Source: Rhodoligotrophos defluvii
GTDB taxonomy: Bacteria > Pseudomonadota > Alphaproteobacteria > Rhizobiales > Im1
Length of the DNA: 64,000 nucleotides
NCBI RefSeq assembly: GCF_005281615.1
Contig: NZ_SZZM01000003.1
Span: forward strand, 290,207 to 354,206
Reading direction: 5' to 3'
The notes beneath the pieces were generated by a model, which worked only from the letters and a program-made list of their open reading frames with translations, was not told the DNA's origin and did no database searches. Shown piece by piece: positions 1 through 64,000 of the stretch; position 1 is the stretch's first letter; every line of letters begins with the position of its first letter. The position numbers and the translations under genes are program-made.

Positions 1-2236
1 GGAAGGGAATGCCCGGCTTGTCCTTGAGGGCAAGCTTCATGAAATCGGCGAAGATGGGGGCTGCGATCTCGCCGCCCGTCGAGCCGCGCCCCATGGGCCG
101 CGGATTGTCATAGCCGACATAGATGCCGACCGCGAGATCGGGCGCGTACCCCACGAACCAGGCATCCTTCTCGTCATTGGTGGTTCCCGTCTTGCCGGCC
201 AGCGGCTTGCCCACCTTGGAGACGATCCTGCCCGTGCCGCGCTGGACCACGCCCTCCATCATCGAGGTGATCTGATAGGCGGTGTAGGGATCGATCACCT
301 GCTCGCGGTTGTCGACGAGTTCCGGCTCGGGCTGGTTGTGCCACCCGTCCGCCTTGCACTGGCTGCAGTCGCGGGCGTCATGACGGTAGATCGTATGCCC
401 ATAGCGGTCCTGAATGCGGTCGATCAGCGTGGGATTGATGCGCTTGCCCCCATTGTCCAGCATGCTGAAGGCGGCGGTCATGCGCATGAGCGTGGTCTCG
501 CCGGCGCCCAAGGCCATGGACAGCACCGGCGGCATCTTGTCGTAGATGCCGAAGCGCTCGGCAAGCTCCGACACCTTCTCCAGCCCCATGTCCTGGGCAA
601 GCCGCACGGTCATGACGTTTCGCGAGAGCTCTATGCCGCGGCGCAGGGTGGACGGCCCATAGAACTTGTTCGAGTAGTTCTTGGGGCTCCATATGGTGCC
701 GTTCGCCATGCGCACCTCGATCGGCGCGTCCATGATGACGCTGGAGGGCGTATAGCCATTCTCGAGTGCCGCCGCATAGACGAACGGCTTGAAGGACGAG
801 CCGGGCTGCCGCCGGGCCTGGGAGGCGCGGTTGAACTGGCTCATCCCATAGGAGAAGCCGCCCACCATGGCGAGCACTCGCCCGGTATGCGGGTCCATGG
901 CCACAAGGCCGCCTTCAATCTCCGGGACCTGCACCAGGTGGAAGATGCCGCCTTCTTCCGCCGGTGCCACATAGACTACGTCCCCCGGCTTGAGCACCTG
1001 TTCCACCGACTTGACCTGAGGTCCGAGGCCACGCCCCGTGGCGGCGCGCGCCCAGGTGAGCAGTTTCAGGGGGATAACGCCGGTGTCCCGCCCCTTCTCG
1101 AGGCCGCCACCCACCAGACGCTTGGGGGTGAGCCCGATGGTGGCCTCCTTGTCGGTGGTTTCCAGCACCACCGCCAGCTGCCAGGGCGCGATATCGGCGG
1201 GGGCATTCATATCGGCCAAAGCCTTGCCCCAGTCGCCGCTGATGTCGATAGTCTTCACCGGCCCGCGATACCCACGGGCGCGGTCGAACTTCACAAGCCC
1301 GCGGTTGAGCACCTGTCGCGCGTAGATCTGCAAGGCGGGCTGCAGGGTGGTGCGGATGGAAAGACCGCCGTCATAGAGCTTCTTTTCCCCATAGAGCTCG
1401 AGCACCTCCCGGCGCACCTCCTCGGTGAAGTACTCGGCGGAGAACAGCTCGGCGCCGATGGAGCGCGGGTTGATGGCGAGCGGCGCCTTCATGGCCGCCT
1501 CGGCCTCCTCCCGCGAGACGAAGCCGTTCGCTGACATCTGCTGCAGCACCCAATTGCGCCGCTCCACGGCGCGCGCGGTATAGCGGGTGGGATGGTAATT
1601 GGCCGGCGCCTTCGGCAGCGCGGCAAGATAGGCAGCCTCGGCCAGTGTGAGGTCATTCAGCGATTTGCCGAAATAGTTGAGCGCCGCCGCCGCAACCCCG
1701 TATGCCCCGAAGCCGAGATAGATCTCGTTGAGATAGAGCTCGAGAATCTTGTCCTTGGAATAGGCCTGCTCGATGCGCATAGCCAGCAGCGCTTCCTTGA
1801 GCTTCCGGTCGAGGGTCCGCTCATTCGTCAGAAGGAAATTCTTGGCGACCTGCTGGGTGATGGTGGAGGCGCCCACCATGTGGCCGCCGCCATGGAGATA
1901 GTTCTCGACATTGGTGACGACGGCGCGCGCGATGCCGAACGGATCGAGCCCGCCATGCTGGTAGAAGCTCTTGTCCTCCGCCGCGAGAAAGGCATTGATG
2001 ACCAGCGTCGGAATGGCGCTGACCGGCACATAGAGGCGGCGCTCGCGGGCATATTCGGCGATCAGCGTGCCATCCGCCGCATGAACCCTGGTGGTCACCG
2101 GCGGCTCGTACTCAGCCAGCTGCCGGTAGTCCGGCAGCTCGTCGGACATGGTCCAGACCACATAGCCGGCGACAGCGGCCGCTGCACCGAACAGAATGAA
2201 GCCGACGGCAAAGAGATAGCCAAAAAATCTCAGCAT
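1..2236 (-). CDS. mrcA: Penicillin-binding protein 1A (bifunctional, 3' part outside window)
   Basis: Class A PBP that polymerises lipid II into glycan strands and cross-links them in the periplasm. Reading leftward from the ATG at 2236, one membrane helix (about residues 4-27) is followed by the GT51 domain with EDKSFYQHGG (catalytic Glu), GASTITQQ, RKLKE and ILELYLNEIYLG. The transpeptidase domain follows, with SSFK (SxxK serine), SRN (SxN) and KTGTTND (KTG) all present. The frame is still open at base 1, so the last C-terminal residues are missing. It lies 278 bp downstream of the amidase gene on the same strand, the usual alphaproteobacterial order, which suggests co-expression for wall growth and splitting. 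Its GT51 domain is clearly related to the one fused to HigA at 35284-36429. Confidence 0.96.
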   Translation of the reverse strand, partial: MLRFFGYLFAVGFILFGAAAAVAGYVVWTMSDELPDYRQLAEYEPPVTTRVHAADGTLIAEYARERRLYVPVSAIPTLVINAFLAAEDKSFYQHGGLDPFGIARAVVTNVENYLHGGGHMVGASTITQQVAKNFLLTNERTLDRKLKEALLAMRIEQAYSKDKILELYLNEIYLGFGAYGVAAAALNYFGKSLNDLTLAEAAYLAALPKAPANYHPTRYTARAVERRNWVLQQMSANGFVSREEAEAAMKAPLAINPRSIGAELFSAEYFTEEVRREVLELYGEKKLYDGGLSIRTTLQPALQIYARQVLNRGLVKFDRARGYRGPVKTIDISGDWGKALADMNAPADIAPWQLAVVLETTDKEATIGLTPKRLVGGGLEKGRDTGVIPLKLLTWARAATGRGLGPQVKSVEQVLKPGDVVYVAPAEEGGIFHLVQVPEIEGGLVAMDPHTGRVLAMVGGFSYGMSQFNRASQARRQPGSSFKPFVYAAALENGYTPSSVIMDAPIEVRMANGTIWSPKNYSNKFYGPSTLRRGIELSRNVMTVRLAQDMGLEKVSELAERFGIYDKMPPVLSMALGAGETTLMRMTAAFSMLDNGGKRINPTLIDRIQDRYGHTIYRHDARDCSQCKADGWHNQPEPELVDNREQVIDPYTAYQITSMMEGVVQRGTGRIVSKVGKPLAGKTGTTNDEKDAWFVGYAPDLAVGIYVGYDNPRPMGRGSTGGEIAAPIFADFMKLALKDKPGIPF

Positions 2237-2514
2237 GAAGCTCTATCTTCTCGAGGCCCACGGCGTGCTGCCAGCCAGCCCCCGGCCAATGTTGCTGAAC
2301 ACGACCAGCACCCATTCACGTGGATTGCCGGGTCTGAGCCGGAACCCGCTCCCCCCAAGCCGCAAATCATCCGTGCATCCTATCACGCTTCGCGGCTCGC
2401 GACAGCATTCCCCGACAGGGATAAGCCGAAAGTGATGGCACAGTCGAGCGATATCGCCGGGGATATCGGCGCAATATGGCAGCGACGTGGCATCGCAGGC
2501 CGGAAAGCTTTGGC

Positions 2515-4041
2515 CTAGCGGCGCTGCGAAACGTGGGTGCCGAAGAAACCGTCCACCGCCGAGACAATGGAGCGGGCGACCCGCTTGCGCCAGGCGGCGG
2601 ACGTCAGGAGCTTCTCGTCCTCGGGGCTCGAGAGATAGCCGAGTTCCAAGAGCACCGAGGGCACGTCGGGCGCGCGCAGCACCCGGAAGCCCGCATACCG
2701 ATGAGGCTTGCTGTTCAGCCTGGTCGCATCCTGCAGCTGGCTGACCAGGGTGTTGGCGAAGAACATCGAATGGTTGCGGGTTTCCCGCTGCACGAGGTCC
2801 ACGAGAATATCGGCGAGCCCCTCGCTCTCGGCTTCGGGAGGAATGCCGCCGACCAGATCGGCCTTGTTTTCGGAGGCGGCGATCTCGGCCGCCTCCTGGT
2901 CCGAGGCCTTGTCGGACAGGGTGTAGACCGTGGAGCCGCGTGCAACGCCGCGCTTCAGCGAATCCGCGTGGATCGAGATGAACAGATCGGCGCCGTGCTT
3001 CTGGGCGATGGCCACGCGGCCGCCGAGGCTGATGAACGTGTCGTCCGCGCGGGTCATCTTCACGTCGTAGCGCCCGGTCGCCTGCAGGGCGTCGCGCAGA
3101 GCCCGCGCGAATCCGAGCACCACGTCCTTCTCGCGGGTGCCCGACCGGCTGATGGCGCCGGGATCGACGCCCCCGTGCCCCGGATCGATGACCACCACCG
3201 GCTTCCCCTTCGGCTTTGCAGGCAGCGCCGGCGGCACGGGCTCCGCGCTGCCGGTCGCTGCCGGGGAAAACACGGCGGTCGGCTCCACCCGTGCATTGTC
3301 CTTGACCACCGGCCTCGCCGCGTCGGGCGCGACGGCAGCGTCGCTGTCCAAATCCAAGGGAGTCAATGCGGCCAGCAGCGACTTTTTTTGCGGACGGGGC
3401 TTGGGCAGCGGTGGCTTGCCGATGCTGCGGGATGGAGCGGCGCCGGCTCCTTCAGAACCCGTTGTATCGGCCCCCGGGCTATCGGCGCCGATCCCTCGTC
3501 GCGGTTCTATGTGCGCCGTCGCGTTCGCTTGCTCGCGATCCAGCCGTTCCTTGATTTTTGCGTAGGTGGCCACATCTGTTTCGATGAGGTCGATGACCAT
3601 GCGTGCCGGCCCGCCGTCGGCAGGCTCGACCAGGAAGGTGCGGTCGATCAGCACCGGCGCGCTGGTATCGATCACGATGCGCGCCTTGTCGCCGTCGAAA
3701 CGGCCGTAGCGATATTCGCGAACGAGACCGCGGCCCAGCTTGCCGATACCGGCCGGGAGGCTGAAGATTACCCCGCGCATGTCGATGACCACCCGGAACG
3801 GGTCCGGCACGACGGTGACGGTGTAGGCGGCTGGCCGGCTGAGATCGAGCACGAAGCGGGTCTTGCGCTGGTCGCCGGCGACTCTGGCGCCGATCGCCTC
3901 AATCCTGCTGCTGGCGCCGTCTTGGGCAAAGGCCGGCGCGGGACCTTGCTGGAAAAGAGTAGGAATACAGGTGGCTAGCAGGCAAAAGAACATCCAGACG
4001 CGCAGATTTCGCGACACCCGTGCGTGGTTGCCCGGTTTCAC
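2515..4041 (-). CDS. amiC: N-acetylmuramoyl-L-alanine amidase (AMIN + Amidase_3)
   Basis: Zinc amidase that cuts the amide bond between MurNAc and the stem peptide; it acts in the periplasm, typically at septal peptidoglycan. The 508-residue protein has an N-terminal signal peptide (hydrophobic core VWMFFCLLATCIPTLF, Ala-x-Ala region near residue 38), an AMIN domain (about 45-150) for envelope targeting, a proline/alanine-rich linker, and a C-terminal Amidase_3 domain (about 275-500). The domain shows VVVIDPGHGGVDPGA (zinc His), LFISIHADS (second His) and LLELGYLSS (catalytic Glu). It stands upstream of the PBP1A gene and divergent from rne, an arrangement well known in Rhizobiales. The symbol is by family resemblance; an AmiA/B role cannot be excluded. 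Confidence 0.93.
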   Translation of the reverse strand: MKPGNHARVSRNLRVWMFFCLLATCIPTLFQQGPAPAFAQDGASSRIEAIGARVAGDQRKTRFVLDLSRPAAYTVTVVPDPFRVVIDMRGVIFSLPAGIGKLGRGLVREYRYGRFDGDKARIVIDTSAPVLIDRTFLVEPADGGPARMVIDLIETDVATYAKIKERLDREQANATAHIEPRRGIGADSPGADTTGSEGAGAAPSRSIGKPPLPKPRPQKKSLLAALTPLDLDSDAAVAPDAARPVVKDNARVEPTAVFSPAATGSAEPVPPALPAKPKGKPVVVIDPGHGGVDPGAISRSGTREKDVVLGFARALRDALQATGRYDVKMTRADDTFISLGGRVAIAQKHGADLFISIHADSLKRGVARGSTVYTLSDKASDQEAAEIAASENKADLVGGIPPEAESEGLADILVDLVQRETRNHSMFFANTLVSQLQDATRLNSKPHRYAGFRVLRAPDVPSVLLELGYLSSPEDEKLLTSAAWRKRVARSIVSAVDGFFGTHVSQRR

Positions 4042-4762
4042 TGCGCAGCGCCCTTTCGCCGACCCGAAACATCACATACGCCCGGAACCGGCACCGCCGC
4101 CCGAACCGTTCCGTGCATATGGCAGACTATGAGGGAGCAGTTAACTAAAGATTACGTAAAATCTGACTTTTCCGTTGCCCCGGCCCGCGGCTGGAAGCCA
4201 GATTGAGTATGGGAGCCGCGCGACGTGGGTCAAGCCTTGGCCAAGTGCCTGGGAACAGCAACTGCACTTGCCAAGCTTCGACCATGTCCGCTAATTAGGG
4301 CACTGAGGTCATTATGCGCCAGGATCACTGTGGTGTATGATGCCTCTGCAGTTTTTTCACGCGCTGGCCTTTTGGTCGCATTGCTCTGAGCCGACTGGCT
4401 GGCCGTTCGAATTGCAGACCTGCTCTTGCAGGTTGCATATGCTCCTGCTTCCAGCGGGACTTTGTCCTGCAGAGGAGGACTTTGAAGCTGCTCCATGGGT
4501 TTGGAGCGATATGAACTGAATCGGAACAGGCTGTTGCATAAGTCGGCTGAGATTGGTTTGGGCAGACCCGCATTGGAAGAGAGGCTCTCCGGAGTTTCCA
4601 GCGTTCCGTCCGCCCCCTTTCGGCACTGCAAAACCCCGCCTGCTTCCTGGACAACACGATGCGCTCGCGCTGTTCCGGCGGTGATGGCCGCGGCTTTGGA
4701 TGCCGCATGCCAGACCGGCGGCTATGCATTGCATTCCGCGCGGGCGTGGGAGACAGAAAAAC
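4042..4762. promoter_or_regulatory. Long intergenic region / probable structured RNase E leader
   Basis: No convincing gene lies in these 721 bases between the divergent amidase and rne genes. Several hairpins are visible on the plus strand: 4242-4248 with 4264-4270 (CAAGTGC/GCACTTG), 4418-4423 with 4428-4433 (ACCTGC, loop TCTT, GCAGGT), and 4490-4495 with 4502-4507 (GCTCCA/TGGAGC). Between the last two the sequence can form mutually exclusive pairings (GGAC/GTCC or GTCCT/AGGAC, 4456-4480). Long structured leaders that let RNase E control its own mRNA are known in other bacteria, so a leader is the simplest reading; a separate small RNA gene is also possible. The AT-rich stretch near 4141-4170 is the most promoter-like part, but no clear -35/-10 pair was found. 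Confidence 0.4.
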
Positions 4763-7651
4763 ATGGGAAGCACTATGCTGATCGACGCGGCGCACCCGGA
4801 GGAGACCCGGGTGGTCGTGCTGCGTGGGAACAAGATTGAGGAATTCGACTACGAGTCGTCGTCGCGAAAACAAATCCGCGGCAATATCTATCTCGCCAAG
4901 GTGACGCGCGTAGAACCGTCGCTGCAGGCGGCCTTCGTCGACTACGGCGGCAACCGCCACGGCTTTCTTGCCTTCAGCGAAATCCACCCCGACTATTATC
5001 AGATTCCGGTGGCCGACCGTCAGGCACTGCTCAAGGAGGAATCCCGCAACCAGCGCGCGTCCGACGACGATTTCGAGAAGGCGAGCGAGGACGGGCCCAC
5101 CGGCAGCAACGGCACGGAGCACGCCAATGGTGATGCCGCATCGGCATCGGCCATGAATGGCAACGGCGCGGACGTCAAGGCCGGCCGCGCAGCGGCCGAC
5201 GGCGAAGAGAGCGGCCGAACGAACGGCGGGACGGTCGAGGAGATCGATGAAGATCCCGAAGCTCAGGCGGTCGATTCCGTCGGATCAGACGATGCTCTGG
5301 AAGAGGCTTCCGGCTTCAAGCGCAATGTGAAGCGCGTCTACAAGATTCAGGAGGTGATCAAGCGTCGGCAGATCCTGCTGGTGCAGGTGGTGAAGGAAGA
5401 GCGCGGCAATAAGGGCGCGGCACTGACCACCTATCTGTCCCTTGCCGGACGCTACTGCGTGCTGATGCCGAACACTGGGCGCGGCGGCGGAATTTCGCGC
5501 AAGATCACGGACGCCAACGACCGGCGGCGCCTGAAGGAAGTGGCGCGGGAAATGGATGTGCCGGAGGGCATGGGCGTCATCGTCCGCACCGCCGGTGCCA
5601 ACCGCACCAAGGCGGAGATCAAGCGAGATTACGATTATCTGCTGCGGCAGTGGGAGAGCATTCGCGACCTGACGCTGAAATCCACGGCGCCGACGCTGAT
5701 CTACGAGGAAGGCAGCCTGATCAAGCGGGCGATTCGCGACCTCTACACCAAGGATGTGGAGCAGATCCTGGTCGAAGGCGCGGCGGCCCACCGCGAGGCG
5801 CGCGAGTTCATGAAAATGCTCATGCCGAGCCATGCGCGCAATGTGAAGCTCTATCAGGAGCCGCGGCCGCTGTTCAGCCGGTATCAGGTCGAAAGCCAAT
5901 TGGATGGCCTGTTCTCACCCACCGTCACCTTGAGCTCCGGCGGCTACATCGTCATCAATCAGACCGAGGCGCTGGTCTCGATCGACGTGAACTCGGGCAA
6001 GTCCACGCGCGAGCACAATATCGAAGATACGGCGCTCAAGACCAATCTCGAAGCGGCCGACGAAATCGCCCGGCAGTTGCGCCTGCGCGATCTTGCCGGC
6101 CTGATCGTCATCGACTTCATCGACATGGAGGAGAAGCGCAACAATCGTGCGGTGGAGCGCCGCATGAAGGAGGCGCTGAAGAACGACCGCGCCCGCATTC
6201 AGGTCGGCCGCATCAGCCATTTCGGGCTTCTGGAAATGTCGCGGCAGCGGCTGCGGGTCGGGATGCTTGAGGGCTCGACCGTGTCCTGCCCCACGTGCCT
6301 TGGCCGCGGGGTGGTCCGCTCGATAGAATCCTGTGCCCTGTCGGTGTTGCGGGGCGTTGAAGAGCACCTGATGCGCCGGGCCGAGGACGTGACGGTCCGC
6401 TGCGATCCTCAGGTCGCCTTCTATCTGCTCAACCAGAAGCGGCACAACGTGCTCACGATCGAGCAGGCCTATAGAGCTTCGATCTATCTGGAGCCCAGCA
6501 CGGACCTGCGCAACGAGAACTTCAAGGTCGAGCGCGCAGAGGGTCGGCCGACCCGGCCGTTGCCCGCCGCCGTGCAGGTCGACACCGCCTTTGCCGAGGT
6601 GGCGCCGGAAGAGGCGGTTGCAGACGAAGAGCTGGCCGATGCGGTGGCCGAGCAGGTGGAGGCCGCCGAAGCGGCCCACGGCGGCCCGGGCGAGCACCGG
6701 CGCGAGCGCAACGGCCATGACGCCGAAGAAGGCGGCCGCCGCCGTCGGCGCAGGCGGGGCCGGCGCGGCGGCCGGCGCCATGGTCATGAGGCTGAGCATG
6801 GCGCAACCGCCACTGGCGGCTGGGTCGATCCTGGCGCAGGACCGCAGCCGGAGGTCGGCGACGTTTTCATCCCCGAGTTCGAGGCAGGGGCCGAACCGCA
6901 GGTCGCGCGCGAAAAATTCGACCGGAAGCGCCGTTCGGAGGACCGCCATCGCGGCAGACATGGACGGGAGCAGCCCGTCTACGAGAATGATGACGGCATC
7001 TCCGTCGCCTTGAGCGATGCGGTTGCCGGCGGTCCGCTCGAGGCGCCCGAAGCCTCCGACGTGATCGAATTGGAAATCGGCACCGCCGAGGCCGAGCTGG
7101 CTCCAGCGGCGCCGGCCCCCACGGGCGAGGCTCTAGCGGAAGCCGCGCCGGAGGCGGCACCAGCACCGGCCAAGCGACCACGGCGTAGCCGTGCACGCAA
7201 GGCCGCCCAGCCTGGCGAGGAGGCCGCGACCACGGCCGAGCCGGCAGCCCAGGAGGCGGCGGTCGACAGCGCGAAAGCGGAACCGAGGCGGCGGCCCCGC
7301 GCCAAGGCCAAAGCCAAGCCGGCGGCGCAAGCCGCCGAGCAGCCAGCCGTGAAGGGCCCGGAGATCACCGAGACGGCAGTCCCGACAGAGGCGGCCGGCG
7401 AGGCGCCGACAGAGGCTCCACAGGAACCACCAGCATCTGTGGCGCGGCCATCGAATGGCGAAGCGGTTGGGCCGCATCCGGCCGAATCCACGGCGCCGAC
7501 CGACGACCTGACGCCCGTGCCGGCCGAACCGGAACACGCCGAGGAGGCGCGCCAGCCTGAAGTGGCTCAGGTGAGTGCGGCGCCGGAGCCCCAGCCGGAG
7601 CGCCCCGCGCGCCGCGGGTGGTGGCAGCGGGCGCGACTGTTCAGGCATTGA
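4763..7651 (+). CDS. rne: Ribonuclease E
   Basis: Endoribonuclease of the RNA degradosome, cutting single-stranded A/U-rich RNA in mRNA decay and rRNA/tRNA processing. The start at 4763 (MGSTMLIDAAHPEE) is chosen because it fits the family N terminus and has GGGAG at 4748-4752; the frame is open further upstream. Of 962 residues, the S1 domain (YLAKVTRVEPSLQAAFVDYG) is interrupted by an acidic, low-complexity insertion (about 95-180) typical of Alphaproteobacteria. Catalytic Asp are in IDVNSGK (about 405) and IDFIDME (about 450); the zinc link is CPTC (about 508). The C-terminal half is disordered, with an Arg-rich block (GGRRRRRRRGRRGG) for RNA binding and a terminal RRGWWQR motif like the PNPase-binding GWW peptide of Caulobacter RNase E. 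Confidence 0.97.
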   Translation: MGSTMLIDAAHPEETRVVVLRGNKIEEFDYESSSRKQIRGNIYLAKVTRVEPSLQAAFVDYGGNRHGFLAFSEIHPDYYQIPVADRQALLKEESRNQRASDDDFEKASEDGPTGSNGTEHANGDAASASAMNGNGADVKAGRAAADGEESGRTNGGTVEEIDEDPEAQAVDSVGSDDALEEASGFKRNVKRVYKIQEVIKRRQILLVQVVKEERGNKGAALTTYLSLAGRYCVLMPNTGRGGGISRKITDANDRRRLKEVAREMDVPEGMGVIVRTAGANRTKAEIKRDYDYLLRQWESIRDLTLKSTAPTLIYEEGSLIKRAIRDLYTKDVEQILVEGAAAHREAREFMKMLMPSHARNVKLYQEPRPLFSRYQVESQLDGLFSPTVTLSSGGYIVINQTEALVSIDVNSGKSTREHNIEDTALKTNLEAADEIARQLRLRDLAGLIVIDFIDMEEKRNNRAVERRMKEALKNDRARIQVGRISHFGLLEMSRQRLRVGMLEGSTVSCPTCLGRGVVRSIESCALSVLRGVEEHLMRRAEDVTVRCDPQVAFYLLNQKRHNVLTIEQAYRASIYLEPSTDLRNENFKVERAEGRPTRPLPAAVQVDTAFAEVAPEEAVADEELADAVAEQVEAAEAAHGGPGEHRRERNGHDAEEGGRRRRRRRGRRGGRRHGHEAEHGATATGGWVDPGAGPQPEVGDVFIPEFEAGAEPQVAREKFDRKRRSEDRHRGRHGREQPVYENDDGISVALSDAVAGGPLEAPEASDVIELEIGTAEAELAPAAPAPTGEALAEAAPEAAPAPAKRPRRSRARKAAQPGEEAATTAEPAAQEAAVDSAKAEPRRRPRAKAKAKPAAQAAEQPAVKGPEITETAVPTEAAGEAPTEAPQEPPASVARPSNGEAVGPHPAESTAPTDDLTPVPAEPEHAEEARQPEVAQVSAAPEPQPERPARRGWWQRARLFRH

Positions 7652-7675
7652 GCAGGATTGCGCGGTGCAGTTGGT

Positions 7676-7703
7676 GAGGGGGACGCAAACACCGGTCCCC
7701 CTC
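7676..7703 (+). terminator. Hairpin after rne, probable terminator
   Basis: Perfect 9-bp stem GAGGGGGAC (7676-7684) / GTCCCCCTC (7695-7703) with a 10-base loop, 25 bases after the rne stop codon. No U-run follows, so it may act with Rho or protect the 3' end rather than terminate by itself. Confidence 0.55.
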
Positions 7704-7834
7704 CCGTTGCCGCTGGTGCGGCGGTCGGGCGTGGCGCAAAGATGTGATCGCGAGGCCCGAAGCGGCGTGCCCCACGGGCCGCAGTATTGCCGCATTTCAC
7801 GACAAACGGTGAGCTTTCAGACAACGGTGCGCTC

Positions 7835-9226
7835 ATGGCTCTACTGCATCGGATCATAAGAGGTATCGCCGTTCGCTGCCTCGCCGGCCTGACGGCCGTT
7901 TCGGTGGCGGCCGGCGGAATTCCCGTGCCCCAGGCCAAGGCGGCCAGCCTGCCCTTGATCCGCGACAACGAGATCGAACAGCTGCTGCGCGACTATGCGA
8001 CCCCCCTGTTCCGGGCGGCCGGCCTGAAGCCTGAAGCGGTGCAGGTCTACATCATCAACTCGGATACCATTAACGCCTTTGTCGCCGGCGGGCAGCGGAT
8101 CTTCATTCACACCGGCCTGCTCACCAGGGCGGAAACGCCCAACGAGGTGATCGGCGTGTTGGCCCACGAGACCGGGCACATTGCCGGCGGGCACCTGTCG
8201 CGCATGCAAAAGCAGCTGGACAAGGCCAGCACCGCGGCGATCATCGGCATGCTGGTCGGTGCGGCGACCATGATCGGGGCAGGTCTGGCCGGCCAGGGCG
8301 AACTGGCCCGCAGCGGCCAGGGAATCATGCTGGGCGGCCAGTCGCTCGCCGAGCGCAACCTGCTTTCCTATGCCCGTGCGCAGGAATCGGCGGCAGACCA
8401 GGCGGCGTTGAAGTATCTCACGGCCACCAGGCAGTCGGCGCGCGGCATGATCGACCTGTTCGAGAGGCTGTCGAACGAATCCCTCGCCTCGTCGGTGCCT
8501 GTCGACCCTTACGTGCTGAGCCACCCGATGCCGCTGGACCGGGTGCGCAATCTCGAGATCAACGCCCGCAAGAGCCCCTATTTCGATGCGGGAGACAGCC
8601 CCGCGCTCAAGGCGCGCCATGCGATGGTGCAGGCCAAGCTGATGGGGTTCCTGACCTCGCCCCAGCGGGTCTATCAGCGCTATCCCACCAGCGACACCAG
8701 CGCGCCCGCCCGCTATGCGCGCTCCATTGCCGCCTTCCGCACGGGGGATCTCAGAGGCGCCCTCGCCGAACTCGAGCCCTTGCAGAGAGCGCAGCCGAAC
8801 AATCCTTATTTCTGGGAACTGCGCGGCCAGGCACTGCTCGAATCGGGCAAGGTCAGGGAGGCGGTGCCCGCCCTGCAGAAGGCGGTGGAACTCATGCCCA
8901 ATCAGGGCCTGGTCCGCATCATGCTGGCCCAAGCCATGCTCAACACCAATGATGATCGACTGATCGAGCCGGCGATCCAGCAGCTGCAGCGGGCGAAGCG
9001 CTACGAGACGGATTCCTCCGAACTGCACGCCCAGCTCGCCATCGCCTACGCGCGACGCAACAATATCCCCATGGCGGATCTGGAGACGGCTGAGGCCGCT
9101 TTGATCAGCGGCGACGTCGAGCTTGCCAAGCAGAAGGCCAAGCGCTCGCTTGCCGCGTTCAAGCGCGGCACGCCCGAATGGATCCGCGCGAACGATATCC
9201 TGAATGTGAAGGTTGGTAAGGACTAA
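7835..9226 (+). CDS. M48 family zinc metalloprotease with TPR region (BepA-like)
   Basis: Periplasmic quality-control protease of the BepA/LoiP type, known elsewhere to assist or degrade outer-membrane proteins. The frame is open from 7787; ATG 7835 (MALLHRIIRG) places the signal peptide (ending near QAKA) at the N terminus and is preferred, though its ribosome site is weak. The zinc motif HETGH (HExxH) lies near residue 112, with the third ligand in the ESAADQAALKYL helix. The C-terminal third contains TPR-like repeats (ALAELEPLQRAQPNNPYFWELRGQ and following). Length is 463 residues. The gene is 48 bp upstream of a DsbA-like gene on the same strand, a pairing that suggests joint oxidative folding and proteolysis in the periplasm. 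Confidence 0.9.
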   Translation: MALLHRIIRGIAVRCLAGLTAVSVAAGGIPVPQAKAASLPLIRDNEIEQLLRDYATPLFRAAGLKPEAVQVYIINSDTINAFVAGGQRIFIHTGLLTRAETPNEVIGVLAHETGHIAGGHLSRMQKQLDKASTAAIIGMLVGAATMIGAGLAGQGELARSGQGIMLGGQSLAERNLLSYARAQESAADQAALKYLTATRQSARGMIDLFERLSNESLASSVPVDPYVLSHPMPLDRVRNLEINARKSPYFDAGDSPALKARHAMVQAKLMGFLTSPQRVYQRYPTSDTSAPARYARSIAAFRTGDLRGALAELEPLQRAQPNNPYFWELRGQALLESGKVREAVPALQKAVELMPNQGLVRIMLAQAMLNTNDDRLIEPAIQQLQRAKRYETDSSELHAQLAIAYARRNNIPMADLETAEAALISGDVELAKQKAKRSLAAFKRGTPEWIRANDILNVKVGKD

Positions 9227-9273
9227 GCCCTGTATAGTCCGGATTCACAACCTGGTGTTTCGGAGAGGTCTTG

Positions 9274-10047
9274 ATGCATTTTGCCCGACGTCTGCTCACG
9301 GCCGTGAGCCTCGCCTGCCTGCTCGCCGTGCCGGCCATGGACAGCCGATTGTCCGCGGCGGAATTCAACGATGCCCAGCGCGGCGAGATCATCGAGACCA
9401 TCCGGCAGTACTTGCTGGAAAATCCCGAATTCCTGCGTGAGGTGATCCAGGCGCTCGACCAGAAGGAGCAGCAGCAGCAGCTCGCGCAGGCGGCTGATGC
9501 CATCAAGGAGAATGCGAAGGCCATTTTCCGCGATGAGAAGGACTTCGTGGCGGGCAACCCCGAGGGCGATGTCACCGTGGTCGAGTTCTTCGACTACAAC
9601 TGCGGGTACTGCAAGCGCTCCCAGCCGGATCTCATGGCGCTTCTGAAGCAGGACAAGAATGTCCGTTTCGTGCTGAAGGAGTTCCCGATCCTCGGGCCTG
9701 GTTCGCTGGTCGCCGCAAAGGCGGCGATTGCCGCCAAGAACCAGGATAAGTATTGGGAATTCCACAACGCGCTGATGGCCCATAACGGCTCGTTGGACGA
9801 GGCGGCCGTATTTGCCACGGCCAAGAAGGTCGGCCTCGATCTGGAAAAGCTGAAGGCGGATATGCAGGGCGAGGCGGTTACCGCGCAAATCGAGGACGGC
9901 TACAGGCTCGCTCGCGAGCTTGGTATTCAGGGCACGCCGGCCTTCGTCATCGGCGACAAGTTCCTGCCCGGCGCGGTCGGGCTCGACGCGTTGACCAAGA
10001 CGGTGGCTGAGGTGAGAGGCAGCGGCTCGTGCAAGGCGCTCTGCTGA
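9274..10047 (+). CDS. DsbA family thiol:disulfide oxidoreductase (Com1-like)
   Basis: Periplasmic thioredoxin-fold protein that forms or reshuffles disulfide bonds. The signal peptide is LLTAVSLACLLAVPAMDSRLSA, followed by a helical N-terminal extension rich in Gln/Glu (IQALDQKEQQQQLAQAADA) as in Com1/ScsC-type proteins that oligomerise. The active site is CGYC in FFDYNCGYCKRSQ, and the cis-proline loop is GTPAF. ATG 9274 is chosen over TTG 9271 because GGAGAGG (9262-9268) sits at good spacing. The last residues (GSGSCKALC) carry two further cysteines of unknown role. It is likely co-transcribed with the M48 protease gene. Confidence 0.9.
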   Translation: MHFARRLLTAVSLACLLAVPAMDSRLSAAEFNDAQRGEIIETIRQYLLENPEFLREVIQALDQKEQQQQLAQAADAIKENAKAIFRDEKDFVAGNPEGDVTVVEFFDYNCGYCKRSQPDLMALLKQDKNVRFVLKEFPILGPGSLVAAKAAIAAKNQDKYWEFHNALMAHNGSLDEAAVFATAKKVGLDLEKLKADMQGEAVTAQIEDGYRLARELGIQGTPAFVIGDKFLPGAVGLDALTKTVAEVRGSGSCKALC

Positions 10048-10109
10048 TGCAGCTCTGCGGGCGTCGGGCTCCGATCGCCCATCCCATTCACGGGCGGGGC
10101 GAAGTCTGA

Positions 10110-10325
10110 CTAGACGATCGCCAGCGCCTTTTCGCACAGGCGGCCGGGGTCGCTTTCTCCCTGCGTGGCGAAACCGATAATGGCGTGGGCGATTCTCAAT
10201 CGCGTGGGCTCGTCGGAGCGGGTACCGAGGGCGTTCACCGCCTTGTTGTAAGCCGCCAGCATGGCCGAAACCATATCTGGCTCGAAAGCACCCGAGTTCA
10301 GTTCGCTCAGTGCGCGCGCGGTCAC
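10110..10325 (-). CDS. Small conserved-type protein of unknown function (71 aa)
   Basis: I do not recognise a named family. The product is a short, mainly helical soluble protein (core MVSAMLAAYNKAVNALGTRS, then LRIAHAIIGFATQGESDPGRL), without signal peptide or membrane helix; similar short helical proteins are common in Rhizobiales. The start is set by GGAGG at 10332-10336, which sits six bases before GTG 10325 but directly against TTG 10331. It converges with the DsbA-like gene. The nearest promoter seen is a perfect EcfG-type match at 10573-10598, about 240 bases upstream on the same strand, so stress induction with a long leader is possible. Confidence 0.7.
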   Translation of the reverse strand: MTARALSELNSGAFEPDMVSAMLAAYNKAVNALGTRSDEPTRLRIAHAIIGFATQGESDPGRLCEKALAIV

Positions 10326-10331
10326 ACGCAA

Positions 10332-10656
10332 CCTCCGTTGATTGTCATCGCTTGGGATTGGCTATGGCTCGATTCCTGCTGCAGCCGGTGTTCACCTCAT
10401 GCCTTAGGCATGGCCAGCCTTCTGGCGCACAGCGCCTTGCAAACGGGCCTCGGCGACAGGCCAGTGTCGACTGACGCCCGAGCGCGCAGTCTCGAACATT
10501 ATCATCGGCTTGTACCATTTGGCGGCCGCGAATCAGTCACCCGCGGCCATTTCAAGATAAGTGCAGCCCCAGAACGATCAAGTGCAGCGCCCCGTTCCAT
10601 GAAATGCGTTTCCGTTCCGCGTGCCGAGTCCTGGCCGAGCCGAAGTGGCTCGTTGC
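10332..10656. other. Intergenic region, no gene supported
   Basis: Between the 71-aa gene and the histidine kinase gene there is no convincing ORF on either strand. It holds a leftward EcfG-type promoter (10573-10598) and a short hairpin CATGCC-TTA-GGCATG (10398-10412). If the promoter fires, this is a leader of about 230 bases or a short non-coding RNA. Confidence 0.5.
10573..10598 (-). promoter_or_regulatory. EcfG-type general stress promoter (perfect match)
   Basis: On the minus strand: GGAAC (10598-10594), a 17-base spacer, then CGTT (10576-10573), exactly the alphaproteobacterial EcfG consensus GGAAC-N16/17-CGTT. It points left toward the 71-aa gene. Confidence 0.65.
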
Positions 10657-12597
10657 TCAGGCCGGCATGACCTCTGCTATGATGCGGCTGAGGTCGTCCT
10701 GTCGAAATGGCTTCGAGAGTTTCGGCAGAACGGCGGCGACGTCCTCCGGCAGTTCGGCATAGCCTGTGGCGATGATCACCGGGAGGTCGGGCCATTCGGC
10801 CCTGATGGCGGCGGCCAGCTGCGTCCCCGTCATCTGTGGCATCACCTGGTCGGTGATCACCAGGTCCACGCGCTTATTGCTGCGGAGCGTCTCCAGGGCT
10901 TCCGCCCCGGAGGCTGCCTCGATGACTTCGTGGCCGAGATCCTCGAGCATGGCGCTGGTGCTCATCAACACCAAACCGTCATCGTCAACCGCCAGGATCA
11001 CCAGTGCACTCGGCTTGCGCGATTCTGCCTCGCCGGGCACGGCCAAGCGCGCCGCCAGCCCTTGCTCATAGGTCTCCGCGACGGGCAGCCAGAGCTCGGC
11101 CGTGGTGCCTACGTTCTTCTCGCTCACGAGCACCAGCCGCCCGCCCGACTGCTCGGCGAGCCCCTGAACCATCGACAGGCCGAGGCCGGTGCCCTTCCCT
11201 ACCCCTTTTGTGGTGAAGAACGGGTCCATCGCCCGGGCCAATGTCTCCTCGTCCATGCCCATCCCGGTGTCTTGTACCGCAAGGCACACATAACGCCCGG
11301 GCTTGAGCCGCGCGGAATTATGGCTGCCGACGATCTCCTCGCGAGCGGCAATGATGACCTGTCCTCCTTCCGGCATCGCGTCGCGGGCATTCACCACCAG
11401 ATTGAGCAGCGCTGTTTCGAGCTGATTTTCATCGGTCTGAACGCGGGGCAGATCGAGGGGAAAGCGTGTCTCGATCATCACCAACGGACCGATAGAGCGC
11501 TGGATGAGATCCGTCATGCCGCGAACGAGACTCGGCACATCCACCGCTGTGTAATTGAGCGCTTGCCGGCGGGCGAAGGTGAGCATGCGTTGGGTCAGGG
11601 AGGCGCCGCGATGCGCCCCCTGGAGCGCGTTGTCCAGCAGGCGCAGGAGGGCAGGGTCTTGCGGCATGCGCTTGCGCAGGAACTCGAGGCTGACGATCAC
11701 GGCCATGAGCAGGTTATTGAAGTCATGAGCTATGCCGCCGGTCAGCTGGCCGATGGCTTCCATTTTTTGGGACTGGAACAGGGCTTCGCGCGCCTCCTCG
11801 AGGGCACGCTGTGCCTCCTTGCGCTCGGTGATATCGCGGGTCACTTTGGCGAAGCCGATGAGCTGGCCGCCGTCATCGCGGATGGGGTCGATAACCACGT
11901 GCGCCCAGAATCGCGTGCCATCCTTGCGCACGCGCTGCGCCTCCTTCTCGAACCGCCCCTCCCTGGCCGCGGTTGCGAGCGCCTTTTCCGGCTCGCCGCG
12001 GGCACGGTCCTCTTCGGTATAGAAGCGCGAGAAGTGCTCGCCGATGATCTCCTCCGGGAGATAGCCCTTGATGCGCTGGGCACCCATGTTCCAGCTGCTC
12101 ACCCGGCCTGCCGGATCGAGCATGAAAATCGCATAGTCCGTGACCCCCTGGACCAGCAAACGGAACTGCTCCTGGCTTTTCCGAAGCAGTTCCTCTGCGC
12201 GCCTGCGGCCGGTCAGATCACGGATGATCTTCGCATAGCCCACGAGCCTCCCCGTGGGTTCGCGGATCGAATCGATCAGGACATGCGCCCAAAACCGTGT
12301 TCCGTCCTTGCGGACGCGCCAGCCCTCACCTTCGAACCTGCCCTCAACTTCGGCGGTCCTGAGGCCAAGCTCAGGCAATCCCTTCGTGCGATCCTCCTCC
12401 GTGTAGAAGCGGGAGAAGTGTTGCCCGAGGATTTCGGCGGTCTGATAGCCCTTGAACCGCTCCGCGCCCGTGTTCCAGCTGGTCACCATGCCGTTCGCGT
12501 CAAGCATGAAGATGGCGTAATCGGTGATTGCGTCCACGAGCAGCCGATAGCGGTCCCCCTCGGCAAGTGACGCTTCGAAACGATCGGTGCGTTTCAT
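10657..12597 (-). CDS. PAS-PAS hybrid sensor histidine kinase with C-terminal receiver
   Basis: Cytoplasmic sensor kinase: two PAS domains (about 15-130 and 145-260), a HisKA/HATPase core and a receiver. The phospho-accepting His is in GGIAHDFNN (near 288). The ATPase shows N-box NLVVNARDAMP and G-boxes DTGMGM and GTGLGLSM. The receiver has the acidic pair VDDD and phospho-Asp in LVITDQVMPQMTG. There is no membrane segment. The two PAS domains are near copies of each other (TDYAIFMLD, SWNxGAxRxKGY, FSRFYTEEDR, RVRKDGTRFWAHV), so they arose by tandem duplication. ATG 12597 is preferred to an upstream start at 12645 because GGGGAGAAGAGAG precedes it. A perfect EcfG promoter at 12644-12669 lies about 40 bases upstream of the expected mRNA start. 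Signal and partner regulator are unknown. Confidence 0.92.
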   Translation of the reverse strand: MKRTDRFEASLAEGDRYRLLVDAITDYAIFMLDANGMVTSWNTGAERFKGYQTAEILGQHFSRFYTEEDRTKGLPELGLRTAEVEGRFEGEGWRVRKDGTRFWAHVLIDSIREPTGRLVGYAKIIRDLTGRRRAEELLRKSQEQFRLLVQGVTDYAIFMLDPAGRVSSWNMGAQRIKGYLPEEIIGEHFSRFYTEEDRARGEPEKALATAAREGRFEKEAQRVRKDGTRFWAHVVIDPIRDDGGQLIGFAKVTRDITERKEAQRALEEAREALFQSQKMEAIGQLTGGIAHDFNNLLMAVIVSLEFLRKRMPQDPALLRLLDNALQGAHRGASLTQRMLTFARRQALNYTAVDVPSLVRGMTDLIQRSIGPLVMIETRFPLDLPRVQTDENQLETALLNLVVNARDAMPEGGQVIIAAREEIVGSHNSARLKPGRYVCLAVQDTGMGMDEETLARAMDPFFTTKGVGKGTGLGLSMVQGLAEQSGGRLVLVSEKNVGTTAELWLPVAETYEQGLAARLAVPGEAESRKPSALVILAVDDDGLVLMSTSAMLEDLGHEVIEAASGAEALETLRSNKRVDLVITDQVMPQMTGTQLAAAIRAEWPDLPVIIATGYAELPEDVAAVLPKLSKPFRQDDLSRIIAEVMPA

Positions 12598-12643
12598 CCA
12601 CTCTCTTCTCCCCGCAGCGCGATCTCGCACCGCATCGATCCTC

Positions 12644-12669
12644 AACGCGGACCATCGTCTGCCGGTTCC
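12644..12669 (-). promoter_or_regulatory. EcfG-type promoter of the PAS-PAS kinase gene (perfect match)
   Basis: Minus strand: GGAAC (12669-12665), 17-base spacer, CGTT (12647-12644). The transcript would start near 12637 and give a 40-base leader to the kinase ATG at 12597, which is ideal placement. Confidence 0.75.
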
Positions 12670-12929
12670 ATCGGCTATGTTCGTGCACAGAGAAATTGCA
12701 TCGCCCCCGCACAGCTTTGGCCATCATCGTGTCGGACGGCGGCCCGCCTTGTACCCGCTGTGCAATGCCGCGGCCGGCACACGGCAAGGAACGTATGACC
12801 GTGCCGTTGCATTGTCCTGCCGAACGAACTCTCTCTGCGTGGGCTAAAGACGCTAGCGCGATTGAGGCGGTGGCATAGGGCGGCACGCTCGGGCGTGGAC
12901 CGCAACGTCCACGGCTACCGGAGGACACA

Positions 12930-13229
12930 ATGAACACAGAACGGCTGGTGATGGAGATCGCACAGGAGATCGCCGCGGAATTCGAGCAGAAGATTGCGGA
13001 AAACGGCGGCCGTGGCATCAATCCGGCCGATATCGCCCGATGCATTCTCCTGCGGCTCGACGCGCTTGATCTCTGCATCATGCCTAAGGAGCCGACCGTG
13101 GACATGGTGATTGCCAACTTGTCCATGACCAATGCGCCCTTCGATGCAGTGCCGGTTATCGAAGAAAAATACCGGGCCATGGTGCGTGCCGGGGCGCTTT
13201 CGCTGCTGCCCCTGCCGCAGCGCATCTGA
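12930..13229 (+). CDS. Hypothetical protein (99 aa)
   Basis: I do not recognise this family. The ORF is supported by a strong ribosome site (CGGAGGACACA before ATG 12930) and ordinary codon use. The product is soluble, starting with an amphipathic acidic helix (LVMEIAQEIAAEFEQKIAE), followed by a segment containing two Cys (ARCILLRLDALDLCIMP) and a C-terminal helix. It has no signal peptide or membrane helix. It stands divergent from the histidine kinase gene and upstream of the phospholipase D gene; no EcfG match was found in front of it. Confidence 0.65.
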   Translation: MNTERLVMEIAQEIAAEFEQKIAENGGRGINPADIARCILLRLDALDLCIMPKEPTVDMVIANLSMTNAPFDAVPVIEEKYRAMVRAGALSLLPLPQRI

Positions 13230-13400
13230 CAGGGGCAGGCACCCGGTTGCAGAACGCCTTCGTCTGGACCGAGAAGTTGGCAAGCCAAGGGAACCGAATT
13301 CCCCAGCCGCGCCTTATTCGCGCAGCACCGCCGGCATGGCCGGGGGTGAAGGCTCGATGACGGAATTTACGTGCAAAGACGGAAATCAGCCTTGCTGAAG

Positions 13401-14918
13401 ATGCAGCGTTCAAGCGGCGAAGCGGTTGGCGAGCACGCGAGGCCGGTCGAGGGGCCCACGCGGGGGCGCGCCTCCCTCGACAGGATCATCAAGCCCGGCC
13501 AGAACTGCTGGTGTGTGGCCCAGGCTGATCGTGCAACGGTCCTCGTCGACGGCGCGGCCTATTTCGGGCAGCTCGAGGCAGCATTGCGCGCCGCCCGACA
13601 TGCGATCACGATCCTTGGCTGGGACTTCGACGGGCGCATTCGCCTACGCGCCGACCAAGATCCTGAAACATCGCCGCCGCTCGGCTGGCTGCTGCGCAAG
13701 CTGGTGGAAGAAAGCCCCACGCTCGAGGTTCGCATCCTGGTGTGGAGCATGGCGGTGCTGCACGCGCCGGGAGAGCCGACCTCGCTGGTTTTCGGCGCGG
13801 CCTGGCAGGAACATCCCCGTATCCACGTCAAACTCGATACGCATCATCCCGTCTATGCAGCCCATCATCAGAAGATCGTCTGCATCGATGATCAGTTGGC
13901 CTTTGTAGGCGGGATGGACTTGACGGTTCAGCGGTGGGACGACTGCACCCACAGCGCCGGCAGCCCCTTCCGGTTGACGCCGGACGGCAGGACCTATCGC
14001 CCGGTGCACGACATTCAGATGCTGGTCGATGGAGACGCCGCCCGAAAGCTGTGCACGCTCGCGCGGGAACGTTGGCAGGCGGCCACCGGCGAGGCGCTCG
14101 CACCCTGCCCTTCCGCAGACGGCGTGGACTTATGGCCGACCAATCTCGCTGTGGATTTCCGCCATGTGCCCGTCGCGATCGCCCGCACCATGCCAGTTAT
14201 GGGCGATCAGCCGAGCATCGAGGAGGCCGAGCGGCTCACGCTCGATGCCCTGCGCGCGGCGCGGCGCTCCATCTACATCGAGGCGCAATACCTCACTGCG
14301 CGCTCGGTGGGGCGCATGCTCTGCGAGCAGCTCGAACGGCCCGACGGCCCCGAGATCGTCGCGGTGATCACTTACGAGTCGAGCGGGGTGATCGAGCGTT
14401 TCATCATGGCCAACAACCGGGACCGGCTGCTGCGCACCCTGGCCAAGGCCGATCGCCACGGCCGGTTTTACGCCTGCTATCCCGTCGTGCCGAGTGACGG
14501 CGGCGAGCAGCTGCTGCACGTCCATTCCAAGCTGATCATCGTCGACGACCGCTTCCTGCGCGTCGGCTCGTCCAATCTGAACAACCGTTCCGCCGGACTG
14601 GACAGCGAATGCGACTTGGGGATTGAGGCGGCCACGCCGGATGTTGCCGCAAGCATCCGGCGCATTCGCGACCAGCTGCTCGCCGAGCATCTCGGCAAGA
14701 CCGAGGAAGAAGTGACCGCCGCGATCAAGCGGGAAGGCTTGATTGCTGCCGTGAAACGGTTCTCGGGCGATAACCGGGGCTTGAGGCCCTTCCCCGCCAT
14801 GTCGGACCAGGGACCGAAAGGCGAACTGTTCGGCACGGCGCTGCTGGACCCCAAGCGGCCATACCGCCTCCTCCGCTTCTTCAAGCCGCGGATCGGCCGG
14901 CGCCGCCGTCGCCGCTGA
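13401..14918 (+). CDS. Phospholipase D family protein (cardiolipin synthase B / YbhO-like)
   Basis: PLD-superfamily enzyme with two HKD motifs: HHQKIVCIDDQLAFVGGMD (about 155) and HVHSKLIIVDDRFLRVGSSN (about 373). Two motifs in one chain form one active site for phosphatidyl transfer or hydrolysis. There is no N-terminal membrane helix pair of ClsA type, so it resembles ClsB/YbhO or eukaryote-like PLD; the C terminus ends in a run of Arg that could bind acidic membrane. The frame is open from GTG 13371; ATG 13401 is preferred. It ends 6 bases from the convergent YbhN-like gene, and YbhP lies beyond. In E. coli ybhP, ybhO (clsB) and ybhN form one operon, so the trio is kept here with one member inverted. 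Confidence 0.88.
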   Translation: MQRSSGEAVGEHARPVEGPTRGRASLDRIIKPGQNCWCVAQADRATVLVDGAAYFGQLEAALRAARHAITILGWDFDGRIRLRADQDPETSPPLGWLLRKLVEESPTLEVRILVWSMAVLHAPGEPTSLVFGAAWQEHPRIHVKLDTHHPVYAAHHQKIVCIDDQLAFVGGMDLTVQRWDDCTHSAGSPFRLTPDGRTYRPVHDIQMLVDGDAARKLCTLARERWQAATGEALAPCPSADGVDLWPTNLAVDFRHVPVAIARTMPVMGDQPSIEEAERLTLDALRAARRSIYIEAQYLTARSVGRMLCEQLERPDGPEIVAVITYESSGVIERFIMANNRDRLLRTLAKADRHGRFYACYPVVPSDGGEQLLHVHSKLIIVDDRFLRVGSSNLNNRSAGLDSECDLGIEAATPDVAASIRRIRDQLLAEHLGKTEEEVTAAIKREGLIAAVKRFSGDNRGLRPFPAMSDQGPKGELFGTALLDPKRPYRLLRFFKPRIGRRRRRR

Positions 14919-14924
14919 CGGCCT

Positions 14925-15914
14925 TCATTGCTTTCTGCGCAAGACCAGCTCGCTTATGCCGAATGATGCAAGCCCGAGCATCAGCGGCCCGAGGAAGTAG
15001 ACGCAGCGGAACAGCAGCAGCGGCCCGATCAGGTTCTTGCCCGGCACCACATAAAGAACCACGCTTTCGATGACGCCGAGGCCGCCGGGCACATGGCTGA
15101 TCATGGTGGCGCTATTGGCCAGAACATAGGCGGAGGCGGTCTGGAAGTAGCCGACGTCCGCCGCCGCCGCGAGCACTTGGTGCAGGCAGGCGGCCACCAG
15201 CGCGAAGTTCAGCGGCCCAATGATGATTTGTCCCAGGGCGAGCCGCATCGGCGGCATGTGCAAGGTCCAGCCGCGGATGGTGAGCGGCTTGCGGAGCTTG
15301 GCCGACAGCAGGACATACAGGCCGGCAACGGCCAGCATGCCGAGGCCGAAGGCCATGACCACATTCGTGGACAGACCGGTCATTTTCACGGCGAGCTCCG
15401 TGTCCAGTATCAGCGCCACGCCACCGAGGATGGTTAGGCCGAGGGCCACGGTCATGCCGCAAAACAGCATCAGCTTGGCCACGTCGCCGGCGCCGAGCCC
15501 CCAGCGGGAATAGAAGCGATAGCGGATCGCGCCGCTGCTCAGGCCGGCAAAGCCGATGGAATGGCCGAGAGCCAGGCTGGTGAACGAGGCGATCGCCGCC
15601 TGCCGATAGGGCAACGGCCGCTCGACATAGCGCAGGGCGAGATAATCGAAGCCGGTTAGGCACAGGTAGCTCGCCGCCGCGAACAGGCCCGCGAGCGCCA
15701 GACGATAGGGCGGGACCGAGCGGATCGATGCGAGGATCTCCGCGAGGCTGTATTGGCTCAACGTCCTGTACAGAAGGCCGACCGCCAAGATGGTGATGCC
15801 GATGCCGATCCAGGTCGCCCAAGTGGCCTTGCGCTTTCGCTTGTCTGAAGGATCGTCCTGCTGCGTCGCAGAAGGGACCTCGGCCGCCGCGGTCGGCCTA
15901 TAGGGATAATTCAT
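14925..15914 (-). CDS. ybhN: YbhN-like integral membrane protein (LPG synthase TM / UPF0104 family)
   Basis: Polytopic inner-membrane protein with about eight hydrophobic segments and the family signature regions (SLALGHSIGFAGLSSGAIRYR and ATMISHVPGGLGVIES). This family is the membrane part of lysyl-phosphatidylglycerol synthases and also occurs alone as YbhN, thought to handle or flip lipids; the actual role is not settled. ATG 15914 (MNYPYRP) is preferred to GTG 15938 because AGGT lies upstream at suitable spacing. It follows ybhP on the same strand and faces the phospholipase D gene, linking it to phospholipid metabolism. It is the last gene of a leftward run that may begin at the EcfG-type promoter near 18598. 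Confidence 0.87.
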   Translation of the reverse strand: MNYPYRPTAAAEVPSATQQDDPSDKRKRKATWATWIGIGITILAVGLLYRTLSQYSLAEILASIRSVPPYRLALAGLFAAASYLCLTGFDYLALRYVERPLPYRQAAIASFTSLALGHSIGFAGLSSGAIRYRFYSRWGLGAGDVAKLMLFCGMTVALGLTILGGVALILDTELAVKMTGLSTNVVMAFGLGMLAVAGLYVLLSAKLRKPLTIRGWTLHMPPMRLALGQIIIGPLNFALVAACLHQVLAAAADVGYFQTASAYVLANSATMISHVPGGLGVIESVVLYVVPGKNLIGPLLLFRCVYFLGPLMLGLASFGISELVLRRKQ

Positions 15915-15986
15915 CGCGTTGACCTGGATTCGAAACACCGAGGCATGCGGGGAAAACGCGCCCGGCGCCGCTGCGATCCATATCGG

Positions 15987-16733
15987 TTAGGCCTGATCCC
16001 CGGGCGTTGCGCCCAGCGTGAAATCGACCGCAAGCGGCAGATGGTCAGAGGCAATGCGCGCCAGCGGCGTCATCACCGTGCCGACGCGGGTCACGGTGAC
16101 GGGGCCGCGGATAAACACGTGATCGATCCTGCGCACGGGAAAGGCGCTGGGATAGGTTCGGTGGCGGGGACCGGCCAACGTATACTGGACGTCGCGCAGC
16201 TCGCTCACGATGCGTCTGTAGAGCGGCGAGCGCGACGTGGTGTTGAAGTCACCGACCAGGCAGACCGGCCCGGTGCAGGCAGTATGGCCCAGCCATTCTG
16301 GGCCCAAGAGAGCCTCGATTTGCTTGAACCTCTCCCTGCGGCGAAGCCCGAGATGGGTGTTGATCAGCTGCAGGCTCTTGCCCCCGATGCGCAAGGTGGC
16401 CCACATGGCGCCGCGCGGCTCGCCCCAGAAGCGGCCATGGGCGGGCAACGCCTCCGCCTTGACCAGCACCGCCGGCTCGGGCGTCAGAATCGCGTTGCCA
16501 TACTGCTCCTCCATTACCCTCAGGGTGGCATGGAACAGCATCTGCATGCTCAGCGCGTCGGCGATCGCCTGGGCCTGGTCGATAAAGCCCGTACGCCTTC
16601 GGTTTACGTCCAGCTCCTGCAGGCACACGATATCCGGCTCCGCCGCTGCGATCACCTCGGCGATCCGCGTCGGCGATAACTCCCCGTCGAGGCCGAGGCA
16701 GCGGCGGACATTGTAGGTCAGCAGGCGCGGCAA
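15987..16733 (-). CDS. ybhP: Endonuclease/exonuclease/phosphatase family protein (YbhP-like)
   Basis: Metal-dependent phosphodiesterase of the EEP fold, 248 residues, without signal peptide. Diagnostic motifs are LTYNVRRC (Asn), CLQEL (metal Glu), INTHLGL, VGDFNTT (Asp/Asn) and SDHLPL (catalytic Asp-His), all intact. In E. coli its homologue YbhP sits with clsB and ybhN, as here, which suggests a phospholipid or phosphodiester head-group substrate rather than DNA; that is inference from context. It lies between a DUF2269 gene and ybhN on the same strand. Confidence 0.88.
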   Translation of the reverse strand: MPRLLTYNVRRCLGLDGELSPTRIAEVIAAAEPDIVCLQELDVNRRRTGFIDQAQAIADALSMQMLFHATLRVMEEQYGNAILTPEPAVLVKAEALPAHGRFWGEPRGAMWATLRIGGKSLQLINTHLGLRRRERFKQIEALLGPEWLGHTACTGPVCLVGDFNTTSRSPLYRRIVSELRDVQYTLAGPRHRTYPSAFPVRRIDHVFIRGPVTVTRVGTVMTPLARIASDHLPLAVDFTLGATPGDQA

Positions 16734-16757
16734 GGCTCCTCCATGGCTGCACAGTCT

Positions 16758-17234
16758 TCACCAGCCGATTGCCGGGCGGGTGATCATCAGCCAGAAAATC
16801 GCAAGCACCGCGAAGAACGCGGGAAAACCGAAAATGAACCAGGTTCGGAACAGCCGGTAATAGCGGTCGGGCAGCGGCGTCCGACTGGCGGCGGCCGCAG
16901 CGGCAAGGTTGCGCATCTCCATCTGCATCCACACGACCGGCAGCCAGAACAGGCCGGTGACGATATAGAGAATGATGGAGAGCACGATCCATCCTTCGGT
17001 GAGCGCATAGCCGGTGATCTGGGCCAGCAGAACCCCGGTGACGGGCTGGGCCACCACGGCCGTGGCGGTGAACAGGAAATCGGCCACCACCACGATGCGC
17101 GCCACGCCAGCGATCAGCGCCGCATCGCCCGTGCGGTGCGCCAACAGCATGAAGAAGGCGATGCCGGCGCCCGTGCCCAACAGTACCGCTGCGCCGATCA
17201 CATGCAGGTATTTCAGCAGGAAATAGGCCATCAC
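16758..17234 (-). CDS. DUF2269 family membrane protein
   Basis: Small inner-membrane protein (158 aa) with four hydrophobic helices, beginning YFLLKYLHVIGAAVLLGTG and containing the conserved WLPVVWMQMEMR and DRYYRLFRTWFIFGFPAFFA regions of DUF2269. Function is unknown for the family. Its start overlaps the end of the upstream SDR-DoxX gene by four bases (17231-17234), so the two are translationally coupled and probably work together. Confidence 0.85.
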   Translation of the reverse strand: MMAYFLLKYLHVIGAAVLLGTGAGIAFFMLLAHRTGDAALIAGVARIVVVADFLFTATAVVAQPVTGVLLAQITGYALTEGWIVLSIILYIVTGLFWLPVVWMQMEMRNLAAAAAASRTPLPDRYYRLFRTWFIFGFPAFFAVLAIFWLMITRPAIGW

Positions 17235-18514
17235 CGTTCATCCAGGGTCGCCAGGGCGATAAAATGCAGCACCAGGATGGGCCAGATCTTCAAGAGGGGA
17301 CCCAATGGCTCGGCCCACAGCTCCGGCAGCAGGATCGTGCCAGCGGTCGCGTAAAACAGCGAGAGGAAGATGGCGCCGTAAAGGCCTGCGCGGGCATAGG
17401 GCCGATAGACGAGCATTAAGCCCACCACGATGTCGGCCAGCGCGCCGGCGATCACCGAGGGGCCGGCCAGGGCCCCTGCCCCCGTCCTGTGCATGAGATC
17501 CTCGCCGATTTCGTAGCCCACGGTCAGCGAAATGATCCCGGTACCGAGCCAGAACATCGACAGCACGATGAAGGTGAGCGCCTTGAGGAAGTAGAGCTTG
17601 GCGAACCATCGCTCCTGCACGGTAGCCGGCATCCGCGTGAGAGCGGTACTCAGGCTCTGCGGGGCGATGCCGGTAATCTCGGTCCATTGCGCCGGGGACC
17701 CTACAGCGCCGCGCAGGATCTCCTTGCGGACGGTGGTGCGCATGGGCGGCCGCCAGCCGAGCTGCCCGACCATGTCGCCCAACTTGTAGAGCAGGCTCTC
17801 CACGGGCCCGGGCAGCCTGATGCTGCGCGCCGGCGGCCAGCCGAGCCAGCGCCGATACAGCGCGACGATATCCGCCATGCTCAGCCGCTCGGGCCCGGCA
17901 AGCTCGAGAGCCACTCGGCTCGGCGCGCCGGGGGTGAGGAACAGGGCGACTGTGTCCGTCACATCATTGAGCTGCACCACCTGGAGTTCGCCGGTGTCGC
18001 CCATGAGCGGCAGACGAGGCAGGGCAGCGAGACCGCGGAACAATGCGCTGGCGCCGAAGACCGGGCGGCCGAGCACCACCGATGGCCGCAGGATCACCCA
18101 GTCGAGGTCCAAGGCCATCAACGCCTGGTCGCCTTCGTATTTGCTCTCCGAAAAGCGGGACACCGCCCCGCGGTCGACGCCGATCGCCGAGAAATGGATC
18201 ACCCGGCGGATGCCGAGGCGGGCGCAAGCCTCGAACAGCGCGGCCGCTCCGCGCGCATGGACCGCCACATCCTCCCGCGGGCTGTCCTGCAACACGCCCA
18301 CGCAGTTCACCACCGCCTCGATGCCGGCGAGGTGCCCTGCCCAATCATCGGCACCGGCTTGCGCCATGTCGAGGACCACCACCGCGGACACCGCAAGCGG
18401 CAGCGGCGCGCCGGCATCGCGCACGGCCGCAACGATTTCATGGCCATCGGCGGCAAGGCGAGCCACAATGGATCCACCGATCAGCCCCGATGCCCCCGTA
18501 ACCAGCACTTTCAT
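17231..18514 (-). CDS. NAD(P)-binding SDR fused to a DoxX-like membrane domain
   Basis: The N-terminal part (about 1-290) is an atypical short-chain dehydrogenase/NmrA-like domain: VLVTGASGLIGGSIVARL nucleotide motif, HFSAIGVDRG, and SKYEGDQALMALDLDWVILRPS with the Tyr of the family. The C-terminal part (about 310-427) carries four hydrophobic segments resembling DoxX-like proteins. A redox domain anchored to a quinone- or lipid-associated membrane module is a plausible reading; the substrate is unknown. ATG 18514 follows AAGGAGAAGG. The gene heads a leftward set with DUF2269, ybhP and ybhN; a divergent EcfG-type promoter (GGAAC-N17-GGTT) lies 60-85 bases upstream. Confidence 0.87.
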   Translation of the reverse strand: MKVLVTGASGLIGGSIVARLAADGHEIVAAVRDAGAPLPLAVSAVVVLDMAQAGADDWAGHLAGIEAVVNCVGVLQDSPREDVAVHARGAAALFEACARLGIRRVIHFSAIGVDRGAVSRFSESKYEGDQALMALDLDWVILRPSVVLGRPVFGASALFRGLAALPRLPLMGDTGELQVVQLNDVTDTVALFLTPGAPSRVALELAGPERLSMADIVALYRRWLGWPPARSIRLPGPVESLLYKLGDMVGQLGWRPPMRTTVRKEILRGAVGSPAQWTEITGIAPQSLSTALTRMPATVQERWFAKLYFLKALTFIVLSMFWLGTGIISLTVGYEIGEDLMHRTGAGALAGPSVIAGALADIVVGLMLVYRPYARAGLYGAIFLSLFYATAGTILLPELWAEPLGPLLKIWPILVLHFIALATLDER

Positions 18515-18572
18515 TCCCGTTGCCTTCTCCTTGGCGGGCCAAGCCGAACCGAGCCGCACGAGCCAAGCGCGA

Positions 18573-18659
18573 AACCGGCGCGGGCATGAGAACGTTCCCT
18601 CGGCCCGGCGGCGATGCTCCCACCCAACAAGGGGGAACGTTCTCCCGCGCTGGGCCGTT
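18573..18659. promoter_or_regulatory. Divergent EcfG-type promoter pair within an inverted repeat
   Basis: Rightward: GGAAC (18634-18638), 17-base spacer, CGTT (18656-18659), a perfect EcfG match, 50 bases before the DUF3008 gene. Leftward: GGAAC (18598-18594), 17-base spacer, GGTT (18576-18573), one base off, before the SDR-DoxX gene. The two -35 elements sit in 12-base inverted arms (18588-18599 and 18633-18644, GAGAACGTTCCC and its complement), with an outer 6-bp extension across a small bulge (18578-18583 / 18645-18650). Confidence 0.75.
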
Positions 18660-18709
18660 GGATCTCAATCACGGCATTTCACGGGCCATCGCAATGATGA
18701 GGTGATCCC

Positions 18710-18901
18710 ATGCCAGCAAAATCGAAAGCGCAGCAGATGGCAGCCGGCGCTGCTCTGGCTGCCAAACGTGGCGAGAAGAAGAAGAGCGAGCTCAAGGGCG
18801 CTTCGAAGTCGATGGTTGAGTCGATGAGCGAGAAGGAGCTGCACGACATGGCATCCACCAAGCGCAAGGGCAAGCCGGAACACGCCTCCAAGAAGTCGTG
18901 A
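18710..18901 (+). CDS. DUF3008 family small stress protein
   Basis: A 63-residue, very hydrophilic, Lys/Ser/Ala-rich protein (MPAKSKAQQMAAGAALAAKRG, then SMSEKELHDMASTKRKGKPEHASKKS) matching the DUF3008 family pattern. The family is widespread in Alphaproteobacteria and has no defined biochemical role; its composition is that of an intrinsically disordered stress or nucleoid-associated protein. A perfect EcfG promoter lies just upstream (18634-18659). The next small gene follows 42 bases later. Confidence 0.8.
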   Translation: MPAKSKAQQMAAGAALAAKRGEKKKSELKGASKSMVESMSEKELHDMASTKRKGKPEHASKKS

Positions 18902-18943
18902 CGCGGAAGCCGTCGTGCTTCTCGTTGGAGCAAAGGAGATCCC

Positions 18944-19123
18944 ATGAGCAGCAAAGCCCCGCCCGTTCCGCCCGCTAACCGCACCGACAAGGGCCCGCGG
19001 GACGAGAACGCCAGGCTCGGCCAGCAGAACGGCTCGAAAGTTCCGGAAAATCCGGACAAGCAGGGCCAGACCGGCAATGTGAAGGAAAACACCACCAATC
19101 AGGGTTATCAGCAGGACCGCTGA
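18944..19123 (+). CDS. Small hydrophilic protein (59 aa), unknown function
   Basis: ATG 18944 is preceded by AAAGGAGAT at ideal spacing, and the reading frame runs to TGA 19121-19123. The product is almost free of hydrophobic residues and rich in Asn, Gln, Gly, Lys and Pro (MSSKAPPVPPANRTDKGPRD to the end TTNQGYQQDR), so it is probably disordered, like hydrophilin-type stress proteins. I do not recognise a family. It is likely co-transcribed with DUF3008 from the EcfG promoter and ends one base before the convergent P450 gene. Confidence 0.7.
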   Translation: MSSKAPPVPPANRTDKGPRDENARLGQQNGSKVPENPDKQGQTGNVKENTTNQGYQQDR

Positions 19124-20407
19124 TCACAGCCTGACGTGATCGATCGCAAAGCCGCTCTCGGGCAGGGTCGGCATGCGGTTGAGCTTGATCGAAAGATCCT
19201 GCTCGGGCACCCGGTAATGCATGCAGAGCAGCAGGCTTGTCGCCTTCTTGGTCAGCTCGAGGGTGATGCGCTCGCCGGGGCAGCGATGACCGGTGAACAC
19301 ATTGCCGGCCCCCTGCGGCACCAGCGTATAGAGATCGTTGTCCCAGGCCGAGAACCGCTCGGGGCGAAAGGCGTTCGGCTCGGGCCAGATCTGCGGGTCG
19401 TGGTTGGTGCCGTGGAGGTCGAGCAGCACCCACTGGCCGGGCGGGATTGCGAAAGCCTCAAAGGCAAGCATCTCACGGGCAATGCCGCCAATGAAGGGGA
19501 AGAACGGATAATACCGCCGCACCTCCTGGGCAAAGGCTTCAAGGTCCCTGTCCGCGTGTGGATCGAGGCCCTTTGCCAGGTCCGGGAGGCTGTGGAGCGC
19601 ATGGGCCGCAAACACGATGAAATGACCCACGGCCACGGTAGGACGCAAGAGGTTGATCAGCTCGACTGCCGCAGCTTCCACCGAAAGCGGCTGGCCATCG
19701 AGGTCCCGGTGCTGAGCGATGCGCATCAGCGGGGCTTCGGGTGAGATGTTGAGACGCCCCGCCCGTGCGTCCTCGATGAGCGACCCGGCCCAGCGCTCGG
19801 TCTGGCGGCGGCGCCAGCGCGCCTGCCAGTAAGCCGGACCGAGCACCGACACCATCTCGATCATGTCGGAAAGGCTGCGGGTCAGGGCGCCCGCATCGAT
19901 GCTGGCGAGCGGCGCGCCGGTCCATTCGCATACGGCCCGGGCAATGATCCCGTTCACCTCGTCGAACAGCCTGACCGGCTGGCGCTGCGGCCATTGCGCC
20001 GCGACAAGCTGCCAGTGCCGGCTGAAGAGCTCCGTCAGCCGCGCGATGGACGGCTCGGTCATCAGCCCCATGAACATGGCTTTTCGCTGGCGGTGGGCGG
20101 CATCATCCAGCATTTGCACGCTGCCCTTGTCCTGGAGCAGCTTCACCACACGGCCCGGCATGGCCGCACCCGTGCGCGTGAACCGGTCGCCGTCATAGAA
20201 GAAGCGGGCGGCCTCGGCGCCGCCCATGCAAAGGACGTCGCGCAGCATCAGGCGCGTGCGGAAGACATTGCTGCCCAGTCTATGGCGGCGTCGCGCGATA
20301 TAGTCATAGCCATCGCGGAGCAAGGCCAGAGTGCCGTCGAATTCTGGCGCGCGGGGTATCGCGTGCTTCGCCGCGGTTGCTGTATCGGGGCTGGCGGCCA
20401 CTGACAT
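19124..20407 (-). CDS. Cytochrome P450 of the CYP152 peroxygenase type
   Basis: Heme-thiolate enzyme that uses hydrogen peroxide to hydroxylate fatty acids, needing no reductase. The heme-binding loop is PQGAGNVFTGHRCPGERIT with the axial Cys. The I-helix reads LINLLRPTVAVGHFIVFAAH: the Arg-Pro pair replaces the acid-alcohol pair of ordinary P450s, as in Bacillus P450 BSbeta and Sphingomonas P450 SPalpha. Other CYP152-like stretches are EVRRYYPFFPFIGG, LLDLHGTNHDPQIWPEP and RMPTLPESGF. Length 427 fits. There is no ferredoxin or reductase gene nearby. A perfect EcfG promoter (20449-20474) lies about 40 bases upstream of the start, so expression under stress, when peroxide is present, is likely. 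Regiochemistry (alpha or beta) cannot be read from sequence. Confidence 0.9.
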   Translation of the reverse strand: MSVAASPDTATAAKHAIPRAPEFDGTLALLRDGYDYIARRRHRLGSNVFRTRLMLRDVLCMGGAEAARFFYDGDRFTRTGAAMPGRVVKLLQDKGSVQMLDDAAHRQRKAMFMGLMTEPSIARLTELFSRHWQLVAAQWPQRQPVRLFDEVNGIIARAVCEWTGAPLASIDAGALTRSLSDMIEMVSVLGPAYWQARWRRRQTERWAGSLIEDARAGRLNISPEAPLMRIAQHRDLDGQPLSVEAAAVELINLLRPTVAVGHFIVFAAHALHSLPDLAKGLDPHADRDLEAFAQEVRRYYPFFPFIGGIAREMLAFEAFAIPPGQWVLLDLHGTNHDPQIWPEPNAFRPERFSAWDNDLYTLVPQGAGNVFTGHRCPGERITLELTKKATSLLLCMHYRVPEQDLSIKLNRMPTLPESGFAIDHVRL

Positions 20408-20448
20408 TCTCCGGACAAGAGCGGGCGTAGGCCGATCGGTGCAGGCAG

Positions 20449-20474
20449 AACGGCGTGGGCCGCGGGACCGTTCC
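20449..20474 (-). promoter_or_regulatory. EcfG-type promoter of the CYP152 gene (perfect match)
   Basis: Minus strand: GGAAC (20474-20470), 17-base spacer, CGTT (20452-20449). Expected mRNA start near 20442 gives a leader of about 35 bases to the P450 ATG at 20407. It sits in the 81-base gap after the upstream Gfo/Idh gene. Confidence 0.75.
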
Positions 20475-20488
20475 TCTCAGGACTTGCG

Positions 20489-21514
20489 TCAGCGGCCGTA
20501 AATCCGGTCGAGCACCCTGGCGATGTCGAGCAGACGTTCGGCGGCGGGATCGTAACGACGGCACGCGGCAAGCTGCTTTACCCAGGCCACCCCGGCCCGG
20601 CCGCCCCAGGCATCCGGCGGCGAGGTCAGCACCTCTCGCGCAGTGCCGCGATAGCGCTCGGCCGTGAAATCATAGAACGAGCCATTCACGTTGCGCAGCG
20701 CGACGCCGCCCCGAGTGCCGTAGAAGGCTGCGGAAATCAGCGCATCCATGCCGGCCTGCAGCCGCCAGGAACAGGCCAGGCGCACCACCGTGCCCGTCTC
20801 CAGGCGCAACGTGGCATCCGCGTAATCCTCCACTGTGCGAGGTTGCGGTGGCAGCGGCTTGCCGCCGGCCAGAAGATGGCCGTTCACCTCCGCCACTCCG
20901 GGGAAATCGAGCGTCCATAGGGCGAGGTCGACCAGATGGACACCCAGGTCCATGACGCAGCCGCCGCCGGATAGGGCTGGATCATAGAACCAGCTCTTGT
21001 CCGGACCATAGGCGTTGTGAAACACCAGTTCGACCGCGTAGATCTCGCCCAGCTCGCCCGATTGGACCAGATCCCGGACGCGGCGCATGCCCTCGGTAAA
21101 GCGGTAGGAGAAATCGACCGCCAGCAGGCGGTCGGCCCGCCGCGCCGCCGCGAGCACCATTTCCACCTCCCGAGCGGTACGGCCGAGCGGCTTCTGACAG
21201 AACACCGCGGTGCCGCGCTCCAGCGCCGCGATCGACTGCTCGGCATGGAGCGCGCTGGGTGTCGCGATGACGACCCCGTCGAGCTCGAGATCGAGCAGAC
21301 TGTCGAGGTCGGCCGCCATGACGGCATCCGTCGCCAGCGCCTGCGCCGCCTCGAGCATCTCGGCCGAAGGATCCGCAATACCGACGATCTCGGCGATGCC
21401 GGCTTCCGCGATGGCTTCCATGCGGTGGCGGCCGATCCAGCCGATGCCGAGAAAGCCGAGGCGAGGCCGCTTGGCGCACGATTCCTTGGGCGTGTCCAGA
21501 ACGGGCTTGTCCAT
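20489..21514 (-). CDS. Gfo/Idh/MocA family oxidoreductase
   Basis: NAD(P)-dependent sugar or inositol-type dehydrogenase, 341 residues. The N-terminal Rossmann motif is LGFLGIGWIGRHRMEAI; the family EKP region reads CQKPLGRTAREVE, with Lys kept and Glu replaced by Gln; the C-terminal substrate domain includes GGGCVMDLGVHLVDLALW. ATG 21514 overlaps the stop of the upstream alcohol dehydrogenase gene (TGATG), so translation is coupled and the two may act on the same sugar alcohol or polyol. Substrate unknown. Confidence 0.9.
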   Translation of the reverse strand: MDKPVLDTPKESCAKRPRLGFLGIGWIGRHRMEAIAEAGIAEIVGIADPSAEMLEAAQALATDAVMAADLDSLLDLELDGVVIATPSALHAEQSIAALERGTAVFCQKPLGRTAREVEMVLAAARRADRLLAVDFSYRFTEGMRRVRDLVQSGELGEIYAVELVFHNAYGPDKSWFYDPALSGGGCVMDLGVHLVDLALWTLDFPGVAEVNGHLLAGGKPLPPQPRTVEDYADATLRLETGTVVRLACSWRLQAGMDALISAAFYGTRGGVALRNVNGSFYDFTAERYRGTAREVLTSPPDAWGGRAGVAWVKQLAACRRYDPAAERLLDIARVLDRIYGR

Positions 21515-22491
21515 CAGTACATCACCAGTGCCTTGAGAAAGCCATCCGGCCGGTCGCGCGTGGCGTTCAGCGCCTCGTCCAGCCGTTCGAGGGCAAAGCG
21601 ATGGGTATAGAGCGGCTGCGGTTCCAGCAGGCCCGAGGAGACTGCATCCACCGCCTCGCGCATGCCGCGGACATATTCCGCGGGGTCGCGCTCGTGCGCG
21701 TTGATGACGTCGAGTCCGCGCCAGTTCCACAGCTGCATGTTCACCTGCCGCGGCCCGTCCTGGTGGTAGCCGGCAATGACGAGCCGCCCGCGCTCGCGCG
21801 TGAGCTCGCCGGCCAGATCGAGCGGCCACGGCTTGCCTACGGCCTCGATCACCCGGTCGCAGAAGCGCCGGCCGGTGAGCGCTTTAACGCGATCGATGAT
21901 CGCATGGTGATCGTCCATGGGGATCACCTCGGCCGCGCCCATGCGGCGGGCCAGATCCAGCGCGAACGGCCGGCGCGAGATGGCAATGACCTCGGCGCCG
22001 GCGGCATAGGCGAGCCGGGTGAGCAGCGCGCCGAGAAATCCAATGCCGATGATGCACACGGTCTGCCCCGCCGCGACTTCGCTGCGACGGAAGATGTTCA
22101 TCGCACAGCCGAGCGGCTCGCCCGGGAAGGGCTGTCCGGCGAGCGCCTCGGGCAGAGGCACCACCGCGTCGGCTGCAGCGAGATCATACGTGCCATAGGC
22201 ATGGTGCGAGAGAGCGGCCACCCGGTCGCCGCGCTTGATCCCTTCCACGCCTTCGCCCACCGCATCGACGATGCCCCAGCCCTCGTGGCCCAGCGCTCCC
22301 GGCTCGGTTGGAAACCGCATCCATTCGGGCCCCGCCCAAGGACCGAGATTGGAGGCGCACACCCCGGAGCCTTCCAGCTTGATGCGCACCTCGCCCGGTT
22401 TCGGCTCAGGGATCGGCAAGGTATCGATACGGATCTGGCCCGGACCGGTAACGACCGCGGCCTGCATGGTTTTCGCGGAAAATGGCTTCAT
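21514..22491 (-). CDS. Zinc-type alcohol dehydrogenase (MDR superfamily)
   Basis: Medium-chain dehydrogenase, 325 residues from ATG 22491 (MKPFSAKTMQAAVV; an upstream in-frame ATG at 22545 would add an atypical tail). It has GHEGWGIVDAVGEGVEGIKRGDRVA (zinc-site Gly-His-Glu region), the cofactor-binding motif IIGIGFLGALLTRLA, and a typical C-terminal segment ending in DRPDGFLKALVMY. The structural-zinc four-Cys lobe is absent, as in a number of sugar-type MDRs. It precedes, and overlaps by one base, the Gfo/Idh gene, and it lies 67 bases after the DUF1003 gene, so the three may be read from the leftward stress promoter at 23210. Confidence 0.88.
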   Translation of the reverse strand: MKPFSAKTMQAAVVTGPGQIRIDTLPIPEPKPGEVRIKLEGSGVCASNLGPWAGPEWMRFPTEPGALGHEGWGIVDAVGEGVEGIKRGDRVAALSHHAYGTYDLAAADAVVPLPEALAGQPFPGEPLGCAMNIFRRSEVAAGQTVCIIGIGFLGALLTRLAYAAGAEVIAISRRPFALDLARRMGAAEVIPMDDHHAIIDRVKALTGRRFCDRVIEAVGKPWPLDLAGELTRERGRLVIAGYHQDGPRQVNMQLWNWRGLDVINAHERDPAEYVRGMREAVDAVSSGLLEPQPLYTHRFALERLDEALNATRDRPDGFLKALVMY

Positions 22492-22558
22492 CGGCAGGTT
22501 CCTGGCTAGAGGCTGTTTTGGGAACTCGGCAAAGGTCATGAACAATCAGTTGCGCAAA

Positions 22559-23101
22559 TCATGAGCCATCGCGGTCGTCGAGCTCGTCGAGCACCGTTTC
22601 CGGCTTCACGTCCTGCTTAAGCTCGGCGAGTTCCTCGTCGGCTTCGCTGTGAACATCGAGCTTGGCGGCGATGGCCGATGTGATCTCGACCAGCCTGGTG
22701 ATCTCGTGCTCGCTCAACAGAGAGATCTGCAGGTTGAGATCGGCGCGCTTGTCCGCCGTGGCGGCCATGCGATTTTGGCTGATCAGCACGAAGGTTGAAA
22801 GGAAGATCGCCTCGACGGAGGCGACCATGGCAAGAATGACAAGACTGGGATCCCAGGGCGCGACCGGTGGGATCCAGCCGAGATTGGCCGTGATCCAGAA
22901 GCCGAAGACCAGGACGTGGAGGTAGACCGAGCGCATGCTGCCGGTGAAGGCGGTGATCGCATCCGCGACGCGCTCCTGCAGCGGCAAGCGCGCCATCTCC
23001 TGCTCGCGGCGAGCAAGGATCGTCTGGATGTTGCGCTCCAGGATCGGCGCGATCCGCTTCGGCTGATCGGCCGATCCGTTCGCCGCCTTGGCCTGCGCCA
23101 T
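22559..23101 (-). CDS. DUF1003 family membrane protein
   Basis: A 180-residue protein with two membrane helices (VYLHVLVFGFWITANLGWI and SLVILAMVASVEAIFLSTFVLIS) followed by the typical SQNRMAATADKRADLNLQIS stretch and a cytoplasmic helical tail, the standard DUF1003 layout. Function is not established. The leftward EcfG-type promoter (GGAAC-N16-GGTT, 23210-23186) would start transcription near 23178, about 75 bases upstream of ATG 23101. Confidence 0.88.
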   Translation of the reverse strand: MAQAKAANGSADQPKRIAPILERNIQTILARREQEMARLPLQERVADAITAFTGSMRSVYLHVLVFGFWITANLGWIPPVAPWDPSLVILAMVASVEAIFLSTFVLISQNRMAATADKRADLNLQISLLSEHEITRLVEITSAIAAKLDVHSEADEELAELKQDVKPETVLDELDDRDGS

Positions 23102-23183
23102 CGAGGGGACCTCCGGAACCGAAGCCTAAACGCTCCGCCTCGCCTTTGGTTCTCGCGCAGTCCGGGCTGCTCCATAGTGTCGC

Positions 23184-23210
23184 GGAACCATTCTGGAACT
23201 TCAACGTTCC
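23184..23210. promoter_or_regulatory. Symmetric, overlapping bidirectional EcfG-type promoter
   Basis: Rightward: GGAAC (23184-23188), 16-base spacer, CGTT (23205-23208), perfect EcfG match. Leftward: GGAAC (23210-23206), 16-base spacer, GGTT (23189-23186), one mismatch. The -35 of each direction overlaps the -10 of the other, so both promoters occupy the same 27 bases. Rightward it would drive the glycan locus (ATG 23244, leader about 28 bases); leftward DUF1003 and possibly genes beyond it. Confidence 0.78.
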
Positions 23211-23243
23211 ACCACCGGCAACAAACGCTCAGCTCACCATCAA

Positions 23244-24371
23244 ATGGGGAAGGATTTGGACAAGGTTCTCGTCACCGGCGGCTGCGGCTTTATCGGCCGC
23301 CATGTAAGCCGCGAGCTTCAGGAGCATGGCTATCACGTGCGCGTGCTGGACTCCCTCGTCGAGCAGGTGCATGGCGCTGCCGAGGACGGCGGCGCGCCCA
23401 TCTCCGACGAGGTTGAGTTCATCCGCGGCGACATGCGCGATGCGGACACGGTCGCGCGCGCGCTCGACGGGGTCGACGGCGTGCTCCATCTCGCGGCGGA
23501 GGTGGGCGTCGGGCAATCCATGTATGAGATCGCCCGCTATGTGGGCGCCAATGACCTGGGCACTGCCGTGCTGCTCGAGCAGATGATCCAGCGGCCGATC
23601 AAACGCGTCGTGGTCGCGTCATCCATGAGCGTCTATGGCGAGGGGCTCTATGTCAGGCCAGACGGCAGCCGCGTGGGTAACGCACGCCGCCAGCCGTCGC
23701 GGGTAAAAGCGCTGCTGTGGGACCCGGTAGATGCGGATGGCAGCCCCTTGCGGCCGGTGCCGACCGATGAGGAAAAGCCGGTCGATCTCGCCTCGATCTA
23801 TGCGCTCACCAAATACGCGCAGGAACGCCAGGTACTGATCTTCGGTGAGGCCTATGGCGTCGAAGCGGTCGCGCTGCGCCTATTCAACGTCTTCGGCCCG
23901 GGACAGGCCCTGTCGAACCCCTACACGGGCGTGCTCGCCAATTTCGCCGCGCGGCTGGCCAACGACCAGCCGCCGATGATCTTCGAGGACGGCAACCAGC
24001 AGCGCGATTTCGTGCATGTACGCGATGTGGCGCGTGCCTTCCGCCTTGCGCTCGAGCAGCCACGCGCGTCCGGCCACGTCATCAATATCGGCAGCGGGAA
24101 GGCCTATTCGATCACCGAGGTCGCGACGCGCCTTGCCAAGGCCATGGGCAAGCCGGCCATTGCGCCAGACATCCTGCACAAGGCGCGGTCCGGCGACATC
24201 AGGAACTGCTTTGCCGACATCGCCAAGGCGCGCGACCTGTTGGGTTTCGAGCCGCAGCACAGGCTCGAACATTCCCTGGCGGAGCTCGCCGATTGGGTTA
24301 GGAGCACCTCCGCCGTGGATCGCGGTGCCGAGATGCGCCGCCAGTTGGAAGAGCGGGGCCTTGTATCATGA
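23244..24371 (+). CDS. Extended SDR, NAD-dependent nucleotide-sugar epimerase/dehydratase
   Basis: First gene of the glycan locus, 375 residues. The cofactor motif is VLVTGGCGFIGRHVSREL; the catalytic Tyr-x-x-x-Lys is YALTKYAQE with upstream VASSMSVYG; RLFNVFGPGQ and DFVHVRDVARAF are typical of sugar-nucleotide epimerases. An insertion (VRPDGSRVGNARRQPSRVKALLWDPVDADGSPL) resembles that of dTDP-L-rhamnose 4-epimerase-like enzymes, but the substrate cannot be fixed from sequence. Transcription is expected from the EcfG promoter 36-60 bases upstream. Its stop overlaps the next gene (ATGA at 24368). Confidence 0.88.
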   Translation: MGKDLDKVLVTGGCGFIGRHVSRELQEHGYHVRVLDSLVEQVHGAAEDGGAPISDEVEFIRGDMRDADTVARALDGVDGVLHLAAEVGVGQSMYEIARYVGANDLGTAVLLEQMIQRPIKRVVVASSMSVYGEGLYVRPDGSRVGNARRQPSRVKALLWDPVDADGSPLRPVPTDEEKPVDLASIYALTKYAQERQVLIFGEAYGVEAVALRLFNVFGPGQALSNPYTGVLANFAARLANDQPPMIFEDGNQQRDFVHVRDVARAFRLALEQPRASGHVINIGSGKAYSITEVATRLAKAMGKPAIAPDILHKARSGDIRNCFADIAKARDLLGFEPQHRLEHSLAELADWVRSTSAVDRGAEMRRQLEERGLVS

Positions 24372-26284
24372 CGGCGGAACCGGACGCGCCCGCGCAGGAC
24401 GCGCGACGCTTCGGCGTCGTCGAGCGGTTCCGGCCCGGCGACTATGATCAGGCCGAGCGAGCCATAGCGGAAATCGCGCGCTCCGGTGCCAGCCATATCC
24501 GCACCGGCTTGTCATGGGCCGAGTACCATGAAGAAGGCGGCAAGGCCTGGTTCGACTGGCTGATCCCGAAGCTCGCGGCTCAGTTCGACCTTCTGCCCTG
24601 CTTGAGCCCGCCATGGCCGGACGAGGCCGCCGATGCCCTCGATCATCTGCTGATCCGCTACGGCCACCATTTCCAGGCCATCGAACTGCCTTGGGACGGG
24701 CCGGAGCATGTGGTCGGCACCGCCGCCAGGCGCGCACGGCAGCGCGGCCATCGGCTGGTTCTCGGCGGCCTGTTCCTGTCCGATCTTCGCTGGCTGGACC
24801 TCATGGGCCAGAGGGGTTTGCTTGAGCATGTCTCCGCCGTCGGCCTGCGAGCTTTCCCCGCGACCTGGCGCAGCGGTATCGCCGATTGGACCGAGCCGCT
24901 CGGCCGCGTCCGGGCGCTTGTCGGTCGCTACAATCGGGATGCCGAAACATGGATCACCGAGGTGGGCCACCCCACCTGGCGCAACGACGAGGCCGAGCAG
25001 GTGCGGCGCTTTCTTGCGGCGCTGGATGCCCCGGCGGATCGCATCTATTGGTCGCGCTGGCGCGATGAGCCGGTGCAGGACGGCTTGGATCCCCAGCTCT
25101 CTCACCTGGGCGCCACCATGGCAGATGGTCGGCCGAAGCTTCTGGCGCGGCTGCTGATGGACGGTGGTGTCGCCAGGGCTCGGCAGATTGCGCGGCTGCC
25201 CGCGCCGGCCATGCTTGGGCGGACGAGACCGGTGGCTGTGCTGGGCGGCAGCGGCTTCATCGGCAGCAACCTTGCCCGAAGCTTCCTCGCCCGGGGCGAC
25301 GAGGTCATCGTCATCGACAATCTCAGCCGGCCGGGGGTTGATCGGAATCTCGACTGGCTGATGGACGAGCATGGCAGCCGGGTGCATCCTGTCCTGGCCG
25401 ACATTCGCGATCCGCTGGCGCTCGAGCCGGCGCTGCGCGATGCCGGGGCGGTGTTCCACTTGGCGGCCCAGACGGCGGTGACCACCAGCCTCGCCGACCC
25501 GCTGGACGATTTCGAGATCAACGCCCGCGGCACCATGAACGTGCTGGAGGCGGTTCGTCGGCAAGGCCGGCGGACACCCGTGATCTTCGCCAGCACCAAC
25601 AAGGTCTATGGCAGCCTGGACAATATTGCCCTCGCCGAGCTCGACGACCGGTACGTGCCCGCTGACGAGATGGTGCGGGCGCGCGGCATCAGCGAGGCGC
25701 GCAGCCTGGATTTCTGCACGCCCTATGGCTGTTCCAAGGGCGTCGCCGACCAGTATGTGCTGGACTATGCCAAGTCCTATGGCATTCCCACCGCCGTGCT
25801 GCGCATGAGCTGCATCTATGGTCCGCGCCAGTTCGGCACCGAGGACCAGGGCTGGGTCGCCCATTTCCTCATCCGCGCGCTGCAGGGCGAGCCGATCGTC
25901 ATCTATGGCGATGGCAAGCAGGTGCGCGACATCCTCCATGTGGACGATGCGGTAGCAGCCTACCGCGCGGTGCTTTCCTCCATCGATGCGGTGAGCGGGC
26001 ACGTGTTCAACCTGGGCGGCGGCCCACGCAATGCGGTGAGCCTGCGCAGCGTGATCCGCGAGATTGGCCGCATCATCGGACGGGACGTGCCTGTCACCTA
26101 CAGCGACTGGCGCAAGGGCGACCAGCTCTACTTCGTGGCCAATACCGGCAAGCTGGAAGACACGGTCGGCTGGAGTGCGCGCCGCAGCTGGCGCGAGGGT
26201 CTCGCCGACCTCGCCAGCTGGCTCAGGGCCAACCGGATCTTCCGGAACGAAGAGGCACCCCCTCTCGCGAGAGTGACGGCTTAA
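24368..26284 (+). CDS. Fusion of a glycoside-hydrolase-like TIM barrel and a nucleotide-sugar epimerase
   Basis: A 638-residue two-domain protein. Residues about 10-280 look like a clan GH-A (beta-xylosidase-like) barrel: AERAIAEIARSGASHIRTGLSW, then ITEVGHPTWRN with a candidate nucleophile Glu; the usual acid/base NEP motif is replaced by ELPWDGPEH, so hydrolase activity is doubtful. Residues about 286-630 are an extended SDR: AVLGGSGFIGSNLARSFLARG, catalytic TPYGCSKGVADQY, RMSCIYGPRQFG, DILHVDDAV, close in style to CDP-paratose 2-epimerase or UDP-glucose 4-epimerase. The frame is continuous with no sign of an assembly join. It is translationally coupled to the preceding epimerase gene. Such a fusion could channel a sugar nucleotide or bind a glycan primer; function unknown. 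Confidence 0.85.
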   Translation: MTAEPDAPAQDARRFGVVERFRPGDYDQAERAIAEIARSGASHIRTGLSWAEYHEEGGKAWFDWLIPKLAAQFDLLPCLSPPWPDEAADALDHLLIRYGHHFQAIELPWDGPEHVVGTAARRARQRGHRLVLGGLFLSDLRWLDLMGQRGLLEHVSAVGLRAFPATWRSGIADWTEPLGRVRALVGRYNRDAETWITEVGHPTWRNDEAEQVRRFLAALDAPADRIYWSRWRDEPVQDGLDPQLSHLGATMADGRPKLLARLLMDGGVARARQIARLPAPAMLGRTRPVAVLGGSGFIGSNLARSFLARGDEVIVIDNLSRPGVDRNLDWLMDEHGSRVHPVLADIRDPLALEPALRDAGAVFHLAAQTAVTTSLADPLDDFEINARGTMNVLEAVRRQGRRTPVIFASTNKVYGSLDNIALAELDDRYVPADEMVRARGISEARSLDFCTPYGCSKGVADQYVLDYAKSYGIPTAVLRMSCIYGPRQFGTEDQGWVAHFLIRALQGEPIVIYGDGKQVRDILHVDDAVAAYRAVLSSIDAVSGHVFNLGGGPRNAVSLRSVIREIGRIIGRDVPVTYSDWRKGDQLYFVANTGKLEDTVGWSARRSWREGLADLASWLRANRIFRNEEAPPLARVTA

Positions 26285-26369
26285 CCCCATCCGGCTCGCC
26301 GTGCAGATATCAGCCCGCCCGGCCAGCCGGTGCCATCAATGCAACCGCAGCGCTATCGCGCGAGGAGAC

Positions 26370-27473
26370 ATGTTGCAGAGGCCGAGACACCACCCCACGC
26401 GTGTTCTGATGACCATCGATGCGGTCGGCGGCGTCTGGCGGTACGCTATGGAACTCGCCATGGCCTTGGGCCGGCGTGGCATCGAAGTGGTCTTTGCCGG
26501 TTTCGGGCCGCAGCCTTCCCCGGCGCAACGGGCGGAGGCCGACCGCATCGGGCAGCTGGCCTGGCTCGATGCGCCGCTGGACTGGATGGCGGAAGAAGCG
26601 TCCGCCTTGCGGAAAGTTCCCGAGTTGATCGCCAAGCTTGCCGATGACGTTGAAGCAGATCTTCTGCACCTCAACCTGCCATCGCAAGCGAGCGGCTTGA
26701 CGGTCTCGGCGCCGGTGCTGGTGGTGTCCCATTCCTGCGTCGTGAGCTGGTTCCGCGCTGTCCGGAATGGACCCGTGCCGGAGCACTGGACCTGGCAGGC
26801 AGACCTCAACCGGGCCGGCTTCGCCAGCGCTCACGCCGTGGTGGCGCCGAGCCGCAGCCATGCGGCCATGTTGAAGGCCTGCTACGGACCCATTCAAGGC
26901 CTGACCGTTATTCACAATGGCTTGGAGGGGGCCATTTCCGCGGAACCTAAGCAGGATTTCGTCTTCGCCGCGGGCCGGTGGTGGGACGATGGGAAGAACG
27001 GCGCGGTGCTGGACGAGGCGGCGCGCCACATCGTGTGGCCGGTGAAGGCGGCCGGGGCGACGCAAGGCCCCAACGGCCGGGGCTTTGCCTTTCATCATGC
27101 CCGCGCGCTCGGCGAGATTGCCCATGGCAAGGTCCGCCAGCTCATGGGCGAGGCCGCCATCGTGGTGTCGCCTTCGATTTATGAACCGTTCGGCCTCGTC
27201 GCGCTGGAGGGCGCGCGCGCGCAAGCAGCCCTCGTTCTCGCCGATATCCCGACCTATCGCGAGCTCTGGGACGGCGCGGCCGTGTTCGCCGATCCCCGGG
27301 AGCCGAAGGCCTTCGCTGAAGCTGTCAACCGCCTTGCCCGTCATCCGGCGCAGCGGGCCGAGCTCGGCCGGCGCGCCTTCGCCCGCGCGCAAGCCTATTC
27401 CAGCACCACCCAATGCGCCGCCTTCAGCGCGCTCTACGAGCGGCTGACAGCCATGGCGGCCGCCCTTCCCTGA
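26370..27473 (+). CDS. Glycosyltransferase family 4 protein
   Basis: GT-B fold transferase of 367 residues. The N-terminal VLMTIDAVGGVWRYAMELAMAL is the acceptor-side motif of GT4 enzymes. The C-terminal donor domain has IVVSPSIYEPFGLVALEGARA, the E-x7-E nucleotide-sugar motif. The start is uncertain: the frame is open from GTG 26301; ATG 26370 has GAGGAG but only two bases away, and ATG 26409 is also possible. It follows the fusion gene and precedes three CgeB-like transferases, so it probably acts early in assembling the same glycan. Confidence 0.85.
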   Translation: MLQRPRHHPTRVLMTIDAVGGVWRYAMELAMALGRRGIEVVFAGFGPQPSPAQRAEADRIGQLAWLDAPLDWMAEEASALRKVPELIAKLADDVEADLLHLNLPSQASGLTVSAPVLVVSHSCVVSWFRAVRNGPVPEHWTWQADLNRAGFASAHAVVAPSRSHAAMLKACYGPIQGLTVIHNGLEGAISAEPKQDFVFAAGRWWDDGKNGAVLDEAARHIVWPVKAAGATQGPNGRGFAFHHARALGEIAHGKVRQLMGEAAIVVSPSIYEPFGLVALEGARAQAALVLADIPTYRELWDGAAVFADPREPKAFAEAVNRLARHPAQRAELGRRAFARAQAYSSTTQCAAFSALYERLTAMAAALP

Positions 27474-27492
27474 CATCTCAAAGCGGAGGCCC

Positions 27493-28629
27493 ATGCGTTT
27501 CGCTCTCTATACCCATTCCCTTGTGTCCGACTGGAACCACGGCAATGCCCACTTCCTGCGCGGCCTCATGCGCGAGCTGATCGCCCGCGGGATCGAGGCC
27601 GTGGCCTTCGAGCCGGCAAAGGGCTGGAGCCGGGAGAACCTGCTCAACGAACAGGGCCCGTCGGCACTGGCGCGTTTCGAGCACGATTTCCCCGAGCTCA
27701 AGACGACGCTCTACGGGCCGGGCTTCGACCACGAGGCGGCCCTTGCTCAAATGCAGCCAGACGTGGTGATCGTGCATGAGTGGACCGACCCGGAGCTGGT
27801 GGCACGCCTCGGCAGGATGCGCCGCGACGGCCACGGCTTCACCCTGCTGTTCCACGATACGCATCATCGGGCCGCCTCGGCCCACGATCAGATCGCCAAC
27901 CTCATGTTGCAGGACTATGACGCGGTGCTCGCTTTCGGCGAGACGCTGCGCGAGCGCTATGTGAAGGCGGGCTGGGGCCGGCAGGTCTTCACCTGGCACG
28001 AAGCGGCCGATGATCGGCTGTTCCGGCCGATGCCCGAGGTGAAGCGCACGCGGGACCTGATCTGGATCGGCAACTGGGGCGATGGCGAGCGCACGGCCGA
28101 GCTGTCGCGCTTCCTGGTCGAGCCTGCCCGGCAGCTCGAGGTTTCCGGCACGATCCACGGCGTGCGCTATCCTCAGGATGCGGTCTCCATGCTCTCCACC
28201 ACCGGCCTGCGCTACCAGGGGTGGATCGCCAATGCGGATGTGCCGCGGGCGTTTGCCGCGCACAAGGTCACGCTTCACATTCCGCGGCGCCCCTATGTCG
28301 AGGCGCTGCCAGGCATTCCGACGATCCGGGTCTTCGAGGCGCTGGCCTGCGGCATCCCGCTCATCTCAGCGCCGTGGAACGACTGCGAGGGCCTGTTCCG
28401 CCCGGGCGAGGATTTCCTCTATGCGCGCGATGGCGAGGAAATGACCAGATTGTTGGCTGAGCTCCTGGCGGATCCGGAGCGGACGGCAGAGCTCGCCGCA
28501 TCCGGCCTTGCCACCATTCAGGCGCGCCATACCTGTCGCCACCGCGTCGACGAGCTCTTCGCCATTCTCGAAAGCTGCGGCAGCGATCGCCTCGTCCGTC
28601 AACTCCCGACACCCAAGGCCGCGCAATGA
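27493..28629 (+). CDS. CgeB-like glycosyltransferase (first of three)
   Basis: A 378-residue GT-B transferase of the CgeB / glycosyltransferase 1-2 type. The N terminus (FALYTHSLVSDWNHGNAHF, then LRGLMRELIARG) shares a pattern with the next two genes. The donor side has IPTIRVFEALACGIPLISA, then the PGEDFLYARDGEEM segment. It contains FHDTHHRA in the middle, a His-rich loop not present in its two neighbours. Good ribosome site (AAGCGGAGG before ATG 27493). The stop overlaps the next start (ATGA at 28626). Confidence 0.85.
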   Translation: MRFALYTHSLVSDWNHGNAHFLRGLMRELIARGIEAVAFEPAKGWSRENLLNEQGPSALARFEHDFPELKTTLYGPGFDHEAALAQMQPDVVIVHEWTDPELVARLGRMRRDGHGFTLLFHDTHHRAASAHDQIANLMLQDYDAVLAFGETLRERYVKAGWGRQVFTWHEAADDRLFRPMPEVKRTRDLIWIGNWGDGERTAELSRFLVEPARQLEVSGTIHGVRYPQDAVSMLSTTGLRYQGWIANADVPRAFAAHKVTLHIPRRPYVEALPGIPTIRVFEALACGIPLISAPWNDCEGLFRPGEDFLYARDGEEMTRLLAELLADPERTAELAASGLATIQARHTCRHRVDELFAILESCGSDRLVRQLPTPKAAQ

Positions 28630-29720
28630 AGATCGCATTCTACGGCTCCAGCCTTCTGTCTTCCTACTGGAACGGCGCCGCGACCTACTATCGCGGCCTG
28701 CTGCGGGCGCTCGCGGCGCGCGGCTTCGACATCACCTTCTATGAGCCGGATGTCTATGACCGGCAGAAGCATCGCGACATAGATCCGCCCGACTGGTGCA
28801 AAGTGGTGGTCTATGACGGCACGCTCGATGCGCTCAAGGCGGTGGCCGCCAGGGCGTGCGAGGCCGATGTGGTGGTGAAGGCCAGCGGCGTCGGCTTCGA
28901 GGACGATGCGCTGCTCGCCCATGTGCTCGCCGCCGCCCGGCCGGAGGCCATCAAGATTTTCTGGGACGTCGATGCGCCGGCGACTCTTGCCGAGCTGCGT
29001 GCCCATCCCGACCATCCCCTCCGCCGGTCCCTCGGCAGGATCGACCTCGTGCTGACCTATGGCGGTGGCGATCCGGTGGTGCGGGCCTATCGCAGCATCG
29101 GGGCTGCCGAATGCGTGCCGATCTACAATGCCCTCGATCCGGAGACGCACCACCCCGTGCCGCGGGATGAGCGTTTCGATGGCGACCTCGCGTTTCTCGG
29201 CAACCGGCTGCCCGACCGGGAGGCGCGGGTCGAGGCCTTCTTCCTTGAACCCGCCGCGCGCCTGCCCGGCCAGCGCTTCCTCCTGGGCGGTGCCGGCTGG
29301 GGCGACAAGCCCATGTCGCCGAACGTGACCTATATCGGCCATGTCTCGACCCGCGACCACAATGCCTTCAACGTCACGCCCAAGGCGGTCCTGAACATCA
29401 GCCGGGAGAGCATGGCGCAGAACGGCTTTTCTCCGGCAACCCGCGTGTTCGAGGCGGCAGGCGCTGCCGCCTGCCTGATCACCGATGCCTGGGTAGGCTT
29501 GGACATCTTCCTGAAGGAGGGGGAGGAGGTGCTGGTCGCGCGCGACGGCAAGGATGTGGCTGACCTGCTCGCCGCCCTTACCCCCGAACGGGGCCGCCAG
29601 ATCGGCGAGCGGGCACGCCAACGGGTGCTGCGGGAGCATACCTATGCCCACCGCGCGGCCGAGGTCGACCGCATTCTCCATGCCTATGCCGGGCGCGCAA
29701 TGAGCGAGGTGGCGCGATGA
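28626..29720 (+). CDS. CgeB-like glycosyltransferase (second of three)
   Basis: A 364-residue GT-B protein. The N terminus is KIAFYGSSLLSSYWNGAATY with YRGLLRALAARGF; the middle shows FFWDVDAPATLAELRA-type sequence (IKIFWDVDAPATLAEL) shared with the third copy (CFYDIDTPVTLAKL); the donor domain reads TRVFEAAGAAACLITDAW and EGEEVLVARDGKDV. In Bacillus CgeB is linked to the spore glycan; in this locus the donor and acceptor are unknown. It is coupled by four-base overlaps to both neighbours. Confidence 0.85.
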   Translation: MKIAFYGSSLLSSYWNGAATYYRGLLRALAARGFDITFYEPDVYDRQKHRDIDPPDWCKVVVYDGTLDALKAVAARACEADVVVKASGVGFEDDALLAHVLAAARPEAIKIFWDVDAPATLAELRAHPDHPLRRSLGRIDLVLTYGGGDPVVRAYRSIGAAECVPIYNALDPETHHPVPRDERFDGDLAFLGNRLPDREARVEAFFLEPAARLPGQRFLLGGAGWGDKPMSPNVTYIGHVSTRDHNAFNVTPKAVLNISRESMAQNGFSPATRVFEAAGAAACLITDAWVGLDIFLKEGEEVLVARDGKDVADLLAALTPERGRQIGERARQRVLREHTYAHRAAEVDRILHAYAGRAMSEVAR

Positions 29721-30838
29721 TGCCGCCGTCGCTCGACATCGTCGTGCTCGGCCTCTCCCTCTCCTCTTCCTGGGGAAACGGGCATGCCACCACCTATCGC
29801 GGGCTCTTGCGCGCCTTGAACCAGCTCGGCCACCGGGTGCTGTTCCTCGAACGGGACATGCCCTGGTATGCGAACCACCGCGACCTCGCCGACCCCGACT
29901 TCTGCGCGCTTGAGTATTATGCGAGCGTCGACGATCTCATCACCCGCTTTGCCGGACAGATCAAACGCGCCGACGCGGTGATCGTCGGCTCCTATGTGCC
30001 GGAAGGCGTGGTGGTCATCGACGAGGTGTCCCGCCTGGTGGCGCGCAGCCGCGGCACGAACGCCTTCTGCTTCTATGATATCGACACACCGGTGACCCTG
30101 GCCAAGCTCCGGCGCGGCGACGAGGAATATATCGCCCGGCGCCAGGTGCCGCTGTTCGATGTCTATTTCTCGTTTTCCGGCGGGCCGGTGCTCAATGTGA
30201 TCGAGCAGGAGTTCGGGGCGCGCTTCGCCGCCGCCCTCTACTGCTCGGCCGATCCGGAGCGGTACTGCCCCACGGGTGAGCCCATCCAATGGGACCTGGG
30301 CTATCTCGGCACCTATAGCCCCGACCGCCAGCCGGCACTCGAGCGGCTGTTGCTCGAACCGGCCCGGCAGCTGCCGGAAATGCGCTTCGCGGTCGCAGGG
30401 CCGCAATATCCTGCCGATATTCAATGGCCGGCCAATGTGGAGCGCATCGAACACCTGGGCCCGGCCGACCACCCCTCCTTCTATTCCAGACAGCGTTTCA
30501 CCCTGAACATTACCCGTGCCGACATGGTCGCGGCCGGCTGGTCCCCCAGTGTGCGCCTGTTCGAAGCGGCTGCCTGCGGCACCCCGGTGATCAGCGATGA
30601 CTGGGATGGCCTCGACCGGATCTTCCCTGACGGCGAAGCGATCCTCATTGCCCGATCGAGCGAAGACGTGGTGACGGTACTGTCCAAGATGACCGAAGCA
30701 AAGCGAGGCTCCATCGGTCAAGCCGCACGTGCGTGCGTGTTGAGCGCCCATACAGGGGAAGCACGCGCGAAGGAGCTTCTATTTTGCCTTGGAACCTGTT
30801 GGCGGCAGAGCCGTTTTGTACAACAGGCGGGCGCATGA
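29717..30838 (+). CDS. CgeB-like glycosyltransferase (third of three)
   Basis: A 373-residue GT-B protein, closer to the second copy than to the first: IVVLGLSLSSSWGNGHATTY and RGLLRALNQLGHRVLFLERD at the N terminus, FCFYDIDTPVTLAKLRRG in the middle, and SVRLFEAAACGTPVISDDW in the donor domain. The start overlaps the second copy (ATGA at 29717). The final ~30 residues are basic and end in QAGA, not conserved with the others. It probably adds the next residue on the same chain. Confidence 0.85.
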   Translation: MMPPSLDIVVLGLSLSSSWGNGHATTYRGLLRALNQLGHRVLFLERDMPWYANHRDLADPDFCALEYYASVDDLITRFAGQIKRADAVIVGSYVPEGVVVIDEVSRLVARSRGTNAFCFYDIDTPVTLAKLRRGDEEYIARRQVPLFDVYFSFSGGPVLNVIEQEFGARFAAALYCSADPERYCPTGEPIQWDLGYLGTYSPDRQPALERLLLEPARQLPEMRFAVAGPQYPADIQWPANVERIEHLGPADHPSFYSRQRFTLNITRADMVAAGWSPSVRLFEAAACGTPVISDDWDGLDRIFPDGEAILIARSSEDVVTVLSKMTEAKRGSIGQAARACVLSAHTGEARAKELLFCLGTCWRQSRFVQQAGA

Positions 30839-30883
30839 CCGCCCTGTGGATCGGCCATTTTGCTTGACGAAAGGGCTCGCAAC

Positions 30884-31918
30884 ATGAGTATCGGCACCAA
30901 GAGTAATACAAAAAAGACGATTGTTGTTACAGGCGGGGCCGGTTTTATTGGATCACATCTGTGCGAATTTTTTCTTGCGCAGGGATACAAAGTAATATGC
31001 ATCGACAATTACCTGACTGGCTCGAAAAACAATATCGATCGCTGGAAGGATCATGCCAAATTTAAGTTGATAGAGCAGGATATCTGCGAGACGATCGAAA
31101 TAGATGAGCCGATCGACTGCATCTACAATCTGGCCTGCCCGGCGTCGCCTGTACATTACCAGGCGGATCCCGTGCATACGATGATGAGCAACGTGCTCGG
31201 CACTCGCAACCTTCTGTTGCTGGCAGAGCAGCATGGCGCCACGTTCGTGCAGGCTTCGACCAGCGAAGTCTACGGCGATCCCGAACAGCACCCGCAGCTG
31301 GAGACCTACTGGGGCCACGTGAACTGCACGGGCCCACGCGCCTGCTATGATGAGGGCAAGCGTGCCGCCGAAGCGCTCTGCTTCGATTTTTTTCGCGCCG
31401 GCCGGGTCGATGCCCGGGTCGCCCGCATCTTCAACACCTATGGCCCTCGCATGCAGCCGGATGACGGCCGCATCATCTCAAACCTCGTGATGCAGGCGCT
31501 CAAGGGCGAGCCGCTCACCGTCTATGGCAGCGGCAATCAGACCCGCTCGTTCTGCTATGTCTCCGACATGGTGCGCGGGCTGGTGGCGATGATGGAGATG
31601 AGCCCCAATCGTGGCCTGCCGATCAATCTTGGCAACCCGCAGGAATTCACCATAAACGAACTCGCCGAGCTGGTGCTGGTGCTGGTGCCGACCACCTCGA
31701 AGATCCTGTACAAGCCCCTGCCAGCCGACGATCCGCAGCGGCGCAAGCCCGACATCAGCCGGGCAAGAGAGATCCTGAAATGGCAACCGCGGGTTCCCCT
31801 CGCAGAGGGCCTGCTCAAGACCATTGGCTGGTTCTCGCAGATTGCCAATCGCCGTGTCGTACCCCAGAAGCTCAAGCCGGCCGCCGCCAAGGAGAGTCTG
31901 GCGCGCAGCGCAATCTAG
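30884..31918 (+). CDS. UDP-glucuronate decarboxylase (UDP-xylose synthase)
   Basis: Extended SDR that oxidises and decarboxylates UDP-glucuronic acid to UDP-xylose. Signature motifs: TGGAGFIGSHLCEFFLAQG, the decarboxylase-specific YNLACPASPVHYQ, STSEVYGDPEQHPQ, catalytic Tyr/Lys in RACYDEGKRAAEAL, RIFNTYGPRM and NLGNPQEFTI. ATG 30884 (MSIGTKSNTKK) follows GAAAGGG; a TTG at 30860 is less likely. About the first 200 bases are visibly richer in A/T than the rest. As last gene of the locus it suggests that xylose, or arabinose if an epimerase here acts on UDP-xylose, is built into the product. Confidence 0.93.
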   Translation: MSIGTKSNTKKTIVVTGGAGFIGSHLCEFFLAQGYKVICIDNYLTGSKNNIDRWKDHAKFKLIEQDICETIEIDEPIDCIYNLACPASPVHYQADPVHTMMSNVLGTRNLLLLAEQHGATFVQASTSEVYGDPEQHPQLETYWGHVNCTGPRACYDEGKRAAEALCFDFFRAGRVDARVARIFNTYGPRMQPDDGRIISNLVMQALKGEPLTVYGSGNQTRSFCYVSDMVRGLVAMMEMSPNRGLPINLGNPQEFTINELAELVLVLVPTTSKILYKPLPADDPQRRKPDISRAREILKWQPRVPLAEGLLKTIGWFSQIANRRVVPQKLKPAAAKESLARSAI

Positions 31919-32010
31919 CAGCAGCTCAGGCTACCCTTGGCCGGAACCCATCGAAGGCGTTTCCCATTCACCTTGCAAGCGTGCTTGCAAGCGAGCAAGG
32001 AGCACATGCC

Positions 32011-32271
32011 ATGGCAGAAGCGAAGAAAACCACCAATCACGATGAAATCCGCAAATGGGCGGAAGCGCACGGCGGACGCCCTGCCCACGTGAGCCGGACT
32101 GGCAATGGTGACGATGCGGGCATCCTCAGGCTGGATTTCGGCGAGCCGGACGAGCAGCTTGAAGAGATTTCCTGGGAGGAGTTCTTCGAGAAGTTCGAGG
32201 AGAAAAAGCTGGCTCTGCTGTACCAGGACGAGGACGACAGCCGGTTCAACAAGTTTGTCCGGCGCGATTGA
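32011..32271 (+). CDS. Small conserved acidic protein (86 aa), unknown function
   Basis: Starts KKTTNHDEIRKWAEAHGGRP and continues through GDDAGILRLDF, then EISWEEFFEKFEEKKLALLYQ and SRFNKFVRRD. This small acidic family is widely conserved in bacteria and sometimes misnamed glucan branching enzyme; no activity is known. ATG 32011 is chosen by GCAAGGAGC upstream; the open frame extends to 31780 but lies over the UXS gene. A 10-base direct repeat CTTGCAAGCG (31972-31981 and 31984-31993) precedes the ribosome site. It ends before a strong shared hairpin with the convergent DUF2267 gene. Confidence 0.82.
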   Translation: MAEAKKTTNHDEIRKWAEAHGGRPAHVSRTGNGDDAGILRLDFGEPDEQLEEISWEEFFEKFEEKKLALLYQDEDDSRFNKFVRRD

Positions 32272-32285
32272 GCGGTTTATCTCGG

Positions 32286-32319
32286 GCAACCTGCAGAGCT
32301 TCGCCGCCCTGCAGGTTGC
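32286..32319. terminator. Bidirectional hairpin between convergent genes
   Basis: Perfect 11-bp stem GCAACCTGCAG (32286-32296) / CTGCAGGTTGC (32309-32319), 12-base loop, between the 86-aa gene and DUF2267, which end 58 bases apart. Placement fits a two-way terminator. Confidence 0.65.
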
Positions 32320-32329
32320 TTCATGGCCA

Positions 32330-32842
32330 TCAGCCACGTTGTTGCGCGCCTGCCCCGCGTTCCGCCTGCTCGCGGCGCGCGGCCGGACTTCCTTGCATAG
32401 TCCCTTGCCCATCGGCGCCGGCGCCGAACAGCCGGCGGATCTCCTGAGGCAAAGCCTGCTTCACGTCATCCATCTCGCCGGGCGCGATATGCCGGTCGAG
32501 CACCTGGAAGACCGCGCGGGTGCAGTCCACCGCGTCCATGGGCGGCATGTCGCCGATCCGCTTCTGCACAAGCGCGATGAACTCGTCGAGAGAGCGCACC
32601 GTCAGGGGTTGGATTGAAGGCCGGTAGCCCTCGTAATAGATGCCGCGCACCAGGAGAGGCAGCTGCGCGCCGAGATGGGCCGCCTGGTCGGTGGTCAGCC
32701 GGTCCCTCAGGGTCTGCAGCACAGCGCGCAGCGCATGATAGCAGCGCTGCTTGTCGGGACCGATCACTTCGCCGATCTCGCCAAGCCAGATATGGGTGGC
32801 CTGGAGCGACCTGTCGAAAACTTCAAGGCCGGTTGCACTCAT
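32330..32842 (-). CDS. DUF2267 family protein
   Basis: A 170-residue soluble helical protein with the DUF2267 pattern (TGLEVFDRSLQATHIWLGEI, RAVLQTLRDRLTTDQAAHLGAQLP, LVRGIYYEGYRP, then EFIALVQKRIG and AVFQVLDRHIAPGEMDDVKQALPQ). Members are often found beside CBS-domain and stress genes; the role is unknown. The C-terminal ~25 residues are low-complexity. Start ATG 32842 has a very strong ribosome site (AAGGAGG). It lies 12 bases after the CBS gene, clearly one operon. Confidence 0.88.
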   Translation of the reverse strand: MSATGLEVFDRSLQATHIWLGEIGEVIGPDKQRCYHALRAVLQTLRDRLTTDQAAHLGAQLPLLVRGIYYEGYRPSIQPLTVRSLDEFIALVQKRIGDMPPMDAVDCTRAVFQVLDRHIAPGEMDDVKQALPQEIRRLFGAGADGQGTMQGSPAARREQAERGAGAQQRG

Positions 32843-32854
32843 GAGGTTACCTCC

Positions 32855-33283
32855 TTATCGGTCTGGCTCGGAGGGTGAGGAGATCTCTTCCAGGGTCTGC
32901 TCGACATCCTCGCTCTCGCTCTTCGTGGCGAGGTCGCCCAACGACACGATACCGACCAGCCGCTGGTCATGGTCGATGACGGGCACACGCCTGATCTGGA
33001 CGTCGGCCATCTTGTCGAGCACGTCGTCGACGTCATCGTCGTCGTAGCACCACACCACCTCGTCGGTCATGGCATCCGAGACCCTGGTCTCGCTGGGCGG
33101 CTGGCCCGCCGCTGTCGCCCGTACGGCAATGTCACGGTCGGTGATCATGCCGACCAGACGATTGCCATCGCAGACCGGCAGCACACCGACGTTGAGCTGA
33201 TCCATCATGCGCGCGGCTTCGCTCAGCGGCGCGCCTGGGGAAACGACACGGACGTCACGTGTCATCACGCTTGCGATATTCAT
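32855..33283 (-). CDS. CBS domain pair protein
   Basis: A 142-residue protein made of two CBS motifs ([20 protein letters not shown] to [33 protein letters not shown] to [13 protein letters not shown]), which form one Bateman module binding adenosine nucleotides. There is no catalytic domain, so it is a sensor or adaptor. The acidic stretch [10 protein letters not shown] is unusual. ATG 33283 is set by AGGAGG just upstream; the open frame to 33337 is not needed. An EcfG-like element (GGAAC-N16-CATT) lies 75-100 bases upstream. Confidence 0.92.
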
Positions 33284-33357
33284 GCGCATCCTCCTCATGA
33301 TGAGAGATGCCACCCGGCGGCTGGGAGCCGATTGCACACGGGCGGTCTATTTCAGGC

Positions 33358-33382
33358 AATGGCCTTCGCCCTCGATCGTTCC
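33358..33382 (-). promoter_or_regulatory. EcfG-like promoter of the CBS-DUF2267 operon (one mismatch)
   Basis: Minus strand: GGAAC (33382-33378), 16-base spacer, CATT (33361-33358). The -35 is perfect and the -10 differs at the G, so this is a weaker call. Expected leader about 68 bases. Confidence 0.4.
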
Positions 33383-33472
33383 GGATGTGTGGGGGCAAAA
33401 TAGTGGGCGGCGCGGGGATCCGAGCAAGCGAAACAGGCCGCGCGCGTTTCGCTTCGCGGCCTGTCGGCTGGA

Positions 33473-33721
33473 TCAGCTCTTTTCGGTTGTTGCCGGTTGC
33501 GGCCGATGCCCGCTTTGGGTCGGATGATTGTGCTTGTTGTGGTTGCGGCTTTCCTGATTCATGCCGCCACGGCTGACCGGCATCTCGCTTTGACGGGCCT
33601 CTCTATCCGGCGTACGGATCTCCACGTCATTGGGGTCCGTCCCGGGCTCGCCAGGCCGCGGAATGTCGGGCTTGCGCTCGAAGGTCCGCAGCTGCTGCTC
33701 ATGAGTCTTGGATCCTGCCAT
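33473..33721 (-). CDS. Small hydrophilic protein (82 aa), unknown function
   Basis: No family recognised. The protein is strongly hydrophilic, rich in Pro, Arg, Glu, His and Asn (KPDIPRPGEPGTDPNDVEIR; ESRNHNKHNHPTQSGHRPQP), without predicted folded core, signal peptide or membrane helix. Its ATG overlaps the stop of the upstream 102-aa gene (TAATG at 33719-33723), so the two are translated together. The same operon is expected to be read from the EcfG-like promoter at 34060-34084. Confidence 0.68.
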   Translation of the reverse strand: MAGSKTHEQQLRTFERKPDIPRPGEPGTDPNDVEIRTPDREARQSEMPVSRGGMNQESRNHNKHNHPTQSGHRPQPATTEKS

Positions 33722-34029
33722 TAGCGGTCTCCTCTCGACTGTTCCTCGCGACGCTGCTCGGAGGCCCGCTCGCGCGCGTCGGCCCGTTGCTCGGTCCGGT
33801 GCAAGCCTTCCATCACGTCATACGGCTCGCCGTGCTCTCCCGCCTGCCGCTGGCGCTCGTTGGGAAACCGGCTCTGATCGGTGCCCTGCAGCTCATTCCT
33901 GCCCATGATGTCGTCGGCGAGATCCGCCTCATCGAGGGTATCGCGCGGGCGCCCTGCGCCGAGGCCTGCACGGCGCGGCCCCTTCTGGCCGCGATCGCCG
34001 CCGCCCATGTGTTTTCCGGCATTGGCCAT
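33721..34029 (-). CDS. Small hydrophilic protein (102 aa), unknown function
   Basis: Begins MANAGKHMGGGDRGQKGPRR and is rich in Gly, Arg, Asp, Glu and Gln (GAGRPRDTLDEADLADDIMG; EQRADARERASEQRREEQSR), typical of a disordered stress protein. Start ATG 34029 follows GGAGG (spacing about 4); the open frame further upstream (to 34335) runs under the methyltransferase gene and is not used. Family not recognised. An EcfG-like promoter (GGAAC-N16-GGTT) places the mRNA start about 24 bases upstream. Confidence 0.7.
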   Translation of the reverse strand: MANAGKHMGGGDRGQKGPRRAGLGAGRPRDTLDEADLADDIMGRNELQGTDQSRFPNERQRQAGEHGEPYDVMEGLHRTEQRADARERASEQRREEQSRGDR

Positions 34030-34059
34030 GTCATGTCCTCCATTTGCCTTTGAAGGGGG

Positions 34060-34084
34060 AACCCGAGCATAGGGGCACGGTTCC
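34060..34084 (-). promoter_or_regulatory. EcfG-like promoter of the two small hydrophilic protein genes
   Basis: Minus strand: GGAAC (34084-34080), 16-base spacer, GGTT (34063-34060). Same one-base variant of the -10 as in the two divergent promoters at 18573 and 23186. Leader about 24 bases. Confidence 0.6.
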
Positions 34085-34139
34085 AAAAGCCACGGGCACC
34101 TGCTATGGCGACATTTCGCCCGACCGGAAGCCCCAGGCC

Positions 34140-34937
34140 ATGAAGCAGAACAAATACGATGATCCCGCATTCTTCGCCGCCTATCGCGACATGCAGCGAT
34201 CTCGGGAGGGGCTGGAAGCGGCTGGAGAATGGCCGGCCTTCCGCACCATGCTGCCGCCGTTTCGGGACAAGCGGGTTCTCGATCTCGGCTGCGGCTTCGG
34301 CTGGCACTGCCGCTATGCCCGCGCGGAGGGGGCACGGTCGGTGGTCGGGGTCGATCTGTCGGAGAGGATGCTGGCCCAGGCCCGGGTGCTCGGAACCGAC
34401 CCTGCCGTTCGCTACGAGAACGCGGCCATAGAGGATTTGGCCTTCCCCGACGGTTCTTTCGATGTGGTGCTCAGCTCGCTTGCCCTGCACTACGTGGCGG
34501 ACGTCCGATCGGTTTGCGTGAAGGTCTACCGCTGGCTCACCCCGGGCGGAGCTTTCGTCTTCTCGGTGGAACATCCGATCTTCACCGCGCGGGCGGCGCA
34601 GGACTGGCACTACGGTGCCGATGGCGAGCGCCTCCACTGGCCGGTGGACGACTACCAGCATGAAGGTCTGCGGCGGACCAGCTGGCTCGCGGAGAATGTG
34701 GCCAAATATCACAGGACCATAGCCGGTTATCTCAATCCGCTGCTCGAATGCGGCTTCATCCTGCGCCGGATCGAAGAGCCGGTGCCCGCGGCGGAAACAC
34801 GCGCGCGAGACCTCGCGCGCGACCCGGCCCTGAAGGACGAATGGCGGCGGCCGATGTTCCTGCTGGCTCGCGCCGACAGACCCGAGCATGAGCATGGCAA
34901 ATATGCGATCGCCTTTCATGGAGGATGGGCCTATTGA
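34140..34937 (+). CDS. Class I SAM-dependent methyltransferase
   Basis: A 265-residue Rossmann methyltransferase. The SAM motif I is VLDLGCGFGWHCRYA; motif post-I ends in VVGVDLSERML; acidic loop AAIEDLAFPDGSFDVVLSSLALHY. It resembles small-molecule methyltransferases of the UbiE/Methyltransf_11 type; substrate unknown. ATG 34140 (MKQNKYDDPAFFAAYRDM) is preferred to an upstream open frame. It ends one base before the tandem operator region of the HigBA-like locus, on the same strand; whether it reads through is not clear. Confidence 0.88.
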   Translation: MKQNKYDDPAFFAAYRDMQRSREGLEAAGEWPAFRTMLPPFRDKRVLDLGCGFGWHCRYARAEGARSVVGVDLSERMLAQARVLGTDPAVRYENAAIEDLAFPDGSFDVVLSSLALHYVADVRSVCVKVYRWLTPGGAFVFSVEHPIFTARAAQDWHYGADGERLHWPVDDYQHEGLRRTSWLAENVAKYHRTIAGYLNPLLECGFILRRIEEPVPAAETRARDLARDPALKDEWRRPMFLLARADRPEHEHGKYAIAFHGGWAY

Positions 34938-34994
34938 TGCTCCCCGAAATGGGAACACGGGCCTCTTGCATGTTCCCAAAATTGGGAACATAAT
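34938..34994 (+). promoter_or_regulatory. Promoter with two tandem palindromic operators (HigBA-type autoregulation)
   Basis: Site 2: TGTTCCC (34971-34977), 6 bases, GGGAACA (34984-34990); the symmetry extends to 10-base arms 34970-34979 / 34982-34991 around two bases. Site 1: TGCTCCC (34938-34944), 6 bases, GGGAACA (34951-34957), one mismatch. The sites are 33 bases apart, about three helical turns. Site 2 fills the spacer of a promoter-like pair: TTGCAT (34966-34971), 17 bases, CATAAT (34989-34994, 5/6 of the -10 consensus). A bound repressor would block polymerase. The mRNA would begin just before ATG 35007, almost without leader. Confidence 0.75.
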
Positions 34995-35006
34995 GCGCAG
35001 GCATTC

Positions 35007-35354
35007 ATGATCGTGGTCGGCACGTCCGTGCTGGTGGATTTTGGCAGCCGTCACCCGGAGGCCGAGGCCGCCTTGCGCGCGCTGAACGGCTTGCTCCGGG
35101 AGGCAGCCTGGACCGATCGTACCGATGTCGAACGGGAATGCGGCGCCGTCGCGCAAGCCGGCGCCGATGGGCGGGTGGTGCTTGAGCTTGCGGATGTAGG
35201 CTGCCGCGTCACCCTGTGGGTCAATTACGAGTTGGGGGTGGTGCGTATCGCATCTGCCACGGAAACCGCCAAGGCGGGATCAGATGGAACAAAATCTCGA
35301 CAAAGCGGTCAGGCCGATCAGGAGCGAGGCGGACTACCGCGCCGCCCTCGCTGA
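35007..35354 (+). CDS. Degenerate HigB-like (RelE-fold) toxin ORF
   Basis: A 115-residue ORF lined up by eye with HigB host-inhibition toxins: the start VLVDFGSRHPEAEAALRALN fits the family's LxDFxxRHPDAExxLxAW, followed by AAWTDRTDVERE, GRVVLEL and VTLWVNYELGVVRI, which match the W, VVFNI and INY-VVYIR positions. The catalytic C-terminal THxEYD region is replaced by ASATETAKAGS, and the usual basic residues near the N terminus are VGTS instead. So the fold may be kept while the mRNA-cleaving site is lost; I could not restore it by reading another frame. It is followed by, and overlaps by 71 bases, a gene beginning with a HigA antitoxin. An alternative is a small unrelated protein, but position and operators argue for toxin ancestry. 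Confidence 0.6.
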   Translation: MIVVGTSVLVDFGSRHPEAEAALRALNGLLREAAWTDRTDVERECGAVAQAGADGRVVLELADVGCRVTLWVNYELGVVRIASATETAKAGSDGTKSRQSGQADQERGGLPRRPR

Positions 35355-36429
35355 AATCGACGAATTGTTCGCGGCTGAGCCGGGCAGTACGGAAGCGGAC
35401 CGACTGGAGGTGCTGTGCATCCTGGTTGCCGAGTACGAGCGGAAGACCCATCCGGTCGCGCCGCCGGATCCGGTGGAGTTCCTGTCCTTCGCCATGCGGG
35501 CGCAGGGGCGTACCCAGGCGGATCTGGCCGAAGTGCTGGGCTCGCGCTCGCGCGCGTCGGAAGTTCTGAGCCGCAAGCGGCATCTCTCCGCCGATATGAT
35601 CGCAAAGCTTTCGGAGCGTTGGTCCTTGCCTCGGGACCTGTTGTCTGCCCCCTATGCAATCGCCACCGGCGCGCGTCAGGCGGCGCGCCGCGCCTTCGCC
35701 GCGGCGGTAATCGTCCTGGCCGTCGCGACGGCCGGTATCGGAGGTGTGTTCTGGAGCTATGGGCGGGAGCTGCCCAGCATGGCCGAGATCACGCACTACA
35801 CGCCGCCCGAGCTCGCCCGTTACGATGCCGACGGCCGGCTCGTCGAGTATCGGCGGTTCGTGCCCCTGTCGCAAATCCCGCCCCACGTGGTGAAGGCGTT
35901 TCTCGCGGCAGAAGATCAGGACTACTATGCGCATGCAGGTTATAGCCTGCCGGCGATCATGCGGGCAGCGATGCAGAATCTCGCGGGCGTCGGTTCCGGC
36001 CGCAAGCCCTCGGGAGGGTCCACCATCACCCAGCAGCTGGCGAAAAATCTCGTGCTCACTGGCGAGGCGCCGTCGCTCGACCGCAAGATCAAGGAGCTCA
36101 TCCTGGCATCTCGGCTCGAGCGCGCGCTCAGCAAGGACCGTATCCTGGAGCTTTACTTGAACCAGATCTATTTCGGCGGACACGCCTTTGGCATAGCCGC
36201 GGCCGCGCAGCAGTATTTCGGCAAGCGGCCGGACGAGCTCAGCATCGCCGAGGCTGCCTATCTCGCCGCCCTGCCCAAGGCACCGAACCATTACCGGTTG
36301 GATGTCGCTGATAACCGCGCACGCGCCAAGGAGCGGCGCGATTGGGTGCTGCGCCGCATGGCGGATGACGGACTGATCACTGTGTCCGCCGCCCATTTCG
36401 CGCAAGCGGAGCCGCTGACCCGTCACTAG
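35284..36429 (+). CDS. HigA antitoxin fused to a membrane-anchored peptidoglycan glycosyltransferase (GT51)
   Basis: A single 381-residue frame. Residues 1-122 are a HigA-type antitoxin: RSEADYRAALAEIDELFA, DRLEVLCILVAEYE, THPVAPPDPVEFLSFAMRAQ and the XRE helix-turn-helix RTQADLAEVLGSRSRASEVL with SRKRHLSADMIAKLSE. Residues about 138-157 form one membrane helix after a basic stretch (ARQAARR), predicting DNA-binding domain inside and the rest outside. Residues about 175-365 are a complete GT51 domain with EDQDYYAH (Glu210), GGSTITQQ (244-251), RKIKE (267-271) and ILELYLNQIYFGG. There is no transpeptidase domain; the protein stops just after GT51. The GT51 part closely resembles that of PBP1A at 1-2236. 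Expected action: polymerise lipid II while binding its own operators (34938-34990) at the membrane. ATG 35284 follows AAGGCGGG. Confidence 0.9.
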   Translation: MEQNLDKAVRPIRSEADYRAALAEIDELFAAEPGSTEADRLEVLCILVAEYERKTHPVAPPDPVEFLSFAMRAQGRTQADLAEVLGSRSRASEVLSRKRHLSADMIAKLSERWSLPRDLLSAPYAIATGARQAARRAFAAAVIVLAVATAGIGGVFWSYGRELPSMAEITHYTPPELARYDADGRLVEYRRFVPLSQIPPHVVKAFLAAEDQDYYAHAGYSLPAIMRAAMQNLAGVGSGRKPSGGSTITQQLAKNLVLTGEAPSLDRKIKELILASRLERALSKDRILELYLNQIYFGGHAFGIAAAAQQYFGKRPDELSIAEAAYLAALPKAPNHYRLDVADNRARAKERRDWVLRRMADDGLITVSAAHFAQAEPLTRH

Positions 36430-36526
36430 AGCGCTTCCGCTTTTCTTCGAATCGGGGATCCGCTCTAAGCTGTTACTTGGTCGCATTTTCTTCACGCGAA
36501 CCGGTCTCCACTTCGCTCGAAAATGC
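36428..36526. repeat. Dispersed intergenic palindromic repeat of Rhizobiales type
   Basis: Two adjoining inverted repeats right after the HigA-GT51 stop: AGAGCG (36428-36433) / CGCTCT (36461-36466), and GCATTTTC (36483-36490) / GAAAATGC (36519-36526) with inner GCGAA (36496-36500) / TTCGC (36512-36516). The sequence (TTCACGCGAACCGGT core) resembles a repeat found between genes across Rhizobiales. It may also end the upstream transcript. The rest of 36430-36741 has no gene; it holds the operator at 36647-36672. Confidence 0.65.
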
Positions 36527-36646
36527 TTTAGGCTTGACGAGCCTGAACTCGGCGTTCAGCCGACGCATGTTGGCGCCGGGGAGCGCAGCTGGCGTAACTT
36601 GGCCCACCACCTGCGGCCATGGCTTTGCTCGGCTCACGGCAGGACC

Positions 36647-36672
36647 TTGACAATCATACCTACTAGTTGGTA
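36647..36672 (+). promoter_or_regulatory. Possible promoter with overlapping palindromic operator before the VOC gene
   Basis: TTGACA (36647-36652) is a consensus -35. Inside the spacer is the near-perfect 16-base palindrome at 36657-36672 (TACC-t-ACTAGT-t-GGTA, one mismatched pair), of the shape bound by TetR- or HxlR-family regulators. The -10 is poor. No such regulator gene is in this window. Confidence 0.45.
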
Positions 36673-36741
36673 CGTTGAAATCAACTTAGATGGCCAGAGA
36701 TGTTTCGCGACCATACGCCCCCACCGCCAGGAGGAACGCAC

Positions 36742-37221
36742 ATGATCAGGCAGAAGATTACCCCGGTGCTCTGGTTCGACAACAACGCCGAGGCGGCTGT
36801 CAACTTCTACATCGCGCTGTTCGAGAACTCGCGCATCACCGGCATCACCAGGTATGGGGACGCCGCGCCGGGACCGAAAGGTGATGTGATGTCGATTGGC
36901 TTTGAGCTCGCGGGCCAGACCTTTGCGGCCATCAATGGCGGACCGAGCTTCACATTCAGCCCGGCCGTCTCGTTCTTCATCCATTGCGACACCCAAGCGG
37001 AGATCGACCATTTCTGGGACAAGTTGCTTCCAGGCGGCGCGCCTCAGCAATGCGGCTGGATCACGGACCGCTTCGGTCTGGTCTGGCAAGTCAACTACAC
37101 CGGGGTCATCGAAATGTTGCAAGATCCCGATCCCGTCCGGGCCGACCGGGTGATGCAGGCCATGATGCCGATGACGAAGATCGAGATCGCCAAGCTCAAG
37201 GCTGCCTACGAAGGCGCGTGA
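36742..37221 (+). CDS. VOC family protein (PhnB / 3-demethylubiquinone methyltransferase-like fold)
   Basis: A 159-residue glyoxalase-fold protein: ITPVLWFDNNAEAAVNFYIALFENSRITGITRYG, GQTFAAINGGPSFTFSPAVSFFI, WGITDRFGLVWQV-type ending (CGWITDRFGLVWQVNYTG). These PhnB-like proteins are often named 3-demethylubiquinone methyltransferase but have no SAM motif; substrate unknown. ATG 36742 follows AGGAGG (36729-36734). Its 3' end overlaps the convergent xthA gene by 26 bases. Confidence 0.88.
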   Translation: MIRQKITPVLWFDNNAEAAVNFYIALFENSRITGITRYGDAAPGPKGDVMSIGFELAGQTFAAINGGPSFTFSPAVSFFIHCDTQAEIDHFWDKLLPGGAPQQCGWITDRFGLVWQVNYTGVIEMLQDPDPVRADRVMQAMMPMTKIEIAKLKAAYEGA

Positions 37222-38050
37222 GCCGCGGCCGTGGCCGGCCTGTGCTGATCTTCCCGACCTGGCCGGCATCCCTGCCCTGCTCGGCCAGGGTGATCCAGGC
37301 CGGGGCATGGTCGCTGGCGTGTTCCCATCCGCGCACCTCCCGGTCCACCCCCGCCATGCGCAGGCGGTCGGCGATGGATGGGCTGAGCAGGAGGTGGTCC
37401 AGGCGCAGCCCGGCATTCCGCCCCCAGGCATTGCGAAAATAATCCCAGAATGTATAGATCCGCTCGTTCGGATGAAGCTTGCGGAGCGCATCCGTCCAGC
37501 CCTGGGCCAACAGCTCGTGAAAGGCCGCGCGCACTTCGGGCCGGAACAGCGCGTCGTCCACCCAGCGCTCCGGCTTGTAGACGTCGATCTCCGTGGGCAT
37601 GACATTGAAGTCTCCGGCGAGGATCACCGGGGCGCCGGTCGCCAGCAGTTCCGCCGCATAAGCGATCAACCGGTCGAGCCAGCGCAGCTTGTAATCGAAT
37701 TTCGGCCCAGGCGCCGGGTTGCCGTTGGGCACATAAGCACAGCCGATGAGCACGCCGTTCACCGCAGCCTCGATGTAGCGGCTGTGGTGGTCGTCATCGC
37801 CACCCGGCAGCGCGCGTCGGGTGAGGACCGGTTCCCGCCCGCGCGCCAATATGGCGACCCCGTTCCAGCTCTTCTGGCCTTGCCAGACCGCGCCATAGCC
37901 GGCCTGCTCGAGCGCGGTCGCCGGAAATTTCTCGTGAGCCGCCTTCAGCTCCTGCAGGCAGACCACGTCGGGCACAGCTTCGCCGAGCCAGCGCAGCAGG
38001 ACCGGCAGGCGTCCATTGATCCCGTTCACGTTAAATGTCGCGATCTTCAC
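37196..38050 (-). CDS. xthA: Exodeoxyribonuclease III
   Basis: AP endonuclease / 3'-5' exonuclease of base-excision repair, 284 residues. Motifs: KIATFNVNGINGRLP (Asn), VVCLQELKA (metal Glu), YVPNGNP, LAGDFNVMPTEIDVY (Asp/Asn), RLDHLLLSP and catalytic ASDHAPAW. The C-terminal extension of about 25 residues beyond the catalytic SDH motif is basic and Arg-rich; its coding part overlaps the VOC gene on the other strand. Confidence 0.94.
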   Translation of the reverse strand: MKIATFNVNGINGRLPVLLRWLGEAVPDVVCLQELKAAHEKFPATALEQAGYGAVWQGQKSWNGVAILARGREPVLTRRALPGGDDDHHSRYIEAAVNGVLIGCAYVPNGNPAPGPKFDYKLRWLDRLIAYAAELLATGAPVILAGDFNVMPTEIDVYKPERWVDDALFRPEVRAAFHELLAQGWTDALRKLHPNERIYTFWDYFRNAWGRNAGLRLDHLLLSPSIADRLRMAGVDREVRGWEHASDHAPAWITLAEQGRDAGQVGKISTGRPRPRLTRLRRQP

Positions 38051-38150
38051 CGGGCGAACTCAACCTTTCCCAGTATTCTACTTCATCAAGCATAGAAAAA
38101 TGCCGCCCTCGCCGCCGTACGGCAAAGCATCACGCTTGGACAAGCAAACC

Positions 38151-38180
38151 TTGACATATTTACGTCCTTTTTACTATCTA
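38151..38180 (+). promoter_or_regulatory. Probable sigma-70 promoter of the orphan gene pair
   Basis: TTGACA (38151-38156), 18-base spacer, TATCTA (38175-38180), in an A/T-rich stretch unlike the surrounding DNA. It points toward the orphan genes at 38194 and 38775. Confidence 0.5.
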
Positions 38181-38193
38181 AGGTTGCAAAAAC

Positions 38194-38700
38194 TTGCTGT
38201 CCCCGTTCGTCCGTAACGGGGGGGTCGATTTGAGAGCTGGATCTGTGAAAGCCTCGGGAGAGCGGGGAATCGTCCCCGAACAGAACGCCTCGTCCGATAT
38301 GGGCATGCTGGGGCCCATCATGATGTTCGGCGTGCTGCCGGGCATATTCACGGTTGCAGGATCGGTGGCAGCGGCCGTGATCGAGGCGAAATCTGCCATG
38401 GCGACGACAACGGCCAAAAATGAGGCGGACAAGCATGCGCTGGAAGAGGCGGCCGTGGCCAAACAGGTGGAGACCGCAACAAAGCTCTATCTCGACCATT
38501 CGCCGCAAAGCGATCAAGACCTTATTCGGCTGGCGCACGCGCATCTCATCGACCCGAAATATCTGGACGGGCTTGGCTACACCACCGATCGATCCGGCGG
38601 GCATAGCACTCCCTCCGGGCAAGCCGACGACGCAAACCACGCACATCAGGCCTCTGATCAACCGTCGCACATTGATGCAAGTTGGTTCAGTGTTGCTTAA
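38194..38700 (+). CDS. Hypothetical membrane protein (168 aa), orphan
   Basis: No family recognised. There is one hydrophobic region (GMLGPIMMFGVLPGIFTVAGSVAAAVIEA), then a charged alpha-helical stretch (TTTAKNEADKHALEEAAVAKQVETATKLYL) and a hydrophilic, His-rich tail ending HIDASWFSVA. The start is uncertain: TTG 38194 gives the longest frame but would be nearly leaderless; TTG 38230 has a G-rich site upstream; GTG 38245 and ATG 38299 are other options. Base composition is less G/C-rich than its neighbours. It pairs with the next gene, which has the same design: a hydrophobic segment then a helical, His-rich tail. Confidence 0.6.
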   Translation: MLSPFVRNGGVDLRAGSVKASGERGIVPEQNASSDMGMLGPIMMFGVLPGIFTVAGSVAAAVIEAKSAMATTTAKNEADKHALEEAAVAKQVETATKLYLDHSPQSDQDLIRLAHAHLIDPKYLDGLGYTTDRSGGHSTPSGQADDANHAHQASDQPSHIDASWFSVA

Positions 38701-38774
38701 TGCGTACGTAAAGTTTGGGTTTGTTTTTGTGTCTCCGTTTTTTGTTCGTCTTGATTTCAGTCAAGGAGATTTAG

Positions 38775-39449
38775 ATGCCTGAAATGATGGAATTGCCGTT
38801 GGTTGAACGGGCGGTCCTCGGACCCGAAGGCGGCTTCATAGCCGGAACGAAGTCCAACTTTACCACGTATGTCGATCCTGTTCTTGGCCGGTCTACCTCA
38901 GGGGAGGTCTTGACCGGAGGGGGTGCCTTCGGCTTTGGGAATCCGGCTTCCTCCAGCGGAACCTGGGCCACCCTGAAAGAGCATCTCACTCCAGCCAAGC
39001 TCCTCCTGGGCATTGGAGGAACCCTGGGCGCCGGCACCTTGTTTGCGCTGCCGCAGCTGGCGCTGATGATTCCGCAGATGAGGGACCAAAAGGCCATGTA
39101 CGAAAGACAGCTCAAAGATGCGGATGATCGGGCAGTCAAGGCCAAGGAGGACCAGCAGGCGCTGATCGAGCACAAGGCTGTGATCGACAAGATCCTTTAC
39201 CATCAGCAGAAGCACGATCTCGAGCTGCGCGATCAGCAGCAGGCCGCCGAGCGCGTGAAGGAGTTCGAAAGAGGTATTCTCCTCAGCAAGGGTGAGAAGT
39301 ATCTCAAGGAATACCAGGAGAAATATCCAGATCTGTTCAAAGCCGACGCCGGAAGCCAACAAGATGGATTGCATGGCCACGGCGATCACGGCAGCGCAGG
39401 CGACCACGCTCACTCCGCCTATCACGATGCGGTCTGGACGGGCGCGTAA
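38775..39449 (+). CDS. Hypothetical membrane / coiled-coil protein (224 aa), orphan
   Basis: No family recognised. Residues 1-65 are Gly/Ser/Thr-rich; a hydrophobic segment follows (LLLGIGGTLGAGTLFALPQLALMI), then a long charged coiled coil (about 100-185: MRDQKAMYERQLKDADDRAV, QQALIEHKAVIDKILYHQQK, LELRDQQQAAERVKEFERG) and a Gly/His tail (GLHGHGDHGSAGDHAHSAYH) that could bind metal. ATG 38775 has a good site (CAAGGAGAT). The 74 bases before it are strikingly T-rich. Together with the preceding gene it forms a two-gene island between xthA and the M20 gene. Confidence 0.68.
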   Translation: MPEMMELPLVERAVLGPEGGFIAGTKSNFTTYVDPVLGRSTSGEVLTGGGAFGFGNPASSSGTWATLKEHLTPAKLLLGIGGTLGAGTLFALPQLALMIPQMRDQKAMYERQLKDADDRAVKAKEDQQALIEHKAVIDKILYHQQKHDLELRDQQQAAERVKEFERGILLSKGEKYLKEYQEKYPDLFKADAGSQQDGLHGHGDHGSAGDHAHSAYHDAVWTGA

Positions 39450-39481
39450 GGGCGTTCATGACACAACCCCCGGCGGCGTGG

Positions 39482-40747
39482 TCAACATGCCGCCTGGCCT
39501 GCTTGGGCGAGATAGTCGTAAGCGGAGAGCGCGTGGACCTTCACCACCGTCATGAACTCGTTCACCGTCACATGCTCATCCGGCTTGCCCATGGAGATGG
39601 GTGATGGACCGTAGACGACGGCTGGCACATTGCGCATGCGCCACAGCCTCGCGTCGGTCCTGCCCGGTGATACGACCTTTGCCGGGCGGATGCCGGTGAT
39701 CCGCTCGGCGTTCTCCCGAACATAATCGTACATCTCCGCATCGGGCTGGCACCAGCTTGCCTCGTCACGTCCGAGGAGCTGACAGGAGGCTTCGGGATAG
39801 CGCCCGATGATTGCGGCCAACTTCGACCGCACATCTTCCGACGAGAGGCCAATGGGTATCCGCAGGTCGAGCTCGACTTCGCAGCTCGAGGCGAGCATGC
39901 CGACCGCGAGGCCGCCTCTCACCTTGCCGATATTCACTGTCACGCTGCGGCTCGTCTGGAACGCGCCACTGCCATAGGCCCGGTCGACCGTCTCCATCGC
40001 GTCGTGCAGCATGGATTTCAGCCATGCTGGTTCTGGCACCGCGAGCCGCGCGAGCTGCATTGATTCCGCGGCAATGGCCAAGCCAATCGCGATCGCGCTC
40101 CTGCTCGCGTGGACATAGCCGCCGTCACCGCCGGGCGCGGCGACCTTCACCTTCAACCATAGCCTCCCCTTTTCGCCGAAGGCCATCGTCATCAGGCCGC
40201 TCGGCTCACCGATCAGGCAACAGTCTCCCTGCACCTCATCCGGATGATGCTTCATGAGATAGGCCGCGCCCCGCTCGCCCATGATCTTTTCATCGGACAC
40301 CACGGCGAGGGTAAGTCTGCCGCGCAAGTGCTCCTTCAGCCGGTTGAGATAGGTATAGGCAAAGATGGCGGCGGTGGTGCCGCACTTCATGTCGACCGCG
40401 CCGCGGCCATAAATTCGGCCGTCCGCCAGTTCCCCGCCCCAGGGATCATGATTCCACTGGCGCTTGGTTCCCACGGGGAACACATCCATATGGCCGTTGA
40501 GCACGAGATGGCGCCCGGCTTCCGGAAAGGCGGCGGTCGCCAGGATGTTCGGCATCTTGGGGTGGGCGGTAACCACCTTGAATGGCAAGCCCCTGGCTTC
40601 AAGAAACGCCTGCACGAAGCGCGCGGCACCAGTGGTATCGCCCGGCGGATTCGCGCTTTTGCACCGCAGGAAATCCCGCAGGAACGAGATGAGCACGTCA
40701 CGATCCTGCTCGATCCAATCGAGCAGCTGCTGTTTCAAATCGTTCAT
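39482..40747 (-). CDS. M20 family metallo-amidohydrolase (ArgE/DapE/ACY1 type)
   Basis: Di-zinc hydrolase of N-acyl amino acids or similar amides, 421 residues. Zinc ligands and catalytic residues: LNGHMDVFPVG (His, Asp), GRGAVDMKCG (bridging Asp), VVSDEKIMGERGA (acid: the common EE is DE here), IGEPSG and PGRTDARLW; the final zinc His lies in KPDEHVTVNEF. ATG 40747 (MNDLKQQ) is preferred; the frame is open upstream. It is divergent from the SDR-ABC transporter genes, sharing the promoter region with the inverted repeat at 40783-40803, and probably cleaves the imported substrate. Confidence 0.9.
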   Translation of the reverse strand: MNDLKQQLLDWIEQDRDVLISFLRDFLRCKSANPPGDTTGAARFVQAFLEARGLPFKVVTAHPKMPNILATAAFPEAGRHLVLNGHMDVFPVGTKRQWNHDPWGGELADGRIYGRGAVDMKCGTTAAIFAYTYLNRLKEHLRGRLTLAVVSDEKIMGERGAAYLMKHHPDEVQGDCCLIGEPSGLMTMAFGEKGRLWLKVKVAAPGGDGGYVHASRSAIAIGLAIAAESMQLARLAVPEPAWLKSMLHDAMETVDRAYGSGAFQTSRSVTVNIGKVRGGLAVGMLASSCEVELDLRIPIGLSSEDVRSKLAAIIGRYPEASCQLLGRDEASWCQPDAEMYDYVRENAERITGIRPAKVVSPGRTDARLWRMRNVPAVVYGPSPISMGKPDEHVTVNEFMTVVKVHALSAYDYLAQAGQAAC

Positions 40748-40782
40748 TCCGAACGGCCCTTCCGATGGAGACCTCGATCGAT

Positions 40783-40803
40783 AATGCAACTTATGATTGC
40801 ATT
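40783..40803. promoter_or_regulatory. Inverted repeat, candidate operator between divergent catabolic genes
   Basis: Perfect 7-base arms AATGCAA (40783-40789) / TTGCATT (40797-40803), 7-base spacer, between the M20 gene (start 40747) and the SDR gene (start 40938). The IclR-type regulator at 50828-51616 is the natural candidate to bind it. Confidence 0.5.
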
Positions 40804-40937
40804 TCCTAAAAATAGCGTCTGCGCGAGCCTGCCGTTTGCCGAGCCGATCGCCTCGAAGCATCTTGCTAAGCGAGAATTATCGGATAACAATACTGAAAAT
40901 CGCTTTTCGGCATCAGGCTCAGCTGGAGCGCGGTCCT

Positions 40938-41681
40938 ATGGCGGCGGAGGAACTCTCGGGCAAGAAGGCGGTGGTGACCGGCGGCGCGAAGGGCTTGGGC
41001 TTCGCCATCTGCACCCTGTTTGCCTCGCGGGGCGCAACGGTCGCAATCATCGACGTTGACGCGAACGGGCTGGAGAGCGCGGTCGAACGCTTGGGCGGAC
41101 CCGCCAAGGCGAAGGGCGTTGTTGCCGATATCAGGCGCCGCGAGAATGCGCACAAGGCATTTGCCCAGGCCGCCGACGCCCTCGGCCATGTGGACGTCCT
41201 CATCAACAATGCCGGCGTCTATCCGCGCAGGCCCATTCTCGAGATCGACGACGAGGCATGGGACCATACGTTCGACGTCAATCTGCGGGCGATGTTCCAC
41301 ATGACGGCCGCCGCCGCCAATCATATGAAACCGCGCAACGCGGGTGCGATCGTCTCGGTCGCCTCGATCGACGCCTACATCCCCTATGCCAAGAACGCCC
41401 ATTACGCCGCCGCCAAGGCCGGGGTGATCAGCTTCACCAAGTCCTTCGCGCAGGAACTCGCGCCTCATAACATTCTGGTCAATGCGGTCTCGCCGGGGCC
41501 GATCGACACGCCCAATCTGCGGGCGCTCGGCATCTATGACGACCTCGCCCGGTCGACGCCGCTCGGCCGCGTGGCCACGCCTGATGATATCGCCGAGGTG
41601 GTCTATTTCCTGGCCAGCGGCCGCAACCGCTACATGACAGGCGAGACCGTCATTGCCAGCGGAGGCATCGTGATGGTCTGA
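40938..41681 (+). CDS. SDR family oxidoreductase (classical)
   Basis: NAD(P)-dependent short-chain dehydrogenase, 247 residues: AVVTGGAKGLGFAICTLFASRG cofactor motif, INNAGVYPRRP, catalytic Ser in SVASIDAYIPY and Tyr/Lys in HYAAAKAGVISF, and PGPIDTPN. ATG 40938 has GGAG upstream; the open frame extends to 40797 through the regulatory region and is not used. First gene of the rightward catabolic operon; substrate unknown. Confidence 0.92.
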   Translation: MAAEELSGKKAVVTGGAKGLGFAICTLFASRGATVAIIDVDANGLESAVERLGGPAKAKGVVADIRRRENAHKAFAQAADALGHVDVLINNAGVYPRRPILEIDDEAWDHTFDVNLRAMFHMTAAAANHMKPRNAGAIVSVASIDAYIPYAKNAHYAAAKAGVISFTKSFAQELAPHNILVNAVSPGPIDTPNLRALGIYDDLARSTPLGRVATPDDIAEVVYFLASGRNRYMTGETVIASGGIVMV

Positions 41682-41757
41682 TTTCTGCTCTGCCTGGTGA
41701 GGAGGCAGGCGCGGCGAAAGGCTGAACCATAACAAGCGCCAAAGGAGGGAGTACGCG

Positions 41758-42843
41758 ATGGTCAACAATATCGATAAGCACATCAATAGCAGTGGTCTCA
41801 AGGTCGGACGGCGGCAGGTGCTTGGCGGCATCGGGCTCGGCGCGGCTGCCTTGGTGACGGGCTTCCCGTCCATTGTCCGCGCCAAGCCGGCGACGATGAC
41901 CGTGCCCAATTCCGGCGGCGCCCTCGAGGAAGCGTTCAAGGTTGCCTATTTCGAGCCGTTCCAGAAGAAGACCGGCATCCAGATCCTCGGCGCGCCATAT
42001 ATGGACACCGCCCGCGTCAAGGCCATGGTCGAGAACAATGCGGTAGACGTGGACATCCTCAATATCGATGCCACCGAGGCCGCAGCACTCGCCCGGCTCG
42101 GACTCCTGGAGCCGATCGACTACGGGGTGGTCGACAAGTCCAACTTGCTGCCGGAAGCGGCGCAGGAATTCTACACGCTGGTGGATGTGGCCGCCTATGT
42201 GATGGCCTGGAACACCAACACATTCAACGCAGAGACGCGACCCAAGGACTGGACGGCTTTCTTCGATCCGGAGAAGGTCGAAGGCCAGCGCAGCCTGTGG
42301 AAGCTTGCCCCGCAGACCCTGGAGGTCGCCGCCATGGGCGGCGGCCAGCCGCGCGACAAGCTCTATCCGATTGATCTTGACCTCGCCTTCAAGTCCCTGG
42401 ACCGGATCAAGCCGGATCTCACCTGGTGGACATCCGGCGCCCAGGGTGCGCAGCTGGTCATCGGCGGTGAGGTGGACGTCGGCACGGTCTGGAACGGACG
42501 CGTGTACAAACCGAAGAATGACGGCGCGCCGGTAGACTACACCTTCGACCATGCGCTCTATGTGTCCGATGCCATGGTCGTTCCGAAGGGTGCCAAGAAC
42601 AAGAAGGAGGCCATGGAGCTGCTTGCCACCATGGTGGAGGCCCAGAACCAGGCGACCTTCTCCAAGGCGATCCCGTATGGGCCGGTGAACACCAAGGCCT
42701 TCGAGCTGCTCGATGCCAAGACCCTGGCGACCTTGCCGAACTCGCCGGAGAACAGCAAGACGGCCGTTTTCCAGAACTTCGACTACTGGGCGGACAAGGG
42801 ACCGGAGGTGTTCGACAGGTTCAACGCCTGGCTCCTGGGCTGA
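41758..42843 (+). CDS. ABC transporter substrate-binding protein (PotD-like, extracellular family 1)
   Basis: Periplasmic binding protein, 361 residues, with a Tat-like leader (KVGRRQVLGGIGLGAAALVTGF, cleavage after VRA). The body (MTVPNSGGALEEAFKVAYFEPF, VDILNIDATEAAALARLGLLEPIDY, MAWNTNTF, PYGPVNTKAFELL) is of the spermidine/putrescine-type family that also takes up opines and amino-acid derivatives. Ribosome site AAAGGAGGG. It is followed by two permeases and an ATPase; the ligand is likely a positively charged amine or amide, but cannot be fixed. Confidence 0.92.
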   Translation: MVNNIDKHINSSGLKVGRRQVLGGIGLGAAALVTGFPSIVRAKPATMTVPNSGGALEEAFKVAYFEPFQKKTGIQILGAPYMDTARVKAMVENNAVDVDILNIDATEAAALARLGLLEPIDYGVVDKSNLLPEAAQEFYTLVDVAAYVMAWNTNTFNAETRPKDWTAFFDPEKVEGQRSLWKLAPQTLEVAAMGGGQPRDKLYPIDLDLAFKSLDRIKPDLTWWTSGAQGAQLVIGGEVDVGTVWNGRVYKPKNDGAPVDYTFDHALYVSDAMVVPKGAKNKKEAMELLATMVEAQNQATFSKAIPYGPVNTKAFELLDAKTLATLPNSPENSKTAVFQNFDYWADKGPEVFDRFNAWLLG

Positions 42844-42852
42844 GGCCGCGGC

Positions 42853-43755
42853 ATGCTGCAGCGGACCACGACGGAGGCCCCGCTCGCACCCCCGGGGCGC
42901 GCCGGCCGCCGGCCATGGTCACCGGGCCGCGGCAACACGCTGTTGCTGCTGCCCCCGCTGCTCCTCTTGTTCGCCCTCTTCATCCTCCCCCTCGGCACGG
43001 TGATCGTGCAGAGCCTCGCCGGCCCCACGCCGGGGCTGGCACAATATGCGGAGGTGCTCACCAGCCGCACCAGCCTGTCGGTGCTGCTGTACACGTTCCA
43101 GGTCGCCCTACTGGTCACATTGGGCGCCCTGGTGCTGAGCTATCCCGTCGCCTTCGTGGTCAGCCGTCTCAGCGGCAATCTCCTGCATCTGTGTCTGGCC
43201 ATGATCCTGGTGCCGTTCTGGACCAGCACCGTGATCCGCACCTACGCCTGGATCGTCATCCTGCAGCGGCGCGGCGTGTTGAACGACCTGTTCCTGGATC
43301 TCGGCCTGATCGAGCGGCCCTTGCGCCTGGTCAGCAACGGGGTGGGCATGCAGATTGCCATGGTGCACATCATGCTGCCCTTCATGATCCTGCCCATTCT
43401 CAGCACCATGCGGGGAATCGATCAAAATCTCATCCGCGCGGCTTCGGTCATGGGTGCCAATCCGCTGCGGCAGTTCCTGTCCGTCTACCTGCCGCTGTCG
43501 CTGCCGGGGGTGAGCGCCGGCTGCATCCTGGTGTTCATCACGTCCCTCGGCTTCTACATCACCCCTGCCCTGCTCGGCGGCCACCGCACCATGGTGGCCG
43601 TGCTGATCGAGCAGCAGGCGTCGCGGCTGCTGAACTGGCCGCTGGCTTCGGCGCTCGCCACCATCCTGCTGCTGGCGACCTGCCTCCTGTTCATCGTCTA
43701 CGAACGGACGATGCGCAGCGCCGCTGGCGGCCGCCCCGCGGGAGAGCCCGCATGA
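42853..43755 (+). CDS. ABC transporter permease (PotB-like)
   Basis: Inner-membrane permease with six hydrophobic segments, 300 residues. The EAA-loop for ATPase contact reads IRAASVMGANPLRQFLSVYLPLSLPG. The N-terminal ~35 residues are Pro/Arg-rich and cytoplasmic. It starts 9 bases after the binding-protein gene, and its stop overlaps the next permease (ATGA at 43752). Confidence 0.9.
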   Translation: MLQRTTTEAPLAPPGRAGRRPWSPGRGNTLLLLPPLLLLFALFILPLGTVIVQSLAGPTPGLAQYAEVLTSRTSLSVLLYTFQVALLVTLGALVLSYPVAFVVSRLSGNLLHLCLAMILVPFWTSTVIRTYAWIVILQRRGVLNDLFLDLGLIERPLRLVSNGVGMQIAMVHIMLPFMILPILSTMRGIDQNLIRAASVMGANPLRQFLSVYLPLSLPGVSAGCILVFITSLGFYITPALLGGHRTMVAVLIEQQASRLLNWPLASALATILLLATCLLFIVYERTMRSAAGGRPAGEPA

Positions 43756-44570
43756 CCGCCTCCGCGCCATGGCGGGTTGCAGGCGTAGGCCTCGCCGCCT
43801 TCGCGGGGCTCGTGCTCATCTTTCTGGTGCTGCCGACGCTGGTGATCGTGCCGATGTCGTTCAGCAGCGCGACGTTCCTGAGCTTCCCGCCGCCCGGCTT
43901 TTCCCTGCAGTGGTATGAGGCCTTCGCCAATAGCCCGGACTACCGCATCGCCATCCTCAACAGCATCAAGATCGGCATACCCGCCGCATTCCTTGCTACG
44001 GTGTTCGGCACGCTCGCGGCCCTCGCCCTGGTCCGCGGCTCGCTTCCGGGCAAGCGCCTGCTCTCGTCCATGATGCTGGCGCCGCTCATCTTGCCGCAGA
44101 TCGTGCTGGCGATCGGCCTTTATCCGGTCATGGTCAGGCTCGGCATCATCGGCAGCTATCCGGCGATTCTGCTCGGGCATACGGTGGTGTGCATGCCGCT
44201 GGTGTTCATCACCGTCGCGGCGTCCCTGCGGAGCTATGCTCCCACCTATGAGCTTGCGGCCATGACGCTCGGCGCCAAGCCGTGGGCCACGTTCCGCTTC
44301 ATCACCTTCCCCATGATCCGCGCCGGCGTGGTGCTCGGCTTCATCTTCGCCTTCACCTTCTCCTTCGACGAGCTGATCCTGGCCATTTTCCTCACCAGCC
44401 CTGCGACACGCACCGTGCCGCGGCTGCTATGGGAGCACCTCAATTACCAGATGACACCGGTGATCGCGGCGGCAACAGTGGTGCTGCTGGTGATCACCCT
44501 GTCGCTCTTGGTGGCCGCGGCGCTGGTCAACCGCTTCGGCCCGCGCAAGGCAGGAGCACCGGCGCGATGA
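43752..44570 (+). CDS. ABC transporter permease (PotC-like)
   Basis: Second permease, 272 residues from ATG 43752 (MTASAPWRVAGVGLAAF). The EAA-loop is YELAAMTLGAKPWATFRFITFPMI; the conserved FSFDELILAIFLTSP and RTVPRLLWEHLNYQ are typical of PotC. A longer open frame in this phase (from 42915) is out of frame with the first permease and not real. Four-base overlaps on both sides show tight coupling with PotB- and PotA-like genes. Confidence 0.92.
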   Translation: MTASAPWRVAGVGLAAFAGLVLIFLVLPTLVIVPMSFSSATFLSFPPPGFSLQWYEAFANSPDYRIAILNSIKIGIPAAFLATVFGTLAALALVRGSLPGKRLLSSMMLAPLILPQIVLAIGLYPVMVRLGIIGSYPAILLGHTVVCMPLVFITVAASLRSYAPTYELAAMTLGAKPWATFRFITFPMIRAGVVLGFIFAFTFSFDELILAIFLTSPATRTVPRLLWEHLNYQMTPVIAAATVVLLVITLSLLVAAALVNRFGPRKAGAPAR

Positions 44571-45700
44571 ACACCCATGTGAGCGTGAGGGAGGGCCGCA
44601 TTCCCGAGAGCAACGAACGCACCGGCGCGGTGGTCGAGTTCAAAGGGGTCACCAAGACCTACGGGGCCATGTGCGTGCTGCAGCCGACCTCGCTCACCAT
44701 CGATGCGGGCGAATTCTTCGCGATCATCGGGCCGAGCGGTTCAGGCAAGTCCACCCTGCTCGGCATCACCGCCGGCTTCGTCACGCCGACCGAGGGCTCG
44801 ATTCTGGTCGACGGTGTCGATGTGGTGTCGATCCCGCCCTATCACCGCAATTTCGGCATGGTATTCCAGAACTACTCGCTGTTTCCGCATATGACGGTGG
44901 CCGAGAATATCGGCTTTCCCCTGCGCATGCGGCACTGTCCTAAAGCTGACATCGCGGAGAAGGTGGCGCGCGCGCTGAGCATGGTACGGCTGGAGGGCCT
45001 GGGCGACCGCAAGCCGGCCCAGCTCTCCGGCGGGCAGCAGCAGCGGGTGGCCCTTGCCCGTGCCGCCGTTTACAACCCCAGGCTCCTGCTCATGGACGAG
45101 CCGCTGGGCGCCCTGGACAAGAACCTGCGCGAAGAAATGCAGGAGGAGATCAAGCGCTTCCAGCAAAACCTCGGGGTGACCGTGATCTATGTCACCCATG
45201 ACCAGCACGAGGCCGCCTACATGGCCGACCGCATCGCCATCATGCGCAGCGGCACGCTGGAGCAGATCGGCTCGCCGCGCGAGCTCTACGAGGAACCTAA
45301 GACCATTTTCGTGGCGAGTTTCCTGGGCGAGGCGACCCTCTTGCCGGTTACTGCCTTGCGCAAGGTGGCGGATGGCCAGATCGCGGCCGAGATCAAGGGG
45401 GATCTCACCGTCCAAGCCACCGCCGTGCCCGGTACCGCCACGGGCAAAGCGCTGTGCATTCGGCCGGAGAGTATAGCCCTGGGCAGCGCCGCTGCGGGCC
45501 TCGACAACAGTTTCGAGGGCATAGTGGAAGACACCGTCTACACGACAGGGAGCGTGCGCTACCGCATCAGGCTCGCCGATACCGCGCACGTGATGACCGC
45601 GCGCATCCCATCCAGGCCCGATATCGCGCTGATGCAGCCGGGCGATCGGGTGCAGATCGGCTGGGGCCGTCGGGATGCGCTGCTGATAGGAGAGGATTGA
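44567..45700 (+). CDS. ABC transporter ATP-binding protein (PotA-like)
   Basis: Cytoplasmic ATPase of the importer, 377 residues: Walker A GPSGSGKST, Q-loop MVFQNYSLFPHMT, signature LSGGQQQRVALARA, Walker B LLLMDEPLGALD, and H-loop VTHDQHEA. The C-terminal TOBE_2 domain (about 290-377, with CIRPESIALG) is the regulatory part of polyamine-type importers. The start ATGA overlaps the permease stop. Confidence 0.94.
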   Translation: MNTHVSVREGRIPESNERTGAVVEFKGVTKTYGAMCVLQPTSLTIDAGEFFAIIGPSGSGKSTLLGITAGFVTPTEGSILVDGVDVVSIPPYHRNFGMVFQNYSLFPHMTVAENIGFPLRMRHCPKADIAEKVARALSMVRLEGLGDRKPAQLSGGQQQRVALARAAVYNPRLLLMDEPLGALDKNLREEMQEEIKRFQQNLGVTVIYVTHDQHEAAYMADRIAIMRSGTLEQIGSPRELYEEPKTIFVASFLGEATLLPVTALRKVADGQIAAEIKGDLTVQATAVPGTATGKALCIRPESIALGSAAAGLDNSFEGIVEDTVYTTGSVRYRIRLADTAHVMTARIPSRPDIALMQPGDRVQIGWGRRDALLIGED

Positions 45701-45704
45701 GCCA

Positions 45705-46460
45705 ATGGTGTCCTTCGCCGGCAAAACGGTGCTGATCACGGGCGCCGCCTCGGGCATGGGCCGCGCCCATGCCCACCATTTCGCCAAGCTCGGCGCCCAT
45801 GTGGTCATCCAGGACATCGACCCCAAAGGCTTGGGCGAGACAAGGGCGATGATCACGGATGCGGGCGGGGCGGCCACCTCCTTCCCCTTCGACATCGCCG
45901 ATGTGGCCGCCATCGATCGCACGGTCGCGGAGGTGACAAGCCAGCGGGGCGGCATCGACATCCTGGTCAACAATGCCGGTATCGGTATCGACAAGGTCAT
46001 CGAAGATATTGACCAGGCGGCGTTCGATCGCATGATCAACGTGCATGTGAAGGGCTCGTTCTTCTGCGGGCGCGCGGTGGTGCCGGGCATGAAGCAGCGC
46101 GGCTGGGGACGCATCATCAATGTGTCGTCGCGCTGGGCCCAGGCTGGCCACCACATGGCTTCCGACTATATCGCAGCGAAAGGCGCCATCCTCGGCCTGA
46201 CCAAGGCTTGGGCCAAGGAACTCGCCCCCTGGAACATCACGGTCAACGCGATAGCCCCCGGCGGCGTGTGGAGCCAGATGGTGCTCGACAATCTCGGCGA
46301 GGAAGGGGTGCGCGCCGAGGAACGGGAGGTGCCACTGGGGCGCTGGGCGCAGCCGGAGGAAATCTCGGCCACGCTAGCCTTTCTCGCCAGTGACGAAGCG
46401 TCCTTCATCACCGGCCAGGTGGTGAGCCCGAACGGCGGCAAGACCATTGTGGGTTTCTGA
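45705..46460 (+). CDS. SDR family oxidoreductase
   Basis: Classical SDR, 251 residues: VLITGAASGMGRAHAHHFAKLG, LVNNAGIGIDKVIED, catalytic Ser in NVSSRWAQAG and Tyr/Lys in SDYIAAKGAILGLT, NAIAPGGVWSQM. It is clearly a paralogue of the next gene (same KAWAKELAPWNI, VPLGR and ISPNGG/VSPNGG endings), so the pair arose by duplication and may use stereoisomeric or successive substrates. It starts 4 bases after the ATPase gene. Confidence 0.92.
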   Translation: MVSFAGKTVLITGAASGMGRAHAHHFAKLGAHVVIQDIDPKGLGETRAMITDAGGAATSFPFDIADVAAIDRTVAEVTSQRGGIDILVNNAGIGIDKVIEDIDQAAFDRMINVHVKGSFFCGRAVVPGMKQRGWGRIINVSSRWAQAGHHMASDYIAAKGAILGLTKAWAKELAPWNITVNAIAPGGVWSQMVLDNLGEEGVRAEEREVPLGRWAQPEEISATLAFLASDEASFITGQVVSPNGGKTIVGF

Positions 46461-46498
46461 CACGAGCCCGCGCCTGACGCGGCAAAGGAGGTCTCGAT

Positions 46499-47257
46499 AT
46501 GGGCGAGTTGAGCGGCAAGGTTGCGATCATCACCGGTGCAGGCGCTGGCATGGGGCGAGCGCACGCGCAGCTGCTGTCGGAGCGCGGGGCCGTCGTGGTG
46601 GCGCAGGACATTCGGGGCGACACCGCTGAAGAGACGGTCGAGCTGGTCCGTGCAAGCGGCGGCCAGGCCTATTCTATCGCCTGCGACGTGGCCGAGACGG
46701 GAACGCTCATGCGCGAGATCACCGCCATGGGCGAGCGGCTCGGTCGGATCGACATCCTGGTCAACAATGCCGGGATTGGCGGCGAGCCGGTTATCGAGGA
46801 CACGACCGAAGAATTCTTCGACCGCACCTTTGCCGTGCACGTGCGCGGCAGCTTCTTTGCCGGCAAGGCTGTGGTGCCGTTCATGAAGCAGCAGCGCAGC
46901 GGCAAGATCATCAACATCTCGTCGATATGGGGTATGGTGGGGCATCATTATGCCTCGCCCTATTGCGCCGCCAAGGCCGCCCTGCTCGGCCTCACCAAGG
47001 CCTGGGCCAAGGAGCTCGCGCCCTGGAACATCCACGTAAACGCGGTGGCGCCGGGCGGGGTCGTCACCGAGATGGTGCTGTCCCAGCCGGATGCGGAAAA
47101 GAAGATGGCGGCCAAGCTCTCGCGCGTGCCGCTCGGCCGCTATGCTGAGCCGCGGGAGCTTTCCTATACGGTCGCTTTCCTTGCCTCGCCGCAATCCGAC
47201 TTTATTACCGGTCAAACCATCAGCCCTAATGGTGGGGAGACGATCGTCGGGATCTGA
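46499..47257 (+). CDS. SDR family oxidoreductase (paralogue of preceding gene)
   Basis: Classical SDR, 252 residues: AIITGAGAGMGRAHAQLLSERG, LVNNAGIGGEPVIED, Ser in NISSIWGMVG, Tyr/Lys in SPYCAAKAALLGLT, VAPGGVVTEM, ending TGQTISPNGGETIVGI. ATG 46499 follows AAAGGAGG. Last gene before the sigma-70 type promoter of the monooxygenase segment; substrate unknown. Confidence 0.92.
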   Translation: MGELSGKVAIITGAGAGMGRAHAQLLSERGAVVVAQDIRGDTAEETVELVRASGGQAYSIACDVAETGTLMREITAMGERLGRIDILVNNAGIGGEPVIEDTTEEFFDRTFAVHVRGSFFAGKAVVPFMKQQRSGKIINISSIWGMVGHHYASPYCAAKAALLGLTKAWAKELAPWNIHVNAVAPGGVVTEMVLSQPDAEKKMAAKLSRVPLGRYAEPRELSYTVAFLASPQSDFITGQTISPNGGETIVGI

Positions 47258-47268
47258 GTCGCGCTAGA

Positions 47269-47296
47269 TTGACATTCAATATCGAATACCGATAAT
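47269..47296 (+). promoter_or_regulatory. Sigma-70 type promoter before the monooxygenase gene
   Basis: TTGACA (47269-47274), 16-base spacer, GATAAT (47291-47296), both near consensus, in an A/T-rich 67-base gap. Short dyads overlap it: ATTC (47273-47276) / GAAT (47283-47286), and ATAAT (47292-47296) / ATTAT (47306-47310), so a regulator may bind here. Confidence 0.65.
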
Positions 47297-47324
47297 TAAT
47301 ACCTGATTATGATAGGAGCATCAG

Positions 47325-48386
47325 ATGCAGTTCGGCCTGTTCAATCTGATGAACCAGTTCAACATCGACCAGCGCGAGGTCTATAAAGGCACCCTCGAGT
47401 GCACGAAGCTCGCTGACGCGCTGGGCTTCGATACGGCCTGGTTCGCGGAGCACCATTTCTCCAACTACAGCATGTGCCCGTCGCCGCTGATGATGGGCGC
47501 TGCCGCCGCGCGAGAGACGAAGCGGATCCGGATCGGCCCAGCGGTGATTGTCGCCCCGCTCTACAATCCCATCCGGCTCGCCGAGGAGATCGCCCTGCTC
47601 GACCAGCTGAGCGAGGGACGCGTGGTGCTGGGCATCGGCTCGGGCTATCAGCGCTTTGAGTTCGAGGCCTTTGGGGCCGATCTCGCCGAGCGGCAGGAGC
47701 GCATGCTGGAGATCTGGCAGATCATCGACCAGGCCGTGCACGAGAACCGGTTCGAATATTCCGGGCGCTTTTACCAGCTACCGGCCGTCCCGCAGGCAAT
47801 AGTGCTTTACGAGCCGCGGCGACTCGATACCTACTTCGTGTCATGGTCCCCGGAGATCATCCGGCACGCAGTCGCAACCGACGCGGTGCCATTCATCACC
47901 GTCGGCTGGGGCGATACAAAGGCGCTGACTGCCATGCACGATTTCGTAGCCCAGAAATATGCCGACGCCGGCTACAGCCTGAAAGGCCGGCGCTTTGCCG
48001 CCCAGCGCTACGTGTTCGTCAGCGACGATCGCGCCGAGCTCGAGCGCGTGGCGGCGGGCATCCGCTATGCTGGCCGCTGTGCCGGGCATATGCGGGTTGG
48101 GGCCCAGGTGCTGAACGGGCATATCATCGAGGACCGGCCCGTCGAGGGCGAGCCGAGCCTGGAAGCGATCCAGGCGGGGCTGCCGATCGGCAGTCCCGAA
48201 GTGGTCGCCGAACGGCTGGTCAAGGAGATCAATGCCAATGGGATCACCCATCTCAGCTGCTTCATGTGGCCGGCCGGCATCGAGTCCAAGGCGGCGTTGC
48301 GTTCCATGGAGCGGTTCGGTAAGGAGGTCATGCCGCTCATCCAAAAGGCGGTGTCGCCCGCTGCGCAGGTGAAAGAGGTCGTCTGA
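47325..48386 (+). CDS. LLM class flavin-dependent oxidoreductase (luciferase-like monooxygenase)
   Basis: Bacterial-luciferase-fold monooxygenase using reduced flavin and oxygen, 353 residues: QFGLFNLMNQFN start, GFDTAWFAEHHFSNYSMCPSP (substrate-side His), RIRIGPAVIVAPLYNPIRLAEEIALLDQLS, GRVVLGIGSGYQRFEFEAFG. Ribosome site TAGGAGCA before ATG 47325. The next gene encodes a flavin reductase that would supply FMNH2, giving a two-component monooxygenase, which can attack C-N, C-S or ring bonds. Substrate not known. Confidence 0.92.
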   Translation: MQFGLFNLMNQFNIDQREVYKGTLECTKLADALGFDTAWFAEHHFSNYSMCPSPLMMGAAAARETKRIRIGPAVIVAPLYNPIRLAEEIALLDQLSEGRVVLGIGSGYQRFEFEAFGADLAERQERMLEIWQIIDQAVHENRFEYSGRFYQLPAVPQAIVLYEPRRLDTYFVSWSPEIIRHAVATDAVPFITVGWGDTKALTAMHDFVAQKYADAGYSLKGRRFAAQRYVFVSDDRAELERVAAGIRYAGRCAGHMRVGAQVLNGHIIEDRPVEGEPSLEAIQAGLPIGSPEVVAERLVKEINANGITHLSCFMWPAGIESKAALRSMERFGKEVMPLIQKAVSPAAQVKEVV

Positions 48387-49004
48387 GTGACCATTAAGCC
48401 GCCGCTCATTGGCGAGATCCTCGAGGAAGGCCCATGGCTGCTCGGGGACGATGAGGCGGTCATCGATCCCAGGACGGCGGCCCTCGCCGACCTTTTCAAG
48501 CTGAGCATGCGGCGCCTGGCAGCTGGGATATGCGCTGTCACCGTTCGCCACCGCGGCGAGATTTTCGGCATCACGGCCACATCGGTCACCTCCCTGTCGC
48601 TGGAACCGCCCTCCCTGCTCATTTCCGTGCGCTCGACCTCCCGCTTGCTGCAAGTGCTCGCCAAGGAGAAAGCGTTCAGCGTGCATGTGCTCGGCGAGGC
48701 GCAGGCCTATGAGGCCAATGCCTTCGCCGGCCGCATCGGCCCCGAGCCGCGCGCCGCCCTGGTGCGGTGGGTCCATGACGCCGACAGCCCGCCCAGGCTG
48801 GCGGAGGCCACCTGCCACATCGATTGCCGGGTTGCCAAGCGCGTGCCGATCTTCTCTCATGTGGTGGTGGTGGGCGTGGTCGAGCGTATCGAGCTTGGGC
48901 CCTCCGACCGCCCGCTCGTCTATTTCGACGGCGCGTTCCACGCTCTCGAGACAAGGAGGAATGCCGATGCGCGTGATGGTTCTGGTGAAGGCGACGGCGG
49001 ATAG
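48387..49004 (+). CDS. Flavin reductase domain protein
   Basis: NAD(P)H:flavin oxidoreductase of the HpaC/flavin_reduct type, 205 residues: MRRLAAGICAVTVRHRGEIFGITATSVTSLSLEPPSLLISV is the flavin-binding region, followed by FSVHVLGEAQ. GTG 48387 is the start, immediately after the monooxygenase stop (TGAGTG), so it is translated with its partner. Its C-terminal codons overlap the next gene by 38 bases. Confidence 0.92.
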   Translation: MTIKPPLIGEILEEGPWLLGDDEAVIDPRTAALADLFKLSMRRLAAGICAVTVRHRGEIFGITATSVTSLSLEPPSLLISVRSTSRLLQVLAKEKAFSVHVLGEAQAYEANAFAGRIGPEPRAALVRWVHDADSPPRLAEATCHIDCRVAKRVPIFSHVVVVGVVERIELGPSDRPLVYFDGAFHALETRRNADARDGSGEGDGG

Positions 49005-49389
49005 CGAGGCGGGGATGATGCCCTCGACCGAGCTTCTTGAAGCCATGGGCAAGTTCAACCAAGAGCTGGTCGAGGCCGGCATCATGCTCGCGGGCGAAGG
49101 CCTGCACCCCTCCTCGAAGGGCAAGCGAGTGATGTTCGACGGGCCCAACCGCACCGTCATCGATGGTCCCTTCGATCAAACGAAGGAGCTCGTTGCCGGC
49201 TTCTGGATCTGGCAGGTCAAGGACATGGCCGAGGCGGTGGAGTGGGTGAAGCGCTGCCCCAATCCCATGCCCGGCCCGAGCGAGATCGAGATCCGGCCCG
49301 TAGTCGAAGCGGCCGACTTCGGCGATGCGCTCACGCCGGAGCTTGCCGAGCAGGAAGAGCGGCTCCGCGAAAGGGTCGCACGTCGCTGA
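48967..49389 (+). CDS. YCII-related (DGPF domain) protein
   Basis: A 140-residue YCII-fold protein: RVMVLVKATADSEAGMMPST, EAGIMLAGEGLHPSSKGKRV, DGPFDQTKELVAGFWIWQVK with the family's DGPF motif, then GPSEIEIRPV. The start is decided by the ribosome site: AGGAGG ends at 48959, seven bases before ATG 48967 and too close to ATG 48961. Such proteins bind small molecules; function in this pathway is unknown. Confidence 0.88.
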   Translation: MRVMVLVKATADSEAGMMPSTELLEAMGKFNQELVEAGIMLAGEGLHPSSKGKRVMFDGPNRTVIDGPFDQTKELVAGFWIWQVKDMAEAVEWVKRCPNPMPGPSEIEIRPVVEAADFGDALTPELAEQEERLRERVARR

Positions 49390-49440
49390 ACGGCGGCGGC
49401 AAGCTTCTCTGCTTTCCCTGGCAGCCCTGAGGTCAACGAG

Positions 49441-50781
49441 ATGAGCCACATTATCCACCGGGTGCTTGGGGCGACTTATCCGCGCGCGGTCGCGGGCGAT
49501 GGCGCCTACATCATCGATGCGGACGGCAAACGGTATCTCGACGCATCCGGCGGCGCGGCGGTGTCGTGCCTCGGCCACAGCGAGCGGCGGGTGACGGAGG
49601 CGATCAAAGCACAGCTCGACGCCATTCCCTATTCACACACGTCCTTCTTCACCTCCGCGCCGGCAGAAGAACTGGCGGCCTTGCTGGCCGAACAGGCACC
49701 GCCCGGTCTCGACCACGTGTTTCTGGTGTCCGGCGGCTCGGAGGCGATGGAGGCGGCGCTGAAGCTCGCCCGCCAGTATTTCGTCGAGAAGGGCGAGCCC
49801 GACCGCCGCCGGTTCATCGCCCGCCGCCAGAGCTTTCACGGCAATACCCTGGGGGCGCTTGCGGTGGGTGGCAACCTGGCGCGCCGCGCGCTCTACGACC
49901 CGCTGCTGATCGATGTGGAGCATGTCTCGCCCTGCTATGCCTATCGCGACAAGGCGGCGGACGAGGATGACGAAGCCTATGGCGCCCGGCTCGCGGCCGA
50001 GCTTCAGGCCACGATCGACCGGCACGGGGCGGAGACGATCATCGCCTTCGTGGCCGAGACGGTGGTGGGCGCGACCCTCGGCGCGGTACCAGCGGTACCC
50101 AATTACTTCCGGCGCATTCGTGAGATCTGCGACAGGCACGGCATTCTTCTCATCCTGGACGAGGTGATGTGCGGCATGGGCCGCACCGGCACCATGTTCG
50201 CCTGCGAGCAGGAGGGGATCAGCCCGGATATTGCGGTGGTGGCGAAGGGCCTTGGCGCTGGCTATCAGCCGATCGGCGCTCTCATTGCATCGCGCGCCAT
50301 TTATGCGACGCTCGCCGCAGGGTCGGGTGGCTTCCAGCATGGCCACACCTATCTCGGCCATGCGGCGGCCTGTGCCGGGGCGCTCGCGGTGCAGAAGGTG
50401 ATCGCGGAAGACGGTCTGTTGGCCCGGGTGGGTGACCTCGGGCCGAAGCTCATGGCGCGCCTGCACGACCGCTTCGGCCAGCAGCCCCATGTCGGCGACA
50501 TCCGCGGCCGCGGCCTGTTCCTGGCGCTCGAGCTGGTCGAAGACCGCGAAACCAAGCAGCCCTTCGACCCCGCCCTCAAGCTTAACGCGCGCATCAAGGC
50601 CAACGCCATGGCCGAAGGCCTGATGTGCTATCCCATGGGCGGCACGATCGACGGTCGCCGCGGCGATCACGTGCTGCTGGCGCCACCCTACATCGTTACG
50701 GAGCCTCAGCTGGACGAGCTGGTGGAGAAACTCGACCGGGCGCTGGCCCGCTCCCTGGCGGAGATCAGCATCGCCGCTTAG
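49441..50781 (+). CDS. Class III aminotransferase (aspartate aminotransferase superfamily)
   Basis: PLP-dependent transaminase, 446 residues: LDASGGAAVSCLGHSERRV, VSGGSEAMEAALKLARQYF (phosphate-binding Gly-Ser), RRQSFHGNTLGAL, LILDEVMCGMGRTG (Asp to the pyridine N), PLP-Lys in VVAKGLGAGYQPIGA, and GHTYLGHAAACAGAL. It belongs to the omega-amino-acid:pyruvate / 4-aminobutyrate type, acting on a primary amine away from a carboxylate, which fits an amine substrate taken up by the PotABCD-like importer. Confidence 0.93.
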   Translation: MSHIIHRVLGATYPRAVAGDGAYIIDADGKRYLDASGGAAVSCLGHSERRVTEAIKAQLDAIPYSHTSFFTSAPAEELAALLAEQAPPGLDHVFLVSGGSEAMEAALKLARQYFVEKGEPDRRRFIARRQSFHGNTLGALAVGGNLARRALYDPLLIDVEHVSPCYAYRDKAADEDDEAYGARLAAELQATIDRHGAETIIAFVAETVVGATLGAVPAVPNYFRRIREICDRHGILLILDEVMCGMGRTGTMFACEQEGISPDIAVVAKGLGAGYQPIGALIASRAIYATLAAGSGGFQHGHTYLGHAAACAGALAVQKVIAEDGLLARVGDLGPKLMARLHDRFGQQPHVGDIRGRGLFLALELVEDRETKQPFDPALKLNARIKANAMAEGLMCYPMGGTIDGRRGDHVLLAPPYIVTEPQLDELVEKLDRALARSLAEISIAA

Positions 50782-50827
50782 ATCGACGCGATCCTAAGGG
50801 CAACACGGGTAAGGATCCTCCCGCTGG

Positions 50828-51616
50828 CTAGCCGCCCCAGGATGGCGGAAACCGGCTGGCCGACAGACTGGGATTGGACATGCTGTGCGCCGCGTCCAGC
50901 ACCATGGGCACGAAGCGTTCGCGCGCCGTGTCCATATCATATCTTGCCTTGTCGATGGAGATGGTGACAGCCGCGACCGGCACGCCGCCATCACCCAGAA
51001 TCGGCGCAGCGACCGCAAGCTCCATCTCCAGCACCTCGCCATCCTGCCAGGCCACCCCCTCCTCCCGCGCCAGCGCGATGATACGCTTGATCTGCACGGG
51101 GTCGATGATCGTGGACGATGTCAGCTTGCGCAGGGGCGAGTGCTTGAGCATGCGGTCGATATCCTCATCCGACAGGCGCGACATGATGGCCCGGCCGGCC
51201 GCGGTGCAATAGGCATAGCGCCGGACCGGCAGCAAGGCGAAGTCATGGCTGACCAGGTTCGGTATGCGGCTCACATAGAACACGTGGATGCCGTCGAGCA
51301 AGGCCAGGCCGACGGATTGGGTGGTCTGTCGCGCCAACGGCTCCAGATGCCTGATGGCCTGCACCATCAGCGGGTCGGTCTGCAGAAACGACACGGCATA
51401 GGAAATGAAACGCGGCGAGAGGCTGTAGCGCTTGTAGCGCTGGTGACGGCGCAACAGCCCGAGATGCTGCAAGGTGAACAGCAGCCGCTGCACCGAGCCC
51501 TTTTCCAGCCCCGTCTTCTCCACGATCTCGGAAAAGGTGAAGCTTTCGGCGTTCTCGTTGTAGAGATCGAGGATCTTGTAGGCTTTTTCCAGAGTGCCCA
51601 GTTGCAGGACGCTCAT
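50828..51616 (-). CDS. IclR family transcriptional regulator
   Basis: A 262-residue regulator with an N-terminal winged helix (LGTLEKAYKILDLYNENAES, EIVEKTGLEKGSVQRLLFTLQHLGLL) and a C-terminal effector-binding domain (VGLALLDGIHVFYVSRIP, TAAGRAIMSRLSDEDI, GVAWQDGEVLEMELAVAAPIL). ATG 51616 (MSVLQLGTLEK) fits the family; the long open frame upstream is spurious. It is convergent with the catabolic operon and almost certainly its regulator; a perfect 6-base-arm inverted repeat lies 62-77 bases upstream of its start. Confidence 0.92.
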   Translation of the reverse strand: MSVLQLGTLEKAYKILDLYNENAESFTFSEIVEKTGLEKGSVQRLLFTLQHLGLLRRHQRYKRYSLSPRFISYAVSFLQTDPLMVQAIRHLEPLARQTTQSVGLALLDGIHVFYVSRIPNLVSHDFALLPVRRYAYCTAAGRAIMSRLSDEDIDRMLKHSPLRKLTSSTIIDPVQIKRIIALAREEGVAWQDGEVLEMELAVAAPILGDGGVPVAAVTISIDKARYDMDTARERFVPMVLDAAHSMSNPSLSASRFPPSWGG

Positions 51617-51677
51617 AAGCGGTTCTTTCCATGGCCCAGCTGAGGCAACGAGGGGCCTTCTTTTCACCATCCCAGAA

Positions 51678-51693
51678 TCGCATGTCAATGCGA
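51678..51693. promoter_or_regulatory. Inverted repeat upstream of iclR-type gene, candidate autoregulatory operator
   Basis: TCGCAT (51678-51683), GTCA, ATGCGA (51688-51693), perfect symmetry, in the A/T-rich promoter region of the regulator. The GCAT/ATGC core is shared in a loose way with the repeat at 40783-40803. Confidence 0.4.
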
Positions 51694-51808
51694 AATGATC
51701 AATAAATGATAATCTGCGCGCCCCGCACGGCCGCCTGTGTGAACTTGACGCCGGGTCTGTCGGTCGCGCAAAGGTGGTCTCAAACCGAGGCGCAAGGCGG
51801 CAGGCATC

Positions 51809-52963
51809 CTGATCCACACCCTCGCCATTTCCGGCTACCGCTCGATCCGGCATCTCACCTTGCCGCTGGAGCGGCTGACCGTCATCACCGGCCGCAACGG
51901 AACCGGCAAATCCAGCTTCTATCGCGCATTGCGGCTGCTGGCCGAGGTGGCGCAAGGCCGCGTGATCTCGTCCTTGGCGGCCGAGGGTGGTCTGCAGTCC
52001 ACTCTGTGGGCCGGACCCGAACAGATCTCGCGCGAGATGAGGGACGGCACCCGCGAGATCCAAGGCACCATGCGCAAGAACCGGGTCAGCCTCAAGCTCG
52101 GCTTTGCATCGGAGGACTACGGCTACGCGATCGATCTTGGCCTGCCCGTCATCTCATCGGGCTCGATGTTCAGCCTGGATCCCGAGATCAAGGCCGAGGC
52201 CGTCTGGGCGGGAGAGGTGCTGAGCCGGCGCAATGTGTTCGCTCAGCGATCGGGACCAGCGGTCACGGCATTGGATCTTGCTGGCCGACGGCAGACGGTG
52301 GTCACCAACCTCCCGCCCTATGAGAGCATGATGACCCATGCGGCGGATCCCAGAGAGCTGGCCGAACTCCTCGTGCTGCGCGAGCGCATGCGGGGCTGGC
52401 GGTTCTATGATCATTTCCGGACCGATGTCGAAGCCCCTGCCCGCATGTCTCGCGTGGGAACGCGGACGCCGGTGTTGAGCGCCGATGGAGCCGATCTCGC
52501 GGCGGCGCTGCAGACCATTGTAGAGATCGGTGATCGGGAAGCCCTGAACCGCGCCATCGACGATGCCTTCCCCAAGGCCACCGTCCGCATTGTCGACACA
52601 GGCGGCAAGCTCGAGCTGCTCATGAGCCAGCATGGTCTCTTGCGCAGCCTTCATGCGGCCGAACTGTCCGACGGCACGCTGCGCTATCTGCTACTGCTCG
52701 CAGCCCTGCTGACCCCGCGTCCCCCCGGCCTGATGGTGCTGAACGAGCCGGAAACCAGCCTTCACCCGGACTTGCTCGGGCCATTGGCGCGGCTGATCGC
52801 GAACGCATCGGCGAAGTGCCAAATCGTTGTGGTGACGCACGCGCGCGCCCTGGTGGAGGAGCTTCAAGCCGCGGGCGCCCTGACCTATGAGCTGGCCAAA
52901 TCCTGCGGCGAAACGGCGATCGAGGACCTCAAGCCCGTCTCCTGGGCCTGGCCGAGCCGGTAG
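51809..52963 (+). CDS. AAA family ATPase (COG4637-like / AAA_15 type)
   Basis: SMC/RecF-like ATPase of about 384 residues: Walker A VITGRNGTGKSSFYRAL, C-terminal signature LSDGTLRYLLLLAALL, Walker B LMVLNEPETSLHPDLLG, and VVVTHARALVEEL. Family N termini read like xIxTLAISGYRSxRxLxLPL; here IHTLAISGYRSIRHLTLPL is in frame but upstream of the first standard start, TTG 51860. No ATG, GTG or TTG exists between the in-frame stop at 51746 and 51860, so I take CTG 51809 (AAGG 10 bases upstream) as likely start. No partner nuclease is adjacent. Role unknown. Confidence 0.82.
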   Translation: MIHTLAISGYRSIRHLTLPLERLTVITGRNGTGKSSFYRALRLLAEVAQGRVISSLAAEGGLQSTLWAGPEQISREMRDGTREIQGTMRKNRVSLKLGFASEDYGYAIDLGLPVISSGSMFSLDPEIKAEAVWAGEVLSRRNVFAQRSGPAVTALDLAGRRQTVVTNLPPYESMMTHAADPRELAELLVLRERMRGWRFYDHFRTDVEAPARMSRVGTRTPVLSADGADLAAALQTIVEIGDREALNRAIDDAFPKATVRIVDTGGKLELLMSQHGLLRSLHAAELSDGTLRYLLLLAALLTPRPPGLMVLNEPETSLHPDLLGPLARLIANASAKCQIVVVTHARALVEELQAAGALTYELAKSCGETAIEDLKPVSWAWPSR

Positions 52964-53022
52964 CTCGGCACCCGCGGCAGCACTGCCACGTAAGCACCTG
53001 ATTGTGCTCAGGTTTTCATGAT

Positions 53023-53099
53023 TGGCGACCCCGGAAGGATTCGAACCTTCGACCTTCAGCTTAGAAGGCTGCTGCTCTATCCAGCTGAGCTACGGGGCC
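53023..53099 (-). tRNA. tRNA-Arg (anticodon TCT)
   Basis: A 77-base cloverleaf on the minus strand, from GGCCCCG (5' acceptor, 53099) to CGGGGTC-G-CCA (53023). D-arm GCTCAGCTGGATAGAGC, anticodon loop CTTCTAA giving TCT (reads AGA), T-arm GTCGAAGGTTCGAATCCTTCC-like with TTCGAAT. CCA is encoded. A weak hairpin with short T-run (52993-53015) separates it from the convergent ATPase gene. Confidence 0.95.
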
Positions 53100-53126
53100 G
53101 CGGGAGGTAGCGCTCCAAAAGCGTGA

Positions 53127-53432
53127 TCAGTGGGTCCAGTTGCCGATCCGGCCCCATTTGAAATTGTCGGAATAGGCCTTCGGCCGAATGGGCGCCCGCT
53201 GATTCTCGATCACCCGGTATTCGAGCCCATGGCGCTCGGCATAGGCGATCGCCTCCTCCTTGGTATCGAACCTGAGACGCAGCTGCTGGCGCATGTCGCC
53301 TGAGCTCGTCCAGCCCATCAGCGGGTCGATCGTACGCGGCTGCTGCTGGTCGAACTCCAGGAACCACCGGCTGGTATTGGCCAGACCCGACTGCATGGCC
53401 GTCTTGGCAGGCTTATAGATGCAAACCTTCAT
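53127..53432 (-). CDS. Complex I accessory subunit, NDUFS4 / ETC_C1 family
   Basis: Small (101 aa) protein matching the 18-kDa NDUFS4 accessory subunit of NADH:ubiquinone oxidoreductase, found in mitochondria and Alphaproteobacteria: VCIYKPAKTAMQSG, TSRWFLEFDQQQPRTIDPLMGWTSSGD, LRFDTKEEAIAYAERHGLEYRV, PKAYSDNFKWGRIGNWTH. It binds at the peripheral arm of complex I. ATG 53432 follows GGTGGAGAG. It lies between tRNA-Arg and tRNA-Pro on the same strand. Confidence 0.92.
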   Translation of the reverse strand: MKVCIYKPAKTAMQSGLANTSRWFLEFDQQQPRTIDPLMGWTSSGDMRQQLRLRFDTKEEAIAYAERHGLEYRVIENQRAPIRPKAYSDNFKWGRIGNWTH

Positions 53433-53528
53433 CTCTCCACCTTGGGCTTGCCGCCACCGTTCAACCATGCGCGGCCGTTCGACCATGGCGCGGCGAAGCG
53501 GAAACCCTCCTGGGCCTTCTCGTCGCGA

Positions 53529-53605
53529 TGGTCGGGGCAGCAGGATTTGAACCTGCGACCCCCTGGTCCCAAACCAGGTGCGCTACCAGACTGCGCTATG
53601 CCCCG
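53529..53605 (-). tRNA. tRNA-Pro (anticodon TGG)
   Basis: A 77-base cloverleaf on the minus strand, 5' CGGGGCA (53605) to TGCCCCG-A-CCA (53529). D-arm GCGCAGTCTGGTAGCGC, anticodon stem CCTGG / CCAGG with loop TTTGGGA giving TGG, T-arm GCAGGTTCAAATCCTGC. CCA is encoded. No integrase or attachment-site duplicate is seen beside it. Confidence 0.96.
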
Positions 53606-53860
53606 TGGCCGCAAAATACGCGCGTTTCCTTACGGATTTGCAGCCTCAGGCGCAAGGGCTGATTTTCTTGGGCCCCTACCGGAACACCCCCGCATGCCTT
53701 CAATGGGTCACCGCGGCGACCACCGTGTCCGTGTTGACGCCAGGCGATGGGATGGTCTGGCCCGGGAACCCCGGGCATAGACCGGCAGGCTGCCGGTCGC
53801 GCCCGCGCCCGTGCTCAGCGCGGCAAATATGCGCTTAGCGGGGCTAATTTAGACAAATAG

Positions 53861-56218
53861 ATGACAAATTTCTTTACCCAGTCGAATTATCCTACTAGCT
53901 CAGACGCGCCAGTTTCCCATAGGGCTCACGTTCTGGTTCGGGTTGCGTCGGGGGGAAGCATGCTCCAACTGGGATCAGTGGTGGCTCGAGCCACGTCTTC
54001 GTATATCGCGGTTGCCCTTTGTGTGATCAGCGGCGTCGGCGCGGTACTGCTGTCTGCCCTGCTCCTCTGGTCCGCCGAGGAAAGCGACCAGATCGCCCTT
54101 GGTCGTGAGATCGCCGTCGTCGATAGTGTGGTCCAAAGCATCATCGCGCAGATCCCGCGCGATCAGGCCAGCGTCACCATCTGGAATGATGCCGTCGAGA
54201 AGACGGCACTCAACTTCGATCCCGAGTGGGTTTACGTCAATCTCGCCCGCTGGATGCACGACTATTTCGGCCACGACGTGGTCTATATCCTCAATTCGGC
54301 CAACGAGAAGGCATTCGCCTATGAGGGGGGCAGAGTGCCGGAAGCCTCCGCGCCATTGCCGGATCTGGTCAGGAGCGTCGCGGCCAAGGCCCGCGAGCGG
54401 CTCAGCGCGCTGCCGCCGGACATGGAGGTCGATGCGCATGGCGATGGGCTCGGAACCACCGAGGTCGGCCTGATCGACGGCCGCGCCGCCATCGTCAGCG
54501 CCATGCCGATCATACCTGAGAATGACGGGAGCATCGTGCAGCGGTCTGCCCCTTTTCTGCATGTGAGCATTCGCTTCCTCGACGGTAACGTCTTTCAGAA
54601 GCTGACGGACACACGCCTCATCTCGGATGCGAGGTTCGTGGCATCCAGCGCGCCCGGTGAAGGGGCAGCCTACCCCCTGATGTCCAGCACCGGCGAGGCG
54701 CTGGGCTTTGTGGTCTGGAGCCCGGAACGGCCGGGCAAGCGTATCCTCACGCGCGTGATCCCGCTCGCAGGCTGTGCCTTGCTGGTCGTGATTGCGCTAT
54801 GCTGGTTCTTTGGACGGCGGCTCAGCCAGGCCGCAGCCAAGATTGAGGCAAGCCGGGCGCATGCTCAGCACCTTGCCTTCACGGACGGACTGACCGGCCT
54901 GCCGAACCGTCTGATGTTCAGCCAGTGCCTGGAGCGGGATCTCGCCGGGGTCAGAGCCGGCCAGACCACTCTGGCGCTTCTCTATCTGGACATCGACAAC
55001 TTCAAGAACGTCAACGACACCTGGGGCCATCCGGCCGGCGACGAGCTGATCCGCGAAGTGGCGCGTCGGCTGCTCTCTGTCTGCCGCGAGAGCGACACGG
55101 TCGCGCGGCTTGGCGGGGACGAGTTCGCCATACTCTGCGTCGACACCGACGCGGAGAACGGCCGCCGGGTCTGCAACCAGGTGCTCAAAGCCTTCGGCGA
55201 GCCGTTCACGGAAATCGGGCAGCAGATGTCGATCACGGTCAGCATCGGCATGGCCCTGGCTCCTGCCGCGGGCATCGAAGCGAGCGAGCTGTTCCGGAAA
55301 GCCGATATCGCCCTCTATCGCGCGAAGGCGGAAGAGCGCGGATCATACCGGCTGTTCACGCCGACCATGGATGAAGCTGTCCAGATTCGCAACGCGACCG
55401 AACGGGAACTTCGCAACGCCATCGACCGGCGCGAGCTGTGCCTCGTTTATCAGCCGCTCTTCTCGTCCAGCGCGCAGGTGATGGCCGGCTTCGAGGCCCT
55501 CCTGCGCTGGCAGCATCCTGTTCGCGGGCTGCTTCCACCGTCGAGCTTCATCGGGATTGCCGAAGAAACCGGTCTCATCCACGAAATCGGCATGTGGACC
55601 CTTGGCGAGGCCTGCGCCGCAGGCAAGGCCTGGGGCGTGCACAAGATGGCCGTGAACGTTTCGCCGGCTCAGCTGCGCCGGGCCGATTTTGCCGAAAAAT
55701 GCCTCGGCACGATCGGGAGGACGGGCTTCGATCCGCAGCGGCTCGAGCTCGAGATCACCGAGAACATCCTGATCCACCGGGGCGGGCATTCCCAGGCCAA
55801 TCTCGAGGCGCTGCGCAAGGCCGGCGTCAAGATCGCGCTCGACGATTTCGGCAGCGGCTATTCCTCGCTCGACTATCTGCGCAATTACGTGGTCGACCGG
55901 ATCAAGATCGATCAGTCCTTCATCCGGCAGATCGAATTTTCCGAGGACTCGCGCGAGATCGTGCTCGCGATCATCCGCATGGCACGGGCGCTGCGGATCG
56001 ATATCACGGGCGAAGGCGTCGAGACCGAAGCGCAGAAGGATTTCCTCGTGCGGCAGGGATGCGACCAGATCCAGGGATTTCTCCTCGGCGGGCCGCTATC
56101 TGCCGCGACGGCGGCCCGATTGGCCTTGTCGGTCGGTCAGGAACCTAGCAACGCACTGGGCCGCCAAGACAGGCCGTTGCGCCCGTCCGGATCGGCCGAG
56201 CTCCGGTGGGAGAGCTAG
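53861..56218 (+). CDS. CHASE4-GGDEF-EAL membrane protein (c-di-GMP turnover)
   Basis: A 785-residue bifunctional signalling protein. A first membrane helix (about 47-70) and a second (about 299-321) enclose a periplasmic CHASE4-type sensor (WNDAVEKTALNFDPEWVYVN, then ARWMHDYFGHDVVYIL). The cytoplasmic GGDEF domain (about 335-500) has the intact active site RLGGDEFAIL, so cyclase activity is possible. The EAL domain (about 515-755) has EALLRW, ITENIL, DDFGSGYSSLDYL, IKIDQSFI and GEGVET, so phosphodiesterase activity is possible; the late QGFLLGGP differs from the usual QGFxFSKP. The first ~45 residues before the helix are unusual and the true start may be ATG 53960 (MLQLGSVV). The region 53606-53860 before it has no gene. 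Confidence 0.9.
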   Translation: MTNFFTQSNYPTSSDAPVSHRAHVLVRVASGGSMLQLGSVVARATSSYIAVALCVISGVGAVLLSALLLWSAEESDQIALGREIAVVDSVVQSIIAQIPRDQASVTIWNDAVEKTALNFDPEWVYVNLARWMHDYFGHDVVYILNSANEKAFAYEGGRVPEASAPLPDLVRSVAAKARERLSALPPDMEVDAHGDGLGTTEVGLIDGRAAIVSAMPIIPENDGSIVQRSAPFLHVSIRFLDGNVFQKLTDTRLISDARFVASSAPGEGAAYPLMSSTGEALGFVVWSPERPGKRILTRVIPLAGCALLVVIALCWFFGRRLSQAAAKIEASRAHAQHLAFTDGLTGLPNRLMFSQCLERDLAGVRAGQTTLALLYLDIDNFKNVNDTWGHPAGDELIREVARRLLSVCRESDTVARLGGDEFAILCVDTDAENGRRVCNQVLKAFGEPFTEIGQQMSITVSIGMALAPAAGIEASELFRKADIALYRAKAEERGSYRLFTPTMDEAVQIRNATERELRNAIDRRELCLVYQPLFSSSAQVMAGFEALLRWQHPVRGLLPPSSFIGIAEETGLIHEIGMWTLGEACAAGKAWGVHKMAVNVSPAQLRRADFAEKCLGTIGRTGFDPQRLELEITENILIHRGGHSQANLEALRKAGVKIALDDFGSGYSSLDYLRNYVVDRIKIDQSFIRQIEFSEDSREIVLAIIRMARALRIDITGEGVETEAQKDFLVRQGCDQIQGFLLGGPLSAATAARLALSVGQEPSNALGRQDRPLRPSGSAELRWES

Positions 56219-56307
56219 AGGCTCGATTTGGTTTTCCCCGTTCGATCCAATGCGATAGGTTTGCCCGGCGCGTGCCTGGGTTGGGCTGGCACGCTTAGGT
56301 GCACAGG

Positions 56308-56940
56308 ATGGAGTTGACGCGATCAACGCAGAGGCTGCGGAAAGGGCGAGGTCCGATTTCCCGTCGATTGCTGCAAGCCCTGCATGTTCCTCGCGGTGAG
56401 ACGGTGACGGTGGGGTCCATACTCGATCGGCTCGGGCCCGACGGCTTCGGCATCGCCTTGCTGCTGCTGGCGCTACCCATGATCATCCCTGCGCCGGGGC
56501 CGATAGGGTTTCCGCTGGGATGCCTCATCGTCATTCTCGCCATGCAGGCCCTGCGCGGCGCGAGCAGCCTTTCCCTTCCCGCGTTCATCCGCAAGCGGCC
56601 CGTATCGAGACGGCTGTTGCGTTCCATTCTCGCGCGCAGCCTGCCTTGCATGGCGCGGACGGAGCGCTACCTCCGCGAGCAGCGGCTCTCGTGGCTCACC
56701 GGCCGCGCTGCCCGCGCGGTGCAGGCCGTGCCCGTTCTGCTGCTGGCCATTGCCATCCTGCTTCCCCTCGGAAACACCGTTCCGGCCCTGGCGCTCGCCG
56801 CCCTGGCCTTCGGCTGGATCGTGCGCGACGGGGTCGCCGTTCTCGTCGCGATCATCCTCAGCATAGCGGCTCTGGCATGGTGCGTCTTTCTTCTCGTCGC
56901 GGGAGCGACGGCGGTGGATTGGCTGGTCTCAGCCTTTTAG
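56308..56940 (+). CDS. Exopolysaccharide synthesis ExoD family membrane protein
   Basis: A 210-residue integral membrane protein: LDRLGPDGFGIALLLLALPMIIPAPGPIGFPLG is the ExoD core, followed by three or more helices (AVQAVPVLLLAIAILLPLGN, LALAALAFGWIVRDGVAVLV). ExoD in Sinorhizobium affects exopolysaccharide and alkaline tolerance; biochemical role unclear. GTG 56299 is an alternative start three codons upstream. It follows the c-di-GMP protein gene by 89 bases. Confidence 0.88.
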   Translation: MELTRSTQRLRKGRGPISRRLLQALHVPRGETVTVGSILDRLGPDGFGIALLLLALPMIIPAPGPIGFPLGCLIVILAMQALRGASSLSLPAFIRKRPVSRRLLRSILARSLPCMARTERYLREQRLSWLTGRAARAVQAVPVLLLAIAILLPLGNTVPALALAALAFGWIVRDGVAVLVAIILSIAALAWCVFLLVAGATAVDWLVSAF

Positions 56941-56960
56941 ACGAGAAGCTCGGCGACCGT

Positions 56961-56986
56961 GGAACCCAAGCCCATAGAAGATGGTT
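56961..56986 (+). promoter_or_regulatory. EcfG-like promoter upstream of catalase (one mismatch)
   Basis: GGAAC (56961-56965), 17-base spacer, GGTT (56983-56986): the same -10 variant as the leftward promoters at 18573, 23186 and 34060. It would give a leader of nearly 250 bases to the catalase gene, so another promoter nearer may exist. The rest of 56941-57239 shows no gene. Confidence 0.4.
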
Positions 56987-57239
56987 CAGTGCGCGACGGG
57001 CGTTCAACGGCTGCATCGCATGCTTCGCATGGGATGTATCCGCCTACCAACCCCGGCGGAGCGGTTGAACCCCCGTCACCCCTCCCCGATCCATTTCGCC
57101 ACCCGGGAACCCGTTCCCCGATTCCGCGCTTTAGAAAGACCAGCGGTTTTCCGGGGAGGGTGGCGCGCGCCTGCGCCTTGGCGGGCTTTCCTCGTGAGAT
57201 CATCGCTGGATCAGCGGGCCACAGATATGGGAGAGAGCC

Positions 57240-58964
57240 ATGGCCACCAATCCGACCGGACCAGGCAGCAAGCGCCCTCCGGAGAGCGCCGAACGCGTGC
57301 TCACCGACCGGCAAGGTCATCCGATCACCGACAACCAGTCGCAGCGGACCGTGGGAAGCCGCGGGCCGGCCACGCTGGAGAACTATCATTTCCTGGAGAA
57401 GATCACCCATTTCGACCGCGAAAGGATCCCAGAGCGGGTGGTGCATGCGCGTGGCTTTGTCTGCTATGGCGAGTTCGAGGCGACCGGCAAGATCGGCGAT
57501 GAGCCGGCCTCCAAATACACCCGCGCCAAGCTGTTCCAGGAACCCGGCAAGAAAACGCCGCTCGCCATCCGCTTCTCCACGGTGATCGGGGGCCGCGATT
57601 CCTCGGAAGTCGCCCGCGATCCTCGGGGCTTTGCGGTGAAGTTCTATACGGAGGACGGCAATTGGGATCTGGTCGGCAACAATCTCGCGGTGTTCTTCAT
57701 CCGCGACGCCATTAAGTTCCCAGACGTCATCCACTCGCTCAAGCCCGACCCGGTCACCTTCCGCCAGGAGCCGAACCGGATCTTCGACTTCATGAGCCAG
57801 ACGCCGGAATCCATGCACATGCTGACCCACCTGTTCAGCCCGCGCGGCATTCCGGCGAGCTACCGGCACATGGAGGGGTTCGGGGTCAACACCTACAAGA
57901 TGGTGAATGCCCAAGGCGACACCGTGCTGGTCAAGTATCACTGGCATCCGCGCTGCGGCATCGCCAGCCTGACCGCCGAGGAAGCCGCCAAGGTGCAGGC
58001 TCAGGATCTGGGCTCGGCCTCCAAGGACCTCTATGAGGCGATCGAGCGGGGCGAGTATCCGCAGTGGGATCTCTATATCCAGATCATGGAGGACCATGAC
58101 CATCCCGAACTCGACTGGGACCCGCTGGATGACACCAAGATCTGGCCGGAGAAGGACTTCCCGCTGCGCCATGCGGGCGTGATGACGCTCAACCGCAATG
58201 TGGAGGACTTCTTCAACGAGAACGAGCAGATCGCCATGGGCACCGGCGTGCTGGTGGACGGGCTCGACTTCTCCGACGACAAGATGCTGGTGGGCCGCAC
58301 CTTCTCCTATTCCGACACGCAGCGGTACCGGGTGGGCCCGAACTACCTGCAACTGCCGGTGAATCAGGCCAAGAACGCGCGCGTGGCGACCAACCAGTCG
58401 GGCGGCCAGATGTCCTATCACCGCGATCTCGCCCCCGGGCAGAACCCCCATGTGAACTATGAGCCCTCGCTCCATAACGGGCTCATGGAATCGCAGCGTG
58501 AAGCGCCCAACAACCCGCCGGAGATCCGGGGGCGGCTCACCCGCAGCGTCATCGAGCGGCGCAACGATTACGTGCAGGCGCGTGGCCGCTATTGCACGAT
58601 GATGGACTGGGAGCGGGATGATCTCGTGCTGAACATGGCCACCAATCTCAAGCAGTGCGAGCGCGACGTACAGGAACGCATGCTGTGGCACCTGCTGCTG
58701 ATCCACGACGATTACGGCAACCGGGTCGGCCAGATGATCGGCATGAGCGCGGACGACGTGCGCCACCTGCCGCCGCTGCCGAAGCAGGTGCTGACGGACG
58801 AAGATCAGCGCCGGCTGCAGAACCTGGGCCGCAACGGCGACAAGATCGACCCGACCGTGTGGGGCCAGTGGACCAGCTCGGTGAAGAACCACAGGGCCAC
58901 GGCCGAGGAGGTGCTGGGCGGCATGAGGGGCAGCTCCGCAATGCGCGAACAGGCCGCCGAATAG
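57240..58964 (+). CDS. Monofunctional heme catalase
   Basis: Hydrogen peroxide dismutase, 574 residues. The distal His lies in [18 protein letters not shown], the Asn in [14 protein letters not shown], and the proximal heme Tyr in [17 protein letters not shown]. The length is between small-subunit (about 500) and KatE-type (about 700) catalases; there is no C-terminal flavodoxin-like domain, but a longer tail ([19 protein letters not shown]). Ribosome site GGGAGAG before ATG 57240. With EcfG-type promoters all around, it is a likely stress-regulon member. It also sets the peroxide level that the CYP152 enzyme would use. Confidence 0.95.
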
Positions 58965-58988
58965 GCGGCGTGCCTCCAAGACATGGCT

Positions 58989-59008
58989 GGCGAGGCTCAG
59001 GCCTCGCC
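58989..59008. terminator. Hairpin between convergent catalase and GNAT genes
   Basis: Perfect 8-bp stem GGCGAGGC (58989-58996) / GCCTCGCC (59001-59008), loop TCAG. The right arm lies within the last codons of the GNAT gene. Likely a shared terminator. Confidence 0.55.
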
Positions 59009-59473
59009 GGCGGCAAGGGGCTTTTCGAAGAACAGGCTCAGCGCGATGGCTTTCGCCGGCATGGCGGCATAGGGGCCGAACGGGCGGCACGGGCGGAAGC
59101 CGGCCCGCTCGTAGAAGCGGATCGCTTCTGGCTGATGGACGCCGGTCTCCAGCCGCAGCAGCCTCTCGCCGCGCGCACACGCCTCCTCTTCGAGATGCGT
59201 GAGGATGGACCTGGCATAGCCGCGGCCCCGCGCCGAGGGTCGCGAATAGAGGCGCTTGAGTTCGGCATAGCCGTCATAGAAGCCGACGCCGCCGCAGGCG
59301 ACCGGCTCACCTCCGGCATAGGCGAGAAAAAAGGCGATATTCGGCTGAAAGAGCTCGGCCAGGGAGACGGCGTGTCGCTGGTCCGGCGCATAGAACCGCT
59401 GCAGATGCGCATCAAGTTCCGCGAGCAATGCGCGCACATCGTCATCCGGAGCGATGGTGTGCCTGATGGCCAC
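58997..59473 (-). CDS. GNAT family N-acetyltransferase
   Basis: Acetyl-CoA-dependent acetyltransferase, 158 residues. Motif A reads AELKRLYSRPSARGRGYARSIL (the Arg-x-x-Gly-x-Gly pyrophosphate loop as RGRGYA), and motif B is LRLETGVHQPEAIRFYERAGFRPC. The start is GTG 59473 (VAIRHTIAPDDD) with GGAGGAGG upstream; the longer open frame adds no family sequence. Substrate unknown. Confidence 0.88.
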   Translation of the reverse strand: MAIRHTIAPDDDVRALLAELDAHLQRFYAPDQRHAVSLAELFQPNIAFFLAYAGGEPVACGGVGFYDGYAELKRLYSRPSARGRGYARSILTHLEEEACARGERLLRLETGVHQPEAIRFYERAGFRPCRPFGPYAAMPAKAIALSLFFEKPLAAGEA

Positions 59474-59549
59474 GACTCGCCTGTTCCTCCTCCGTCTGTC
59501 CGCAACAGCATACCAAGCAGGACCGCCGCCGCAACCCGATGGGTATTCC

Positions 59550-59574
59550 GGAACCAAGATGGACTGACGTCATT
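59550..59574 (+). promoter_or_regulatory. EcfG-like element upstream of DUF3606 gene (one mismatch)
   Basis: GGAAC (59550-59554), 16-base spacer, CATT (59571-59574). The -10 has the same change as the CBS-gene element. Leader would be about 105 bases. Weak call. Confidence 0.35.
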
Positions 59575-59684
59575 GCTCTGCATGACGGGCGTTCGGCCGC
59601 CATCAGTGCTGCACATATGCTCCCATGCCGTTGACGACCGGAGCCCGTCGCCATTTGCGCGACAGGTCAACCTGAGGAGTTCCC

Positions 59685-59909
59685 ATGGAGGACCACAGGC
59701 CCAGGCGAGGCCCCCGCGATCTCAGCGGGGTCACGGACCACCAGCCCTACGAGGTCAGGGACCTTGCGGAACGATTCGGACTGCCCCTGGAACAGGTGCG
59801 GCAACTCGTGGACACGCTGGGCGATGATCCGCGACGGCTGGAGGAGGCCGCGCGGAAGCTCAAGATCGAGGCGGAAGAGGGCCAAGCCAACCGCCCGCGG
59901 TCCGTCTAA
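59685..59909 (+). CDS. DUF3606 family small protein
   Basis: A 74-residue protein with the DUF3606 pattern (DHQPYEVRDLAERFGLPLEQVRQLVDTLGDDPRRLEEAARKL), a short helix-turn-helix-like fold of unknown function, often in stress regulons of Rhizobiales. Ribosome site TGAGGAG before ATG 59685. The first 18 residues are Arg/Pro-rich. Confidence 0.82.
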   Translation: MEDHRPRRGPRDLSGVTDHQPYEVRDLAERFGLPLEQVRQLVDTLGDDPRRLEEAARKLKIEAEEGQANRPRSV

Positions 59910-60004
59910 CGACCGTTCGGGACCGCGCTGAGCCGTCGCTATGCTGCACGCCCAGCGCAAGCTGTCGCAGTGACACCGTGGGCGGACTGCGCCATCAACG
60001 TCTC

Positions 60005-60409
60005 ATGCAACGCTTGCGGGGGATGTTGAACCGTCGAGGGTTGGGTGGCCCGCTGAAGGTCGCCCTCGCCTACCTGCTGCTCGTCCAGAGCATCGTTGCG
60101 GCCTTGGGCCTCGGCCAGTTGGTCCACGCGCGCCAGGACGCCGGGGGTATTTGCGCGGTAGCCGCTGCGGGCGCGCCGCAGCAGGGACCGGCCGAACAGA
60201 GCCCGGTTACCGACGCCACCTGCATTCTTCATTGCAAGCTGGCCGGCTTCGTCCAGCCGGTATTGGCGCCATCCCTGCAGATCCTGGCACAGCTTACACC
60301 GGAACCCGACCGAGGCGCCGTGCGGCCGAGGTCGGATCCAGGCCCCGCAGGCATGATCGGCGGACCTCCGGATGCACGCGGCCCGCCCAGGTTTCTCCAC
60401 CTGACGTGA
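60005..60409 (+). CDS. DUF2946-like small membrane protein
   Basis: A 134-residue protein with one N-terminal hydrophobic helix (VALAYLLLVQSIVAALGLG) and a periplasmic part containing ICAVAAAG and CILHCKLAGF, a Cys/His arrangement like DUF2946 proteins, which are usually encoded next to metal or TonB-linked uptake genes. The start is uncertain: GTG 59978, ATG 60005 and ATG 60023 are in frame. It lies 55 bases before the PepSY gene, a common pairing. The C-terminal third is Pro/Arg-rich. Confidence 0.65.
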   Translation: MQRLRGMLNRRGLGGPLKVALAYLLLVQSIVAALGLGQLVHARQDAGGICAVAAAGAPQQGPAEQSPVTDATCILHCKLAGFVQPVLAPSLQILAQLTPEPDRGAVRPRSDPGPAGMIGGPPDARGPPRFLHLT

Positions 60410-60464
60410 TCCATCCGCCCGCGCCGTGGCCGGGCGTCCCTCATCATGCTTGTGGAGAAAGCTC

Positions 60465-61844
60465 ATGCCGCACGATCCTGCGGATGACGCGCTGCGCCCG
60501 GCCTCGGCGTCGCGCGCGGCCGACCTCTATCGCGCCGTCTGGCGCTGGCATTTCTACGGCGGCCTGCTAGTGCTGCCCTTCCTCATCACCCTCGCCGTCA
60601 CCGGTGCGCTCTATCTGTTCCGTGACGAGATCGATGCCATCGTGCATGCAGAGTTGAAGCAGGTGGCGGTGCCGCAACCCGGCCCCAACGCGGAACAGCC
60701 CTTGGCGCCCTCGATGCTGGTCGAGGCGGCACTGGCCGCCTATCCCGGGCAGGCGGCCAAGTTCACCGATCCAGCCAGACGGGACGCTTCGGCCGAGGTT
60801 ACGGTCTCGACCAGCAGCGGCGAGAAGCTGGCCGTCTATGTCGATCCTTATGACGGCAGGGTACTCGGCAGCCTGCCCGATCGCGGCACGGTCATGTGGA
60901 CCATCCGCCACCTGCACAGCCTGCGCTATTTCGGCCCGGTCGCCCGGGCGCTGATCGAGATTGCCGCGGGATGGTCGCTCCTGCTGGTTGGCACCGGTCT
61001 CTATCTCTGGTGGCCACGCCAAAACCAGAGTGGCCTCGCCATCCGGGGCCGGCCACGGCACCGCCTGTTCTGGCGCGATGTCCATGCGGTTGTCGGCTTG
61101 TTCGTCGGCGGCTTCATTGTGTTCCTGGCGGTGACCGGCATGCCGTGGTCGGGCGTATGGGGGGCCAAGGTCAACGAATGGGCCAATGGCAGCAATTTCG
61201 GCTATCCCGCCGGCCTGCGGGTGGACGTGCCTATGTCGGGTGAGCACCTGCATGAGCATGGGTCCACGAGCTGGTCGCTCGAGCAGGCCCGAATGCCGGT
61301 GTCGGCCCCCGAGGGCGCGTCAGCCGCCCCTATCGGCCTTGATGCGGCGGTGGCCGTTTTCGAGCGGCTCGGCCTTCATCCCGGCTATGCAGTAAGCCTG
61401 CCGACCACGCCGAGCGGGGTCTATACGGCCTCAGTCTATCCCGACGATCTCAGCCGGCAGCGGGTGGTGCATCTCGATCAATATACGGGCAAGCCGCTGC
61501 TCGATATGAGCTATGCGGATTACGGCCCGCTCGGCAAGGCGCTGGAGTGGGGGATCAATGTCCATATGGGCCAGGAATTCGGACTGGCCAATCAGATGGT
61601 CCTGCTCGCCGCCTGCCTGGCCATGATCGCGCTTTCCCTCTCCGCCGCCGTCATGTGGTGGAAGCGGCGGCCGAGCGGACGCCTCGGTGTTCCGCCAATG
61701 CCGGCGGACCCGCGGGTGCTGCGCGGGCTGCTGGCGCTTCTGGCGCTCGGCGGCCTGCTGTTTCCGCTGGTCGGGCTGTCGCTGGTGGTGATCGCGGGAC
61801 TGGACTGGCTGCTCCGCCGCTCACGTCAACAGCGGTTCGCTTGA
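60465..61844 (+). CDS. PepSY-associated TM helix protein (PiuB-like)
   Basis: A 459-residue inner-membrane protein: an N-terminal helix WHFYGGLLVLPFLITLAVTGALYLF, a periplasmic PepSY region, helices near residues 165-185 and 210-230 (HAVVGLFVGGFIVFLAVTGMPW with the conserved His), and two C-terminal helices. This family is linked to iron-siderophore or metal reduction and uptake. There is a second PepSY-like stretch (AAVAVFERLGLHPGYAVSLP). ATG 60465 follows GGAGAAAG. Convergent with parE. Confidence 0.9.
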   Translation: MPHDPADDALRPASASRAADLYRAVWRWHFYGGLLVLPFLITLAVTGALYLFRDEIDAIVHAELKQVAVPQPGPNAEQPLAPSMLVEAALAAYPGQAAKFTDPARRDASAEVTVSTSSGEKLAVYVDPYDGRVLGSLPDRGTVMWTIRHLHSLRYFGPVARALIEIAAGWSLLLVGTGLYLWWPRQNQSGLAIRGRPRHRLFWRDVHAVVGLFVGGFIVFLAVTGMPWSGVWGAKVNEWANGSNFGYPAGLRVDVPMSGEHLHEHGSTSWSLEQARMPVSAPEGASAAPIGLDAAVAVFERLGLHPGYAVSLPTTPSGVYTASVYPDDLSRQRVVHLDQYTGKPLLDMSYADYGPLGKALEWGINVHMGQEFGLANQMVLLAACLAMIALSLSAAVMWWKRRPSGRLGVPPMPADPRVLRGLLALLALGGLLFPLVGLSLVVIAGLDWLLRRSRQQRFA

Positions 61845-61856
61845 GGCGCGGCATCG

Positions 61857-61880
61857 GGAGGGCCTTGCTCGCGGCCCTCC
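61857..61880. terminator. Bidirectional hairpin between PepSY and parE genes
   Basis: Perfect 8-bp stem GGAGGGCC (61857-61864) / GGCCCTCC (61873-61880), 8-base loop, between two genes that end 51 bases apart. Confidence 0.65.
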
Positions 61881-61895
61881 TCCGTCTTCCGGCGC

Positions 61896-64000
<2,105 letters not shown>

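Follow-up and report, generated by a model that had tools for sequence, protein, structure and literature searches.

A conserved two-locus gene cluster of alphaproteobacteria with a predicted role in the synthesis of a stress-related oligosaccharide

Seven sugar-related genes in a 64,000-nucleotide stretch of the Rhodoligotrophos defluvii genome (the window) belong to a conserved pathway of at least 12 genes with conserved EcfG-type promoters. On balance, we lean towards the view that this two-locus pathway produces a small O-methylated oligosaccharide that is soluble and made in the cytosol, and that the pathway is switched on by EcfG and likely yields a stress protectant. In alphaproteobacteria, many genes without an assigned product are under the control of the general stress response. 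Annotated copies of the cluster are located on plasmid p42b of Rhizobium etli CFN42 and on pSymB-type plasmids of Sinorhizobium meliloti, in which knock-outs and metabolite analysis are routine.

Gene content of the two loci

The seven open reading frames (g1 to g7), all on the forward strand, span positions 23244–31918 of the window. Their coordinates and direction matched those in the preliminary description, and comparison with Pfam and PDB upheld the families named there: an epimerase, a GT4 enzyme, three CgeB-like transferases and a UDP-xylose synthase. g1 (23244..24371) encodes an extended SDR resembling NDP-sugar 4-epimerases (relatives of GalE and MoeE5). g2 (24368..26284) encodes a TIM-barrel glycosidase-like domain (residues ~1–280) fused to an SDR (~289–620). 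The SDR part scored 268 and 260 bits against structures of CDP-tyvelose 2-epimerase (125 bits for the next relative); judged by sequence, it is probably a member of that family, with a presumed substrate. No equivalog cut-off was reached when the SDRs were searched against NCBIfam. g3 (26301..27473; PF13439 and PF00534) is a GT4 glycosyltransferase gene whose true start is probably nearer 26370. It is followed by three genes for PF13524 (CgeB-type) glycosyltransferases, g4 (27493..28629; 7.6e-41), g5 (28626..29720) and g6 (29717..30838; 2.7e-40), with matches between 1e-39 and 1e-41. g7 (30860..31918), whose ATG is probably at ~30884, encodes a UDP-glucuronate decarboxylase (UDP-xylose synthase, UXS) with 385 bits to 4gll; it is closest to characterised UXS and carries the TSEVYGD, YDEGK and RRKPDI motifs, so the enzyme that makes a xylose donor, as claimed earlier, is present by sequence. 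Stop-start overlaps, previously ascribed to most junctions, are real at three of the six (24368/24371, 28626/28629 and 29717/29720), and the others are gaps of 16–21 nt.

Since a profile search of PDB sequences with g5 found no real relative, its fold was compared instead. The structure model (pLDDT 87) predicted a GT-B fold, and the best match was the methylmannose polysaccharide mannosyltransferase ManT (7qsg), followed by BshA/MshA; sequence identity to ManT is only ~15%, and the likeness is one of fold only. The preliminary description had noted that CgeB is known for the Bacillus spore-surface glycan. The PF13524 domain is all that the cluster has in common with the Bacillus CgeAB system, from which it differs in gene content and regulation, and the shared domain is not evidence of such a glycan. 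To our knowledge, sporulation does not occur in this class.

The seven genes had been taken as the whole biosynthetic unit; however, the pathway extends beyond them and beyond the window. Divergent from g1 and on the reverse strand are genes for a Zn-dependent alcohol dehydrogenase (ADH; 21514..22545) and, by Pfam, a Gfo/Idh/MocA oxidoreductase (MocA; 20489..21517), and this pair (20489–22545) also belongs to the pathway. The longest open reading frame for MocA begins at 21829, but a start near 21517 suits the domain better. Between the divergent arms is a gene for a DUF1003 protein (22559..23101, reverse strand; Pfam), a frequent neighbor found near the cluster in ~20 loci, which is not a core member.

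The other genes reside at a second locus, locus B, on another contig (L037; G000:C1, ~1.060–1.068 Mb). This locus encodes INO1 (inositol-phosphate synthase), a histidine phosphatase, a fourth PF13524 transferase, a nucleotidyltransferase, a TIGR04290 methyltransferase (G000:C1:1063942-1064616; 387 bits against a cut-off of 300) and a small glycosidase. The loci are adjacent in Mesorhizobium, Microvirga and Bradyrhizobium. INO1 is close to the mycothiol INO1 model, but scores below its equivalog cut-off; because it is missing from eight of 14 positive genomes, it was rejected as the defining gene of the pathway. The glycosidase gene of locus B is followed by genes for a PIG-L deacetylase, an MshA-like GT4 and an Acetyltransf_6 (GNAT) protein (L037:5006-7946), a trio that recalls mycothiol synthesis and is found in a minority of genomes.

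Conservation of the cluster and EcfG-type promoter sites

The preliminary description had proposed a search for conserved co-occurrence, and synteny indeed holds: the genes are not scattered in relatives. The order g1-g2-g3-g4-g5-g6-g7 was found, with few exceptions, in 80 named loci from GTDB genomes, in genera including Rhizobium, Sinorhizobium, Mesorhizobium, Devosia, Microvirga, Roseomonas and Paracoccus; altogether, the synteny extends over more than 90 loci and ~20 genera. g1, g3 and g4 were each found in 97 of 100 loci, and g6 lies directly 3′ of g5 in nearly all. In many loci g7 is followed by the TIGR04290 gene, and the cluster is accompanied by the divergent Zn-ADH and Gfo/Idh/MocA genes. 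An order-level search with g5 matched 13 of 199 genomes, and in every one of them another transferase, similar to g6, was encoded close by. Of 289 genomes of the class, 14 (~5%, about one in twenty alphaproteobacteria) had both TIGR04290 and g5 and none had only one of them, an overlap with a chance probability of ~1 in 10^23 if genomes are assumed to be independent and relatedness is ignored. In a phylum sample, g5 was present in all 13 TIGR04290-positive genomes and in none of three negatives.

Two NCBIfam hypothetical equivalogs, TIGR04290 (meth_Rta_06860) and TIGR04295 (B12_rSAM_oligo), mark exactly this cluster, for which 'rhizo-twelve system' is presumably the curators' label. The locus was previously called undescribed. 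It is uncharacterised, and our literature search found no paper naming TIGR04290, TIGR04295 or the cluster; it is not unseen, however, as two of its families have models. Each of these models covers one family and specifies neither product nor function, and the 'oligo' in the name of TIGR04295 already hints at an oligosaccharide context. An oligosaccharide biosynthesis cluster is thus of a known kind, whereas no description of the product, the enzyme exchange or the permuted glycosidase (see below) was found in the literature.

An EcfG-type site, GGAAC-N17-GTT, precedes g1 on the forward strand (GGAACCATTCTGGAACTTCAACGTT; 23184..23208), ~36 nt 5′ of the ATG. It overlaps an EcfG-like site of the same form on the reverse strand (GGAACGTTGAAGTTCCAGAATGGTT; 23186..23210), which faces the DUF1003, ADH and MocA genes and lies 109 nt 5′ of the DUF1003 gene. 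We then counted GGAAC-N16-18-GTT upstream of the genes in distinct loci. For g1, 81 of 93 loci had such a site no more than 300 nt away (mostly at −45 to −68); the counts were 34 of 41 for INO1, 36 of 60 for ADH and 11 of 20 for DUF1003 genes near clusters, whereas the inner genes had one in 0–5%. A slightly looser motif occurs in 7% of random 500-bp segments, but the g1 site is conserved at the same position in other genera, indicating that it is more than chance. Locus B of this genome has an imperfect, one-base variant (GGAAC-N16-GCTT), and the genome encodes NepR of the PhyR-NepR-EcfG switch (PF18557, 4.8e-14).

Beyond Rhizobiales, in a broader sample of the class, the strict motif was seen in only four of 17 g1 regions and three of 11 INO1 regions, indicating that conserved EcfG control applies to Rhizobiales, and we rejected it as a universal feature. 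The EcfG promoter proposed earlier is therefore present in the window and conserved in the order, but weak in other orders; the motif pattern supports EcfG control of the cluster in Rhizobiales.

Enzyme exchange and forms of the glycosidase

In many lineages, the gene between g2 and g3 encodes TIGR04295, a B12-binding radical SAM (rSAM) protein. Among the 289 genomes it is confined to those positive for the system, occurring in 12 of the 14. It is absent from this genome (G000), which has ADH and MocA instead; ADH was also found in 11 other genomes. Out of 100 loci, 61 had ADH only, 26 had rSAM only, none had both and 13 had neither, and MocA accompanied ADH in 58 of the 61. The same held for 32 system-positive genomes, in which ADH was sought genome-wide and rSAM genome-wide or in the locus: 12 had ADH, 19 had rSAM, none had both, and the only genome to lack both is incompletely assembled (83%). 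This mutual exclusion is most simply explained if the two systems perform the same step. We infer that this step is inversion of a carbinol, either via a ketone (ADH followed by MocA) or by a radical route.

The glycosidase also occurs in alternative forms. It is fused to g2 in 35 loci and encoded as a free protein beside the methyltransferase in 38, never both in one locus; INO1 is present in 36 of the 38 free-form loci and in none of the 35 fused-form loci. Both forms keep the motifs WNEPNN and W-x-x-E-x-G, whose glutamates may, by analogy, be the acid/base and the nucleophile, respectively. The g2 copy in the window has WDGPEH in place of WNEPNN, with a deletion of ~17 residues there. The fusion noted in the preliminary description is thus real, but its glycosidase domain is degenerate in this genome and probably inactive. 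The genome retains an intact free copy, and in a congeneric species g2 lacks the glycosidase portion. In our reading, this lineage has exchanged the fused type for the free one.

The free glycosidase (L037:7954-8883 and L145:19882-20811) is circularly permuted: it begins at WNEPNN (strand 4), and barrel strands 1–3 are at its C-terminus. In BLAST comparisons of free with fused forms, the segments were swapped, with residues 2–184 aligning to 108–288 (2.5e-20) and 192–298 to 1–109 (6e-11), and the rotated free sequence aligned end to end with the fused form (2e-33). The model of the free protein contains eight strands in barrel order (mean pLDDT 76). In this genome its start codon overlaps the stop codon of the methyltransferase gene, so an annotation error at the N-terminus is unlikely. 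Foldseek and VIA-align returned generic TIM barrels only. The one solved relative by sequence, PslG (E 0.009), is too weak a match, and we assigned no GH family.

Predicted product and neighboring genes

In the route that we propose, NDP-sugars would be supplied by g1 (a 4-epimer), the C-terminal domain of g2 (a 2-epimer) and g7 (UDP-xylose); the substrates are predicted from families that change specificity easily. g3 and the three or four PF13524 GT-B enzymes would each add one residue. INO1 and the histidine phosphatase of locus B would provide myo-inositol, which likely serves as core or acceptor, a step that appears optional in some lineages. ADH would oxidise a single carbinol, in either the core or a sugar, and MocA would re-reduce it, resulting in inversion; the B12-radical SAM enzyme, which replaces the pair in other lineages, may carry out this chemistry there. 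The TIGR04290 methyltransferase would methylate a hydroxyl group, and the cytosolic glycosidase, here the free form of locus B, may trim, transfer or recycle the product. We infer that the product contains xylose and is perhaps built on inositol, although the patchy occurrence of INO1 means that inositol may not be the core.

No membrane spans were predicted in the locus proteins, all of which are predicted to be soluble, and the earlier observation that flippase, polymerase and export genes are lacking proved correct. None of the conserved genes encodes a lipid-carrier enzyme, a flippase, a polymerase or an exporter. It is therefore most likely that the product remains cytosolic and acts there as a stress protectant alongside trehalose, the synthesis of which is controlled by EcfG in Bradyrhizobium (PMC8092242). 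Absence of export genes near the loci may also be compatible with export by a transporter encoded elsewhere.

Somewhat unlikely, in our judgment, is a glycan attached to lipid or protein or forming part of the envelope, built by soluble glycosyltransferases at the inner face of the inner membrane and exported by a housekeeping flippase. PF13524 and GT4 enzymes often work peripherally on lipid acceptors, genes for a polysaccharide pyruvyl transferase and an FrhB-like protein, of types found in surface-glycan clusters, adjoin the cluster in S. meliloti and a few others, and GT4, PIG-L and GNAT genes come after locus B in this genome. However, the conserved members lack membrane proteins altogether, with neither an initiating polyprenyl-phosphate transferase nor Wzx, Wzy or an ABC exporter among them, and INO1 and the phosphatase, where present, would yield a soluble acceptor.

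We consider it improbable that the cluster makes a secreted secondary metabolite, such as an aminoglycoside- or everninomicin-like pseudo-oligosaccharide with a cyclitol core derived from INO1 and ADH/MocA or the radical SAM enzyme. This reading draws on the nearest relative of the TIGR04290 methyltransferase, EvdMO1 of everninomicin oligosaccharide synthesis, on the proximity of g1 to MoeE5, on the relation of the TIGR04295 family to AprD4 and HpnJ, and on the resemblance of INO1, the phosphatase and the oxidoreductases to enzymes of cyclitol antibiotics; but no resistance, efflux or dedicated regulatory gene is conserved in the cluster, and a general-stress promoter and a gene order kept across rhizobia would be unusual for an antibiotic. 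A role in a familiar pathway, as a step in LPS core, succinoglycan, cyclic glucan or capsule synthesis, is very improbable and was set aside, because, generic as the sugar enzymes are and although some rhizobial LPS use UDP-xylose, no NCBIfam equivalog for LPS or EPS steps reached its cut-off, no paper was found on the marker families, and the patchy distribution excludes an essential core step.

Returning to the soluble cytosolic oligosaccharide, the nearest working analog may be the mycobacterial methylmannose polysaccharide (MMP) system, which comprises a glycosyltransferase, a methyltransferase and a recycling glycosidase (PMC9883506), and the nearest regulatory analog EcfG-controlled trehalose synthesis. 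As in the MMP cluster, a GT-B transferase, a methyltransferase and a glycosidase (an endo-glycosidase in MMP) occur together, and the fold of g5 is closest to ManT; unlike MMP, this system has several glycosyltransferases, UDP-xylose, often inositol, and another kind of glycosidase. With trehalose synthesis it would share the placing of a cytosolic saccharide pathway under EcfG in rhizobia, here a far larger one. Mycothiol and bacillithiol biosynthesis (Ino1-MshA-MshB, BshA) is similar in INO1, in the MshA/BshA-like fold of g5, and in the PIG-L and GNAT genes by locus B, but no cysteine ligase was seen here, and sugar-supply genes, a methyltransferase and a glycosidase are extra.

More tentatively, rhizobia and many other alphaproteobacteria may make a new class of solute for general stress, namely an inositol oligosaccharide that is O-methylated and contains xylose, with rSAM and ADH/MocA catalyzing the same step and a naturally circularly permuted glycosidase as the processing enzyme. 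Once found, the product would be an added stress metabolite that may bear on the desiccation survival of inoculants, and its identity would reveal the reaction common to two unrelated enzyme systems.

Several other genes adjoin the cluster. An 86-aa protein without a Pfam family is encoded downstream of g7 (32011..32271, forward strand); its membership is uncertain. It neighbors the cluster in 44 of 123 loci and is often transcribed divergently from g1. A ~580-aa protein, also without a Pfam family and with phosphoribosyltransferase-like and kinase-like motifs by eye, is encoded beside the cluster in ~28 loci (e.g., L125:13544-15307 and L225:12969-14723), but neither of the two loci in this genome showed it. 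The S. meliloti pyruvyl transferase and FrhB-like genes (L224:8411-10886) hint at pyruvylation in some lineages. A cytochrome P450 gene after MocA (19124–20407) is retained by another species of the genus (L036), and two Sinorhizobium/Ensifer loci (L105 and L132) have relatives (40–41%) close to the cluster. Finally, a second overlapping, opposed pair of GGAAC-N17-GTT sites, possibly a two-way EcfG promoter, is located at 34058–34084, near DUF2267 and CBS-domain genes at 32330–33337.
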